Origin: Alloascoidea africana
Taxonomy: Eukaryota; Ascomycota; Alloascoideomycetes; Alloascoideales; Alloascoideaceae
Reading direction: 5' to 3'
Length of the DNA stretch: 64,000 nucleotides
NCBI GenBank assembly: GCA_030581615.1
Contig: JAKTTT010000041.1
Location: forward strand, 1 to 64,000
The notes under the pieces were generated by a model that was given only the letters and a program-made list of their open reading frames with translations, did not search any database and had not been told where the DNA came from. Of this stretch, positions 1-64,000 are shown piece after piece. Within the stretch, counting starts at the first letter, position 1. Each line of letters starts with the position of its first letter. The position numbers and the translations under genes were made by a program.

Positions 1-1359
1 TATTCTTGATCGTATATAATCCTTATTTATCGTTGAGGTCTATATAAGGGCGTCTTTTCGCCACTTTTAATATAAGAATTAACAAGTTTTCTCTTGAAAA
101 ATCACCACTGTGATAAGTTATAAAACCACTAATATGAGGTGATTTTCTTATGAACATATCTTATTGATTTCTTATAAAATAGGGGAATCCGTCCCATTTA
201 TATAGATTTCTAGCTTATACAAAGAAATAACAAAAATATATCTATCAATACAGTGGGAATCGATCAGTATACCGAGAATCTGTTGAAGCATTCCGAAATA
301 TCCCAATATAGACATGAATAATCAAGATGAATGATCAAACAAGTCATTCATAACAAGGTTCTTTAAAAATAAACAGACAAATATAAATAACTCTCGTAAA
401 GTAAAAGAATAAAAGAAATTTATTATTGGCAAAATAGGAGTTCCTTTATACAAGTTGTGTGAGAGAACAGAACCTCTGTCCTGAACTCTCAAGTTTATGG
501 CTCAGAAGATTAACATTGAGTAGCTTTAAGAAGAAGAAAACTAAAAACACAAACAAAGTTCTATTTATACTATTTGGCATCTGTCTCATTATTACACACA
601 TTCTTGAATATGCCGAGCCTTTTCTTCATAAGAATCACAATTCGTACAAGTTGTGTAACAACAAGTCGACCCAAGAAGAGAGTTTTGGGGCACTTGTTAA
701 GAGAATTAGAAAGAGATATAGAGAGAGAGCTAGATTTTAGAAAGGAGAATATATTACTTGTCTGATTTCCAAGGAAGAGAAAATCAGGGTCTTTATATAG
801 TTTTCTAGATCTATGTTAATTATTTAAACGAAAGAAGTGGGAATCGACGAGTATATCGGAGATTTCCCATTTATAAAGATCTAGGCTCGAAGGCAAGTAA
901 AATAATTAATAATGAAAGTTCATTTCTTTGAGTCTTTTTATTTCAGTTTGTGTGTTACAAGGTTGTTGCTATAGGCAAGAGACTTTGACTCTACAAAGAT
1001 TACAAACTTTGACTCATACAAAGTCGCTTTGCTCACGCATACTAGAACACAAAAGGAAAGGTTTAGTTGATAGTTACGAGTATATAAGGAAGACTTGTCC
1101 CCTTCTAGTGGAAAGGTCAAGCTCATTTTAGACTGTCATTTGTACTTTAATTATACAAACCAGATTCTATTTCGAAGTAATATCATTCACATACAATATG
1201 GTGAAATAATTCAGCTGTATAGAAGCAGAGACCAGCAAAGCCATAATAGTTAAGGCTGTTCTATGATTCTCCAAGCTCTGAGAAACAAAAACGGGAGAAC
1301 TTACCCATAAATATGATGTAACGACCCAGACTTGTCCGCTCTCTTATGTACATATACAT
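1..1359. repeat. AT-rich gene-poor stretch with a diverged duplicated element
   Basis: I see no convincing gene here. The sequence is AT-rich and carries a roughly 80-bp motif block twice: a TTTATATAG..TTCTAG segment followed 45-55 bp later by GTGGGAATCGA..AGTAT. The first copy lies at about 196-277 and the second at about 789-864; CCCATTTATA(T/A)AGAT also occurs near 193 and 866. The short open frames are not coding-like. It may be the remains of a repeated element or a duplicated promoter. Confidence 0.35.
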
Positions 1360-1619
1360 GTGTCGCTACTATATAACTGGACCCTTTCCCTGCTCTTGGA
1401 GGGCAAGGCATTCTTAGATTCAAAGGGTGATAGCAGTCCCTTTCCATCTTCCCCTCCGTACAACAACACATGGAGGTCGTACCTGGGAGGGAAGTTGGAA
1501 TTTACACCTTTTCTGATTTTTACTGATAACTGTCACCGTTCTTTGACCTATCCTGTTCAAAACATGGGGCCTAAATCGTGGACTGTGTTGGTTGACCTAA
1601 ACGCTCCCTCTCCGCAAGC

Positions 1620-2180
1620 ACGATGACTTCAACAGTCTCACTGCACCTATTGCGGAGTCTACCAATTCCAAGACAGATGATTCCAAGACAGATAGTTCCC
1701 AAGCCGGCGAAGACGATGAGTTGCCAGGCTCATGGGAGGACTATGCCAGTGAAACCTTGGACCCCCTGGTGACTTCGCTTTTGAATCCTAGACAAATGTT
1801 CTTCAACAATCCCAAAAGTGGCTGAAGTACCTCTGGGAAGAAGGGAAACAAAAAAGGAAAACGCGGAGGTTTCTCTTCTTCGAAGGAGGCAATAGTAAAT
1901 AATGCCTTGAATAAAGATTCAAAATCCTTACCTTACATCGTGATATGCGTAAACCAACGAGCTACAGTTCCCACCCTAGTTCATATTTGAACCTCAATGT
2001 AAGCTAAGGAATCTTTATTCAAGGCTTCTGTTTACCATGAATTTAGATTTACCAGAGCATAGCGCCCATCGAGTCCATTAAAGATAAGGACCAAGAAGTC
2101 CTTGGGCAGCCCGAGGGCAAAATTCTTGAAAAAGGGATTATAACAAAGATCGCACTTTCAGCAAATTGTTGCCAATCGTA
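1620..2180 (+). pseudogene. Decayed coding-like remnants, unknown origin
   Basis: Several consecutive stretches on the plus strand have protein-like composition: an acidic, Ser/Asp-rich part, a short Lys/Gly-rich basic part and a further acidic part. They do not form one open reading frame and no start or promoter is evident. I do not recognise the parent; a degraded host gene copy and a mobile-element remnant are both possible. A 17-bp inverted repeat (1904-1920 against 2009-2025) sits inside the region. Confidence 0.3.
1904..2025. repeat. Inverted repeat, 17-bp perfect arms
   Basis: GCCTTGAATAAAGATTC at 1904-1920 is exactly the reverse complement of 2009-2025. The match continues imperfectly outward (GTAAA at 1895-1899 against TTTAC at 2031-2035). 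The spacer is 88 bp. Confidence 0.85.
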
Positions 2181-2935
2181 AACGTAGTTAGCTTTTGTCG
2201 ACTAAACAGCACAACTTCAACTATACTTGCCACTATTCTAAACTGGGAGAATCTCCTAATTGGAGCCGTACATCTATAAGACCTTGACAAATACTGGATA
2301 CAATAAAAGATCAATTGTTGAAATTATTGCTTGCACCCCAGCTAATAGTCAATATATCGCACTTTAATTACCGAAAATTGATTACTACTCTTTGGGGCCT
2401 ACCATTAACGACAAAAGCGTTTGTGGGTGTCCCAAATCCCTAAACATTCTACTCTGTTGGTAAAAAGCAGCGCCTTCGATGTTAATGTGAATATTATCGT
2501 TCCCTTTCTTGCTTCTCCTTCCCCAACCGGCATTCAAGGTTTGATCTCGCCGCACGGTCATCTTTAGCTTCTGCTTCCAAGAGCTTGAACTTTCTTCTTC
2601 CCCTCGTTGGAACATTGGAACATTGTAAAATGTCGTAACTTGCCTTTGTCAGTCTTCTTTTTTTTTCATTCAACGGGCTCTTGCTTCGTTTATCATCTAG
2701 ATCTTCAACAAGGGGAGAGCCTGTGGTTCGGTGTTACTGTCTCCTCCAGCATCCTCCTTGTGCGCTATTTTGATTGATACGTCAAGTGCTATGATAAGCT
2801 ATCTCTATCCTTCTCGAGCGATGATCACAAAGTATAGTGGAAAAGGCCATTGATTTTGTTCTCTTCCAACATTGAAAGTGTCTACTATAGCAATTTTCCC
2901 CACCCGGCGTATATTTGAGCACAGAAACACACATC

Positions 2936-2986
2936 ATGAACAACTCCCGTATTCTTCGCTCAAGTAAGTCTTTCTCTCCATTATGA
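2936..2986 (+). promoter_or_regulatory. Upstream ORF whose stop overlaps the SNF6 start
   Basis: A 16-codon open frame starts at ATG 2936 and ends at TGA 2984-2986. That stop overlaps the main start (ATG 2983-2985) as ATGA. The layout would allow termination-reinitiation or repression of the main frame. A GTAAGT inside the leader resembles a splice donor, but no branch site plus acceptor is needed to explain the gene. Confidence 0.5.
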
Positions 2987-4224
2987 CGCGCACATTGCTG
3001 AAACGGAAACGAGGATTGAGCATCAATAACATAGGGAACGCGCCCGTTGTGCTTCCTACACAGGCATCGGCCAAGCAGATGAACAACCAAGCAATGTTTG
3101 CGCAAAACCAACACCAACACCCCCAACAACCTTCTCATCTCCATTCACAGCAACCACATCCACAACAGCCACAACAACAGCAACAGTTTAACCCTCTGGA
3201 AGATGAACTTGGAGGTGTCCATGACAACGTAGATACCATTGCTTATAGGAGTGTTGCTGCTTCAAGTTTTATTAAAAGTCACGAACTAATGGATTCGTTA
3301 CTTGGAAATGCAATACCATTATCGTCAATAATTGCACCACCTTCTTTCCCTGTAAAACATATCGACAAAAATGCCCCTTCCCAAAATCTTTATTTTGGCG
3401 ATATTGAAATGATGAAGAAAGTGCTTGAACAGCAAGCGGAATACCTAGATAAATCGGAAAGCACACAAGAAAATGGCCAGGACAAGTTCGCAAAATATTC
3501 CAAGACAATAACAAGCTTCTCAAAAATTGACATATCAAATGCCTCAAATTTTGATGAGCAATGCGCTAGGCTAAGAGAAGAGGTAACAAGTATGAACAAA
3601 GATTACACGATAGTAAGAAGACAAAAAGTCCAGAAACGATTTCATTTGAATTTGGGCTTGCCAGAGCCAGCGATTGCTCCCAACTCATCCAGATTTCTAT
3701 CTGAAGAGGAGAAGCCTGAAGAGCAAAATGGTGAGCAAAGAGTAAATGAAGAGTTGGATAATTCAAATCCCGAACAAAATGATGAAGAGGAAATAGTAAT
3801 GAAGGAACCACAGGAACAATCTGGTAACGAGGTCGATAATACAGATTCTGGATTAGCCGAAAAGACATTTCAATCCGATATACCGATGGACGGAGAAACA
3901 GAACTGCCTCAACTTGAAGGGGGTGAACAAAGCATTGGTGACGCTCCAAAACAAACAGATATAGAAGTTGGTTCTGACGAGCAACAAGATGTCCCAACTG
4001 CCGAAGGACAAGAAGGAAACGATCTTGGGATTCTATCGATACTATCTGAGGAGATTGAAAACAATAATGACATACGTAATCGGCAATACGATAACCAGAA
4101 TGATGAAATTAACGATATAACAGATCTCGACAAGGATGTCTTAATTAATGATGGGTACGACACCTACCAATCGGCGCTGGATGATCCCGGATTTATTAGT
4201 CAGATGGATCATAGCATGGAGTAG
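2983..4224 (+). CDS. SNF6: SNF6-like SWI/SNF chromatin-remodelling subunit
   Basis: A 413-residue, hydrophilic nuclear-type protein. It begins with a basic stretch (LLKRKRG), followed by a Gln/His-rich tract at about 40-70. Residues 81-115 read D..DTI.YRS....FI.S.....L....P...I, the pattern I remember from the conserved core of yeast Snf6, with a helical stretch after it (about 135-225). The C-terminal half is very acidic. Snf6 is a small SWI/SNF subunit needed for complex integrity and activation of inducible genes. The family evolves fast and the match is short, so the name is a moderate-confidence inference; an unrelated acidic nuclear protein is the alternative. The window also encodes SWI1 of the same complex. 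Translation may be affected by the overlapping upstream ORF. Confidence 0.6.
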   Translation: MTRTLLKRKRGLSINNIGNAPVVLPTQASAKQMNNQAMFAQNQHQHPQQPSHLHSQQPHPQQPQQQQQFNPLEDELGGVHDNVDTIAYRSVAASSFIKSHELMDSLLGNAIPLSSIIAPPSFPVKHIDKNAPSQNLYFGDIEMMKKVLEQQAEYLDKSESTQENGQDKFAKYSKTITSFSKIDISNASNFDEQCARLREEVTSMNKDYTIVRRQKVQKRFHLNLGLPEPAIAPNSSRFLSEEEKPEEQNGEQRVNEELDNSNPEQNDEEEIVMKEPQEQSGNEVDNTDSGLAEKTFQSDIPMDGETELPQLEGGEQSIGDAPKQTDIEVGSDEQQDVPTAEGQEGNDLGILSILSEEIENNNDIRNRQYDNQNDEINDITDLDKDVLINDGYDTYQSALDDPGFISQMDHSME

Positions 4225-5465
4225 TCATATTTTTCTTCTATGGTAGTATCTGACTGATAAGGTATTAACGTTTTAATTCTAAACTACGCAACACCCCAGA
4301 ACAACCGCTACACTCATTCCTTCGTAGTTTTACTCAATCTCGAATGTGCGACCTCGTATCACCCCGAAACATAACTTCACTTAAATAGAGCATGTATTCG
4401 CTAGATAGCAGATTAACAAGTTTGAATCCTCCTCGATCAATTAAGTTGACCTTTCCCATACTTCATTTCCTAGCACGCACATGCTACACTATCGGAAGGG
4501 TTTGTATTGGAAGTTAATAGCATCAATTGAAAGCTGACCTGATGCTCATTTTTGAACCATATAGACTGTATAACATTTTGCTCTTCACGTCGGGTTCGGT
4601 CAGCCATACCATAACAACTTATATAGAGTTCACCATATCATCTATCTCGGTAGTATCGTAGGACCTTACCTCCTGACGAACTCTGTAGGCCGCAGACATT
4701 TACTTTAAATTCCATGCTGGAAGTATTGTACCCCAAATCGTTACCAATTAATTGTGACAAGAAAGCACTCTCGCACGGTACATTATTGTGATCCTTGTGC
4801 TTGGTTCAAGCTAATTTGACTTTGGGAGGTATCTTATCGTGCTCCTTTCATTAAGCCAAAGGCTTACTGTTTCTTAACGCTCTTGTTTTCAAGTATCACG
4901 ATTTCACATATTCCAACTGAATTTCCAAGGCACATATGGCCAAAAAACCTAGAAAGGATGTTTCGTATCGTGCTAAACAGTTGGTAAGAGCGAAAGAGGC
5001 GGCCAAGAATGTAGGTCTAACAAAAAATTGCTTTAAGCACCACTACTTGAATACTGATATTTATCCAAAGGCGCTTCACAATCCCTCTCCGATTCTACCG
5101 TAGCAAATTAACGTCTGAAACTACATGTCCATTGCAGAGGACAATTTCTGATCAGAAAGACGTTTTCCAGTTTGAATTATGATTGAGCATTGCCTGCAAA
5201 GATGAAGGTGAACTCTAACTTTCGCATCGTCAACCTCACTTTTACTCAAGAGATTGATACACATTTTCTGCTAGGCATATGAAATTGGACAAGTCTGGTA
5301 GTGCACCGACACGGCTGGGGGACGCCTTGAGATTTTAAGCAATCATCTGCACTCTAGAATCAAAAAGAAAAAAGCAAATTGCTTTTTTCCAGACCTCATC
5401 ACTTTGTAAACTTTTCGACCATCAAGGTAATACCTTAAAAGCGTTTAATTGTCAATGGTAAAAAT
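4225..5465. other. Intergenic, no clear gene
   Basis: About 1.2 kb between the SNF6-like stop and tRNA-Val. Apart from one small basic ORF (4936-5103, listed separately) I see no coding signal or known RNA. Confidence 0.5.
4936..5103 (+). CDS. Possible small basic protein (55 aa), uncertain
   Basis: An ATG-to-TAG frame of 55 codons starting MAKKPRKDVSYRAKQ and rich in Lys/Arg over its first 35 residues. It could be a tiny gene, the first exon of something longer or chance. No partner exon, domain or upstream element is visible. The helix-like basic N-terminus would fit a nucleic-acid-binding peptide, but that is only a composition argument. Confidence 0.2.
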   Translation: MAKKPRKDVSYRAKQLVRAKEAAKNVGLTKNCFKHHYLNTDIYPKALHNPSPILP

Positions 5466-5538
5466 TGATCCAGCCGAGAATCGAACTCGGAGCCTCCTCG
5501 GTGTAAACGAGACGTGATAACCGTTACACCACTAGACC
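5466..5538 (-). tRNA. tRNA-Val (anticodon TAC)
   Basis: Read on the minus strand, 73 nt fold as a tRNA without an intron. The acceptor stem GGTCTAG pairs with CTGGATC (two G-U pairs), followed by discriminator A. The D arm is GTGT..TCAC. The anticodon stem TCTCG/CGAGG closes the loop TTTACAC, giving anticodon TAC and valine. The T arm is CCGAG/CTCGG around TTCGATT and contains the B-box core. A run of five T on the transcribed strand lies just downstream (plus-strand A run at 5460-5464), as expected for an RNA polymerase III terminator. Confidence 0.92.
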
Positions 5539-5580
5539 GACATTTTGAGTTTTGATAACACTAGGTTTTCCCTGAACCTA

Positions 5581-6255
5581 ATGTTATCGGGTTTGAGTGT
5601 AAAAGGATGGAAGATGGGTTCTAGTTGTTCGGGGACTTCTGAATATTCTTAATGTTGCTTTATTCTTGTTCTCTTTTACAAGGGGGAATTGCCCTGTAAA
5701 TAGTTCTATGTAAACTAAAAATAGCAATAGTGTCGAATGATCTCGAAAAGACAGTCATAAAGACAAAAGAAAGTAAAAAGTAAACAAAATAAAAATAGAA
5801 GTATAGGCGGCATCATCCATGGAATCTTCCATCTAATTCCATGGGTCCGGACCTGACAGTTCTCTTACATGAGTTGTAAGATGCTATACTCGCTGGATGA
5901 CAGAATCTAGTTTGATAGGTGGTTTGTCCGTAAAAGTAGTCTGTATAAATCTTGATCTATTAGAAATGAGAGAAATACTCCTCTTATGTAAACAGAACTA
6001 TGTAGCTAACAATTAAGGTGGCTGGTAAGAGGTTGGCTTGATCTCAGAGAGTGGCTGGCTTGCATACCAAAAGTAGTAAGACAGTCCTTGTTGTGATAAA
6101 CCATCTCATTATAACTGTTAGGACTCGGGTGATATCCATTCCGGGTAAGCTCGGTCTATAGCTATATAAGTAGTTAGATCCCTATTCTATAGCAATTCAG
6201 CAGCTATGTGTGTGAATCACTGACCACTAGCTTTCTTCCGGACCTAACAATAACA
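5581..6255. mobile_element. Candidate solo LTR upstream of tRNA-Val
   Basis: A ~675-bp block bounded by TGTTAT (from 5582) and ATAACA (to 6255), which are inverted copies of each other and give TG...CA ends. It is flanked on both sides by ACCTA (5576-5580 and 6256-6260), as a 5-bp target duplication would be. It lies ~45 bp upstream of the 5' end of a tRNA gene, a classic landing zone for yeast LTR retroelements. A TATA-like CTATATAAG is present near 6165. No internal retroelement sequence adjoins it, so it looks like a lone LTR; with intact ends and duplication it may be relatively recent. The extra A at 5581 and a hairpin at the left edge are cautions. Ty1/Copia or Ty3/Gypsy cannot be decided. 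Confidence 0.5.
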
Positions 6256-6955
6256 ACCTAGAAAATGATGGGAAATATATCACTATTTATACATCAATAT
6301 CTATGGATGAGAAAACAACGTACAGGCTAAAAAAGGCCGAGGAAAGAAAAAACCGAGAACAAAAATCCTAAGGAAAGAAAAGCTGAGGGAATACCAAAAG
6401 AAAATCCAAATGATGCATTGTGCATGTCTATCACCAACTGCAGCATTTGGAGAGTATGGGATCAAACTAATTTTCGCCAAAAGAAATGAAATTCAACAAT
6501 ACTGGAAATCCATCCTAGCTTATTAGTAATTGATAAAGTTAACATGTGTAGTTTTCTTTCAGACACAGAGGGAACAGAACACACATAAAAGGATGATGCA
6601 GATAAATCTGTTAGCCATGCTATCTAGAGTTCTAACGCTGTTTCTAAAGTTGATACAAAAGTATACACTATGTTAAACTCAAAATTGTATTATGAAAAAG
6701 ATTAGGAGAAAACATATTGCATTGTATTCACCTTTAAACAAGCTAATGAAATGAATAGAAACGCATTTTCTCAAACTATGAAATGAAAGTGTTCGTACTG
6801 AAAGTACGGCTACCTGAGGGCCGTCAAAACCGAAGCAACAAGTTCGGGGTAATTCTCTCCCATGTGGCTTCTTCAGTGTTACAAAACATAATCCGGTGGT
6901 ATCACATTAATATAATAAATCGTCTCGTTACTTAAAAAAACGCGTTCGAGCTTCC
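6256..6955. other. Intergenic, no clear gene
   Basis: About 700 bp between the candidate LTR and the 3' end of PEX26. I see no gene, RNA or repeat that I can support. Confidence 0.5.
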
Positions 6956-8326
6956 TCAAAGATAGGTAACTTTGAATGCCATGCTGGTAGTTCTGCTAAT
7001 TGGGGCCATTATCTGTCCTTTATACTTGGTCAAAAGTTGCCGAAACTGTGGACTGTTGCGGAAAAGTAAGAAAGAAATCAAAAATGCAAAAAAACTGAAC
7101 CTCCTTGTGAATGTTGCAAACCCTGAAGCGCCTTTCCCCCGGATTACGCCCATCATTTGTAAAATATACTTGAAGAAATTTGTCACAGGATTACCAGATC
7201 TGGTTGCATTGTTACTCAACTCTGTGTTTGTGTGAATAGTAGTAGGAATTGAATTCCCAGCAATATCATTACCATTTTGTGTGTGCGGCGAGCCTACCGA
7301 CTGAGCATTTCTGTCTCTTTTCCTTCCATCCTTGACAAAGTCTGTCTCGAATCCACTACTACTGTCATACGTTGCCGCCATGTCTCTTTTTGCAGCAAAC
7401 TCCTGTTGCTTCATCTTTTCTTCATATGCCACTCGCTGCCTTTCTCTCTCTTCATGAGAATTTTGCTCTTCCCGCCGTCTGTTTTCCATGTCTTTTTTAT
7501 CCAATTCCAATTTCCTTGCTTCTTGTTCTTCAGCTTCGGCGTGGACTTGAAGGTTTCCTAAAGCTGTCATAAACCGATCTTTCTTTACACGATCAATGTA
7601 TGGACTGATTTGTACAAATTCTGCAGCTTCGTTCCAAAATTTGTATCTAGGGAGCACATGGAGAATATACAACTCCAACAGTTTGTTGTAACTGACCATT
7701 CCTTTCTCATCGAGATTGAAGACTTCTATCACAGAAAGATACTTTTCGAGGTTATCTTTGCTTAGCAAGACCTTGTTGCTACAATATCTAAGCTCTAAAA
7801 GAGAAATGGATACTGCAATCTCCGGATGCACAAAGTTCAGCCCTCCACAAACTGCCGCTAGCTGTTCCCACAATTCGCTGTTTGTGATTCTAGACACAAG
7901 CATAAGACGGTCGCCTCTGGTCCAAAGATCAGGGGATGTTGTTTCTAGTATGGGGCTCTTGTGAATCAATTCGGAGCTCTTTTTCCCTGTAGTCACTCCT
8001 TTGTCAGCCTGGGGATTGCGAATGGTATGCTTAGCAGCGACATCCAGCAGCGCAAAATACATGCTCCACAACTTGAGCCACGTTTTCAAACTGAGGTCTC
8101 CAGCAGAGTAATACAGAGGGGCTGACTCGAGGGTCGGCATAAGTAAGTTCCATGACTGAAGAAACTTTTTGTTGAGGAATAAACGTGCTGCAGAGTTATA
8201 GTTTTTTTCCACAAGCTGTTCTTGGGTTGCATTCGAGAGCGAGAGAGCTGAAATTGAGGATGAAAATTCGCTTCGGCCAGAATCCCCATGAGTAGATATG
8301 TGTGTTTGCAGTTCGGTAGCCGCCAT
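6956..8326 (-). CDS. PEX26: Pex26/Pex15-type peroxisomal membrane anchor for the Pex1-Pex6 ATPase
   Basis: A 456-residue tail-anchored protein. A Ser-rich N-terminus (1-40) leads into a helical domain (about 40-260) with the family-like K.Y..A..LFL.KK and LK.WS.YFALLD patterns. A charged coiled coil follows (about 268-320), then a linker, a single hydrophobic segment (about 412-426, FFAFLISFLLF) and a basic tail. The very end, SMAFKVTYL, resembles the GVKVSYI ending I recall for filamentous-fungal Pex26. The protein is expected in the peroxisomal membrane, docking the AAA ATPases Pex1/Pex6 that recycle ubiquitinated Pex5, whose gene is also in this window. Single exon; the start is the first ATG of the frame. 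Confidence 0.8.
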   Translation of the reverse strand: MAATELQTHISTHGDSGRSEFSSSISALSLSNATQEQLVEKNYNSAARLFLNKKFLQSWNLLMPTLESAPLYYSAGDLSLKTWLKLWSMYFALLDVAAKHTIRNPQADKGVTTGKKSSELIHKSPILETTSPDLWTRGDRLMLVSRITNSELWEQLAAVCGGLNFVHPEIAVSISLLELRYCSNKVLLSKDNLEKYLSVIEVFNLDEKGMVSYNKLLELYILHVLPRYKFWNEAAEFVQISPYIDRVKKDRFMTALGNLQVHAEAEEQEARKLELDKKDMENRRREEQNSHEERERQRVAYEEKMKQQEFAAKRDMAATYDSSSGFETDFVKDGRKRDRNAQSVGSPHTQNGNDIAGNSIPTTIHTNTELSNNATRSGNPVTNFFKYILQMMGVIRGKGASGFATFTRRFSFFAFLISFLLFRNSPQFRQLLTKYKGQIMAPISRTTSMAFKVTYL

Positions 8327-8601
8327 CTTGCTTTTATTGGAATAAAGTTAATAAGCGTGGTGAAAGTTAGCTTTTCGCTAGTTTCTCAAGGATTTGTTTA
8401 CATTTTGTGTTGGGGTTCCTAGCGCTGTTACCCGGCGGAAGGCCTGAAAGAAAACACCCCAATTGAACTATTCTATATAAATGTGCTTTTTACAACCCGT
8501 TTCCTGACTTGGGCATGGTGAGCAGCCCTGCTTTATCGTAACCAACCGAGTAATACTGTGTAATTTTATAGTCAATGTATAGTACAAGAAATAGAAAGCA
8601 T

Positions 8602-11046
8602 TCAGTCGTCTCCCAGGGCGTCAAGTTCTGCTTCTAGATCGGCAAAGTCATCATTATCGTCGTCATCAATGCTACTCTCCACTTCAATTTCAGTCCTGGC
8701 TTTTTTGATTTTATCGCGTTCACCGCTGTCAACCTGAAAATCATCATCATCTCTATCATTCTCATCATCCGAGTCTCGGGATCTTTTACCACTGCTGTTG
8801 TAGGTTACATTCTGGATTGATTTCTGGTCCAGAGACATATCCATGTTTGAGTCGGTGTGCTTTCCATCGTCGTCATCATCTTCATCTTCATCATCATCAT
8901 CATCTTCATCGTCTGATGCTAAAAACTCATCAAGCTCTTTTGTTGCTTCTGTCCAATCCACTCCAATATTCAATTGCCTCTCAAACTCTTGTCCGTCGGT
9001 ATCGGCATCGTTCGGGTCGTCGTCAGCAAACCTCAGACTTCCATGATAATCTTTCCTAGGGACGTTTATTAGGAAAGGCTCCTCGTTCACTCTTTTCCAT
9101 TGGGCAATGCATTTGAAGAGCCAATCTGGATGTATTATTTTACACGTTGGCAAATTGGCAGCAAGAAAGTGCACCTTTTCCGTAACTCCAGATGTGGTTA
9201 TAACGTGTGTTAAAGAGCTTCGTAGGTCTGACACAACCACTGCTCCAAAACTTCTGGTCCATTGAACTATGTCACAAGAATCCAGATTTATTCCAACCGG
9301 CAGTAGACCTGAAAACAAAAACACACACCCTTCAAATACTGTAGACTTCATTCTTGGCATAATATCTTCGATATCGGGGATTATGGGATGCTTTCTCAAT
9401 TTGTTTCCTTTTCCAAGACTCTCATACTCTTTGAAAAATTCATTGTGAACTCGAGCAAGAGAGTCTTTCAACGTTTCTAATTCGGTATCATCATCAAGAA
9501 GAAGTACTCGGGATTCTTTAGAGGATGTATCTTTATCGCCGGGATTTGAACCATCAACAGCATCTTTTTCTGAGGTCTGCGGCGATCCTAATTTTACCTT
9601 GTTCTCTTCCGCTATTTCTTTCTCCAAGGATTTCTGTAGCTCTGCTAAAGGCCGGTCATGTTGCTGTGCCTCTAGGGACGCTGTCCGTTCAGAAGACTGG
9701 ACGGCTAATAATTCAGGATATTTTCCATTCTCTTCATCTTCATTAGTGGCAGACTTGGGTGTGTCAACCTTGTCTTCCTTTTTTCCCTTTTTTTCCTTTT
9801 CCGTCGTTGGTTTCGGGTCGTCGCTGTTGTCATCTCCTGTCTCCTCCAACGTAGCACTCTCTTCTTTTGAGTCTGGCTTTGCCTCGCTTTCTACGTCTTG
9901 TTGAAGCTTTTTACGTTCTAGGGCATCGATTAGTTTCCGTTTTTTGGAAGGACCCAGTAACATGTTTTGCTTTGGCAGAAAAGATGAATTGATATCTCCA
10001 ATGCCAAGAAAAAAATCATAAGGAACGACTTTTATCAGGTTTTCACTCCATTTCCAAACATCGCCACGGTCATCAATAACAACGACCATTGAAGTGTCCA
10101 CAGGGAATAGTCGTTTCAGAGACTTTTGTGTTAAGCTTCCACTCTCATCTCTCGATAATATCCTATCGCCGAAATATTTGGCTTCTGGGTCGATAATCTT
10201 TGATATAGCTTGGGCATATGCTCTTGTTGCCATTGTATAAATGTGTAATTCATATAGTTTCGAGACACTCTCCAAAAATTCTGACAAACCAGGTCTCAGT
10301 TTGACATAATACTGGCATGAAATTGGGTTTGGTCTAATTCCTTTGAAATTGGGTGGAACAATGATCTCCTCTTCGAGAGTGAATGACTGCACATCCTTGA
10401 CGGCTGGATAGTTGGGATTTGAAGGATCTTTCCTCCACTCGTCGACGGTTGGGTCCACTGTAGCATGAATCACTGTCTGATCGAGATCCACAACCAGAAT
10501 CAGCTTCTTCGACTCTAGGAGCGCCTGGACCGTTGATTTTTCAATTTTCTCTGCCTCCAGCTTGGAGACTTTAAGACCCGCTGTATCGTGAGACATTGAG
10601 ATGGGAGCCCTATCCTGATCAGTGAAGCCGCTATAATCGTGGTCATCAAACGTTGCACCGCACATGGCACACATACCGCCATACTGGACGTCGTGTGTAC
10701 ACGGTTCTTTAACCGCAATTACAGGTGTGTTATGGTTGGATATGACTTGGCCAACGCTCACCAAGACTTTTGCTACCTGTCCTTCTATAGGACAATCGAA
10801 AGAAGCGTGAAACTCCATTTTTACCTTTTCTGTTTCTCTGTAGAAGCTTCGGCTTGAATTGTAGCTCTCATCGTTATCATCATCATTTTCTATATCCTTC
10901 TCCACCATCTGATAGTACTTGTAGTAGAAAACACGGCTGTGGCGGTTAACATGACTGCCTGCATGCGCCTCAATTGCGGTGACTGTTATTGGGAACGGTA
11001 TAGACTGGGGGAGATTTATCTCTGTTGGAGGGAGATCTCCAAACAT
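8602..11046 (-). CDS. FCP1: RNA polymerase II CTD phosphatase Fcp1
   Basis: 814 residues with the full Fcp1 layout. The N-terminal region holds a biotinyl/lipoyl-like segment. The FCPH catalytic domain carries DLDQT at 187-191 (the DxDx(T/V) nucleophile motif) and a later DDRGDVW motif. A charged linker rich in Lys/Glu follows, then a BRCT domain at roughly 565-660 (FSGLLP..., WLFKC), and an Asp/Glu-rich C-terminus ending ELDALGDD that should bind TFIIF/TFIIB. Fcp1 dephosphorylates Ser2/Ser5 of the Rpb1 tail to recycle polymerase in the nucleus and is normally essential. Single exon. Acidic runs (GAT/GAC repeats) make low-complexity antisense frames here that are not genes. Confidence 0.95.
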   Translation of the reverse strand: MFGDLPPTEINLPQSIPFPITVTAIEAHAGSHVNRHSRVFYYKYYQMVEKDIENDDDNDESYNSSRSFYRETEKVKMEFHASFDCPIEGQVAKVLVSVGQVISNHNTPVIAVKEPCTHDVQYGGMCAMCGATFDDHDYSGFTDQDRAPISMSHDTAGLKVSKLEAEKIEKSTVQALLESKKLILVVDLDQTVIHATVDPTVDEWRKDPSNPNYPAVKDVQSFTLEEEIIVPPNFKGIRPNPISCQYYVKLRPGLSEFLESVSKLYELHIYTMATRAYAQAISKIIDPEAKYFGDRILSRDESGSLTQKSLKRLFPVDTSMVVVIDDRGDVWKWSENLIKVVPYDFFLGIGDINSSFLPKQNMLLGPSKKRKLIDALERKKLQQDVESEAKPDSKEESATLEETGDDNSDDPKPTTEKEKKGKKEDKVDTPKSATNEDEENGKYPELLAVQSSERTASLEAQQHDRPLAELQKSLEKEIAEENKVKLGSPQTSEKDAVDGSNPGDKDTSSKESRVLLLDDDTELETLKDSLARVHNEFFKEYESLGKGNKLRKHPIIPDIEDIMPRMKSTVFEGCVFLFSGLLPVGINLDSCDIVQWTRSFGAVVVSDLRSSLTHVITTSGVTEKVHFLAANLPTCKIIHPDWLFKCIAQWKRVNEEPFLINVPRKDYHGSLRFADDDPNDADTDGQEFERQLNIGVDWTEATKELDEFLASDDEDDDDDEDEDDDDDGKHTDSNMDMSLDQKSIQNVTYNSSGKRSRDSDDENDRDDDDFQVDSGERDKIKKARTEIEVESSIDDDDNDDFADLEAELDALGDD

Positions 11047-12314
11047 TATTTTGAATTGTTTGTAGAGGTCTAAAGACTTTTCTCTTCTCTAAATTTCTGG
11101 CAGTGTAAACTGATAGTGGCGTGGAGAAAAAGTGAGCCAACTGAGGTGCATAATGCGGGTAACATTTCCCAGAAAGCATTAATTTTCTTTTTCTTTTTTA
11201 GCCAAGTTTCCTATTGTTTTTTTTCAGTTTGATTTTCTTACTTTGCAGATAAGTTAATGCTTTTACATGTTTTAAAAGATTTTGTGCTCCGGTACAAGTG
11301 GAAAACACAAGAATACAGGAGCTCAGCAGCCTTGTTTCCGTTTGTAGTAGTAAAGCAATTGAAAGACTAGTTTGGGCATCTTCCATACACCAGCTTAGAG
11401 TTAAATGTAGCGCCCACTTTGGCATTTATTCTTCCTCTTGGTTTTTCGATCAGTCTTTCCTCCTTCTTTTGCTAATTCTCTGATTATATCAGCTGATGAT
11501 TTTCGGTCTTTTCTGATCAAATTGGGCTTTTTCCAGCTCTAGAAAAGCTTTGCTATCTGTTCTCCTGGTCTTGCTGGCAATGGAACTTCTTCAACTGAGA
11601 TCACTTTGCTTTATTTTAGGCTCTAGACCTTAGCGCTGTTGCACATCTTTTCAGTTCAGTTGGTACCCACATGCTAGTTTCCAGCTTGTGGGCGCTTGCA
11701 CTTCCACGCTTTTCTCAAAAGCAAGAGAAATCACCGTTTTGATTGAAACCATTATGGAGCAGCTTTGATATTCTCCCGATTTCCGCTTGTTCAGCTGTGT
11801 ACGCAATTTCTGATTTAGGTGAGACCATTTGGTCTGCTTAACACTAAAGTTTCACTTTGCTAGCAGATTGACACCCATCTTTGAGTCTAATCCTTTTGAT
11901 TCAGAGAAACAACGTGTGGCACAATAGATGGAGTGGTGACAACTTTCCAAAACATTGGGGAGAAAAGCTCGATAAGTTTGTAGAGCTCTGACGACCATAA
12001 AGCTGCCCTAAACAAAGTCTCGGTCTGCCTGTTCTCTAATTTGATCTCACAGTCCCATCTAAGAATTTAACGGATCCAGTCTACCAGGCCCCAAGAAAAT
12101 GTTGCATTATAACTAGACTTTGGAATCCCTACGGTTATTACAAAACTAAGCGCAGAACTTTAAAATCACTAGCATTTTTTATTACCTTTCCAAAGCAAGA
12201 ATCTATTTGAAACTAGTACCTTGACCAGTACTCACTATATCTCTGAACGCAAATGACGAAACCCATTCTAGTATAACAAAATTTTATTACTCTTTCGTTT
12301 TATCCCGCCTACTC
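11047..12314. other. Intergenic: FCP1 upstream region and chitinase 3' flank
   Basis: About 1.27 kb, T/C-rich. It should contain the FCP1 promoter (transcription leftward from 11046) and the chitinase terminator. The open frames present are short and lack protein-like composition; I see no RNA gene. Confidence 0.5.
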
Positions 12315-13763
12315 TTAGACTTCTCTGATGAAGTCATAAGGGCTGTCTGGGTAATGCAACCAGTTTGGCGACCTATCGATATCACCATGGATTGCATCAG
12401 ACTCCACAAAGCTCTTAATAAGAGACCTGGGATTATTCACTGGGTAATCGCCACTTGACTCCCACCACATTCCTCCTGCCAGCCCTTGTTTAGCAACATA
12501 CTCCTAAAGCACAAAAGTTAGTTATGCCATTTCGAAAGTCAATGAAAGCAAGATAAAGATGGAGTTAAACTTACTGCCTTGCGTTCTGCACACTCTTCGT
12601 TGTCGTAGGAAACAAATATCTTTCGTTTGGGATCATAAAAAAATGCTGCGACCAACTTCTCATCAAAGTGCTCATGAGTGCCTTTGAATGGCAAGTCCTT
12701 ATAATCCCATAGACCTTCATCGAAAGAGCCTCCACCGACGCCTGTGAACGGCGACCCCAGTCGACCGGTTGTGTTTGTAAAAGAACGGCCTGTTACAATG
12801 TTAGTGACCAAACAAATTTAAACAAGAACAAACAATAACATACCATAAGCAGGCATTCCTAGAACAAGCTTGTCAGGAGCAATACCAGCTTTCCTGTAGC
12901 TGTTCATCGCAGCATTGGCCGAGAGCAAATCAGGATTGTTGGAGTATAGATTTGCCAAATAGCCAATGCCTGTACTCCAGCCTCCAGAAAAATCATAACA
13001 CATAATGTTCCAAAAATCAAGATAATTATCCATTTCGGTAATCATCAAGTTTTGTATGTGTTGCGGGCCTGAAGGAGCTGCCACAGAGAGTAAAAACTGT
13101 GACCGCGGAGCGCCTACCTTATCCGCGAACTTGTCCATTTCCTGACGGATAAGGCCTAGGAGCTCAACCATATTAGAAGCCTCTTCGGCGTCTTTTGGGT
13201 ACTCCCAGTCGATATCAAGCCCGTCTAGACCCAGGTCACTCAGAAGTTGCACAGCAGACTGGGCAAATTTGTGTCTCTTGGTTGGGGAATCGGCGCCTAT
13301 TGACAGGTTGGAACTTAAAGACCAACCGCCGATCGAAAGCATCACTTTTAAATGACGGTTTTCCCTTTTAAGAGTGTTGAACTTGCCCAAGCCCTGCTCA
13401 ATGTCAAATTCGTCGTATGCTTCACCCTCTTCACCTAATCGAACTTCGCCTGTACTGGGGTCTGCTCCGGCGAAGGCATAGAACACATGCGATAGATGCT
13501 CAACAGGGACATCGCTTGGGTTGTGGTTTCTGTGCATTGACCAGCTATCAATATTAAGTTAGAAAAGCGGTTGTAAAGTGAAAGCTCAAAAATACTTACT
13601 CGCAGTAATAGGCCATCGACTTGAATCCTTTTGATGATTCACAGGCCTCACAGGTTCCTTCAACTTCATTGAAGGATGTGATATCATCGCGATGGTCCAA
13701 AATATAGGCGCGCGTAAAACACAAACAGAGAATAAATGAAGAAATCAAAGAAAACAATCTCAT
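12315..13763 (-). CDS. Secreted GH18 chitinase, four exons
   Basis: Exons 13600-13763, 12844-13544, 12575-12789 and 12315-12503 join in frame to 422 residues; all three introns start GTAAGT or GTATGT, end AG, and two have CTAAC-like branch sites. A signal peptide (MRLFSLISSFILCLCFTRA) precedes the domain. The first junction rebuilds AYYCDWSMHR, typical of fungal chitinase strand 1. The catalytic motif DGLDIDWE is present with the proton-donor Glu. Downstream GMPAYGRSF and GGMWWESSGD match strands 6 and 8 of subgroup A chitinases. No C-terminal chitin-binding or Ser/Thr region is visible. The enzyme hydrolyses chitin beta-1,4 links, probably in wall remodelling or nutrition. A reading that ignores introns would give two broken fragments. 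Confidence 0.93.
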
Positions 13764-14594
13764 TCTTGTTTATATTAAGTAGCAGGATTCCAAAAGATAA
13801 GTAATAAAAGCGAAATGCGAATTGAAAAATGAAAAAAGTAGAATAGAGAAAAAAAAATCTGGGAGAGTTCCTTTTATATTCTTCTTTCATAAAGGAAGAC
13901 TATTCTCTCAAGTTTTTTTTTTAGAGCATGCTACTCTCTGTAACAAAGAACAAAGACACGGCAAAATCAGAGTTGGCTTTACAAAGTCATCATGGATAAA
14001 ACAGAGTTTGGGTTTCCTCTGGCTGAACTATCGTATCTTTGTCCTCAGAATTTTTTTTTGATGAGATGTGTTTTGCTGTGCAAAAATGCTTCTGTGTCTT
14101 ATGCATGGAACCAACATCAACTTCGAACTTTAACTTCACCACTTCAACAACTTAAGCATCCCTTATGAATGGTAGAACTCAACGGTCTCATCAATATAGC
14201 CAGCTATTAGCGCATCTTCAAAATAAGTATATCCTTTATTTACGATTATATCACGACAAACTCCTTGTCCCATTACATTTGCCTTTTTGAACCTAGCCTG
14301 TACCTATCTAGACCGTAATTTTATTTTTTGTCACCAGTAAACCAAATTCTTATCCCGAACCCCCTTTGTCACAAATTAAACGTAACAAATAAAACAAACA
14401 ATTGCTAGTTTGTTTTTTAACACATCTCACGTAAGTTAAAACAAATGGCAATGACAATGAAATAGCAAAGCACAACAATAAGATTTCCTTTTTGAAAGCC
14501 AAAACTTTTCTATTTTTTTCTAACATCTTTGTCTTTTTTCTTTTTACTTCTTTGCAAATGGGACCAAAACTATACATGTTGATTATTGTTAAAT
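13764..14594. other. Intergenic: chitinase upstream region
   Basis: 830 bp holding the chitinase promoter and the 3' flank of the next gene. It is AT-rich with A/T homopolymer runs. No gene is supported. Confidence 0.5.
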
Positions 14595-16721
14595 CTATTT
14601 GCTAGGTCTACCATAAACTGATGAGTGGATATTCGAAATTTCTGCGAAAGCCACATCAAAGTCTTTTTGTACAAACTTCCCAAACAGGTCGTTTGCAGAT
14701 GCATAATGATGACTTTTCAGCCTTGAGAATATTTCAAACTGGGAGAGAAACAGCTTTTGAATTTGATGGTAGTATCCACCAGTTGAAGCTGTAAGACAAG
14801 AGCACTCTCTTTTGCCTATAGGGATTGAAGAGCAGTCAGAGGAGTGCACTTTTCTAGATGCGTTTATCACATCACCTTCTGAAAAATCAGCAACTATTGG
14901 AAGCAACAGTCTTGCAACCTCTCCATTTCTTTCGTTTAGCAGTTCAATTCCATCATCATAGTCTTGTTCAAGAAGCGGCAACAGATATTCGCAGACTGCG
15001 ATTTTGGATCTGATCAATAAAGCTCTGTGGTGACCAAGAACAGAATACCCATGGTCCAGTGCCTTGATCTCGCTGCCTATCATAATTGCTAGCTTCGACC
15101 GCTCATGTCGAAATTCTTTTGACTTGAATTTAAAAACTTGTTCAACACAGTCGAATATTTCTTCCTGTTGTAGTATTGAGAGTGAAACATCAAATATCTT
15201 TTGAAACCATGAAAAATGAGCAAAGAATACTGTTTCGTTTCCTTCTTTACCGATCAGATCCTGCATTAGAAACAGTGCATTTAGATAGCAGCTTCGGAAA
15301 ACAGATTTTAGATCCGACATTTGAGTTGAATACAATTTATAATCGTTGCTCGAGTCCAGTTCCTCGTTCAACTTGTTCAAAGACTCAAAGCTCGCTGTCG
15401 CCAAAAATTTCATCACTTTTAGTAACAGATACGAAGACTCAATGCCACTGCAAAATTGATCAGACTTGTTACGCGACAGCTGAATCCATCTAATTCCAGA
15501 TAGTCCAAGGTATGGTGCATTTTCAGCATCCAGATAAATATCGCATATGTATTTTGTCAGAGCTGATAAGCTGCTTTCCTGGTTTGTTTCTTGCAAGTTT
15601 TCTATGAGCTCCTCGCTCGACCATATGTAATCAATCAGCCCGATTGCTTCATAAAGTATTTTAACGGATTGCCTAGAATGAATCGCTTTGTACGCGTTGA
15701 ATACTAGCGGAACCAACTTTACAATGTCAAATAAAATGCAGGCTGGAGGAACCTCTGCTCTGCAAAAATCGGCGCATAACTCATAATTTTTGAAGACACC
15801 AGAAATGGGGGTAAATCGGTCTTTATTAATTGCTAGATCTGTTGTACTGCAAAGCAGATCAGCAGAAGAGCGATAGTTGCGAGTCATAATTTGCTTATTC
15901 AAGTAGCTCTTAAACCCCATCGTATAATTTAGCAACGAGAATAGGCAATCCAAGTTCTGAACTGCCATTGTCACATAGTCTCTGCGCTGATTAGGAACAC
16001 ACTTTTCGTATTCGACAATGCACGTTTTGATCTCCGAAACAAAGAATCCCAGAGAATAGTAAGGAATGAAGCCATTAATCGATCCCTTCAGCTTATCGTC
16101 TCTATTGAAAAACTTTGCAAAATATCTGATAAGCCTGTTTATTAGGGGGATAAGAGTTCTGTGGCCATGGGTGGGTGTGCTAAATGCGTAGATCAGCAAC
16201 TGTTCAATCTGTCGTCGTTTTACCATTGACAGTTTGATCCTATTGTTTTTTTCTCCTCTACAAATCAAATGCATAATATTAAAGTAGTCGTTCATATGTT
16301 TGCTTTTAAGTTCTATATCCGAGCACTGTAGCATGCTGGAGAGGAACGAGTCAAATCCCGGAACTTCAAAAAGTTTGCTGTTTATACCGTACTTGATAAG
16401 CCTCCGAAAGTTGTGCTCTATAAGACGGGCGGCCAAGTTCAAGATACGCGTGTCATCATGGTATTGAGAGATGGGCTCAGGGTGTGATGAATATGAAGTC
16501 AGACAAAGTTGTAAGAATACCTCAAAGATTTTGGGTATTGTGAAGCCCAGGATTGAAAGCTCGATGCCATCAAGTTCAATATCATCGATTGCGCGGTGAA
16601 GTTCTTGTAACGTTCTATAAAGGCGGTACTTGTCTTGGGCAGCATAGTAGGTTGCTATTTCTGTGTAGCTTGTGCTGATCACCCCTTGGTCATTAGGTTC
16701 CTCTATAAGCGTGATTCCCAT
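14595..16721 (-). CDS. Unrecognised 708-residue alpha-helical protein
   Basis: A single long exon with even, protein-like composition and mostly helical sequence throughout, suggestive of an alpha-solenoid. No signal peptide, clear membrane segment, zinc-finger or nucleotide-binding motif can be seen. A short cysteine-containing stretch (GKRECSCL) lies near residue 640 and the C-terminus is GRPSK. I do not recognise the family. Large helical peroxins (Pex8) and nuclear or vesicle-tethering scaffolds have similar composition, but I found no signature that would justify a name. The start is the first ATG of the frame, 372 bp from the XDH stop; transcription runs in the same direction as XDH. 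Confidence 0.75.
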   Translation of the reverse strand: MGITLIEEPNDQGVISTSYTEIATYYAAQDKYRLYRTLQELHRAIDDIELDGIELSILGFTIPKIFEVFLQLCLTSYSSHPEPISQYHDDTRILNLAARLIEHNFRRLIKYGINSKLFEVPGFDSFLSSMLQCSDIELKSKHMNDYFNIMHLICRGEKNNRIKLSMVKRRQIEQLLIYAFSTPTHGHRTLIPLINRLIRYFAKFFNRDDKLKGSINGFIPYYSLGFFVSEIKTCIVEYEKCVPNQRRDYVTMAVQNLDCLFSLLNYTMGFKSYLNKQIMTRNYRSSADLLCSTTDLAINKDRFTPISGVFKNYELCADFCRAEVPPACILFDIVKLVPLVFNAYKAIHSRQSVKILYEAIGLIDYIWSSEELIENLQETNQESSLSALTKYICDIYLDAENAPYLGLSGIRWIQLSRNKSDQFCSGIESSYLLLKVMKFLATASFESLNKLNEELDSSNDYKLYSTQMSDLKSVFRSCYLNALFLMQDLIGKEGNETVFFAHFSWFQKIFDVSLSILQQEEIFDCVEQVFKFKSKEFRHERSKLAIMIGSEIKALDHGYSVLGHHRALLIRSKIAVCEYLLPLLEQDYDDGIELLNERNGEVARLLLPIVADFSEGDVINASRKVHSSDCSSIPIGKRECSCLTASTGGYYHQIQKLFLSQFEIFSRLKSHHYASANDLFGKFVQKDFDVAFAEISNIHSSVYGRPSK

Positions 16722-17093
16722 GACTAGCGGATATGTACTGTGAGATTATTATACTCTTATAAAAAGGTAGTAGATGTGAGAGCAAAGCACAGTAAAGCCA
16801 ACATAATCCAGAACACTTGCAGCAAACCGAAACAAGATCAAAGGGTAAAAGGAGGAGGAAGAGGAGGGAGAAGAGAAGGAGGTTTAAGGAGGACCAGGTC
16901 GGGATTAGAATTGGCGTGATAGTCCGGCATTTGAGGTGCGATCCGTAGTTCACATGACAGGTTTTCCCGAAGCGGAAGCGTTTAATTTACTGATTATCTA
17001 GATAATCTACACATCAACATGGTCACAAAAGCCAAGGTCCAAGTCAAAAACGATTACAACAAAAGAGTCGAAAGCAACCTTCACGATTCACAA
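16722..17093. other. Intergenic: promoter of the 708-aa gene
   Basis: 372 bp between the XDH stop and the start of the unrecognised gene. It includes a purine-rich plus-strand tract (about 16850-16890, GAGGAGGAAGAG-type). Nothing else is visible. Confidence 0.5.
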
Positions 17094-20000
17094 CTAGGCC
17101 TCAATAAAAAAAGATTTTTCACCAGATTTTGGCAGTATAGTGGCTTTTCTCAACAACCGATCTCCAACCAGCAGCCTGATCTTCTCACTGGTCAAGGGGC
17201 TGGATACACTCAAGACGTCATCACCGTTTCCATCTAAGACATCCTGGCTATGTTCTTCTCTAGCATACTTCAAGGCATCTCGAATAGCAAATAGAGCGCC
17301 AGATCCCAAAAACAATGGAGGTTCACCAATCCCTTTACTTCCGTAAATGGTCTTCAAATGAGAAAACTCTCTGTCACGCAACATGCTGACGTTGAAAATT
17401 TGGGGGATATCGCGGAATCCAGGAATCTTGTAGTTGCCAGGGCCTCTTGTAAAAAGCGCACCATTATGACGTAACCAAAGAGACTCTTCAATGGTGAACA
17501 AGCCCTGACCTTGGATATAAGCTCCTTCGATCTGACCATAGTCGATTGCCTGGTTTATGGATCTGCCAACGTCCATCTTCAAGTCTGTGCGAAGACAAGT
17601 CCAGTCTCCTGTCAACAAATTTACTTCCACTTGCACTACAGCGCTACCCTGAGTGAAGTAGTAAAAAGCCGGACCTGGGTTCTCAGCCCCCCATTCATAT
17701 CCAATATCAGGGATTTTATAAAAGCCATTTGCAGACAAGTTCACGCGATCAAAGTAAGCGTCATGGGCCATCTGCTCCATTGTTGCATTTGGGCCATATT
17801 TGAGTCTGTAAGGAGCCAATCTCTGGTTTAACACATCGCAAGCATTTTTCACGGCCATGCCATTCAAATCACTGGATGCAGAAGCAGCAGTGGGTGAGGT
17901 ATTAGCTACAGTTTGAGTTGAAGTTTCGGAAATGAAGACTTGCTCCAATGGGACTTGCAATGCTTCAGCGGCAACCATACACATTTTCGTATTTAGACCC
18001 TGTCCCATTTCGGTGCCTCCATGGGCCACCAGCACGGAACCATCGTGGTAAATATGGACGAGTGCTCCTGCCTGATTCAAAAACAAAACTCCAAAAGATA
18101 TACCAAATTTGGTAGGGACGTGCGCAAGACCCCTTTTAATCCATTTATGCGAACTGTTGAATTCCTCAACCTCGAATCTCAACTTGTCATAATCAGCTTC
18201 TCTCTTGTTTTCTTGAGCTAATTTTGGCACAGTAAAATCCTGGTCAATTTTTTGCTTGTAAGGTGTTGTCTCTCCATTTTTGTAATAATTGATTTCTCGC
18301 AAAACATCTGGATCAATCCCCAACTTGTCCGAAACTTCAAAAATCATGGACTCTGCAGCAAACATGCCCTGTGGTCCTCCGAATCCCCTAAAAGCCGTGT
18401 TTGATGCCGTGTTAGTCTTGCAAGGAACACCTTGGATAAACGCATTTGGGAAATGATAACAGTTATCTATATGGAGAACGGCCCGATCAGTGACACCTCG
18501 GGTGAGATCCATACTCCAACCAGCATTGCTGTACAAATATGCCTCCAAGCCAGTGAATCGATAGTTTTCATCTAGGCCGACTTTCCAATTGATAAGAAAC
18601 GGATGACGTTGGCCTGAGGTCAACATGTCCTCAGATCTATTCAAGATCATCCTCACGGGCCGTTTGTATTTTTTAGCCCCCACTGCTGCAATTGAAGAGA
18701 GTTGGCAACTTCTGGTTTCTTTACCACCGAATCCTCCACCAAGTCGCTTTGTTCTTGCAACGACTCTTGAGGCCGGGACGCCTGTAACTTGTGCTGCCAA
18801 CAGCTGCGTCTCAGTAGGATTCTGGGTAGAGCCATAAATCTTTAGCTCGCCGTCTTCTTCGGGTACAACTAGGCATCCCTGAGTTTCTAGATAAAAATGT
18901 TCCTGTGCTCCAAATCTCGTTGTGCCTTGGAAAACATATTTCGATTTATCAAACACCAGATGCATAGGCTCACCCTTCTGCACCGTTCTCTTGTCATCAA
19001 AGAAACTCGAATGCTCAATTGCATCCTCAATGCTAATAACGGATGGAATATCGTTTCCATAAGTGATTTTGACTGCTCTAGCAGCCTCTGCGGCGCGCTC
19101 TCTACTTTTTGCCAGAATTACACCGATGCACTGTCCAACATAAAAAACTTTACCGTCCGCGAAAAACGGCTCTTTCCCAAATGGTAGATTCCCCCAGTAG
19201 TTTGCCTCTTTAGATGGCATGTCTGATGCATCAACCCAACCCATTACGCCTTCAATTTTCATTGCATCCTTTGTATCCACTGCCAGCAACTCGGCATGCG
19301 CCTTGGTGGACATTACTTGGACACCAAACAGCTCGCCAAACAAGGGGGGCATGTCGTCGACATACTGGGCTTCGCCAGAGACCTGCTTTGTTGCGGAAGT
19401 ATGAGGGTTGCTTTTCCCAATTACTTTGCTTTCATAAGGATTTACAAGATCTCGGGTACCAACGCTGTGTTCTCTTTGGACCTCGGTGAGTGAGTCGTAA
19501 TCATAACTTTTGACACCAGCGGATTTCAAAACATGGTTATAAAACTTGTAAAAGAAAGAAATTGCCAATGCCATACGGTAGGTTGGCATGCCACCGGGGA
19601 CGCTGAAGGGCAGTCTCAATTCATCCACCAATTTGTCAATAGCATCTTCTAAAGTTGACGGGTCTGCCAATGACTTTTGCTGCAAAGCGTTTGCTGTTTG
19701 GGATGCCTGTTGAGTTATTGAACTCATTCCTCCGTATACAAGAGAAGCGTCCACGATTTTCAACTCATTGTCATGTTTCAGTCTCAGACATGCGGTGACG
19801 ATGGCGATATCGTCATCTTTCCTCTTTGACTGTTTGAAAGCTTGGTAATACTCATTTTTGCCGGCCTCAGGTACGAAAAAGCTTGTGATGATGGCATTCG
19901 AAGGCAGTTTTGTCTTTCTGTAGGAGATGAAAAAATTGTTCATGTCTAGCTCCTCAACACCATTTTGAATAGACTCGACCAAAATCTTTGTGCCTGTGGC

Positions 20001-21416
20001 AACAAACACGGGGTTTAGATCTGATATTGGGCTCGCGGTGGCTACATTACCAGCAGGTGTAGCAGCGTTTCGGATCTGTCTTCCAGCAAAATACTGAATC
20101 TGCTGCAGCATCGCTTTGAACGGTTGGAATTGGTGTTGAGTCTCCACATTTTGGTTTTGAGGGTCATTCAACAAGTCATGGAGACAGTATTCGAGCTGCG
20201 ATATCGAAATGTTTGAGCCAAACTCGATCCCTTTCCCAGCAATGTGTCTAAAAGATTTCAACTCCTCAATGTCGTTTGCAAATACACAAACATTATAGTT
20301 CATTGCCTTGTACTTGACCTCGATTTGTATTTCAGAGGCTCCACCGACAATTTTACACTCTGGATAGGAGTTCTTTATCTGCAACAGCTGGTCTTTCGTC
20401 ACGGGTCTGAGCCATATCTTGCGTTGATTCCCGTAAAAAATGGGCTTGGCAACATACTTCTTTCGCAAAAATGGGGGAAAGATGAGCTCAGCTTTGGGCT
20501 CATACGCTTTCAACTTGAGACCGTTAGGCGTATACAGCTGTTCTTGTTTGTTCACATCGATTTCGGTGGACACATTGCCATTGCCATTGGCGAAACCGTT
20601 CACAATCGCCGATTTTGCGTCACCGGCACAACCATTACCGTTTGCATTGCCGTTTGCATTATCTCGACAACAGCCACCGGGCCTTCCACAGCTGAACGAT
20701 TCTTTTTTGCTGAATGTGTTTGCAGCGTCTATGATAGGTCTGTAACCAGTGCATCGGCACAAATTCCCATCGAGAGACTCAATAATCTGATCTTTGGATG
20801 GCTTGCCGCTATCAACATTCCTCAACAGCGCATACAGGCTCATCACTATACCAGGGGTACAAAAGCCACACTGAGAGCCATGGAACTTTGCAATTCGTTC
20901 TTGGATTGGATGGGGGTTTGCAGTTGTACCCAGTCCTTCGACAGTGACAAGATGTTTGCCTTCGACTGCGATCAATGGTACAATACACGAGTTAATGGCC
21001 GTGTACCTGAAAAAAAGGATAAGGTCAGACTAAAGAAGGATAAAGCTAAACGGTGGAGTGAAATGGAAGGATATTATGCTCACTTCCACTAACTAAAAAG
21101 CAAGTTTGAGTTGAAAAACATACCAAGGTTTCGCTTCCTGGTTATTCCAAAAGCTAACAACGACAGTACATGCGCCGCATCCTCCTTCTGAACAACCGAG
21201 CTTTGTGCCGGTGAGGCCAATTGAGCGCAGATAGTCCAGAAGAGTGCCTTCCGGGTCAGGGTTGGTGACTACGTGCCGTTTCCCGTTGAGATAGAACACA
21301 AGCGTGCTTGAAAAGCCCAGGTGGAGCAGCTCTGGAGGCAACTCTACCAGATTAAGCTCATCAGAATCAGAGTCTGATTCGCCAAAGGTTTCTTCAAAAG
21401 CCGGCGGCGCAACCAT
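17094..21416 (-). CDS. Xanthine dehydrogenase (molybdopterin/FAD/2Fe-2S), two exons
   Basis: Exon 1 (21124-21416) and exon 2 (17094-21006) join across a 117-bp intron (GTATGT...TTTTTTCAG) to 1,401 residues, the usual length for eukaryotic xanthine dehydrogenase. The N-terminal plant-type 2Fe-2S domain has [10 protein letters not shown] (Cys 75, 80, 83). The second cluster domain has CGFC (144/147) and CRC (181/183). The FAD domain shows VGGASE and [12 protein letters not shown]. The molybdenum domains carry [23 protein letters not shown] and GSKGIGEPP. The enzyme oxidises hypoxanthine and xanthine to urate and permits growth on purines; Saccharomyces lacks it and it occurs in only some yeasts. 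The start ATG at 21416 leaves 282 bp to the divergent GT34 gene. No C-terminal peroxisomal signal (ends FFIEA). Confidence 0.96.
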
Positions 21417-21698
21417 TTTGCTGGTTTGAAACGTCCACGCTACACTGTCTGGGAAGATGATGAGGAAAAGAGGAGGAGAGATATCGTGTGGGGGATTTGC
21501 GGGACGCTTTTCGCTTTTCGTTTTTTCTGGCATCTGCCTTATCGCGGACCAAAAGGCACGCCGGAGATCTCCGAGAGGGACACTCGCCGGCCCGAGCGGA
21601 GCCAGAATCACGTGGCCACGGCCCGAGAGGTGCCCAAACGGCCGCATCTCCAAATTGTGTCCTCCTCCATCTCTATCTTCAACCTCTTATCCAACGGC
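21417..21698. promoter_or_regulatory. Shared divergent promoter, XDH and GT34 gene
   Basis: 282 bp separate the two start codons. A CACGTG E-box lies at 21609-21614. The frame of the GT34 gene stays open through much of this stretch, but its composition there (Arg-rich, no membrane segment) is not that of a GT34 N-terminus, so I treat it as untranslated. Confidence 0.5.
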
Positions 21699-22919
21699 AT
21701 GGCCTCCAAGACGTCTGTTCTGCTGGTCCTGGTGGCCCTGGGTCTGGCTCTTGTGACCCTGTGGCAGTCCCTCTTCCCCGTCTCCCCGTCTCCCTTCAGC
21801 CTTCTGTCTGCGCTGGGCCCATCGGCGGTCTTTGGTGGGCATGGAGCAGCTAGCAACCCAACCCAAGCGGCTCGTCAGAAACAACGGAAACCAGTAACAG
21901 TATCAGCGAAAAGCCCCTATTTCTTCCCGGACCTGAACGACATCGAGGTGCTCAAGTCCAACCCGGCCAAGCTTCAATTCCCGATCGCAAAGTCTAATGC
22001 CAAGGGCAAGGCTAATACAGATCCCTTTAAAGTCCTGGACACCGATACTCCAGTGGTGAAAGCGCTGAAAAAGTACCACAAGATGGCAGCTGGCGTGTAC
22101 GAAGGAGGTCCACTTTCCAAATCTCCGCGGGTGGTTCTCGTAGTGGCTCTGGATTTGGAATCCGAAGACCTGGACTATCTCCATCAGCTTCTCCAGAACC
22201 GGATTGACTTTGCTCGCTCCCATAACCCAGTCTACGGTGTGTTTGCTAAATACCACCAGGAGTACCTCCACAAGGCCCGCGATTTCGAATTTGCAGACGC
22301 TTCGTCACTCGCCGCCTGGATTAAACCGGTGATTGTAAGAGATGCCATGAATTCCTTCCCTGGTGCAAAGTACTTTTGGTACCTGGACCAGGATGCGCTC
22401 TTGATGAGGAACGACGTTGATCTTGAGAACTATCTGCTGAAGCCCCAGGCCCTGGAACCCCTGATTCTGCGAGACGTTCCCATAGTGCCCTCGCTCCCGA
22501 TGGTGAAAACGTACCACCATAACCAGGCCGAAGACGCTGTTTTCATCGTGTCTCAAGACCACAAAGGTGACATTGACACGACCTCTTTTATAATTGTCAA
22601 TTCATACTTTGCCAAGACTTTTCTGGAGATTTGGTTTGACCCTTTACTCAGGAAATTCTCAGCTTTTTCATCATCAGAGGGCAAGGCCCTGACCCATTTC
22701 TTACAATGGCATCCTGTATACCTCGCGAGATCCGTGCTGATCCCCCCAAGAACTATAGCCTCGCTGCATCAAGACCTGGCAGAAGGAGCCTCTGTCAAAG
22801 ACAAGTACGTGTATCAGGATGGAGACCTTGTAATGAGCTTTAGAGGATGTCGGGACCAGGGGGCCCAGTTGTGTGCCTGGTGGTTCAAAAGGAGCTACGA
22901 GGATACTGCAAAGTTTTAG
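21699..22919 (+). CDS. GT34 alpha-1,6-mannosyltransferase, Mnn10/Mnn11-like
   Basis: Starting at ATG 21699 gives 406 residues with a type II layout: a short N-terminus, one signal-anchor (about 5-22, VLLVLVALGLALVTLW), a Pro/Ser-rich stem and a lumenal domain. That domain has R.NPVYG.FAKYH..Y...A, FPGAKYFWYLDQDALLM (the DxD metal/sugar-nucleotide site of family GT34), T.SFIIVNS and WHPVYLARSVLIP, followed by a C-terminal W.KRSYEDT. In yeast Mnn10 and Mnn11 belong to Golgi mannan polymerase II, extending the alpha-1,6 backbone of N-glycans. The frame is open 273 bp further upstream, but only this start places the anchor at the N-terminus. Mnn10 and Mnn11 cannot be separated by eye. Confidence 0.88.
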   Translation: MASKTSVLLVLVALGLALVTLWQSLFPVSPSPFSLLSALGPSAVFGGHGAASNPTQAARQKQRKPVTVSAKSPYFFPDLNDIEVLKSNPAKLQFPIAKSNAKGKANTDPFKVLDTDTPVVKALKKYHKMAAGVYEGGPLSKSPRVVLVVALDLESEDLDYLHQLLQNRIDFARSHNPVYGVFAKYHQEYLHKARDFEFADASSLAAWIKPVIVRDAMNSFPGAKYFWYLDQDALLMRNDVDLENYLLKPQALEPLILRDVPIVPSLPMVKTYHHNQAEDAVFIVSQDHKGDIDTTSFIIVNSYFAKTFLEIWFDPLLRKFSAFSSSEGKALTHFLQWHPVYLARSVLIPPRTIASLHQDLAEGASVKDKYVYQDGDLVMSFRGCRDQGAQLCAWWFKRSYEDTAKF

Positions 22920-23301
22920 CACGCCCAATCCCCAATAACCAGCATTCTTTCATTTTCATATACATTTATCGCATATCAATTCCAAATATAAACTCGTATT
23001 AATGTTGGCTTGCCCAAAAATCCTAAAGTTGGGACGCTTACCAACCGCTGACGTAACTCCAGCGGACCCAGAAATCCCTTTTTGTCCACAAACTTTTCAC
23101 TCACGCTTCCCACAAAAAAAAAAAAAGATTGAAACCCCCATATCTTTATCCACTGTTTTTCTGGCATAACACTTTTTTTTGCTTCTTTTCCTCCCCAACT
23201 TCATTCCTAATTCTAAAGTTTTGCACATAAATCTGCTATCTGAATCCTCTTGGACCTTTACAAGTATATTATAAAACATTTTCATAAAACATTGACTGGC
23301 C
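22920..23301. other. Intergenic: promoter of the eIF4E-like gene
   Basis: 382 bp including an A12 run near 23108-23119. No gene or RNA is supported. Confidence 0.5.
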
Positions 23302-25557
23302 ATGTTCTCTTCAGCTTCCTTCAACTATTCTGCTGGATCTACTCTTTCCTTTGACGACTATACCAGCCACAACAACAATAGCAATACCAACAGCAACAGC
23401 AACAACAATGGCATTAACCCTATTACGAACTTCCCTCACAACAACAGTGGTATTCTAGATGGGTTTCTCACCAACCATACGCTGAACAGCAGCTCAAGGT
23501 CAGGGTCCGGTTTCTTTGGGATGAACACGGGTATCGGATCTGGATCTAGCATCTTCTCGACAAACAACAATAATAGCACCACCGACACTACCCACCATTC
23601 CTTAATTCTTAAAAACGATCTGGAAATGTCTGGTGGCATTGGTCTAGGCTCAAACCTCACCCAAACTGTAGAACGAGTCGGTGCTGAGGGCTCACCAAAT
23701 GACCTGTATGCGGTTAAAGTAGAGCTGCCAATTTCTCACCATGTTATTCCTTACAGTTGGACTTTTTGGTACCATTCTAGACAGTGGCCAAAAGCTCAGC
23801 AACAGGCTCAAGCGCAAGCGCAAGCACAAGCTCTAGCTCAAGCTCAAGCTCAACTCCAACCTCAGCTGTCAGACCAGGTACAAACTTCTACAGCAGGCAA
23901 CAAGAACCAAGGCAGTTCGTACCTCGATTCATATCTCTCCACGACCCACAAGATATCCTTTCCCATCCCCTCATCAACCCCTGTTTCTGCCTCTGCTTCC
24001 GGTTCGCTGTTTGCGGAGTTGAAATTGGGATCCCACCATGAGACTCCTGGGACCCATGAGGTTGTGGCGTCCGTAGAGTCTGTGTTGCAAGCTCTCTCTG
24101 TGCTGAAGCGACCCCAGGACCTGAATCCTGGAAGTGAGTATCTGGTGTTTAAAGCAGGTGTGAAGCCGGTCTGGGAGGACAAGATCAACGAGGTTGGTGG
24201 TCGCTGGGTATTCAGGTTTGGTAGGAAACAAACCTCTCAGTATCCAAATGGAATCAGCAGCAATAATGGCAATGGCAATGGCAATGACAAATCGGCAAAT
24301 TCGAGGATCTCTGGCGCAAATACAACGACAAATACAAATGCAAACACAGTTGGGAATGGATCACGGTTGCTGACTCCAGAACAGATTGCTCTCAGCAAGA
24401 AACGTGTTGGGTTGATATGGGAACAAGCCGTGCTTCAGATTCTCGGAGGTTCGAATCTCGACTCGCAATTTAGTAAGGAGGTGGTTGGATTCGTGATCAG
24501 CATACGGCGAGATGAGGACATTCTGAGCGTTTGGAATACAAATGCAACTTCTGAGTCCAGAGAAGACGATGAAAGTGAGCTTCAAGAACAGTTGGAGAAG
24601 GGCAAAGCGGCACATTTACAAATGATTTACAATACTTTTAAACGGATCGTTTTGGAAGTTGATGGCATGTTACAACAGGAGTTGGAACAAGAGCGAGAGC
24701 GAGAACGCGAACTGACTACGTCCCCTGTTCTCAACTCACCCCTGTCCTCTTTCCAATCTCTTGAGAACGCACTAAACCAAGCTGTATCGTCGGATAAATG
24801 TAACAGTATTTTTGTGGACGACGTGAACGATATTCCCGGAGTTGTGGCTGAATATCGTCTCCATTCTGTCAGTTACAAAGATGGACCTCCCCAGTCATCA
24901 TCACAGCATCAACATCAACATCAACACCAGCATCAGCATCAGCATCAGACACAGGGCCATAGCCATGGCTACTCAAATAGTAGATTCAACGGCGGGACTT
25001 ACAACAACCGCCAAGATCAGAAGGGAAATGGCAGAGTACATAATGCCCACAATGGCCATCACCATCATAGACAACATAACAGTCTAAACTCTCCAGATGG
25101 CATAACGGATGGATCTGGCCGATCAGCGTCTCCGTCTTCACAACAGCATTTTTTCCGTCGTCCAGGGACCGGAACTAATTCTGGTACTGGAGCGGGTTCT
25201 GGATTCGACAAATCCAACCCATCGTCGCCTCAAGTAGGCACTGGGTTTTCCAATAAACCGTTGTCTCCTTCAAGCCCTCATACGCGAGTGTATGGCTCCA
25301 TAACTGGCACTGGATCTGGCAAGCATGGAAATTTCCACCATAGATCACATAAAAGAGATGACCAACAGCAGCAGCAGCAGCAGCAACAACAACAACAGCC
25401 ACATGCCGGCTCGGAGTCAGGAAACGATCAAATGTCACCATTTGCTGCTCTTGGAAGACGGCGACGGATGGGGAACAGCAGCATTGTTGGAGGACAACCA
25501 GGATTTGTCAACAGGAGGAATGGACCCAGGTCTGCACCAAAGGAGCGGTCAGAGTAG
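23302..25557 (+). CDS. eIF4E-like cap-binding protein (eIF4E2/eIF4E3 class) with very long low-complexity regions
   Basis: 751 residues, over three times a normal eIF4E. An Asn/Ser-rich leader (1-130) precedes an interrupted eIF4E fold: YSWTFWYHSR (151-160); a Gln/Ala insertion (166-190); VES.LQALSVLKRP (258-271); LNPGSEYLVFKAGVKPVWED with Trp291 at the second cap-stacking position; GGRWVFRF; an Asn/Gly insertion (315-350); and VVGFVISIRRDEDILSVW (394-411). LKRP and EDILSVW resemble the filamentous-fungal eIF4E2/3 class. The Trp equivalent to human W73, which binds eIF4G and 4E-BP, appears to be Leu262. A long tail follows, rich in His/Gln, Gly and poly-Gln (about 690-700). Probably an mRNA-cap-binding regulator rather than the general initiation factor. 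Single exon. Confidence 0.85.
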   Translation: MFSSASFNYSAGSTLSFDDYTSHNNNSNTNSNSNNNGINPITNFPHNNSGILDGFLTNHTLNSSSRSGSGFFGMNTGIGSGSSIFSTNNNNSTTDTTHHSLILKNDLEMSGGIGLGSNLTQTVERVGAEGSPNDLYAVKVELPISHHVIPYSWTFWYHSRQWPKAQQQAQAQAQAQALAQAQAQLQPQLSDQVQTSTAGNKNQGSSYLDSYLSTTHKISFPIPSSTPVSASASGSLFAELKLGSHHETPGTHEVVASVESVLQALSVLKRPQDLNPGSEYLVFKAGVKPVWEDKINEVGGRWVFRFGRKQTSQYPNGISSNNGNGNGNDKSANSRISGANTTTNTNANTVGNGSRLLTPEQIALSKKRVGLIWEQAVLQILGGSNLDSQFSKEVVGFVISIRRDEDILSVWNTNATSESREDDESELQEQLEKGKAAHLQMIYNTFKRIVLEVDGMLQQELEQERERERELTTSPVLNSPLSSFQSLENALNQAVSSDKCNSIFVDDVNDIPGVVAEYRLHSVSYKDGPPQSSSQHQHQHQHQHQHQHQTQGHSHGYSNSRFNGGTYNNRQDQKGNGRVHNAHNGHHHHRQHNSLNSPDGITDGSGRSASPSSQQHFFRRPGTGTNSGTGAGSGFDKSNPSSPQVGTGFSNKPLSPSSPHTRVYGSITGTGSGKHGNFHHRSHKRDDQQQQQQQQQQQQPHAGSESGNDQMSPFAALGRRRRMGNSSIVGGQPGFVNRRNGPRSAPKERSE

Positions 25558-26103
25558 CCAACTCATATAGCATTTAGAGGATTTAAGCTGTACACCAAAA
25601 TGATTTGCATTTTTTTTCCCCCTCGTTTTGAGGATACACTAAAAGTAGAGAGAATCCATCCATTTATCTATGTATCCATTTAATTTTAAAGATAAAGAGC
25701 AGTTTTATGAGGACATTGCGATAGCCGCCAACCTGTAAATTCAAAAATCGTAATCATCATTAAGTTAATTAAAAATAGTAGTAATATATGTATCAAATTT
25801 GGGATAAAACAATGAAATGCAGACCAGGATTTAAATTTATGAAGACAATCAAAATAAAAAAAAGAGAAGTAGGGGGGACGGCAAGAGTTACAAGTCGATG
25901 ATGATGCAGTGTCATAAGATATTCCCAAAAAAAAAAAAAAAAAAGAGTAAAAACAGCCGATGAAATCATTTCTTTTTGAACATGGATGTTTGATCATGAC
26001 AATACAAAAAAAACATAAAACAAAAGAGGTAAGACATTTCTATAACTTAAGAGCAATATTAATCGATCCAAATAGATCGTGAAGATTGTACAGTTCCATT
26101 GGT
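25558..26103. other. Convergent 3' flanks
   Basis: 546 AT-rich bp between the eIF4E-like stop and the kinase stop, with an A17 tract at about 25928-25944. No gene is supported. Confidence 0.5.
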
Positions 26104-27567
26104 TTAGGCACGAAATTGAAGTTGATCATCGTACCTTGCAAAACCACCATCGGGAAGCGGGACGTAATACTGGATGCCTGCCAAGTGTTGTTGGAATAGG
26201 AATGGTGGTTGGTACGAATTTCGAGTTCGCGCGTTGGGTGTGCTCATAATTCCCAAATTGCCGTAAAACCGTATAGAGCTCGACAGGATACTTTCTGGTG
26301 CCACATTTTGCTGAACATGCTGTTCGTAGGGTGCTTTTATGGGAGGAAGATGAATGCTGTAGTCAACTTGGTGCTGTTCATACTCTGCCTGGGTCTCAAA
26401 GTCAGAGTGAGAGTGAATTGGCGAAGCTACACTTGGACTGGTGCATTCGGAGCTGGCGTCCGTGCTGCTGCTGGCTTCAACATAATCTTCATTTTCATTT
26501 TCATTTTCATTTTCATTTTCAATCTCAATTTCTTCAAAAGAAAGAGAAGGCAAAAAGCACTTATCTGCATGCTCTGTGTCGAAAGGGAGGCATCTGGAAA
26601 GCGGACCTTCAACGGTGAAGGAGTCGCACTCCATGACCAATTGGCGAAACTCAAACAGCGAGATTCTCTGGTTTGGATCTCTCACAAATGCAGCATCCAG
26701 AATATTGTTCAGCTTTGTGGAAATGGGTAAAATCCGCCGCAAAACAGAGTTGTTTTTCAGATATGTTCTATAGGTTTCGTCTGTTAGAACCGCTTTCATC
26801 CAAGGGTTTCGTGTACAGACCAAATTTATGAGAATAACGGCCAAGGACCAAACATCACCAGCGGCAGTCGGATACATGTTGGAGTTGCCCAGGCCGTACT
26901 TTAGAGCGAGTTGTGGGTTTTTCCTGTTTTCTTGGCTCATGGACAGGCGCTCGGGGGCCATGTAGTAAGAAGAGCCACAGCACACGTTTGAGCAGATGTA
27001 CTCTTCGGATATGGCAAGACCAAAGTCTATGATGACAACTTTACGGCCTCCATCAGCGACCAAAATGTTTTCTGGCTTTAGATCACAGTGATAGACGTTG
27101 TTTGCATGGCAATACCCCACGGCGTCCACGAGCTGGGCAAAAATGGATTTAATCAGATTTGGGTCATTTCTGTATACTGGGGTTTCGGTGATTTGGGAGA
27201 AAAGGTCGCCGTTTGGATAAGCGTCCATCATGACGAACAACATCTCATCGTTTATAAAGACGCCGTGAATCGTGACTATGTTTGGATGAGTGTGGACCCG
27301 TAAGTGCAAAGAGATTTCCTTCACGACGGCACAAGGACATTGGCAGTTTTCGAGCAGGTTGAGAGGAACAGACTGGGCGCAGATGGTTTTTCCGGGACCA
27401 AAAGGTCTTGTTGACTTTTGAGGGCATCCTTTGCGAGGCAGGACTTTTGCAGCGTATATGGTCGAGGTCTGGGTGTCGACGACTTCATAGACAGTGCCGT
27501 AGGCGCCAGAGCCGATTTGTTTCGATATGTAGAACTTTTTGGCTAGGGTATAACCAACGAGGGACAT
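26104..27567 (-). CDS. Ran1/Sks1/Vhs1-type serine/threonine protein kinase
   Basis: From ATG 27567 the frame gives 487 residues starting MSLVGYTLAKKF. The kinase domain (about 9-340) has a glycine loop GSGAYGTVYEV, a catalytic-lysine AAKVL, a ~30-residue Cys-containing insertion before the C helix, the loop HCDLKPEN with the HCD variant typical of the Ran1/Sks1/Vhs1 group, DFGLA, and a MAPERLS activation segment. After the domain come a (Glu-Asn) repeat (ENENENENEN), Ser-rich sequence and an unstructured tail. Relatives control meiosis entry (S. pombe Ran1/Pat1) or glucose sensing (Sks1, Vhs1). The frame is open 360 bp further upstream, but that part is repeat-derived, so the internal Met is preferred. 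The region upstream is unusually long (2.8 kb). Confidence 0.9.
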   Translation of the reverse strand: MSLVGYTLAKKFYISKQIGSGAYGTVYEVVDTQTSTIYAAKVLPRKGCPQKSTRPFGPGKTICAQSVPLNLLENCQCPCAVVKEISLHLRVHTHPNIVTIHGVFINDEMLFVMMDAYPNGDLFSQITETPVYRNDPNLIKSIFAQLVDAVGYCHANNVYHCDLKPENILVADGGRKVVIIDFGLAISEEYICSNVCCGSSYYMAPERLSMSQENRKNPQLALKYGLGNSNMYPTAAGDVWSLAVILINLVCTRNPWMKAVLTDETYRTYLKNNSVLRRILPISTKLNNILDAAFVRDPNQRISLFEFRQLVMECDSFTVEGPLSRCLPFDTEHADKCFLPSLSFEEIEIENENENENENEDYVEASSSTDASSECTSPSVASPIHSHSDFETQAEYEQHQVDYSIHLPPIKAPYEQHVQQNVAPESILSSSIRFYGNLGIMSTPNARTRNSYQPPFLFQQHLAGIQYYVPLPDGGFARYDDQLQFRA

Positions 27568-27844
27568 AATTATGGTTGTTGTTGAATCACTAGGAAGTAG
27601 AGGTCTGGGGAGAGAGAAAGGGAAAGGGAAGAGGAAAGCGGCCAGTTTATAAAAAGAGCAAGGACTAATGCAGGAGAGAGTGATGCTGCTGCCATTTTGC
27701 CTTTTTGGTCTCTTGGGCTCTGTTTTGCTGTTTTGCTGTTTCCATGAGTTTGGCGACTTGGTGGGTGGTTTCAATTGTGGACTGATCTGGCAAATTATAA
27801 GCCCACGGGCGATGAAACCAGAGCCGCCAGCCCCAACGACCACG

Positions 27845-27847
<3 letters not shown>

Positions 27848-27885
<38 letters not shown>
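27848..27885. repeat. ATGGAAA tandem repeat
   Basis: Five consecutive 7-bp units, followed by related ATGCGAA units, about 280 bp upstream of the kinase start. Confidence 0.9.
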
Positions 27886-29535
27886 CGAAATGCGAAACGA
27901 GAGACGAGACATGGCAGCTGGGAGCACTGCCGCTTCGTTGTCTCGTCGTTTGTTCCGTCCGTCGGGCTCCTAAGGCTCCTAAGGCTCCTAAGGCCTTGAA
28001 GAGCTCAGGCTCCCCAGGCTCCGAGGACTCATCCATGCTCTCGGGACTTTGCGGGCAGCCCAGCGCAAACCGCAAAGCGCAAAGTGTCTGGAAAAAGCTC
28101 CAGCGACGGGGCAAAGTGAGCCCACCCGGGCACAGACCCCATGCTCTTGGTTCATGGGACTGGAGACCAAAGCGCCATGGATCGGGCCTGTTTCGGCGCT
28201 GGGCCTATTATTATCGCAGCGAGCTTCCAGTGGTCAGACCCGGATGCCATGCCATGCCATGTCCCAAAGAGATTCGATCACAAAGAAGGATTTCGATGGC
28301 CATGGCGTTTGCAAAGGAGCTGTTGGAATAGACAATCGCCGGGCTTGTTGAGTCGATGTTCGTCGCCAGCCAACAAACGCCATTGCCATTGCCATTGGGA
28401 ATTGGCAATTCCAATTCCAACGCCAACACGGATGGTTGAGAATGCCAACAACGGCCAGCTTCTCTGATCGCCGGTGATTCTCAACCCCCAGGAAAATGCT
28501 CCTCCTGTGTTTTCGTCTCAGGCGGGAGCGGATGCAAATCTCTTTCGGAGTCTCCCAATCTTGCCGTTTTCGTCATGGATAAAATGTATTTAATTCACAA
28601 ACACGCCAGTCCAATATCATCGTCGTCATCATCATAATCATAATCATAATCACCACCATCATCTACCCACCGGTTACTAGTAGTTCCCGTGAGAACAATG
28701 CTCGCTCGTTATTCCCAACCGCTGAGAATAATTGCTCCACTTTGAGCAAGATAAAAATAAAAATACTCTCGTTTTGGATCGTTAGGTCCACAATGTGGCT
28801 TTCCTCCGTCCCTTCGTAGAGACACGCGTTTGAACATTTTTTTGAAAAGCTCTCAGAGTCTTGCCAACCTGACTGGACAAGCACACGTGTGACAGATATT
28901 CTATTATCATTCTCGTCCATGCTTTGAACATTCTCAGAATCCCAAATCGTGTGATTCAGTGAGAAAAAAAAAAAATTCTGCAAGAGAACAACACTACCAA
29001 GAGCAAGATTTTACTCTCCTTGAACTGGTCAGGTCATGGTTTACTCCCATTATTATTATTATTCAGTACCACAACATTATCTTTGTCAAGTATCTGTATC
29101 TCGCCATATGAAATAGGAAAAATTGTTTCTAGAAAAGCGGCTTACAGGCGCAATGGAATGTCGATTTGGGTTTACGAGATCGATCTCTTGATTTTTTTTT
29201 TCCTGCGCAACGCTCGTTATGCTAAAATCGTTCATTTCGTGTTTGCCAAATGAAAAGCTATGGATTTATTTCTGAGAAATATTTTTGTGGTGGCCGCCAG
29301 TCTTGGAAATCGCTAGGCTGTGATGCGAAATTGTGCGCTCCTCTTGAATAACTTGTCCATCCTGGAGGTATACCAATTGTCATTTTCTGCGAGTCCCACC
29401 AAATACTCCCAGAAGTTGAAACTCCATAACCCATTGGCACTTGCTCTGTTTGTTTTGTTTAGAAAGTCGTGTTTGAGTACCTGCATCTTTCCCCAGTTCT
29501 CTTCTCTCGTCATCGGTATATGGGGAAAGCACAAA

Positions 29536-29558
29536 CAGGCAGGCAGGCAGGCAGGCAG
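29536..29558. repeat. (CAGG)n microsatellite
   Basis: Nearly six CAGG units in a row in the region upstream of RMI1. Confidence 0.95.
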
Positions 29559-30388
29559 TCCAACAAGCTGTAACACATCTCGCACTTTCTCTTTTGATAA
29601 AACGCCAGGTGCAGAATCTCGCCAAAAGAAGAAGCCTTTGGATGCTAGCTACAGATTTCAACTAGCGACGGGACTCTGTCCTCCTCTCCAAAATCTTCTC
29701 TCATGGCGATGGATGTACAGTTTTGAGATACTGTTCATTACACAGTGTCCATGTCCATGTCTATGCCAGATCAGCCGAAAGTCGTGTTACATTATAAACG
29801 ATTGACTGATCAATTCTGGCTTTGGCTTCAAGTTCGGTACCAGCTTTCGAGACTAAACAGCCAACTCATCCATTTAACAGCAATGTATATAAAAATCTTT
29901 TTGATGAAAACTCCACCTTTTGACTCCAGCTCCAAACAGTGATCAATACTTAGAAGTTGAGAGAAAGGGCATTTGCTAGCTGTTGGTCTAGTTCCTCTTT
30001 TAGCATTTTCAGCGCAAAAATAATAAATAAATAAAAAAGTTCCACGGCTCGATAAAATTCATCGATCGATCGATGGATAGATAAACAGGCAGACCGCTAG
30101 ATCGATCGATAGATCGCCTTGTGTCTAGTTACTGGTGGTCAGTTCCATCCCGTTGAATTTCGCCCAAACGAAAACACGGCGGTGAATTAGAATTAGAATT
30201 TACAAAACCGCGTGCACGCGAAACCAGAGATGATCACACGTTGTTCAGAATCCAGATTATGGATTCGATGATGCCCTTTTGGATAGACATGAAGTGGTAA
30301 AACATGATGATGGTGCTAGCGTCCATCATAGAGTGTAGAAACGTGTTGTAAAAACAGATCCTCCCAACTACCACCACTTGCCCCCAAT

Positions 30389-31126
30389 ATGGACTATCTG
30401 AACAGTGATATCACGGCCGCTGGCGTCACTTTCGCCTCGGACCGCCAAACGCTGGAAGCCTCTCAGAACCATTTTGGCGCGTCTATCTACTCCAAGCGCA
30501 TCAGCTATACCCAGAAGCCCATCCTGGCTCAGCTCGTCGCGGTGTATGACATTTCGAACTCGATGCTGAACCAACACGAAGAGCTCCAGCTTTCCATCGC
30601 GGGCATCAACAATGTTGCCGTTGACAGACTCAACAGAGGCAGAATGAACAATACGAACGAGAATGCGGCCGCGACAAATTATATCCGCGACCTCCCAAAT
30701 GAAGATGAAGAAAACCCAGCTGCGGCGATAGACAACGCCATCATGAACAACAATCCCACGCATGTGGTTCTAAACAACTTGCAAAAAAACTTTGCTCCCA
30801 CAAACCCAGCGACGCCAAAATCAATCTTTGCGAAAAGTTCCATTTGCAAATTGACTCTGCAAGATCAGAGTGGTGGACTTGTATACGCTATCGAATTGGA
30901 GAAGCTCCCCTTTATGAAATCCGTCACAATGGGGTTAAAGCTCATAATTCTACCAAATACAAAGTTTGTAAGAGGTGTGGCAATGTTAAAGCCCACCAAT
31001 GTCAAAGCTCTTGGTGGTTCAATCCCCGGTTGGAATACACAATTAACCGAAAAGCTGATAAAATACTTGGAAATGGAAATTGATAAAAACAGGAAACCTA
31101 CTACAAACCCCACTAGAAAACAATAA
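30389..31126 (+). CDS. RMI1: Rmi1, OB-fold subunit of the Sgs1-Top3-Rmi1 complex
   Basis: 245 residues, close to the 241 of yeast Rmi1. The first third is helical; KPILAQLVAVYDISNSMLNQ matches the entry into the OB fold. An acidic/Asn insertion follows (about 85-130). The remainder of the fold is clear: SICKLTLQDQSGG..YAIE, then MGLKLII, RGVAMLKPTNVKALGGSIPGWN, the most conserved block of Rmi1. The protein stimulates Top3 and the RecQ helicase in double-Holliday-junction dissolution in the nucleus. Its stop lies 23 bp from the MTHFR stop on the other strand, so the two transcripts very likely overlap at their 3' ends. Confidence 0.85.
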   Translation: MDYLNSDITAAGVTFASDRQTLEASQNHFGASIYSKRISYTQKPILAQLVAVYDISNSMLNQHEELQLSIAGINNVAVDRLNRGRMNNTNENAAATNYIRDLPNEDEENPAAAIDNAIMNNNPTHVVLNNLQKNFAPTNPATPKSIFAKSSICKLTLQDQSGGLVYAIELEKLPFMKSVTMGLKLIILPNTKFVRGVAMLKPTNVKALGGSIPGWNTQLTEKLIKYLEMEIDKNRKPTTNPTRKQ

Positions 31127-31149
31127 CCAAAAAGGAACTAATTACATCA

Positions 31150-33326
31150 TTACTCGTTTAAAAGAAAGTCCCAAAGTGCAGACTCTTGTTTAAAATCATG
31201 GTGGATAAGAGACACAAGGTAGAGCTTATCATGGGTCTCGGTTAAATATTTGTGCGAGTGGGTCTGGCTTGAGAAGAGTGAGGCCCAACTTCTCCAATAT
31301 CCAAAGGCCTCGGATTTCCACGTTCGGAATGACTCCTTCTCTATGATTGTGGACTGCACGACTTCGTGATCCGGGAATACGCTCCAGGTGACAGCGTTGG
31401 AGCTTTCGTTCGGCAGGTTGGAATAGACCTTGGTGCTGGCGGCATCGCCATAGTAGTAGGAGATAACCCCTAGCTGGCCATCTCTGGAAGCATCGATCCT
31501 GGGCTTCAAGACCCGGTCCCATTCCTGCTTCGACACGAAAAACTCTACAAACGCCTTTTGGAAAACATACCCGTCTTTCGGGCCCCATCCAAATACCTGG
31601 TCCGAGCTTTTGGCTCCTTTGCAGGCCGGCTGGCTTGCGATGGTCCAGTATCCCTTCAAGTTCAACAGTACCAACTGCTTCTGGATCAAAGCGGTCTCAG
31701 CGCTTAGACCTATATCGCACCAGGGGAGAGAATCAATCTTGCCCTGTAAGTAGTGAATGAAAAGCTGGCTCACCTGAGAAGAACTTGTAGGATAGCCCCA
31801 TAGTAAATACGCCTTCGCACTCGAAATCTTGAGCGACGGGCCGTGGTTGTAGCCGCCAACCACTTCGCCGAAAGCTGGAGATCGAGAATCGCCAAATCGC
31901 CCGTTTGGAAAGTCGTCCCAGGTCGCATCTCTGCCCAGATCGCCATGCCCGCTGGATATGTCCAAATACACATCTCTCGTGGCGTTTGAAAACCTTCGTC
32001 CCACCTCTGCTGATCCGGGAACAAACAGCTTCTGGGATGGCTTATAGCCAGCGCCAAAGGACACGATCGCCTTGTTCTCGTTCGACACCACAGAGCTTCG
32101 CCCTTTCCTTCGTGCGATCCGTGGCGGCAGAGCAGCCAGGGCTGATTCCAGGTCGTGGTCGTGGTCGTGGTCGTGCGAGTCGTCTACAGCGTGCTCGTTA
32201 TCAGCCAGGTACAAATCCTCCTCTTCCTCTTCCTCGTCGTCGTCTTCTCCCTCGGCACTCTCGTCCGTCTCCAAAGGAGGCAGCCTGTCCAATGCGCTTT
32301 TCAAAATGTCCGAGCTTTCAACTGTTCGCGCAACCGCTTTTTCCAAGTTTAACGTGTAGAAATGGAAACCGGTTGCTGTGTTCCTCGCCGACTTTGTATA
32401 AACGTCCGAAACGAGGTCTACCAGCACATCGACCCCGATATCCTTCACCGCCTCGTCGTTCCTGTAAACGTCGCCTGTAGTGAACTTGGATAGAACAGCG
32501 GGCGGGATCGAGGCATAGCTTTGCTTTGTCGCTTTCGCAAACCATTGATACGTGACAATCGGCATCAATCCCGCGATAAGCGGCACGTTTTCAAAGATCC
32601 GGGAAGGATGTGTCTGCAGCGTTCTTTCAAACTCGAGATACTTGTTTGCATCGTAAAACATTTGCGTAATGATAAAGTCTGCTCCGGCCTCAATCTTCTC
32701 CACGAGAAACGGAATGTCCCGCTTCATGTCCTGCGAAAAGCTATCCTCAAGACTCTCTACGTGCCCTTCAGGGTATCCCGCAACTCCAATGCAAAACCAA
32801 TCGCCATGGACCTGTCTGATGAACCTCACCAGATCTACCGCATGGCGAAATACCGGCTCTGCAGAATTGGTCTGTTCAGAAAGCAGGGGCGGCGTGTCTC
32901 CGCGGAGGGCCAAAACGTTGCGAATGCCAGCCTTTCGGGCTTTGTCCAAAACGTCTCTCAGCGTTTCAGCGTCGACATATCGCTGCTGGTTGAAACAGGT
33001 CAAGTGCAAACAGGTCGTCAATCCCAGATCCCGCTCACAGATAGACGCCAGTTCTATCGAGCTCTTTATCGCCGATGGCTCTCCCTCGCCGTTCCATGTG
33101 ATGGAGACGAAGAGCGGACCCAAGTTGGACAGCCGTTGGATTCTAGAGAGCAGGTTTTGAAAGCCCTAGATATATTGATGGAGAGGTTAGCCCTGTCGGG
33201 TTTTGTGGTCTTGTGCTTTATCTTCAAACTCACAGCTTCTGTCTTGGGAGGGAAAAACTCCAAAGAGATAAAGGCATCGTCTTTTTGTAACTCTGTGATC
33301 TTATCAGTGATTTTCAGTGAAACCAT
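31150..33326 (-). CDS. MET12: Methylenetetrahydrofolate reductase, Met12 type, two exons
   Basis: Exon 1 (33234-33326, 31 codons) and exon 2 (31150-33165) join across a 68-bp intron (GTGAGT, GCTAAC branch, CTAG) to 702 residues. The junction rebuilds ISLEFFPPKTEAGFQNLLSR. The TIM-barrel catalytic half shows the FFPPKTE glutamate, HLTCFN, NVLALRGD, YPEGH, KIEAGADFIITQMFYD and PLIAGLMPI. A linker of poly-Glu and (Asp-His) repeats follows, then the regulatory half with LGRDATWDDFPNGRFGDSRSPAFGE and a C-terminal HHDFK. The N-terminal ISLEFFPPKTE form and the FPNGRFGDSRSPA block fit Met12 better than Met13. It reduces 5,10-methylene-THF to 5-methyl-THF for methionine synthesis. Confidence 0.92.
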
Positions 33327-34096
33327 ATCTTTCTCTCAATATTCACTCTGAATGCGAAAAAGATAAAAGAAGTGGACGATGTGGGAAACAAAACGGTCAG
33401 ATTGTCGTCGTCCACTCATACACATTTATATATATAGGCTTTTATCCTTTTGTTGTTTGTTTGATGCGATGAGGTGATATCAGGTTGCTCTTACTCCACC
33501 TCATCATCGCCTACAGTTGGTCCACAATCCTCCCATTCTCGATCAGCTGCTACTGCTGAGTCATTCCCCGTGCCCGATGCTCTAGTTCCACCTTCCATTC
33601 GCTCACTTTTGGAATCCCCAGGCACTCTCCTCCCACATGGTGTAGTATTATCACTCTCGCTGCCACTCGGCTCATCTCGTAAGCATGCTACATTACTTCT
33701 GGATCTTCTCACCACACGTGGTCGGCATGTGAGCGAGAATGAGAATCAGAATGAAAATTGAAAATTGAAAATTGAAAATGGCTCCTCAACACCGTAGTTA
33801 CAGTAAAGTACATGAAACACCCGTTTCAGGCTTTTCTTCTTTCATAATAATTTCTAGGAAACACACTATATCAAGCTCTAAATCCCAGAACTGTAACAGT
33901 GGAAACAAGCATTAAGTCAAAAAAAAGAAAAAAAAAATAAGTAAACTGGAAAAGCAAGAAAATGTAATCGAGGGAAAAGCAGCAAAAAAACTGAAAATAG
34001 TAATATATATTTGGGTAAACATACCCACAACATCTCACACCTCCTTTCCTTTCATTTCTCTTTCGCTCTTGTTTTCTAAAAAATTTTCTTTTTGGT
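33327..34096. other. Intergenic: MTHFR promoter and SWI1 3' flank
   Basis: 770 bp containing the TATA box and CACGTG noted for MTHFR, a GAAAATT tandem run near 33750-33778 and A-rich tracts near the SWI1 end. No gene is supported. Confidence 0.5.
33425..33436 (-). promoter_or_regulatory. TATA box of the MTHFR gene
   Basis: TATATATAAA on the minus strand about 100 bp upstream of the MTHFR start. A CACGTG (33715-33720), the Cbf1/Met4-type core element of sulfur-amino-acid genes, lies ~390 bp upstream. Confidence 0.5.
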
Positions 34097-37000
34097 TCAT
34101 ACATCGACAACCCCTTCTATCAGTTTCTCCACTCGATTCGCTTCTTCGGATAGGGCACAGATTTCACTGACAATCTCCAGTTTGATCTTTTGTGAAATCA
34201 GTGATCCAATAACAACATCTGGAGTAGGGAACAGTTTCGGAATGAATGATAAATCTTTAGCGCAAAGCTGTTCTGTGCTTGAGACTACACTTTCAACGTG
34301 CTCGCCTCCTCTGTTACTGGCCGAATCCTGAACGTTCTCCTCAACACCACCATTACCATTGTCCAAAAGTTGAGGTCCTGAAACCGGTGTTGCACTTTCA
34401 ATTGCCTTTTGTACTAACGCTTTCAAAACTGATAGCGATCTTTTTGAAATAATGCTAAGGTGGTGGGATGCAGAGGGACCCAAAACGCTCATGTTGGCAG
34501 CCCCCAGAGTCATTCCCAGCTTTAATAAAGTAGGTCCCAAACTATCAACATCCCTTAACCACGTTAATGCGATATTTCGTTCCGAAACATTCGTGTTAGA
34601 GGATGATATATCGTCTGACTCTGTGTTGGCTTCCTCCGATAACATGTTTCGGGGGGATGGAATCATTGACACAAGTAACTCCAGTACCAATACGCCTTCT
34701 TGTATTAGTGGGCTCCGGATGTCCAAAATTTTGGGATCAAACCTTTCTGGAATCACAGAATACGCAAACAGTAGCGTTTCCGTAAATAGTGAAGAAGCGT
34801 CGAAATCCCGAGTTCCAAAATAACATTCAAACAATGCTATTGCTTTCGTATCAGAAGAGGGAATAGAATTGGTGAAAATTGATGAAAAATAAGGCCTGTT
34901 TGGAGGATCGGGAATCATAACTTTTGCCAGCGTATCAAGTGCGTAACTGTAATACTTGTGTTTTGATGGGTAATACATCCTTCTCTTGATTTCATTAGCA
35001 TTGTCATCGTCATCTCCATCAGCGTCTGGGCCGAAAGAGAGTACCAAAAAGAGAAGTAGTGCGCATTCGGAACGTGATTGGAGAACTAAATTGTGTGCAG
35101 TATTTGACAAAATAAAAATCAAATCTTTCATTAGTTGATGCCGCTTTCTGTAGGAATAAAACAGATTATTATTGTTGTTCTTGTCACCTTCTACTCGGTC
35201 GGATGTTCTGGTCGGATGGTGAATGCCTAGCTCGTATATTAAACGGAATATCAGCTTTGTAAAATTTGCCGTCGAAAAAAGAACAGGAACGTTGGCCCTC
35301 TTGAAAGTTAGATTCCGAAGTGTCATTAAAATCGTCTCCAACTGTTCTACCAAAAGAACTTGGCCAGATTCTGGAGCCTTGGCATATACAGTGTTAAACG
35401 GATCGTCAACCTCTTCAAGACACAATTTTAACATCTCAGAGTATCTTTCTATTTTGAAAGGTTTAATCATGGTCTCTGGTTGCTCTGATTTTTTGTCATT
35501 ATTCACTGTGCATTCACCATTTTCTAGCCGTTGCTCTTCTTTGATCTCATTAACTGAATCCGTTTCCATAGGATCATTCTTGTTGAGAACATTGCCAGAG
35601 AAATTCTCAACCTCAATAATAATCTCGTTTTTATCCTTGAAAGCCGATGAATATTGCTTGAATATTTCGTCTGCTTTCTCAGCCTCATAAGCTTTCAGAA
35701 ATTCATCGATTTTAACTCCCGAATCATCATCATCATCATCTATAGTTTTTATCTTGCTAAGGGTCTTGTCCCCATATTCATTCACAAGCTTGTCCAACAG
35801 TGTTAGTGCACATCCTGTTAATGCCTCTATCACTATTTCACACCCTTCAAGTGAAAAATCCAGCCTCTGCTCACTACTAACAATGAGTAAAATGTTCAGC
35901 GCGTTGTTAAGCTCTGTTCCAAGCATACTGGAAATAGACATTGTCAGCGCATGTATGTCAATTGTCCCAAACTCTGGCAGATAGATAAATCCTGGTTTGG
36001 TGGCTTCGAGCTCGGCACCTAAATGACAAAGCGCCCCAACGTCTACACCCCCATGTCCATTAACAAACCTTTGGTGCGGAACGTAGCTTCTGATATGCGT
36101 AGGCGTCATAGGCTTCCCAGGTTGGGCTTGCTGGTGATTTTGTTGCACTGAAGAAAACGATTGACTTATCCGTTGGCGCTTTTTAGATTGAGATGCAATC
36201 GAGCTTGTAGAAGATTTTCTCGACAACTCTTTTCTTGAACCAGGAGATTGCATTTGAGGAGTTGCATGCCCACTTGTAGGCAGTTTTTTCCCAGAAAAAT
36301 CTTCACTATGAGCTTTGAGTTGGCTGTTCAAGACCTGAGGAGACTGACTGAGAGATGGCGTGTGCATAGTTGGACCAGCAGGTTGAATTGGGATGCTGCC
36401 TCGATTCTTCTGTAAGTGTTGCATGTTTTTGGGGCCGCCGGGTGTCCCCTGTTGCTGAAGCTGAGGAGGTTGAAATCGATTTCCCGGTATGGGCATGTGC
36501 TGCTGAGGAATCGAAGATTGTGGCATGTGGTGAACATTTGGCGGTATAGGAGGAGAAGATGGAATGTTATGCCTCTGCTGGACAACCTGGGGAGGGAACT
36601 GTTTTTGGGCAATATTGGCCTGTTGCTGGATCATACTGGTTGCCTGAGCCTTCATCTGCATCATTTTTATAGCTGTTAACCTTCTGTTAAGAAACTGTTG
36701 ATTTCCTTCTGGTGTACTAAGATATAGCGAGAATGGTTGTATCAATTGTTGGAATAAAGAACTCAACTCCTGGATAGCATTTGGAAACTGTTGAGTGTTG
36801 ATCTGTAATTTGGACGCAACAAAAGGCCACAGGTTCTTTTTGTTGACCTCATCGACTCCTCCAAACTTGCCAACCATGGCAAACAAGAAAAAGCAATTGA
36901 CATGTTTGCCGCCAATTGTTGGAAGTGCATTCAAGGGTGTTCCTCGTCTACGTAAAAAATCAAACAGTGTATTGTTAAACGCTTCCATTTGAATCACGTT

Positions 37001-37193
37001 GTTGGCTCTTGATTCGGAACGAGAAGGTCCTGGCTGCTGGCCCTGCGGTTGCGGCTGAGGCTGTGGTTGTGGCTGTATCTGGTTTCCTTGATGGGGAGGC
37101 ATATTGGGATTCATCATAGTGGGGACCCCTGGTTGATTCATTACTCGTGGATGAATAGGCTGTTGTGGGTTTGGAGACTGAACAACTGACTGT

Positions 37194-37231
<38 letters not shown>

Positions 37232-37309
37232 GAATCGAGCTCTAGCCTGTTGTATCTGTTTCGCACGAATTTGCTGGAGTTGGAAAGAGTCAAGATTTGG
37301 TGACTGAAC

Positions 37310-37348
<39 letters not shown>

Positions 37349-38350
37349 AGACAGAGGAGGCCTCTGTTGATGTGGCATAGGTCCTGGCCGCTGTTGCATT
37401 GTAGCAGCTGCTCTTTTGGCATTTTGTTGTTGCACTTTGAGCTTGTTGACCAACTGTTGATCCTTCTGGTTGCTTGCATTTTCCAAAAACTTTTGATAAT
37501 TTGATAACTGTGCAATGTTCTGATTCATTTGCTGAGGGTGAGGAGGAGATTGTACGGCCTGAGGAGGGTTGGTAAACTGGGGTTCGGCTTGTAAAGGCAG
37601 AGGCAGAGGCTGCTGCTCCTGTGAGCTTACGCTCGGTTCTCTTTGCCATTGAGAGTTTGGATTCTGTATAATCTAGGGGAAAAACAAAATAGTTAGTAAA
37701 AATCATAGAAATACACAACGAACCAAAAATCCAATAGAAAAAATGTGATGATGAGTACTAACCCGTTGAGGAGAATTAGTAACCATGTTTATGCTGTCGG
37801 GGGTATCTTTATTATTCACGGTCTGGCCGTTCTGCCTTGCCAAAATGGACATTGGCGTGACCTGGGGGCTGTTATTCGAGGAGGACCGTTTTATAAAGTT
37901 ATTCTGGAGATCAGGATTTTGAGGACTCTTCCCAGAGATATGGGGCGACTGCGAAGCAATGCTATCTCCATTCACCAACTGCATACTACCACTATTGTTA
38001 TTAAAGCTGGATGGGGAGAAGGCAAAGCCAGGGCTGGCCGTGGTTGGAGGATCGTTCGAAACCGAGTAAACATCGCTCTTCATATTAGTCGCGGACGGTT
38101 CGACGGGTTGATCCGCCGGACGGGTACCAAACATAGGATCAGGAGATGGATCCCCATGTCCGTTTGCTCTGGTGCCGCTTGATGAGAGGTCCAGTCCAAG
38201 AGGGTCATTCTGCGCGGAATCCGTGGTATCGGGAAACATGGAGATTCCAGACGCGTCGAACGACTCGAACATGCTAAACCCATCGCCTGAATTATTGTCC
38301 TGGCCCAAAGCCGAAGATGGGTCGTTAAACCACGACATTTCGTCTGACAT
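34097..38350 (-). CDS. SWI1: Swi1, ARID-domain subunit of SWI/SNF, two exons
   Basis: Exon 1 (37763-38350, 196 codons) and exon 2 (34097-37672) join across a 90-bp intron with donor GTTAGT, a perfect TACTAAC branch and acceptor CTAG, giving 1,387 residues. The N-terminal ~420 are Ser/Asn-, then Gln/Pro-rich with several poly-Gln runs. The ARID DNA-binding domain is at about 420-514 (FN.TLFDFLRRRGTPLNALPTI, then KFGGVDEVN, LWPFVASKL). The C-terminal half is a helical repeat region, as in Swi1/ARID1. Swi1 is the signature subunit of SWI/SNF rather than RSC; the SNF6-like gene at 2983 encodes a partner. The frame is open upstream to 38449, but MSDEMSWF at 38350 is the most natural start. Confidence 0.88.
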
Positions 38351-38573
38351 TGTTGAACGCGATGGGGCTAACTTTGGAGGTGCGGAAAAGTCCAACTGAG
38401 GTGTCTTGCCAACAATCAAAACACCCACACACCCCACGCACGCGGGCATTTACCCGGCCGGTGCTCTGATGCCCGCCTCGTCCATCTTTTTAACTTGTTG
38501 AATCTCGATCAGTTACTGTCAAAAGTGCTTTTAATTGCCAAATCTATCATAAAGTATTAGGTCCTAAGGTAGA

Positions 38574-40418
38574 CTAAAAGTTGAACTCCCCCCGGAAATC
38601 GTCCAGCTTCATGCCCATGCCAACTTTCTCCACCAAGTCTCTTCTGTCCATGGCCAAAAAAGCCCTCTTCAGCGTCTCGTATAGGTTTGTGCTCTGGTTC
38701 GCAGACACCTTGTCATCGGTGACTCCTTCGACCTTGTGCATCGACAACGCTCCCAGCAAGTGTTCAACGGCTTCTTTGTAGCATCCAATGTTGATACAGG
38801 ACACACCAAGGTTGTACCTTGCACGAACAAAAGTAGGACGAAGGTTGAGGGCCTGGAAATAAGCGTCTACTGCTTCTTCACTTCGCTGGGAGTTTGCAAG
38901 CGAGGCGCCCAGTCGATTCCATAACAGCGCATCGTCAGGTCTCACGGCCAAAGCCGCTCTGAAGCAGTCAATTGTCTTTTCGTACTCTTCATTCCCGTAA
39001 AACAAAACTCCGAGACCCATCTGGACATCGGCATCGATGTTTGCACCATCTGGCGAGAGCTGTGCAGCTCTTATAAACAGCTCCGTTACTCTGTTGTGCA
39101 GTTGGAATCTATTTTCATTTCCAAGCTTGGGTTCTTGAGTTCTGGCCTCATTCGTGACCTCGGGATACTTTGTAGAGATCCATTTTTCAAGAGTCGCATA
39201 GGCGGCATTTTCAAATCCCTCGTTGATATAAGAAACGGCCAAAGTCATAAGTGCCTGTAGGTTATTGGGCTCCACCTGTAATGCTCTTTCCAAAGCTCGG
39301 ATGCCCGCATCCTCCTTTTCATTCTGGGTTTGTACCGCACCCAGTCTGTTCCAAGCTTCCGCATGTTCGGGGTTCTTCTGAACAGCGGCTTCGAAAGCCA
39401 AAGCAGCTTCGCTCAGTTTTGCACCGCCATCCATGAGCTGAACACCGATGGTGAATGGGTCAGGGTGATCCAGAAACTGGTTGTTCTCTTCAAACCGGTA
39501 ATCTCCGTAATTGGTTCTGTTTGTCGAATATTGCTCAAAGTCTCTTTCCCAAGGGTGTTCTTCCTCATTCCAGTAATCTTGGTTCAGAACAGTGCTATTG
39601 ATCTCGTTCCAAATCGTCTCGAAATCTCGGTTTGCAGGGACTGCTTTTGCAGTTTCGGTTTCTTCCTTGGGAGCTTCAGTCTCGGCCTTTTGCTTACCGT
39701 TGCTTGCAACAGGCTCTGCTTCTTTACCCACAGCGGTTTCCTCAATCTTCTTGAACTGCTCTTCCCAGTTCTTATCATCAAGCTCCACAATTTGTGCAGA
39801 TCTCGTCTGCTGCTGGCCCAGAACTGGCTGATTCATACCATACTGGCCTGCGAATCGGGGCATATAGCCCATACCACCGCCGTACATGCTTCCACCCATG
39901 CCCATGCCCATGCCGTAGTTCATAGCGGGCTCGTTATTTGCAACCACAGGAGCAGCAGCACTAGCGCCGCCTTGGGAGAACTCGGATGCCCATTGCGAGT
40001 TGTTTGTCTGTGCGGGCCCAGCTGTGGCCGTAACAGGAGGAGGCTGGGCAAACGTAGCAGGAGCCCCCGGGTTGAACTCCGCGGCCCAGTTATCAGTGCG
40101 ATGAACGGTTTGGGCCATACCCATGGGAGGCTGGCCCTGGACTGCTATATTGCTCAGCTGTTCACCCATCATGTCAAAGTTGAAAGCGCCCTGAGGTGCC
40201 ATTCCGGGCCCACTTTCTTGGAGAAACCTGTCCATGGCCTGTTGATCACCTTGTGACATTGCATTTTCAGACGACTTCATCATCCGCTGCTGTTGCTGCG
40301 CAGCTGGTGAAAACTGGGGTCTCTGAAGTGATTTGTCATCCGATGTGTGTTTGGTGAATTGGGCAAGGGGGTTTCGGGACGTGGAGCATTCGCCCCCTCC
40401 GCTGTTCATGAAAGACAT
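38574..40418 (-). CDS. PEX5: Pex5, PTS1 import receptor
   Basis: 614 residues. The N-terminus (MSFMNSGGGEC) holds the conserved Cys11 that is monoubiquitinated for receptor recycling. The natively unfolded half contains WxxxF/Y-type motifs (WAAEF, WASEF, WEEQF, and WERDFEQY at about 290) that bind Pex14/Pex13. The C-terminal half (about 310-600) is the TPR array: EHAEAWNRLG, NNLQALMTLAVSYINEG, DALLWNRLGASLANSQRSEEAV and RARYNLGVSCIN, the standard PTS1-binding repeats. The protein shuttles between cytosol and peroxisome carrying SKL-ended cargo and is extracted by Pex1/Pex6 docked on Pex26, also encoded here. Single exon; the 3' end lies 223 bp from the SWI1 start. Confidence 0.96.
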   Translation of the reverse strand: MSFMNSGGGECSTSRNPLAQFTKHTSDDKSLQRPQFSPAAQQQQRMMKSSENAMSQGDQQAMDRFLQESGPGMAPQGAFNFDMMGEQLSNIAVQGQPPMGMAQTVHRTDNWAAEFNPGAPATFAQPPPVTATAGPAQTNNSQWASEFSQGGASAAAPVVANNEPAMNYGMGMGMGGSMYGGGMGYMPRFAGQYGMNQPVLGQQQTRSAQIVELDDKNWEEQFKKIEETAVGKEAEPVASNGKQKAETEAPKEETETAKAVPANRDFETIWNEINSTVLNQDYWNEEEHPWERDFEQYSTNRTNYGDYRFEENNQFLDHPDPFTIGVQLMDGGAKLSEAALAFEAAVQKNPEHAEAWNRLGAVQTQNEKEDAGIRALERALQVEPNNLQALMTLAVSYINEGFENAAYATLEKWISTKYPEVTNEARTQEPKLGNENRFQLHNRVTELFIRAAQLSPDGANIDADVQMGLGVLFYGNEEYEKTIDCFRAALAVRPDDALLWNRLGASLANSQRSEEAVDAYFQALNLRPTFVRARYNLGVSCINIGCYKEAVEHLLGALSMHKVEGVTDDKVSANQSTNLYETLKRAFLAMDRRDLVEKVGMGMKLDDFRGEFNF

Positions 40419-40994
40419 TAGTTAAAGAATAAGAAACAGGTGAGAAAATGAAACTGGAGTTTTGTATTAGAAATGCAAGATGATTGATGCAAAAATCAAA
40501 CAGTAGGAAGGTTAGGAGATGGAGATGGAGATGGTTTAAACTTTGGGTTATCAGGGAGGAAGAGGCGAGTTTGATTTGGATTTTCATGCTCAGAACTGCA
40601 CGGTGCTGTGATTTACCAAACGTAAACAAAAGGCATGCAAATGATATTGTCCGGGCAAAGTAGGAAAAAGACTGGGAAAAACAGAATGTGGGGGCGTATA
40701 CAAATAAATTGTTAGGCTAGTTTGAGGAATGGAGAACAAGCAGGTTTACAAGTTTTCTATGCTTCAGACCTGGAGTAAAATTGTTATCGCGTGCGAAAAG
40801 AATGCCATCGAGTAGAGCCCATTTTTGCTAAATTTCACGATTGGGGTCATGAAATTGTGTAGTATGGACAACATAATGAGGGAAAAAAGGAAGGTTTTTT
40901 TTTCACGTTTGGTTCAGTCATTGTCATTTATGGCATTATAAACTTGTGATTGCGCGTCATCATCTCGCAATACCAACCTCCCATCAATAAAATT
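40419..40994. other. Intergenic: PEX5 promoter
   Basis: 576 bp upstream of PEX5 with GGAGAT repeats near 40519-40532. No gene is supported beyond the short final exon described next. Confidence 0.5.
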
Positions 40995-41590
40995 CTAATC
41001 TGGATGTTCGACATCTGGATAAAAAATAGAGACGTTAATATGGCTATTTTCCAATCGCTTTCATCTTCTCGTGCAACCTCAAGGCACTTACCTGCACCAG
41101 ACCAGTTTATGAACGTTAAAGGTCGAGAAAAGGAACATACAGCGGGCTGTAAACTATGGTTGTTCGGTCCATCAATTCTCTGATCAGCTATTGATCGAAG
41201 TGCTTCCAGCTGGTTTGCCATGTAAGCCCTTTCTCTCTCCAAGCTGTTCTGTTCTCTCTCCAACTTGTTGTTTTCTCTCTCCAAGTTATTGTTTTCTCTT
41301 TTTAAGTTTTCTATCTCCCTTTGTAAGCTCTTTTTCTCTTTTTCCCAGTCAAGCTCCTTCTGTCGGAATCTATTTATGGCTGCAACCACAGCTCTTTTTT
41401 CTTCTTTAGTAAAACTGTGGTTGAAACTCATTGGAGACTTTAACAATGCTGTGTCATTGCAGGAACCTGCAGTGGTTAGAGCCTGGGCTAAATCTGAAAG
41501 CGTAGATTCAGGTCTGATGAGCAGATTAGAGTATGGGAATAATCGAGTGTATGGGTGTATAAAGGAGGGGGAGAAAAGCAAAATTCGCAT
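40995..41590 (-). CDS. Unrecognised small coiled-coil protein, two exons
   Basis: Exon 1 (41092-41590) plus a 20-bp terminal exon (40995-41014), joined across a 77-bp intron (GTAAGT...TATCCAG), give 172 residues ending GADVEHPD. Residues about 62-125 form one continuous heptad coil with repeated (N)NLERE blocks. The ends are not coil: a hydrophobic/Ser N-terminus and a C-terminus SFSRPLTFINWSG. A downstream Met (41431, MSFNHSF) is a plausible alternative start and would give 119 residues with the CACGTG palindrome properly upstream. No family recognised. Reading through the intron would instead append a hydrophobic tail, which I think is artefactual. Confidence 0.5.
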
Positions 41591-41609
41591 CACGTGTTAC
41601 ACGTGATGC
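41587..41609. promoter_or_regulatory. Perfect palindrome of two CACGTG E-boxes
   Basis: GCATCACGTG, TTA, CACGTGATGC: 10-bp arms that are exact inverted copies around three bases, each containing CACGTG. This suggests paired binding by a basic helix-loop-helix factor (Cbf1, Pho4 or Ino2/Ino4 class). It overlaps the first possible ATG of the coiled-coil gene and lies ~155 bp upstream of the alternative start. Confidence 0.6.
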
Positions 41610-42543
41610 TTTATGCACTTCACATCGGAATAGCTTCTTTCGTAGGTGATCTCACGAGTAAGTCCTATCCAATTCATTTATCAAGCGGCTTTCCCAAATG
41701 AATGGCGTGGTTTGGCGTATACTGCACATGCCTGATATCATTCATTCTGTATGTGGTTATAAATAAACACCAGAAAATAAAGGGGAGAGGGCATCCTGAG
41801 ACTGAACTCACTTGGAATTTTCCCCAGAAAACAAACACAAAAAGTTTATTGGCATGTGAAAGAGACCTTTTGGGAATAGTCCCCTCAAAAGACTCCCTTT
41901 GTAAGACAAGTTTCCCTTTACACACATTTTGAGTGTTCTAAATCAAACAAAATCTACAAAACTGTGATAAGGATTGGCCAATGTTGGTGATTCAAGTCTC
42001 CGAGGATCGAAATAAGGATCAGAAATTTGGGATATTTTAAATCATCATTTCTATTTACCGCTCTATCCGAATAGGATAGGATAGAAGTAGTGTCCTATGC
42101 CGTTTTGGAGACGTGAGACATGAGACCTGATTATATTATTTGACAAGTTTCTTTGGGGCAGAAACAAGGGACATTTTGAAAGGGGACATTCACAATTAAA
42201 ATCAAAAAGGGGAAAGCAAAAAGAAGATGGCAAGAACCATCGGAGTTATGATATGCTCAGGGTGTAAAACACAAGGAGTAATTCGCTCTTTTAGACTGTT
42301 CAAGATTTGTATTTGTATTGGTATTTGAGAGCAACGGAGAAACTTTTGTTGGAAATAAGGGGGCAGATGCAGAACAACCAAAAAACAAATAATAATGCTA
42401 CCCTAGGGTATCTCCCATTCCCAAAGTCTACAACGGAGTTGGGGTTGAGCTGAACTGAACTGAACTGATTTGAGACTGGGGTTGATCTGAGCTGCACATT
42501 TCCCTGGGACCGTGTTCCTCACCATCCTCGGTGAAATTATCGA
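41610..42543. other. Intergenic, short tandem repeats only
   Basis: About 930 bp. It contains GGATA-type repeats (42070-42085) and CTGAA repeats (42447-42468). The short plus-strand frame at 41702-41932 has no features suggesting a gene. Confidence 0.5.
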
Positions 42544-43740
42544 TTAGATCTCGGGGCTGTTTGTAATGTCATGAGCGTTATCATCATTGTGATCATCTTC
42601 TTCTTTAGCATCAGCATCAGAATCAGTATCAGCGCCTTCCTGGACGCCTTCCCCCTTCTCATCATCTTTGGTTAGATCCCCACTTTCCTCTACACTTGTG
42701 TTTGTATCCAAATCTATATGGAGTTCACTTTCGTTATCGGTATCGGTATCAGTATTATCCAGAGCTATTGGATCCCCCACTTTTTCCACACTTTCGCTCT
42801 CGCTCTCGCTTTCACTCTCACTCTCACTTTTTGGACTTGGATGATCAATTTCGCGTTTACTCACAACATTAGCCGTTTCCAAAGTTTTTCTAAATTTTTG
42901 TATCTCACTTGTAATCTCGTGAATTGCTTCCAGGTTTCTGGCTACGGAGGGGATGGATGTGACTTGAGGGTGGGTGAATTCTAGTTTAGGATCAGATTTT
43001 TTACCAATCTTGTTTTTCTTGTCTTGCGAGGATGAGGAGGTTTCGAATTCGAGTCTGATCTGATCTGGCAGGTCGTAACTATGGCCAGATATCGTGCTTC
43101 CAATATGTTTAAACCTGTTGATTAGAATCTGTCGATTTTGCAACAACTGCAACATTTTTTCATCCTCTTCCACTAACCGCTCACGATACTCCATATGGGT
43201 TTTCTTGATGAGACGGTCGTAGTTTGAAGAATGTTGCGAAATGCCCGTTAGTAACGTAGACATGATGGATTGGTACTTGTGTAACAGTTGAAGGGTTTTC
43301 TTGTCGATAAACTCTAGTCGGTCCAATTTCGTTGTCAGGTCCAGGTTTGAGGCCTCAAGTTGGCGTATTATGGATTGTTTTGTGTCGATTCCGGGTCCCG
43401 TTTGACCTTTCGACTTTGATTTCGGTTTTGTATTGGAGGATACGTGTAAATCCTTTGTGTCTGCTCCTGCTCCTGCTCCTGCTCCAGTGCCAGTTCCAGC
43501 GGCAGCATCCGAAGTCGCTTCGTGGCCATTGGACCTGAGGCTCGGCTTTATCACAGAATTGCTGTTTCGTGTGCTGCTGTGGACCCTGCTCTGGAACCTG
43601 TTCCAGTCGTCGCCAAAGACGTCGCGCACGTCGTCCAGGAGGCGCGCGGATTGCTCTTGGTTCTGTCCCAGCTTGCGGGCCAGGTCGTCCACCAGGCTGG
43701 TCACATTGGAGAGCTCTCCAGATAGGTCTGTCGTCGCCAT
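42544..43740 (-). CDS. Unrecognised acidic coiled-coil protein
   Basis: From ATG 43740 (MATTDLSGEL) the frame gives 398 residues. Residues 1-55 are helical (DDLARKLGQNQEQSARLLDDV). A Gly/Ala repeat follows (GTGAGAGAGA), then a second helical block (about 122-215) with two probable coiled-coil segments. The C-terminal ~130 residues are low-complexity: (Ser-Glu)n near 310, DTDTD, and an Asp/Glu/His-rich end. No signal peptide or membrane segment from this start. The frame continues upstream with a hydrophobic stretch, but that would run into the promoter of the divergent DGK1 gene. I do not recognise the family. Confidence 0.65.
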   Translation of the reverse strand: MATTDLSGELSNVTSLVDDLARKLGQNQEQSARLLDDVRDVFGDDWNRFQSRVHSSTRNSNSVIKPSLRSNGHEATSDAAAGTGTGAGAGAGADTKDLHVSSNTKPKSKSKGQTGPGIDTKQSIIRQLEASNLDLTTKLDRLEFIDKKTLQLLHKYQSIMSTLLTGISQHSSNYDRLIKKTHMEYRERLVEEDEKMLQLLQNRQILINRFKHIGSTISGHSYDLPDQIRLEFETSSSSQDKKNKIGKKSDPKLEFTHPQVTSIPSVARNLEAIHEITSEIQKFRKTLETANVVSKREIDHPSPKSESESESESESESVEKVGDPIALDNTDTDTDNESELHIDLDTNTSVEESGDLTKDDEKGEGVQEGADTDSDADAKEEDDHNDDNAHDITNSPEI

Positions 43741-43943
43741 TGGGGGGGTGTTATTGCCATTGCCAGGGCCAGAGCAGAGCGCAGACCAACGACAAGCACC
43801 CGTGCCCGGAAGCAGCCGCCCCCAGGTTCCGGGACCGACACGTGCGCGGGAGGCGTCGCGCAGAATCAAAAAATTAAAATACGCGACACAACAAAAGGCT
43901 GCACCCAACAAAAACACGCGACCGTGCTTCTGCCGTCCACCCG

Positions 43944-43951
43944 TATAAATA
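43944..43951 (+). promoter_or_regulatory. TATA box of DGK1
   Basis: TATAAATA 50 bp upstream of the DGK1 start, in the 260-bp divergent promoter shared with the acidic coiled-coil gene. Confidence 0.5.
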
Positions 43952-44000
43952 CCCTCGCAGGACCAGCTCTTCTTCTCCAGCGAGCCTCAGCGAGACCACA

Positions 44001-45338
44001 ATGTCCCAGTTCCAGTCCCAGTCACAGTCCCAGTCACAGTCGCAAGCCCAGTCGCAAGCCCAGGACGAGCACTCCCAGCCCCTGTCCCAGCACAACCTCC
44101 TGTTTCTCGAGCACTCGTTCTCGGCTGACGACAATGACGATGACGAGTATGCCAGCTCGAGCGGGTATGACGAGGACCAGGACTCGTCTTCCTTTGCCTC
44201 CTCGGACTCATGGTTCGATAGCGACGACGATGAAAGCGACGATGACGATGACGATAACGACAATTCGAATTACAACTCGAACGAATCGGCCTCTGCAATC
44301 ACGGACTTTGACCTCGACTTTGACTTTGATTTCGATTTTGTAGCCATGAAGGACTCGCTGTTCGAGATGACCAGGACATTTATCGATTCACATAGTACCA
44401 GTGCCATATCCCGATCTCGTTCCAGATCAAGGTCCAGATCCCAATCCGATTCGCAATCGGAGACATCACCACCATCTCGACCTCAGTCACGGATATCCAC
44501 AGACACAAAATTCACAATTTCCCCAGATCTCACAACTGATGCTGCCACTTGTCCCGGCTCAGCACTTGCCACGCCTACAAAATCATTTGCGAATCTCGTC
44601 AACCTTAAACTCAGCACGATTTCTCTTGATTCACACAAAAGATTTGGCAAATTCATACATAAACACGAGGTACCTCGCAAATTGTTACACTGCTCAATAG
44701 GCTTCCTAACACTTTTCCTATATACCCGTGGTGTGGAGCTTTCCCAAGTGACCCCCATTTTAAGTCTGATGCTTGTTTGCATCGCCTCTATCGACTTTAT
44801 CCGTTTCAGATCCCCAGCTATAAACTCGATGTATTGTCGATATTGTGGTTTCCTAATGCGTGAGAAAGAAGTTAATACAAGATATAATGGAGTTATTTGG
44901 TACCTCCTTGGACTGGTCATTGTTTTCTCTTTCTTCCCAAAGGATATCTCTCTTATGGCGGTTCTGCTCTTGTCATGGTCAGATACAGCAGCCTCTACTT
45001 TTGGTAGAGCATATGGACATTTGACTCCCAAAATCAGCAAATCAAAGTCTCTTGCAGGATCCATTGCTGCTTTTATGTGTGGTATTTTATCCTCATACTT
45101 GCTCTATTGTTATTTTATCCCAAAGTATTCCTCCGGTTACAACTCTCCAGGTGACATTCTCTATTCCCAAGAATCTTCTCTTTTATCCCGTCCACTTCTC
45201 ATCTTCCTCTGTGGTCTCATAGGCGCTCTGTCAGAGGCAACAGACGCTTACGGCATCGACGATAACCTTTCCATCCCCGTCATCAGCAGTTGCTTCCTCT
45301 ACGCAACAATCAAACTCACTCAGATCCCATCTCACTAG
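44001..45338 (+). CDS. DGK1: Dgk1-like CTP-dependent diacylglycerol kinase
   Basis: 445 residues. The first ~210 are low complexity: (Ser-Gln)n, acidic Ser/Asp tracts, FDFDFDF, and an RSRSRSRS block. The conserved C-terminal part begins KHEVPRKLLHCSIGFLTLFLY and continues with about six membrane segments. Between them are RFRSPAINSMYCRYCGFLMREKE, TRYNGVIWYLLG and SWSDTAASTFGR.YGHLTPK, the signature of the CTP-transferase/phosphatidate-cytidylyltransferase-like family including Dgk1. The ending EATDAYGIDDNLSIPVIS also fits. The enzyme makes phosphatidate from diacylglycerol with CTP in the ER/nuclear membrane, opposing Pah1. The very long N-terminus is unusual; yeast Dgk1 is ~290 residues. Confidence 0.88.
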   Translation: MSQFQSQSQSQSQSQAQSQAQDEHSQPLSQHNLLFLEHSFSADDNDDDEYASSSGYDEDQDSSSFASSDSWFDSDDDESDDDDDDNDNSNYNSNESASAITDFDLDFDFDFDFVAMKDSLFEMTRTFIDSHSTSAISRSRSRSRSRSQSDSQSETSPPSRPQSRISTDTKFTISPDLTTDAATCPGSALATPTKSFANLVNLKLSTISLDSHKRFGKFIHKHEVPRKLLHCSIGFLTLFLYTRGVELSQVTPILSLMLVCIASIDFIRFRSPAINSMYCRYCGFLMREKEVNTRYNGVIWYLLGLVIVFSFFPKDISLMAVLLLSWSDTAASTFGRAYGHLTPKISKSKSLAGSIAAFMCGILSSYLLYCYFIPKYSSGYNSPGDILYSQESSLLSRPLLIFLCGLIGALSEATDAYGIDDNLSIPVISSCFLYATIKLTQIPSH

Positions 45339-45720
45339 TTACTTTCCTGTACTTTCTAATGACCCATTGTCTTTTTGCCTTTCTCTCTTGTCTTGTTTCT
45401 TTTTGGATTTTTGTTTTTTGTTATGTCTTGGGATAATACATATCGTCATGGCTCCTGGTTCCTTTTCTTTTCTCTTAGATGCCTTTTTATAATAATAATA
45501 TTTTCTTACTAAATTACCTATTCTTGCATGCTTTTTTTTTTATTATTTTCTTGTTAAAAAAATGCTAGTCAACTATTAACACACATCCAATAATGATATT
45601 GCATCATCAGAACCAATAAATACTAATAAAATGCATAGCAAGAGATAAGATGCACATGAAGCACAATGTTTCACCTTATCTTCCCATTGCTAGACCTAGG
45701 TTGAAGTAGAATCCCAACTC
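45339..45720. other. Convergent 3' flanks of DGK1 and the perilipin-like gene
   Basis: 382 AT-rich bp with T runs. No gene is supported. Confidence 0.5.
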
Positions 45721-46590
45721 CTAAACCTTGGTCTTTGTGCCATCCCCGAGTTGGAGTCCATCGTCCAGCTCAACTCCGCTGTCGTTATCCTCATCTTTGT
45801 TCTTTTCATTCTTCTTCTTATCTCCTTGGTCCTTACCATTACCTTCCTCCTCATTTTGACCAGATCCAGATCCAGATCCACGGCCTGGCAAAATAGAATT
45901 AATTGCATGGATCAAAATCCTATAGGTATGTCCGATTTCGGTCTTGTACTCCTCCTCGGGGACCTCGATCGCATTGGGAACCAACCGATTCACAATTGAT
46001 TGGAACGCTCTGTTGACAGGTCTTAAAATAGGGTCAAACTGCCTTCGAATAAACGGCCTCTTTTCAGTTGAATCAGAAGCTTTGGCATCCGTGCCATCTT
46101 GCTCAGGACACCCAATTCCAAATACTGGACAAAGTGCCTGTTCTCCAGCGTGATATACAGTTTCAAACGGTTTCTTAGCCGTATCAACAATGTCGGTTGG
46201 CGTCACTGTTCGAAGCTGGGGCACGGCTCTATCAAGAGAACAAAGCGCGTGGTCTGCGAGCTTGTCAACCCTGTGAGTAAGTGGAGCCGCATGAGAAACC
46301 ACCGGGTTCACCAGCGGTTGGCTTCTGGTTCTCACCGAGGACATTATAGGAAGAACTCTTCTCACCACAGGTAGAGCAGAGACAAAGTCTGATGTGGAGG
46401 AAATTAGGGGATATTCGTGGAGATGCTCTAGGAAACGCGAATGCTGCACATCTAGATCATCTCTCACAGGTTCGGACTTTCCATTTTCATCAGTAGGCTT
46501 TTTGTTTTGGTTCGGATTCGGGTTCTGTGATCCATTTTCCAACGTGGAAAGACCGTCGCGATCCGAACCTTTTGTGGTGGAATTGGCCAT
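45721..46590 (-). CDS. Perilipin-like lipid-droplet protein (Pet10/Pln1 or Cap20 type)
   Basis: From ATG 46590 (MANSTTKG) the frame gives 289 residues; a Met 15 codons upstream is possible. Residues about 47-160 look like a perilipin/PAT region: FLEHLHEYPLISSTSDFV, then amphipathic repeats (PLVNPVVSHAAPLTHRVDKLADHALCSLDRAVPQL) and a proline-spaced PTDIVDTAKKPFETV. A further amphipathic segment ends near 245, followed by Gly/Ser and Asp/Lys-rich tails. Fungal relatives coat and stabilise lipid droplets. Convergence with DGK1, which controls phosphatidate/diacylglycerol flux, fits a lipid-storage role, though adjacency alone proves nothing. A TATATAAATA element lies on this strand about 250 bp upstream. 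Confidence 0.75.
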   Translation of the reverse strand: MANSTTKGSDRDGLSTLENGSQNPNPNQNKKPTDENGKSEPVRDDLDVQHSRFLEHLHEYPLISSTSDFVSALPVVRRVLPIMSSVRTRSQPLVNPVVSHAAPLTHRVDKLADHALCSLDRAVPQLRTVTPTDIVDTAKKPFETVYHAGEQALCPVFGIGCPEQDGTDAKASDSTEKRPFIRRQFDPILRPVNRAFQSIVNRLVPNAIEVPEEEYKTEIGHTYRILIHAINSILPGRGSGSGSGQNEEEGNGKDQGDKKKNEKNKDEDNDSGVELDDGLQLGDGTKTKV

Positions 46591-47384
46591 TTTACTGTGT
46601 CTATTAGAAAGTTGTAGACGTCTGCTTATGGTCATTGTTTAAACGATTGCGTGGGAAGAAAACAAAAAGGAGGGAACAAAAAAATAGACAGTAGGGTTTG
46701 TTTAGCGCCAAGCGCGGCTTGTGTGTGGGCGGTTTGGGAAGCTTTTGGGGGATATACTACTCACTTGGAGATGAGTGAAGGGAATATAACACACGCAATG
46801 GATGGAGGGAGAAGAGAGGAATTGGGCAGGAAAAAGCGATATTTATATAGGGTCCGTGGTTCCCCGCTCGTTACCCAGCAATATTTGGAAAATGGCTTGT
46901 GAAGAGCAGAGCAGAAGAGCAGCAGAGGAGCAGAGCAGAAGAGCGGTTGGCGCCAGCGAGACCAGGCGAACCGCGAACCGCGAACCGCGATCAACACCGG
47001 CCGGGAGAACAGACCAGCGCCTGCAAGCCCGGGACCCCCAGTCGAACACACGGCGAGAGTGTGTGTGTCCCGGGGACAACGAAGAGAGGTCGTGATGGCG
47101 AGGAGGAGGATGCGAAGTTGGAATGTCGCGGTGTCGCAAACCATCTGCGAAACTCTCCACCGAGAGGCTCCAACGAGAGGCTCCAACGAACCCCGGTTGG
47201 ACTCGCTCTAGCGTAGCGGTCTACGGAAAAGCAAATACGCAAAGTGATGCCAGTAACCTTGAATCCTTATATTTACTGATGAGTGGTATATACCCGTAGA
47301 GCCACAAGACAGTAACCGTCCTATCATAGAAATAATGTACAGTGAAGCGTAATCCGAATGAGAAAAAGATATGTAAAAGAGCGC
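46591..47384. other. Intergenic: perilipin-like promoter, GC-rich repeats
   Basis: About 790 bp. It includes the TATA-like element near 46839, GCAGA/AGAGC repeats (46905-46945), (GCGAACC)n at about 46967-46990 and a duplicated GAGAGGCTCCAAC (47159-47187). The many open frames on both strands follow the repeats and are not genes. Confidence 0.5.
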
Positions 47385-48308
47385 TTAGACCTCGAAAACG
47401 TTGATCTTGGCCTTGGCTCCGTTCTTGGCCGTGACAACACAGAACGAAGCGCCGTCGCCGGTGGAAGACAGGTCCGAGACAACCTCGTTGACGCCGCCCT
47501 TGGAAGGGTCGATGGCACAGGGCAGACCGACACAGTCCTCTGGGTTGTCGCAGGTGATGTTGACGCCAAAAGACGGCTTCTCGTCTCTGAAGGGGGTCGC
47601 GGGCTCCAGGTAGATCGGGTTCCAAGCTATCTTGACAAAAGTGTTCCCGCTGTCGTCCTGGTTGGCTCCGGCGACGTAGGGTGCCCAGTTGCCCACGGGC
47701 TTCTGGTTAGTGCCCCAGACACAGGCATCCTCGGTGCTCACGCCTGGAGGGTTGATGTAGAAATGCGAGGCCGTGGACGCCCAGTAGTCCGTTCCCGGCA
47801 CGGCAAGTGTCTCGGAGTCGCCTCCCTTGACCAAGGTTGGAATCACCATGGCTTCATCTCCAGGAAGCACGGTTTGGCAGAAGGAAACAACATCATTGAC
47901 GTGGTTTTCAGCAGCCACGGTTCCAACTCCTTTGTAGCAAAGAGGTCGGTCGGGAAACGGCTTGGAAGCAGTTCCATCTTCTCCACAGTATAGACCACCA
48001 TTCATCGATTCAGGGTATGTGTAAGAGGTGGCTTTGGGATCCCATTGGGCCATGAGCATACCTGGAGGACAGGCATATGGACACCAGCTTCCAGCCTCAC
48101 ATTTACGATCTGGAGGAATTGCCCATCCTGCATTCTTGGTATCTGTAGAAACGGCAACCAGTGAATCGTCGTCTGGAAATGAACATGTAACTTGTCTTTT
48201 CTCAGCATTACGTTTGTGCTGATGATGTTGATGTTGATGTTGTAAAGGGAACGCGAGTGTTCCAGTTGCGGCTGTGGCAAGAGTAACAAGTAAAGAGAGT
48301 TTTGCCAT
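47385..48308 (-). CDS. SUN-family (GH132) secreted cell-wall protein
   Basis: 307 residues. A signal peptide (MAKLSLLVTLATAATGTLAF) is followed by a His/Gln-rich propeptide and KR sites (about 33 and 38) suited to Kex2 cleavage. The SUN domain starts at once: VTCSFPDDDSLVAVS, GWAIPPDRKC..GSWCPYACPPGMLMAQWDP, SMNGGLYC, PFPDRPLC. Later, DYWASTASHFYINPPG.S.EDACVWG and GNWAPYVAGAN are highly typical. Unlike Sun4, Sim1 or Uth1 there is no long Ser/Thr-rich segment before the domain, resembling short fungal forms. Members bind or modify beta-glucan and act in septation and wall remodelling; some localise to mitochondria. Single exon. Confidence 0.93.
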   Translation of the reverse strand: MAKLSLLVTLATAATGTLAFPLQHQHQHHQHKRNAEKRQVTCSFPDDDSLVAVSTDTKNAGWAIPPDRKCEAGSWCPYACPPGMLMAQWDPKATSYTYPESMNGGLYCGEDGTASKPFPDRPLCYKGVGTVAAENHVNDVVSFCQTVLPGDEAMVIPTLVKGGDSETLAVPGTDYWASTASHFYINPPGVSTEDACVWGTNQKPVGNWAPYVAGANQDDSGNTFVKIAWNPIYLEPATPFRDEKPSFGVNITCDNPEDCVGLPCAIDPSKGGVNEVVSDLSSTGDGASFCVVTAKNGAKAKINVFEV

Positions 48309-48966
48309 TGTTTATTTGTATATTCAAAAGAAAGTAAAGTAGTAGTTCTAAAAGTTTTGAAAATATAGTAAAGGAATGTATAAGTTGGATTCGATAGTTC
48401 CAAAACTTGATAACTTGTATAGATTCTGAAGATATTTAATCCCGGAAACTACATCTCTTTTATATTTCCCAGATCACTGTAATTTTTTTTCTTCTTTTTC
48501 TTTTTTTGAGAATCTAATAGGAACAAGACTTTTTTACCTTTTTACAGTTGAACATCCGTGCATTGGACCACCACCACATAGATGCTTAAGGTTAAGCGCA
48601 CAACGATTCTTACTCTATTGTATGCTTTAGCGGTTTTTCAAGGATCCCAGACTTCCGGGAGAACAGAAAACTTCTATGGGTTGTAGAGAAATTTATGTAC
48701 TGTAATTGTACGCACTTATTGTTCAACATTAACAGTAAATTAGCTTATAGGTTTGACAATAGTGGCATCCAGATCTATGCGTAATCAAGACCATTTTCCT
48801 ACCTATTGCCTTACACTACTGCCATTAGTTTGGGCAAATTAATTTACTCTTAATTTAATAGTCATCTGTTAATTACCTGAACTTTTCTAATTACCCGTTT
48901 TGAAAAGATTTCATTTTTTTGTTTTTTTGGTAGCACTTTGAATGCACCGTTGAGAATAACAAAGAT
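48309..48966. other. Intergenic: SUN gene promoter
   Basis: About 660 AT-rich bp. No gene or RNA is supported. Confidence 0.5.
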
Positions 48967-49670
48967 TCAAACTTTCATTTTCAGTGAATCTGGCCCGAAA
49001 CGGAAGTTATCCAAAAGCAGCGAACGGAGTTTAGAGTTGTAATAGCCCAAAAAGTCTAGACTTTGTGAAATGTCTCTGGCTAAAATGGTCCCTGCGTCTT
49101 CTAGAGCAGCCGTTACTTTTCTCATGGACAAAAAAAACTGAAAACTTTCTTCGCCCAAGGGGTGGGATTCTTTTCCTGGTAAGGCTCCACTCCATCCACC
49201 CACCAACACAAAAGCGTCCAGACCTTGATTCAATTCAAGGTACAGCACTAGTACTACAATAGATTCGAAATGTAATGCTTTTCTGGGATTCCAGTCATGT
49301 TGTATTCAAAATGTTTGACATGCCTACTGATCCACCCACTTGCCATAACTGGTCATGAGTTAAAATCTCCCGAGTAAAAACTCTACCCTTACCTTTTGCA
49401 ATATAACCAAAGTACCAATTAGACTCAATTTGTTTCTTTTTACCGAGAAGTGGTCGCTGGGTCTAGATGGTCCAGAGACCAATCTCAACGCCTCTTTTCC
49501 TCTCTCAACTTCCACAAACTGCACCTCGGATGCGGCACACAACTTAATTGTCGTAAAATAGAAAAAATCTGCCATCTCGTATCTGCTACTAGGCGATCAG
49601 CAATATTGTTCAAACGTGATATAACAACGTCTATGACAACGGCAACGGAAACGATTTTTCCCAGTGCCAA
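48967..49670 (-). CDS. Poorly resolved spliced gene, possibly Pex11-like; 5' end unknown
   Basis: Three coding-like blocks fit together on the minus strand. The last, 48967-49253, ends in TGA and reads LYLELNQGLDAFVLVGGW..; the middle, 49393-49462, reads KQIESNWYFGYIAK. They are joined in phase by a GTAAGG donor and TTGTAG acceptor. The first (within 49535-49670) reads VISRLNNIADRLVADTRW and needs a weaker GTGCCG donor to join phase 0 to the CTAG acceptor at 49463. The combined text (RLN.IA..LVADTR.., membrane-like middle, C-terminal helix) reminds me of the Pex11C branch of peroxisome-proliferation proteins. I could not find a start codon or first exon, so a decaying gene is also possible. 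Confidence 0.35.
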
Positions 49671-51194
49671 CTACAAAAATTAATTACTTCATAGAAACTC
49701 ACGCCTCATTCGTTATAACCACTGGGCTTAGTTTTTGTCCGGGCAGAGAGCATATACGTTCGTAGTTTCAATAGATCAAACAGATGCTACTATCTAATTG
49801 ACAACTTGATTGGGTCTGTAAATAAGGATGTGGAGTGACGATTTTGTAAAGTGTGATTCTTGCTACATTGATCTCCAGCCAATAATTACTACAATAAAGT
49901 CATCGGATTAATGCTCATAGTTTTTACTAAAGTGGAGCAAGTGTTTAGTGCTACAATGATTTTGGAGCAATCGGTGGATAGCTGAATCCGCGAACCCGAA
50001 AAGTTTTTCATACCCTTTTTCAAATCAATCAACGGAGGTACAGCCGGCTGTGTGTACTATTGTGTGTTGTAAAGCATTTCGACTGATTTTTTTTTTTTTT
50101 TTTTTTTTTTTCACAGCTCGTTAAACTTTGCCTCATTTACGGCTGCATTGGTTCCGATTTATGGAACTTTTTACGCATTAACCGAATCCCAAGATCGGGT
50201 AACACTTTGATGGAAAGAGGAAGAACACTTGCATTCGGCAGAAGTACGGATGTCTACTTTGAGTAAATAGCATAGGCGTTGCAAGATCAAAGTCAAAAAA
50301 AAAAAAAAATGGGGCAAAAAAACTACAGATGGAAGAAACTGTTTAATTGAGTAGGAAAAATTATTACCTTGACATGTAGTATGGGCCGAATCTAGAATAC
50401 TGCCTTGGCGCCTTTTTTTTCAATAGACCAAGTTCAAACAATGGTTTGAAATGATATTGGTTGTATGCATTGTTTAACAAGTGCAGAAGAAGTGGAGATT
50501 TATGTAACCTATTTATTTGTTCTTCAAAACCAGTTTGTAGGCTTTTAATTAAACTGCTTGTTTTAACTGAAGATTCACAAGACTGGTGGCCGTACTTTAC
50601 AGTGAACTTTCATCTTAACCTTGAAGTATATATTTCACACTACTGTACCTGTACCTGTACCACTAGACAGGTCTCGTGCCTTTCCATTTCCTAAATTTCA
50701 ATATAGTAATAATGGATAGAAAATATGATAACTTATTCTGAAACAAAATTAAGTACAAAAGAAAATCTGTATAGATAGTTAGTGAATGTCTTGTGCTTTA
50801 GTTGGCCAATTTCAGAATCGTCACAAGAGATGGCAATTTGCTAACATTTGTCAAGTGCCACATTCATGTGCGTTTGGGGAAGCACCCATCAATCAACGGA
50901 CAAACTCCAGCTTTTTCTTTTTTTAACTCTGACTTTCCACTTTGATCTTCTAAGATTTGAAAACCTTCGCATAAACCCACCCCCTCGTGGGATTCATGAA
51001 AAAACCAGAAAATAAAAACACTATTGTTCCAAAATTCTACAAATTCCATCTAAAGATCTCAGAATTTTCATATGCTAACCAGCAAACTCTAAATTCGAAA
51101 ACACACAAACCGTCCCAAGATAGAAATAATCGTTCTGAATCTATAACTAACAAGTAATGGTATAGTGGTACATAAATACAACAAAAGTTCAAGC
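49671..51194. other. Intergenic with a 25-T tract
   Basis: About 1.5 kb between the candidate spliced gene and the porin stop. A run of 25 T occupies 50087-50111 and an A14 run lies near 50295. It may hold the missing 5' exon of the previous gene. No other gene or RNA is supported. Confidence 0.45.
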
Positions 51195-52058
51195 TCATGC
51201 TTCGAAAGAAAGAGAGAGCCCCAACTTATGAGCAGGTTCTTGGAGATGTAAAGCATCAACTAAAGCACCAAGGCCAAGCTTTACACCCGGTCGCAAATTC
51301 TGGGAATAGGCCAAAGTGGCAATTCCCTGATCGTTGATCTTGGCTTTAATGAAAGCGCCGCCATCAAACTTGTGCTTTGTAGCCAGCTCAATAGCAACAG
51401 GTTTGGCCGAGGCACTGTTTTTGGAATCGAATGTGGCTCTAGCACCGGCTTCAGTGAAGGGAGAAACCTTGTGGTAATAACCTGCAGAGAACACCGACAA
51501 GTTGTTATAAGCAAGCAGTGAACTATTCCATTGTGGTCCTGAGAATCCAATTCCTGCAGAATACTTTGTGACTTTGGCATAGTGGATATCATATCCAACC
51601 TCTCCACCTGCGATAAACCCATCATGACCAAAAGAGATATCACCGACAAAAGTGGGCTTGTTTAGCAGGTTGAAAAAAGCTCGTGCATTTACTGAAGGTT
51701 GGGCAAAATAGAGGTTCAATTTGGCGGATTTCGTAAGAACGTCAGGCACAACTGATGTCACTAGCTCACCTTTCAAACCACGGGTTAAGAAATCTGCAAC
51801 CTCTAATTTGGTCAACAAGACATTGGCAGTGGTCCATCCCTGGGTCAATGTGATACCTCTTGTCTTATCAGCGTACTTGGCCTCTACATTAGCGGCTATT
51901 GATCCATCTTTGTGGGAAGAGTTGCCCTTAACAGCGAAACTGACTCCTTTAGGAGCTTTCGTCTTTACATCCAAACTTGCTTTCGCAAGATGGAAAAAAT
52001 CCCTTGATAACAAGTCATTGGATGGCTTGGCGATCTCAGAAAACGCAGGCTGGCCCAT
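51195..52058 (-). CDS. POR1: Mitochondrial outer-membrane porin (VDAC)
   Basis: 287 residues (yeast Por1 is 283). The N-terminal helix MGQPAFSEIAKPSNDLLSRDFFH leads into alternating beta-strand sequence throughout. Recognisable blocks are NVEAKYADKTRGITLTQGWTT.N.L.TKLE, the .F....F.GDISFGHDGFIAGGEVGYD segment and the C-terminal LRPGVKLGLGALVDALHLQEPAHKLGLSLSFEA, which matches the conserved porin 3 ending and beta-signal. It forms the 19-stranded channel for ATP/ADP and metabolites. Single exon from the first ATG. Confidence 0.95.
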   Translation of the reverse strand: MGQPAFSEIAKPSNDLLSRDFFHLAKASLDVKTKAPKGVSFAVKGNSSHKDGSIAANVEAKYADKTRGITLTQGWTTANVLLTKLEVADFLTRGLKGELVTSVVPDVLTKSAKLNLYFAQPSVNARAFFNLLNKPTFVGDISFGHDGFIAGGEVGYDIHYAKVTKYSAGIGFSGPQWNSSLLAYNNLSVFSAGYYHKVSPFTEAGARATFDSKNSASAKPVAIELATKHKFDGGAFIKAKINDQGIATLAYSQNLRPGVKLGLGALVDALHLQEPAHKLGLSLSFEA

Positions 52059-52356
52059 CGTATCACCTATTATGCCAAAATATTAGCTACTTTTGCTCCT
52101 TATCCTCGTTCAGCCTCAAGTTATCATAAAAAGATATCGGTCGCATGCATAATTTTCCATATTCCAAATTACCATAATAATGAAACTTTAGGAAATCAAC
52201 CTTGTTGCAAAAACTGAACATTCGAGTCTTTTTTCATAATAAGATCTTACCTTGAAAATTCGCAAAGATAGTTGTGGTTTCCCAAATCAGGAGGAAACGA
52301 GAAAATCTTACTGGCTCCAATAGTTTTGGGTGCGTGGGTGTCTGATTACTTAGATC

Positions 52357-52962
52357 TCAACATTGATTGTATCCTTCCTTTTGTAAAAATACCTTGAAAT
52401 CTCGTTTCTCTTCTGGTGTCAACAAATCCCATATCTTATCTGGAGGTGCGGAATCAAGTAGTTGCTCGAGTTCTTTGCTGTTTTCTTCGGAAAAATCGAC
52501 GCTTCCTGAGCTGCTATCGTCTGAATCATCATCATTTATACTTCCATATTTTTCAATAACTTGTTTTTCTACTTTTTTCAAATCAACTGGAGGTTCGTAC
52601 TTCCATTCCGTTTGTTCCCCATTATTTGTATTTCGTTCAAATTTATTCCCAAGATCTCCATCTTCACCAGTATACTTTTTCAAAAGCCGTAAGGTTTTGG
52701 AAATCGATTTTTTAGAATGAGTGGTAGAAGAAACCTCTTCCGCTATTTCTTCTTGGTAAAACCTGTCATAGCATCTTTTATGTGCCTCATTTTTGTAACA
52801 TGACAATGAACAATAAAGCGTAAGACATTTGGGACAGGTATAGTTGGCTTGTTTCTCGCTACAGATTTGACAAAGTGTGCGAGATATACTGGGCGCTTTG
52901 CTGGATCCAGAATCCTTCCCTAGGGCATTCAATCCAAATTGGCCTTGTTCATTGCAAAACAT
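52357..52962 (-). CDS. ZNHIT2-like HIT-type zinc-finger protein
   Basis: 201 residues. A HIT zinc finger occupies about 30-65: CQICSEKQANYTCPKC, then LYCSLSCYK..AHKRC. The following DRFYQEEIAEEV corresponds to the CxxxFYxxxVxxEL that I associate with ZNHIT2 rather than the Hit1/Vps71 types. The C-terminus (DLLTPEEKRDFKVFLQ) also fits the LTPAERRAF.. segment of that family. The middle is acidic and Ser-rich. ZNHIT2 works with the R2TP chaperone and Prp8/U5 snRNP assembly in animals; an equivalent role here is inference. The gene is divergent from the PPR-like gene with 376 bp between the starts. Confidence 0.75.
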   Translation of the reverse strand: MFCNEQGQFGLNALGKDSGSSKAPSISRTLCQICSEKQANYTCPKCLTLYCSLSCYKNEAHKRCYDRFYQEEIAEEVSSTTHSKKSISKTLRLLKKYTGEDGDLGNKFERNTNNGEQTEWKYEPPVDLKKVEKQVIEKYGSINDDDSDDSSSGSVDFSEENSKELEQLLDSAPPDKIWDLLTPEEKRDFKVFLQKEGYNQC

Positions 52963-53338
52963 GATATGTAGGACAAGAGAATAAGAAAAACCGTTTGACT
53001 AGCAAGTAGAATTGGTACCCCCATACATCTCCACAATTGCAAGCTGATGTCTCTCTCCCTCTTCTAATATTGCGAGAATTGAGGGTACATATCTGAGAAG
53101 AGATATTTTTGGTCCAAGTATCCTTCACATCGATAGCCAAATTTCATTTATTTCCTTTTAAGCAATGTCAATTTAGAGCAACCCCGATGAACCTATCCAG
53201 CCATTATTTGAAACTTCATCTGTTACCCGGAACTTGAATTGTTGAATTTTCCTCCTGGGGCCAATCAAGCAAAACCAATGTGTTCAAAAAAAAACTGACT
53301 TTAGCGAGCCATAAATGGAAATAAGCGGGTAGACTCAA
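52963..53338. promoter_or_regulatory. Divergent promoter, ZNHIT2-like and PPR-like genes
   Basis: 376 bp between the two start codons. No motif stands out. Confidence 0.4.
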
Positions 53339-55993
53339 ATGTTCCGCAATGAAATGCTAGCATCATGTTTAAGGTCAAAAGGATACAGAGCATCTCGGCT
53401 GCTTTTCCAAGATAAAAGGATAGCCAGCTCTTTTTACTTACCATCGAGAAAGACCCTACAAATTTCAAGATCTTATGCCTCGAGCATATGGCCTGGGGGC
53501 AATCTTTTCAAGAGTAAACCAAAAGTTGAAGTTGTGTTCAATGATGGTGGAATGATCGTTTCCCCTGAGATTGACGATATGAAGGTTGAACTTAACTCAT
53601 TGTTACGTTCTAGAAAGCCTGAATTACCCGATATTAAAAAGATGCTATTTCAAATTATCGATTCCCTTCCTGACAATGCTCTTAATCCCGAACTGGTTCC
53701 AACAGTGGAGGATGCTATACGACGGCTACTAGTAGTTGAAGGGTGCCTATCGGGGTCTGAAATCTTCAAAATTTTAAAATCTCTTGTTGATGGATTTACG
53801 CAACCCCATCATGTAACCAACAAAAGGCTCGTGTTCACTTTATACAGAAGATTAATGAATATGAATGTACCTGACAAAATGAAAGTTAAAAGTACTGCTC
53901 TGTGTTTCAAATGCGATTTACTACGAACAAAATCAACGATTACAATGCAGAACCATTTGACACAGTTTCTAGAAAACAATGAAAAACTCGCAGTGAGCTT
54001 ATTGGAAGAGGTTATAAAGATAATGGAGATTCGACCAACGCTATCGGCGCTTATTCTTCTTTACAATCTGATATTGGAGAAAAGATACCACGTTTCTCAG
54101 GAGTTTTACCACAGTTTCTTCTCTCTTCTGATGAAGGCTCTGGATAGTAGAATCCAGTCAACGGTTGAGCTAAAGGAAGACGATAAAGTCCTATCGGAAA
54201 TGATCGAAAAGCTAGTGATTCAAAATTTAACAACACAGTGCTCATTCAACAGGGAAACAATACAACTTCTATTGGAGTATACAATGGATTTAGAAATGCA
54301 TTTATCAGGAGAAAAGATTTTGGATCTGGTAGTTTTGCCTCTATTCAAAACGAAGATTGATACCAGAAGCGAATTTACAGAGCACTTTTATCGCATAGTG
54401 ATAGAAGCATCTATGAGATTCAACAAAATATCAATGCCTTTGGCCGAAATAGTTGATGAATGTTCCCAAAAGTTTACAACACCTTCAAAGACTACGAGAG
54501 ATAGCATTGCACAATGGACAGCATACTCCTTCCCTGATCTTACCAACGTTTTCCAGTTTCTTGAACAACTTGAGGGACAACGCCAGCAAGCATTAGAACA
54601 AGATGAAGACGAAGAGAATTGGATAGATGTATCCACTTACAACAAAATTCTTGAAGGTGCTTGCAACTCGAACAAATCGGATAAATACATTGAGGACATG
54701 TCAAAGGAGATTCTTGAAAAGTACGACGTAGAACGGAATGCTCTGTCATTCAGACATCTAATGAAAAGGAGTCTCGAGGTTGGCGATATCACAGAAACAA
54801 CCACACTATTTAATAAAAGCATAGAGGAAGGTATCCAGTGGGATCATGATGATGGCGGTATGCACTTGACAGTTCTGTTTGAATTGCTTATTGTGCTGGC
54901 ACAGAGACCGTTCACGACAGAGACTATTTACGACACTTTTGGATGGTACACAAAGGTCAAAATGTTCACGGATACTATCAACTATGAGTCAACAGCTGCT
55001 TTGGTTAAACTATGTTTAGAAAACGAGTATATTGGAGACGCAGCAGAGGTGCTTTCGAGGGAACTTCTAAAATCCGATGGAAACAAAGAACCATACGAAT
55101 GGCGAGAACTTCCCCAAATATATCAGCACATGGACAAGTTTGTGTTGAAAAACTCGGACTACAAAGCTGCTTGGTACATGTATGGTCTAATCCACAAATA
55201 CTTTTATGTACCACCCGAGTCATATCTTCCCTCAATGGCTCACTTTTGCCGTTTAGAAAGGCCTGACGCGGCTTTGAAAATCTTTCGAAAGATGAGAAAA
55301 TTGCACAAATCACATGGATTCAAGTCACCGGATGAACAGATATACTCCTATCTCTTTAGAGAGTTTGGCAGACAACTGTATGAAGAAGGCATTCTTGCCC
55401 TTCACAGCTATCTGAAAATGGATCTCAGAATGGAAATGGATATTGGGGTTATGAATTCCGTTTTGGAAGCTTACTGCCAGCTTGAAGATTTCCAAAAATT
55501 ACAAGAGCTGTTTGATCAAGTGAGCGTTCTTCCAAGGGAAAAGGGAATCAACAATGAAACAGCCACGGTTATGCTGAAGGCCTACACAAAACTATCTCTA
55601 CCTGCTGTTGAAAGCTTTTGGGGGTCAATGTCTACCTACGACGTTTTACCAGATGTCGATAATTATCGCCAGTACCTTGTCGCACAATGCTACTATGGCA
55701 ACTACGATAATGCTCTGGACATGGCTAAAACTCTTGAACTGGAGGAAGGCACTCGGCCCGATGAGCATCTTATCGAGGGCCTTTATAGTTGGACCATGAC
55801 GAGCTCTGGGAAGAGCAAAGTCGAAAACTGGGCACTGGAACACTATCCCGAAGAGTGGGAGTCTCTAAAGGAAACAGGAAAGCTGAAAGAGTATGTAATT
55901 GATGAAAGCGATAAATCTTCATTGCCACAAGATTTGCGACATGCAACCATCGACTTGATTGAGGCTGAAAACACTTCATTAACTACAAAATAA
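53339..55993 (+). CDS. Mitochondrial pentatricopeptide-repeat-like protein
   Basis: 884 residues, single exon. The N-terminus is a mitochondrial presequence (basic, Ser/Leu-rich, few acids over the first 50 residues; RSKGYRASRLLF.., then SRSYASS as a likely cleavage region). The rest is helical in ~35-residue periods. Typical PPR-type text appears in several places: VSTYNKILEGACNSN, LSFRHLMKRSLEVGDITETTTLFNKSIEEG, NSVLEAYCQLEDFQKLQELFDQV and YRQYLVAQCYYGNYDNALDMAKTLE. Yeast PPR proteins of this size act on mitochondrial transcripts (stability, translation or ribosome function). Which one this is cannot be decided by eye. Confidence 0.75.
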   Translation: MFRNEMLASCLRSKGYRASRLLFQDKRIASSFYLPSRKTLQISRSYASSIWPGGNLFKSKPKVEVVFNDGGMIVSPEIDDMKVELNSLLRSRKPELPDIKKMLFQIIDSLPDNALNPELVPTVEDAIRRLLVVEGCLSGSEIFKILKSLVDGFTQPHHVTNKRLVFTLYRRLMNMNVPDKMKVKSTALCFKCDLLRTKSTITMQNHLTQFLENNEKLAVSLLEEVIKIMEIRPTLSALILLYNLILEKRYHVSQEFYHSFFSLLMKALDSRIQSTVELKEDDKVLSEMIEKLVIQNLTTQCSFNRETIQLLLEYTMDLEMHLSGEKILDLVVLPLFKTKIDTRSEFTEHFYRIVIEASMRFNKISMPLAEIVDECSQKFTTPSKTTRDSIAQWTAYSFPDLTNVFQFLEQLEGQRQQALEQDEDEENWIDVSTYNKILEGACNSNKSDKYIEDMSKEILEKYDVERNALSFRHLMKRSLEVGDITETTTLFNKSIEEGIQWDHDDGGMHLTVLFELLIVLAQRPFTTETIYDTFGWYTKVKMFTDTINYESTAALVKLCLENEYIGDAAEVLSRELLKSDGNKEPYEWRELPQIYQHMDKFVLKNSDYKAAWYMYGLIHKYFYVPPESYLPSMAHFCRLERPDAALKIFRKMRKLHKSHGFKSPDEQIYSYLFREFGRQLYEEGILALHSYLKMDLRMEMDIGVMNSVLEAYCQLEDFQKLQELFDQVSVLPREKGINNETATVMLKAYTKLSLPAVESFWGSMSTYDVLPDVDNYRQYLVAQCYYGNYDNALDMAKTLELEEGTRPDEHLIEGLYSWTMTSSGKSKVENWALEHYPEEWESLKETGKLKEYVIDESDKSSLPQDLRHATIDLIEAENTSLTTK

Positions 55994-56083
55994 CCCTGAT
56001 AAATGACTTGGACATATGTATAGACATAGTGGCACATGGATCTGCCCATTGGCATTTGTAAATATACTTGCATAAATTTCCTT

Positions 56084-58509
56084 TTAATGGGATACATCTT
56101 TGGTAGCTTGCGAAATGTGGGTAGTATTGACCTTTTGGAAAGTTAGTATCAAAGCATTTATAACGAATCTTCTGTGACTTACCTTTGTTGCAAACCGCAA
56201 TGAATTCAGCGTTTCATTGAGATGTTGTTGAAGAGGTGAAATATTCACAAACATTAAAGTTTTTGAGTTCCCACTCAGGGAGTACTGCAAAAGATAGGTG
56301 AGCTATAAAAGCGTGTTAGAAGCTGATCTCTTGAGGTTCTGGCATTTATTCTTCTTACCTTTGAGTTTCTAAAAGGAATGTGACCAGATTCTCCCCTTGT
56401 CCCAAGCGCGTGAATGACATCTCCCAAACAGCTTAAACTCTTATTAATGGCCTGGGTTTCTTTAAGCCTATCTCCTGTTGCCTGAGAATGCGAAAGTCGT
56501 TCCGATCCAGCTAGATCAATAAGATTCAACTTTCCCTCACAACGTTCTCCAGTCTTTGAATTTTGGCCTTTCAAGTAGATCATGAAAACACTGTGAGACC
56601 TAGACGACCTCTCATTTGCCTTGGTAGCAGCCACTGATCTATTGCTGGATGCTTGCTGTAAGATCTGATCCACCTGACAGGGAGATTCTAACGAAACTGT
56701 TGTAAGTCCTGTTACTACTGTCTTTTGCACTTTTGGTAAATGTCGAATCTCAAACTTTTTCTTGTCGATCTCATTTGCATTTCCAAGCAAGTCGTTTACA
56801 TTCTCATTATAGATTTCCAAAAATTGTCCTTCAAACTGGTAAACCCATCCTCGCTCTTCCAAACTATTGGCCGTGTCAAAGATTTGTTTCACTGTTCGAG
56901 GAATCATGCCATCCTCAGAAGACATTGTATGTGTTTTGCCTGAGCCTGTTTGTCCATATGCGAAAATACAGACGTTGTAGCCGTCAAGAGCGCTTTGAAC
57001 CAACTGGGACAGCTCTTCGAATATCTCTTCGTTTGTAGCTGATGTTTGGAAGACCTTGTCAAATTGAAAAGGGTATGTCTTGGATCTCTCGTTAATTCGT
57101 TGTCTAAAACTTATTTCTTGTCCTTCTTCATCTTGATCTGGAAATTTCATATCCGCAATTGCCTGTCCCTGGCCTTGCTCTTTTGGTAAGACAGGTCTAA
57201 TCCTGCAGTACACTCTAATATTCCCCTTCAAGTCTTGCACCCGATTGTGGAGTTTCCTTCTTAGCGTTTCTTCGTGGATCAGCTCTTCTTTTGTGGATTT
57301 GATTGCTTTTTGTATATTTTCTATTGCTTGTTTCATGTCTTCAAGTCGCTCTTCTTTGCTCCGTATACCCTTTTGGAGATTCTCAATGCTTTGGCGCACG
57401 TCCTTAGTTTCTGAGTCCATTTTCCCGAGTTCTAGTTCTTGAATGTTTAATGTCTGTCTCATTTTGTCGTTGGCGGCTTCCTGTTCCGCGATCAAGTTGC
57501 TTATTGTTGTACCCTCTTTTTCCAAGTCTTTTGTCTGGATTTCGAATCTCTCCATATCACATTGAAGGGCAGACCTTTGCTTTTCAAAAGCTTCCTCTAA
57601 ATTGCTTATAGCTCGTTTATGGCTTTCTTGTTCCTTGGCCACCATTTTATCCAAATTTTCTTTCATCCGAACAAGTTCATTTTCTAACGACATCACTTTA
57701 TTTCTCAGTTTTGTGGTAAACTCTTGCTGCTGTCTCCTATGAGAACCGAGCAATTCGGCTTTCCGCGTTTCATGTTCTTTCCTTGCAAGCTCCATCCGCT
57801 GTTGGTGACGCAGTCTTAATTCCTGAATTTTCAATTCACTTTCCTCGCCAATCTCTTTGTTCAAAAGCTCAGCTTTTTCCCCTGCCGCGCCAATTGCTAT
57901 ATGTTGCGCCTGAAGATCTCGTTGCAGTTTCACAATTGTATCCTCAAATTGCTGGCTCTTGAAATTGAGGCCAGATTTTTCAGTTTCGAGTGTCATAATC
58001 TTTGATTTTAGTTCATTAGATTCGAGTTCATGCTGTGTACTCTCATGTTTCATTTTCTCAACCAACTTCAAATGTTCGCCTTCAACTTGAGAAATTCGGT
58101 CCTCAAAGCATTTTGCAAGCATACTGTCTTGATGCTTTATACCTCCAACGCCGCCTGAATAACGAGTAGTACCTGGCGTCGTTATTTCTATTCGACCAAT
58201 TGCAGAAGCTGGTCGTGGTCGCTTGGTCAAGTTTTCTTTCCCTCTGTCTGCTTGGTAAATGCTAAAGTTATGGGCTTTGTGAACAACTTTTTTAGTCGTA
58301 TATCCAGCTGTATTGACTTTTAATGGGTGATTGAGATCCATCTCTGTTAACACTTCTCGTGGAGCAGGCATCATTTCTCTGGTGTGCGCGTTTGTATTCA
58401 GAACAATGGGCGTCTTCAAACCCTTTGATTTCTTAGGAAGCGGTATCTTTGATCCGGTGCTATCAGAACCATCTGTGTTCATCTCGGGCAAAGCTAGAGC
58501 ACCCACCAT
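56084..58509 (-). CDS. Kinesin-14 (Kar3/Klp2-type, C-terminal motor), three exons
   Basis: Exons 56359-58509, 56183-56302 and 56084-56131 join in phase to 772 residues; introns of 56 and 51 bp start GTAAGA/GTAAGT, and the second has a TACTAAC branch. The tail (1-130) is basic and Pro/Thr-rich. A long coiled coil follows (about 130-428). The neck [14 protein letters not shown] introduces the motor: GQTGSGKT (519-526), SSRSHSVF (switch I), [13 protein letters not shown] (switch II), then [28 protein letters not shown] rebuilt across intron 1 and LRFATKV across intron 2. Neck-before-motor order marks a minus-end kinesin-14, acting in spindle and, in yeasts, nuclear fusion. Intron retention would truncate the motor. 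Confidence 0.95.
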
Positions 58510-58776
58510 GTCGAAACGTGTTCGAAGACCCAGTTTTTTTAATGCTGTTGGAGATGGTTACGGACTCAAGATGATGATTTCTGTTTACATTAATACGGTT
58601 GCTGGGGTGATACCTATACATGTAGTCACCTAGACAACCGCACGTGATAATCTCCCGTCATAAGTAAAAGAATGCATCTGTTCTATGTAAATGCTAACGG
58701 TAAATAAATTAACAGCAAAGAGTTATTCTGTCTCGCCTTGCTGTGGTGGTATTCTCTTTTCTACAATGTGACTCAA

Positions 58777-61066
58777 TCAGCTTGATATTCTTGTGTAAAG
58801 GGCGTTGATATAATCTGTTATCCGTTCGACCGTTTTGTGATGGACTTTCGATCCTCCTGTGACCAAAAGCTTTGAAGAATTTGACAACTCAAATGTTGAG
58901 ACCTCGCCCTGCGTAAGTCGATTCCTATCGTCCCAGTATATGATCAGGTCTGGACAGTACAAGCTCCCTTCCTGTTCGGTTTTCAGCCTTGCCAGAGCCA
59001 ATGCCCATCTAGACTGGTGAGCTTTGCTCCTGTCGCTATTTAGTGATTTAAGAAGCGTTTTGGATCCAGGGTCTGAAAGCGCAGAGTATGAGAGCGACGA
59101 GCCTAGTTCATCACACATTCGAACCAGGTACCCATTGACTATGAGCGTGGTATTAGATTTTCCATTTATGAAGCTTCTGATCGAATGCACAACATCTAGT
59201 GTTTTTTTCTGATTGACAGCCTCTCCAGCCTTGCTAATACCGAGCTTCTTCCCAACGTCATTGAAAGGTGAATTATATAGCATGCAACTTGGTAATTGGC
59301 TGGCTAGCATCCTTGAGAACTCTTCTGTGTTCGACCCTTCTACAGCAATAAACAGGGTTTTGTTTCTCCTACTCCGATGTTTGGACTTGCTAGACCTGCC
59401 TCTCCAGGAGCGTAAACTGGCCGCGATAATATCAGCTTTATCTTTAATGGAAAGGTCGGGTTCTGTGGAGAGAGATGATGACGCCTGTTTTTGATCTGGT
59501 AGACTATCTCCCAGCATCTCGTCTATTTTGACCCTCCTCATAGAGTGGGATCTGGACTGGTGGTCATCTTTCTGGAGTAAACCCCTCTCAGGATTGAGAT
59601 GGATCAGTGACGGAAAAGACATGTTCTTGTTTATTGAAGATGATGGCGGAGAACTGGCACTTAATCCCGAATGGCTGCTGCTAATACTGCTGCTTCTGAT
59701 GCTGTTGCTTCTGTGACTGTTTGGCAATTGGTCTCTGAGGGCTGGTGAACCACTCGATATGGGTGACCTTGAATGAGAGGAACTTGCCAAGTTTGATTGG
59801 TCTTGGATTTGGGTTTGAACAGCGAACTGGTGCTGTGCTTGTTGAAAAGGCACATTTTGATGGTTATTAGCTGCGTAATAGGGTTGTGAGCCTTGCTGCT
59901 GCTGTGCTAGATAGGGAAAGCTGTGTGAAGATTTGTTCGACTGGTTCACGAAGGAGACCTGGGAGGTTGAAACGTGCTGACCTGCGCTTGCACTTGTGCT
60001 TGAATACTGAGCGGGCTGTTGCTGGTAAACCGAATAGGGTATGCCGCCAGCGACATTTGGGCCAGCGGAAGCTTGGACGGGGAAGCTGAACAGAAAAGGC
60101 GTTCCAGTTCCTGTCCCCGCGGCCGTAACCTGGTGACCCTGTATTTGTTGCTGGTTTGCTCCTACATACGGCCCTCCGACAAACGCAAACGGCTGGTGGT
60201 TTTGGTTGATTTGGCTGATTGTAGATGAGGAGGTGATGGCTTCGTCAGGATAAGATCCGCCGTTTTTTGTCACATAACCGTTACAGACCACACATTCAAA
60301 GACGTTATTGGAACCGCTTTTACTTTTTACTGATCGTCTCGGCTGGTAGCGGTAGTCAGGATACTTTTCGCTGTGTGCTTTTTTCTCCTCCTCGCTCAGT
60401 TTTATCCAATAGTTTTTGTCCTCCTGACTCAGTGCCCGCCACCTTTGTCCTATTATTTTTGAAATCTCGGGATTAGATTTTCCCTTAAATTCTCCGATAA
60501 CCGAAGCATGGTATTTTTGTCGGAAGAGGATGAATGCTTGAAAGGGATAAAAAGCAAGGACATGACAGATGCCTGTTAGTGTGAAATAAAGCCTGAAATT
60601 TGATTTTTGTGGACTCACCATTTCTCGGTCTTGGAATTCGGTTATTATTCTTGGAACAAGTACACTGATTCATCAAAATAGGTCTTTGGGATATCGCCCC
60701 AGAGGTGGGATCAATTGCAAACGTGTCGGTGTAGGCACTCATACTTTTGGCCTTGCCCTTGGAGTGGGTTGGAGCTGATACATGACCAGACAGTTGCTGC
60801 CCTTCATCCCCGTGTATTATAGTGCCTGGTGTTCCGGAGACAGGAGCAGCCATATGACCGAAATTTTTAAACTGGATAGGGCTAGGTCCTACCATTCCAG
60901 CTGTTGGATAATGAAATTGAGTAGGAGGATACAAGATTGCTGCGTTTGGAGTACTACTGTATAAGGAATTAGCATTTTGGTCGTTGCCGCTCCACCGTTC
61001 ATAGATAGGCGTTTGAGTTAATCCCGTCAAATTACTAGTGTCATTGTGTTCATTTTGATTTGCCAT
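58777..61066 (-). CDS. HMG-box protein with a C-terminal thymidylate-kinase-like (P-loop-less) domain, two exons
   Basis: Exon 1 (60619-61066) and exon 2 (58777-60536) join across an 82-bp intron (GTGAGT, CACTAAC branch, TTTCAAG) to 735 residues. The junction rebuilds RIPRPRNAFILFRQKYH at the start of an HMG box (about 143-216; later WRALSQEDKNYWIKLSEEEKKAH and YPDYRYQPRR), the MATA_HMG/Ste11/Rox1 type. A CxxC pair follows, then ~300 Gln/Ser-rich residues. The last ~190 residues (542-735) form a folded domain: TLFIAVEG, LPSCMLYNSPFNDVGKKL, TTLIVNGYL, LYCPDLIIYWD and SSKLLVTGGSKVHHKTVERI. These follow the order of strands in thymidylate kinases such as Cdc8, but the Gly-x4-GK(T/S) loop and the DRY motif are lost. 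Probably a nuclear transcription factor with a non-catalytic domain. Confidence 0.85.
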
Positions 61067-63723
61067 TATAAAGTTGAATCCTAGAAAGGATTTGTGAAGT
61101 GGTAGAAAAGGAGATGGGGAAGGCAGAGAAGGAGGGAAAAGGATGCCAGATCAGGGTGGTTGATACAAATTATGGGTCCTTGATAGCTGATTCGAAAACG
61201 TAAATGTATTTGGTTCAGGTTTATTTTGAAAAATCTCCCCCAAATAAAACCACAGGCTTGTTTTGGTTCGTCGCTTTGCAGGTGATAAAATGGGATAGAG
61301 AGAGAAGGAAATAGCAACTTTGATATATGAACGATATCGCCCTATTCAATGTATTGTTCTCCCATATATTATTTTAATAGAATCCGAGCGATTATGTTCG
61401 GAAACAGAAGATAGACATAAAGCGTAAGGTATAAGAGCTGGGGGATAGTTCTTATGTTGCAAAGGGAAAAGGAAATTCGAAAAAGATTTGCGAAATGCGC
61501 GCAGCTGGGTTGTCGCAGAATCACAGGAGGGAAGCTAAGAAAAACAAAAACAAAAAAAGGGAAGGAGCAGAAGAAAGGAGAAGAGAAAATATCAGAAAAT
61601 TTTGTTGTGAGTGATGCTTGACAAGCACTCTAATTAATAAAATACTGAGAGACGTCTCTCTCGTACATAACATTAAATCGACAAAAGTTTTTAACTTTAT
61701 TCAGAATATGTTTCAGGCTGAATTATTTACAATTCATCAGATCTTGGTAGGTCTTAACTGGTAGTTCACAATAATGTAAGAAAGACGAAAACACAGGGGA
61801 AAAAAGTAAAGGCAAAAGACGGTGCAAAACGACTTTTGGTTGTGTTAGAAGAGGTTAAAGCATAAGCGAGCAAAGTCAAATAATCGCTTTGTGTCTGGCT
61901 CTATTTGTTAACTTGATAAATAGGAGCTGTTTCTCCATCTTCTCAGGACCCTACACTGGTCAAGCTGTAATGGTATAAAGCTGGTAACAAATTATCCCCA
62001 CACCAGCGGATCGTTACGGTTAGTATTAGGTGTAAACACTACAGTCAATTGAGCCCATTCTGAAAGCTTATAACTCCAGCGGAAGCCCGTCTAGATTACT
62101 TTTATAATTTTATTTCAAACTGACAAAGGGAAAAAGCATTCTCAACTTCCGGGTTCTGGCCGTTTTTTCTTCTGTCCAGGGAAAGAGAACCTATTTTATT
62201 CCAGGACCATCTCGCCGAATGTAATCTTGCACGAGTATATAAGCGGTTAGTTTATTTGATCTATGTTTTAATCGCTTTTATCTATCGTAATTGATGAAGT
62301 ATTAGAGTCCCAAAGGCAGTAGATGATGCATGCAAGGGCCCCCATAGTTTCTCCCCATGTTCATGGACAAGGGTGATTCAGCTAATCGGAGCCAATATCA
62401 TCTACACCGAACCCCGAACACCGACGAAACGCCGTTCCAGTGCTTCTAATGTCTAGCAAAAAAGTCAATGGCTTTGGTCCGGTCCGGAACCATCCGGTCT
62501 CGTCAACCGTTAGAGAGCTTGCATGGCATGCATTGGTATGCAGCACTTCCTGTTGGTGTCTGTTGCATCGAACCAGCATTTACTGATGTGCTGTGCTCTG
62601 AAAATATCCTAATAATCACCTATTCAAATTTTCATGACTGGCTCTCTCCCCCCAGTTACTTTCTAGGTAGTTTAGATATCCTGTACCGATTGAACTCTCC
62701 CAAAATTCACACACACGATTGCCAGGATTTTAGCTGGTTTTTTGTATCGAATTGGCTGATCATCCATCTATCCCTTTCTTCCCCCATCAACATTGATCAA
62801 TAATGGAAGCTTTTTCTACGTATTTTCACCTTCTTTAATTGAATGCGCCTTTTCCAGAAAGTTTGTAGAAACATTGATATTTTATCATATCCATGGATCT
62901 GGTAGATGCGATTTTTTTAACGTTCAAGGCTCCTTGAGCACCGTGGATTTCAGTTAGAAAGAAGAAAATGGCCTTATTTATTCTCATTGTGCCAAAGTAG
63001 TCGCAAGAATATGATTTCCTACAGCATTTTTTCCATTTTGCCTTCTAATTATGAAAACTTAATTTTTCATCAAATTTATGAACTGAATACTAGGTTTCTA
63101 TCGAGCATAAAGAAATATAACTTTGCAGTTTTAGATTGGACTGATAACCTTTTCAGATATATTTGTGCTTGAAAAGTTCTCTAAGACCACACAAATTGTG
63201 TCAAATTTTTGTTAAGATAAGAAATGAGTGGGCTCGGATATTTAAGAAGATTTTGGAGACTTTAACCAAAGTGAAGAGAAACGTTTAGCTGATGTATGAA
63301 CAGATTCTTGGTTATTCCACCTGGTAAATGAATGATTTACAAGTTTTCAAAATGCAGCTCGTTCCAAAATCTTTTATGTAGAAAGCAAAAATAGTATAAT
63401 TTATCTGAAGAAAAACATAATGTCTATTATTTTGTGCCTTTGTTTATGTATAGCCGCTCCTTGAAGCCATATTGGCCTTCTCTTTTTTCATCGGTCTTCA
63501 TGGGCTTTGCTTCCCAAGTCGCTGATACCTATTTCTTTTTCAATTCTCCTGCTCTTTTATTTGAAGTGCAAGGATAGAAGTAGTCCGTTGTCACTGTTTT
63601 GGTAAATAATTCAACTTTGCCTAGACTAGAGAACGCAAAAAGGGGCGGATGCTTCAAGCCCAAAAGCTAGCAGGGTTTTAATCTTTCAGTACAGAACCCG
63701 GATCTTTTTCTCGTCTTTTGAAA
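61067..63723. promoter_or_regulatory. Long upstream region of the HMG-box gene
   Basis: About 2.7 kb with no supportable gene. The small open frames (for example near 62468-62803) lack coding character. Given the direction of the HMG-box gene it is probably an extended control region and possibly a long 5' leader, as known for HMG regulators of mating and morphology in other yeasts. Confidence 0.4.
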
Positions 63724-63846
63724 ATGACGTTGGTATTGAAAACGGTTTATAATGAATTTTTTGTTGATGAGAAGTACAATTGGCCTCTCGTAATATATCT
63801 CGTTGCTGTGTCTCTATATTTTATCTTCTTTGCTTTGGATTTTTAG
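63724..63846 (+). CDS. Possible 40-residue single-pass membrane protein
   Basis: AAAATG at 63721-63726 is a strong yeast start context. The frame gives 40 residues ending in TAG: a hydrophilic start (MTLVLKTVYNEFFVDEKYNW) and a ~20-residue hydrophobic segment (PLVIYLVAVSLYFIFFALDF) at the C-terminus. The shape fits a tail-anchored or subunit-type micro-protein of the ER or mitochondria. I do not recognise it; it may also be the first exon of a gene beyond the window edge, or chance. Confidence 0.3.
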   Translation: MTLVLKTVYNEFFVDEKYNWPLVIYLVAVSLYFIFFALDF

Positions 63847-64000
63847 CACCGGAATCTTTTCTGGTGTCTGCTGAGACTCTCTTCATACTTTTGATCTCTT
63901 CATCAAGTACCTCAAAAGCCTACATCTTAGTTTGCCCCCCTTAAATGTCAAAAGTTTCTCTCTTAAACTCTATTGAGACCACATTTTACGCTGCCTAATC
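63847..64000. other. Window edge, nothing identified
   Basis: 154 bp after the small ORF. No feature is supported. Confidence 0.4.

Follow-up and report, generated by a model that had tools for sequence, protein, structure and literature searches.

Results

The HMG-box gene and its neighbors

Within the window (the whole 64,000-nucleotide stretch of DNA analyzed here), the minus strand carries a two-exon gene for a protein with an HMG box, a long, S/Q-rich linker of disordered appearance and a C-terminal domain, which we call the tail (Table 1). An earlier note on this DNA had placed the tail at positions 58780-59361, an interval that corresponds exactly to residues 542-735 after splicing, and had described one continuous exon from the HMG box to the end; the frame is indeed open from the RPRN of the box to the stop codon, but the box itself is interrupted after RPRN by an intron (60618-60537).

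Elsewhere in the window, the gene at 56275-58509, which we take to be kinesin-like, has a frame that runs into what looks like an intron (GTAAGA ... CTAAC ... TAG, from ~56358 downwards). Kinesin-like sequence (LTYLLQ...) resumes past this intron, and the open reading frame as listed is therefore truncated. The open reading frame at 17094-20843 resembles molybdenum hydroxylases related to xanthine dehydrogenase; genes of this type are unusual in budding yeasts.

Table 1. Coordinates of the HMG-box gene, its protein domains and motifs.
Feature	Position	Strand	Residues	Description	Basis
HMG-box gene, whole	61066-60619 + 60536-58777	minus	735 in total	two exons, spliced translation	
Exon 1	60619-61066	minus	1-149, plus base 1 of codon 150	Met start	open frame and splice junction
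CxC preceding HMG box	60656-60664	minus	135-137	present in 3/3 paralogs	
HMG box	60334-60640	minus	143-217	RIPRPRNAFILFRQ...YPDYRYQPRR; split by intron	Pfam PF00505
Intron within HMG box	60537-60618	minus		82 bases; GTGAGT ... CTAAC ... CAAG	read from sequence
Exon 2	58777-60536	minus		1760 bases; unbroken frame from HMG box to stop codon	
CxxC following HMG box	60283-60294	minus	231-234	present in 3/3 paralogs	
MRRVKIDEML	59512-59541	minus	482-491	linker motif	alignment of paralogs
SIKDKADIIAASLRSW	59404-59451	minus	512-527	probable helix entering the tail domain; resembles the paralog sequences	paralog alignment
C-terminal domain (tail)	58780-59361	minus	542-735 (194 aa)	likely degenerate thymidylate-kinase-like fold	paralog tails, hhalign, ranking
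KTLFIAVEG	59335-59361	minus		putative equivalent of TMPK strand 1 (xxFIxIEG), not followed by a P-loop	hhalign
NGYL	59125-59136	minus		possible DRY counterpart; GYL invariant in 3 paralogs	one hhalign run
CPDLII	58939-58956	minus		putative counterpart of TMPK PDL strand; CPD[LI]II in 3/3	two hhalign alignments
STFELSNSSKL	58867-58899	minus		strongly conserved, runs into last strand; STF, L, NS and KL invariant in 3/3	

HMG boxes bind and bend DNA, and the boxes of SOX and SRY proteins recognize specific sequences. The box of the window protein matches PF00505 with an E value of 5.5e-15 and 56 bits, against a curated cut-off of 25.4. Among PDB sequences it has 32 matches, the best being SOX-5 (E 9.3e-10); the best 20 of the 32 comprise 18 SOX or SRY proteins, LEF-1 and an SRY/HMGB1 chimera, while the remaining 12 include mitochondrial Abf2 and HMG box-containing protein 1. 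These matches indicate a box of the sequence-specific (SOX/TCF/MATA) type rather than the HMGB type. The box is flanked by a CxC and a CxxC motif, and since the two ends of an HMG box are close together in space, these four cysteines are a candidate metal clamp: they could bind a metal ion and hold the box.

Three genes share the tail

A search of the assembly that contains the window (138 contigs, 23.18 Mb) found two paralogs, on contigs C1 and C40. Each encodes an HMG box (PF00505 matches of 51.4 and 52.2 bits), has its intron at the corresponding codon and ends in a homologous tail. Every pair of HMG boxes shares 91% identity. The tails are far more diverged, with pairwise identities of 32-40%, and they still find one another by blastp (window/C1, E 2.9e-18; window/C40, E 3.0e-17; C1/C40, E 3.5e-7). 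Over the three tails, 32 columns are invariant, with clusters at K-T-x-x-I-x-x-E, GYL, CPD-x-II and STF-x-L-x-NS-x-KL. The genome holds six weaker HMG-box matches elsewhere; at two of these places, on contigs C11 and C7, no tail domain was found within 1.5 kb on each side. The two paralogs show the tail to be a real conserved domain of an HMG-box family.

The substitution pattern tells less. For the tail we obtained pN values of 0.43-0.49 (HMG box, 0.05-0.06) and pS values of 0.67-0.85, so that pN is below pS in all three pairs, with pS saturated. A forced alignment of the S/Q-rich linker gives values resembling those of the tail (identity 0.31-0.33, pN 0.53-0.55). Because of this similarity and the saturation of pS, the pN/pS of the tail is by itself a weak sign of selection. 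Within the linker, the motif MRRVKIDEML has the counterparts FKRVKLDDLL and VKRIDLGDIM in the paralogs and may be an activation or repression peptide.

Searches of family libraries did not name the tail: it had no significant family match in Pfam, NCBIfam or PHROGs and none among PDB sequences, and the thymidylate kinase (TMPK) family PF02223 was absent for all three tails in a Pfam search up to E 10, its cut-off not being reached. We read the weak matches that did appear as chance, because none spans the domain and the families named are unrelated; these were Pfam Inhibitor_I78 at E 0.0071 with the C40 tail (16.8 bits, where 23.6 is required), an NCBIfam manganese catalase (E 0.032) and PHROG 26380 (E 0.18). 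The PDB sequence matches (best E 0.079, or 0.058 with a profile) were likewise read as chance. Two single-sequence structure predictions of the tail had mean pLDDT values of 40.4 and 37.2, too poor to use. The tail is an undescribed conserved domain, found in three genes here and missed by current family libraries.

Comparison of the tail with thymidylate kinase

The earlier note had proposed that the tail follows TMPK, an enzyme of DNA-precursor synthesis, strand by strand. A blastp comparison of the tail with the genome's own TMPK found no match, and a viral scan for TMPK material found no relatives. For profile comparisons, we built a TMPK profile of 32 sequences, 29 from the 30 archaeal loci fetched plus three from eukaryotes (the genome's own TMPK, Cdc8 and human TMPK); a phage search gave 33 records, none of which was used. 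Five comparison profiles were made from 30 fetched loci each, of which 15 were kept for ADK (weak ones omitted), 26 for SIS, 18 for AAA_33 and all 30 for both SDR and Usp.

Aligned by hhalign with the TMPK profile, the profile of the three tails scored 28.9 (probability 24%, 159 columns) with a P value of 8.2e-4, which is optimistic because the fold had been named beforehand by the earlier reader and is one among many folds that might have been chosen. The alignment is colinear from end to end, setting query columns 1-191 on template columns 7-202, and five alternative query alignments scored 28.9-33.0 with probabilities of 24-50%. Against the five other profiles the tails scored 13.2-19.3; neither ADK (17.0) nor AAA_33 (16.2), which share the P-loop kinase fold, was matched. 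None of 400 column shuffles, which do not preserve the helix-strand pattern, reached the observed score (best 23.8), and neither did any of 180 triplets drawn from the alpha/beta families SDR, Usp and SIS (best 22.7). As a positive control, all 60 triplets taken from ADK, a true NMP kinase, scored above it.

Other results count against a TMPK origin. The three eukaryotic TMPKs alone gave none (15.6, P 0.16), and of the single tails, those of the window and C40 scored 21.8 and 25.1 against TMPK while that of C1 alone gave nothing (13.5). With hhalign run under '-M first', a template trimmed at ILLEG scored 19.4, and restoring its N-terminus raised the score to 27.5; much of the TMPK signal is thus carried by strand 1.

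A ranking test with a different program agreed with the comparison of the full profiles. An HMM of the tails was run over the open reading frames of at least 100 aa reported from the fetched loci (43 TMPKs and 844 others), and it placed TMPKs at 8 of the top 20 ranks, with an AUC of 0.83. The best of 120 shuffles reached 4/20 and an AUC of 0.76, the best of 75 alpha/beta triplets 4/20 and 0.80, and 25 ADK triplets, as a positive control, a mean AUC of 0.90. Together, these tests support, without proving, a TMPK-like origin as the best among the six families compared.

The two open reading frames that best matched the tail profile, out of 1861, come from the archaeal loci L119 and L118 (E 0.11 for both) and rank above all thymidylate kinases. 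They are not TMPKs and had been weak matches in the adenylate-kinase search. Small archaeal P-loop kinases, these two included, may be a better template for the tail.

Probable TMPK-like strands and absent catalytic motifs

Three pieces carry the match to TMPK: strand 1, the PDL strand and the last strand-helix. Strand 1 of the tail (KTLFIAVEG) stands against KTFYIAVEG in the archaeal TMPK L043, and CPDLII against KPDIIV. In mid-alignment the register varies, one hhalign alignment setting NGYL on DRY and two others setting CDEL there. The pieces quoted in the earlier note are all present in the tail (FIAVEG, LPSCMLYNSPFNDVGKKL, TTLIVNGYL, LYCPDLIIYWD and SSKLLVTGGSKV...I.DYI), and the Cdc8 and human lines that it gave (LQPNCKLLKFPERSTRIGG, LPKPDL.LFL) agree with the alignments of 1tmk and human TMPK. 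Of its strand-by-strand likeness, what stands is a colinear match that beats every shuffle and every decoy; the register of the middle region is unstable, and the fold is not established.

Its statement that the catalytic motifs are gone is borne out in all three paralogs. None of the tails has a P-loop (G-x4-GK[ST]), which the genome's own TMPK on contig C90 does have, and none has DR[YHF]. In kinases the P-loop comes after the first strand. The sole GKS triplet, in the tail of the window protein (INGKSNTT), just precedes the TTLIV strand and is far from strand 1. The LID stretch, counted from the PDL strand up to the last strand, measures 22, 21 and 29 residues in the three tails against 45 in the genome's own TMPK. 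Of the FPxR-type motif, which binds dTMP in TMPK, the proline alone is common to all three tails.

A working kinase is very unlikely, since the tails have no P-loop, no DR[YHF] and a LID about half as long; on the first two of these grounds, an active kinase was discarded as a candidate. Judged from the same motifs, nucleotide binding by way of a P-loop is also very unlikely.

Discussion

As far as sequence comparison goes, a degenerate thymidylate-kinase-like fold is the reading of the tail with the best support, and the tail probably descends from a TMPK-like ancestor. We propose that the protein would act as a sequence-specific HMG-box transcription regulator, and that its last 194 residues would form a separate alpha/beta domain, most likely derived from a P-loop nucleoside-monophosphate kinase of the TMPK type. 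This domain would have retained strand 1, the PDL strand and the last strand-helix, while losing the P-loop and the DRY pair and shortening the LID stretch, and it would now serve as a protein-interaction module, pairing with itself or with a paralog or docking a co-regulator. The HMG box would bind and presumably bend DNA while the tail holds the partner, and partner contacts might be made through the invariant STF-x-L-x-NS-x-KL stretch. TMPKs are homodimers, which would make self-pairing the simplest property to have been retained, and we favor dimerization or partner docking as the role of the tail. The earlier note had suggested either nucleotide sensing or dimerization; the first appears less likely than the second, since none of the three copies retains the P-loop. 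Taken as a whole, an HMG-box regulator with a non-catalytic, TMPK-derived tail as its interaction module seems to us somewhat probable.

The tail may instead be a fungal regulator domain of its own kind, small and alpha/beta or mixed in structure, whose likeness to TMPK is due to chance or is of a general nature; it would then still be an interaction domain of the HMG-box family. We regard this as a tenable but less probable account. It fits the lack of a significant library or PDB-sequence match, the failure of the eukaryotic TMPKs alone and of two other P-loop kinase families to give a signal, the absence of TMPK's defining catalytic motifs and LID length, and the want of a stable register in mid-alignment. 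It is opposed by a TMPK score above all 400 shuffles and 180 alpha/beta decoys, by a ranking result above all 120 shuffles and 75 decoys, and by the colinearity of the match across nearly the whole domain. Should the TMPK origin fail, the tail would still be an undescribed conserved domain in three genes.

A reading in which a degenerate kinase tail would go on binding nucleotide (dTMP or a dNTP) without P-loop chemistry, and so tie DNA binding to the nucleotide pool, is improbable. A fungal precedent for an inactive, enzyme-derived sensor exists in QutR, which resembles part of AROM and is thought to bind the inducer (PMC10512348). Yeast HMG-box proteins also touch dNTP supply: Ixr1 is required for RNR1 expression and Rox1 controls RNR2, RNR3 and RNR4 (PMC3088718), and this tie to ribonucleotide-reductase expression makes a link to thymidylate kinase testable. 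Against nucleotide binding stand the loss of the P-loop and DRY in all three paralogs and the reduction of the FPxR-type motif to a shared proline. Quite improbable, too, is a broader scenario in which HMG regulators captured a TMPK that became non-catalytic and is now carried by three paralogs, and in which this dead kinase would still read the thymidylate or dNTP state and couple precursor supply to transcription; the state would be read, as part of the same scenario, either at a site formed anew or in a pair with the live enzyme. That two genes were fused by an assembly or annotation error, or that the tail is functionless, decaying sequence, is scarcely credible: the tail matches no known domain and has diverged fast relative to the HMG box, but it lies in a single open exon of 1760 bases, and two paralogs on other contigs have the same order and intron position, with open, homologous tails and pN below pS in every pair, though with pS saturated; this identical layout leads us to reject an artifact, and it also upholds the denial of a mis-joined gene pair in the earlier note.

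Should the fold of the preferred reading, a TMPK-derived tail, be confirmed, the window protein would, to our knowledge, be the first case of an HMG-box regulator carrying a domain derived from a nucleotide kinase. We know of no Rox1 or Rfg1 member with a kinase-like tail, and in the open-access literature searched we found no description of an HMG box paired with a thymidylate-kinase-like domain; terms for the two co-occur in the Ixr1 paper, where they are unrelated. By box type, the likely relatives of the window protein are the regulators of the Rox1/Rfg1/PaHMG8 clade of fungal HMG-box proteins (PMC3730723). Like these and the MAT-type (MATA_HMG) regulators, the window protein has a single HMG box of the sequence-specific type and a long S/Q-rich linker.

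With TMPK itself (PF02223; Cdc8 and human DTYMK), the tail would share the xxFIxIEG strand 1, the PDL strand and the last strand-helix in colinear order; unlike TMPK, it has neither P-loop nor DRY, its LID stretch is about half as long, and it lies beneath Pfam detection. NadR, a bacterial HTH regulator with a P-loop kinase domain whose nucleotide site is retained for sensing, similarly joins DNA binding and a nucleoside-kinase-like P-loop domain in one chain. It differs in being bacterial and in that its nucleotide site is kept and used, whereas in the tail the site is lost. Repressors of the QutR type offer a fungal parallel, in that an apparently dead metabolic enzyme has been reused in transcription control (PMC10512348). 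QutR is a separate protein that acts on the activator QutA and derives from another enzyme with another fold, whereas in the window protein the enzyme-like part and the DNA-binding domain share one chain. With its fold confirmed, the tail would be a further case of a metabolic enzyme recruited to transcription control after the loss of catalysis.
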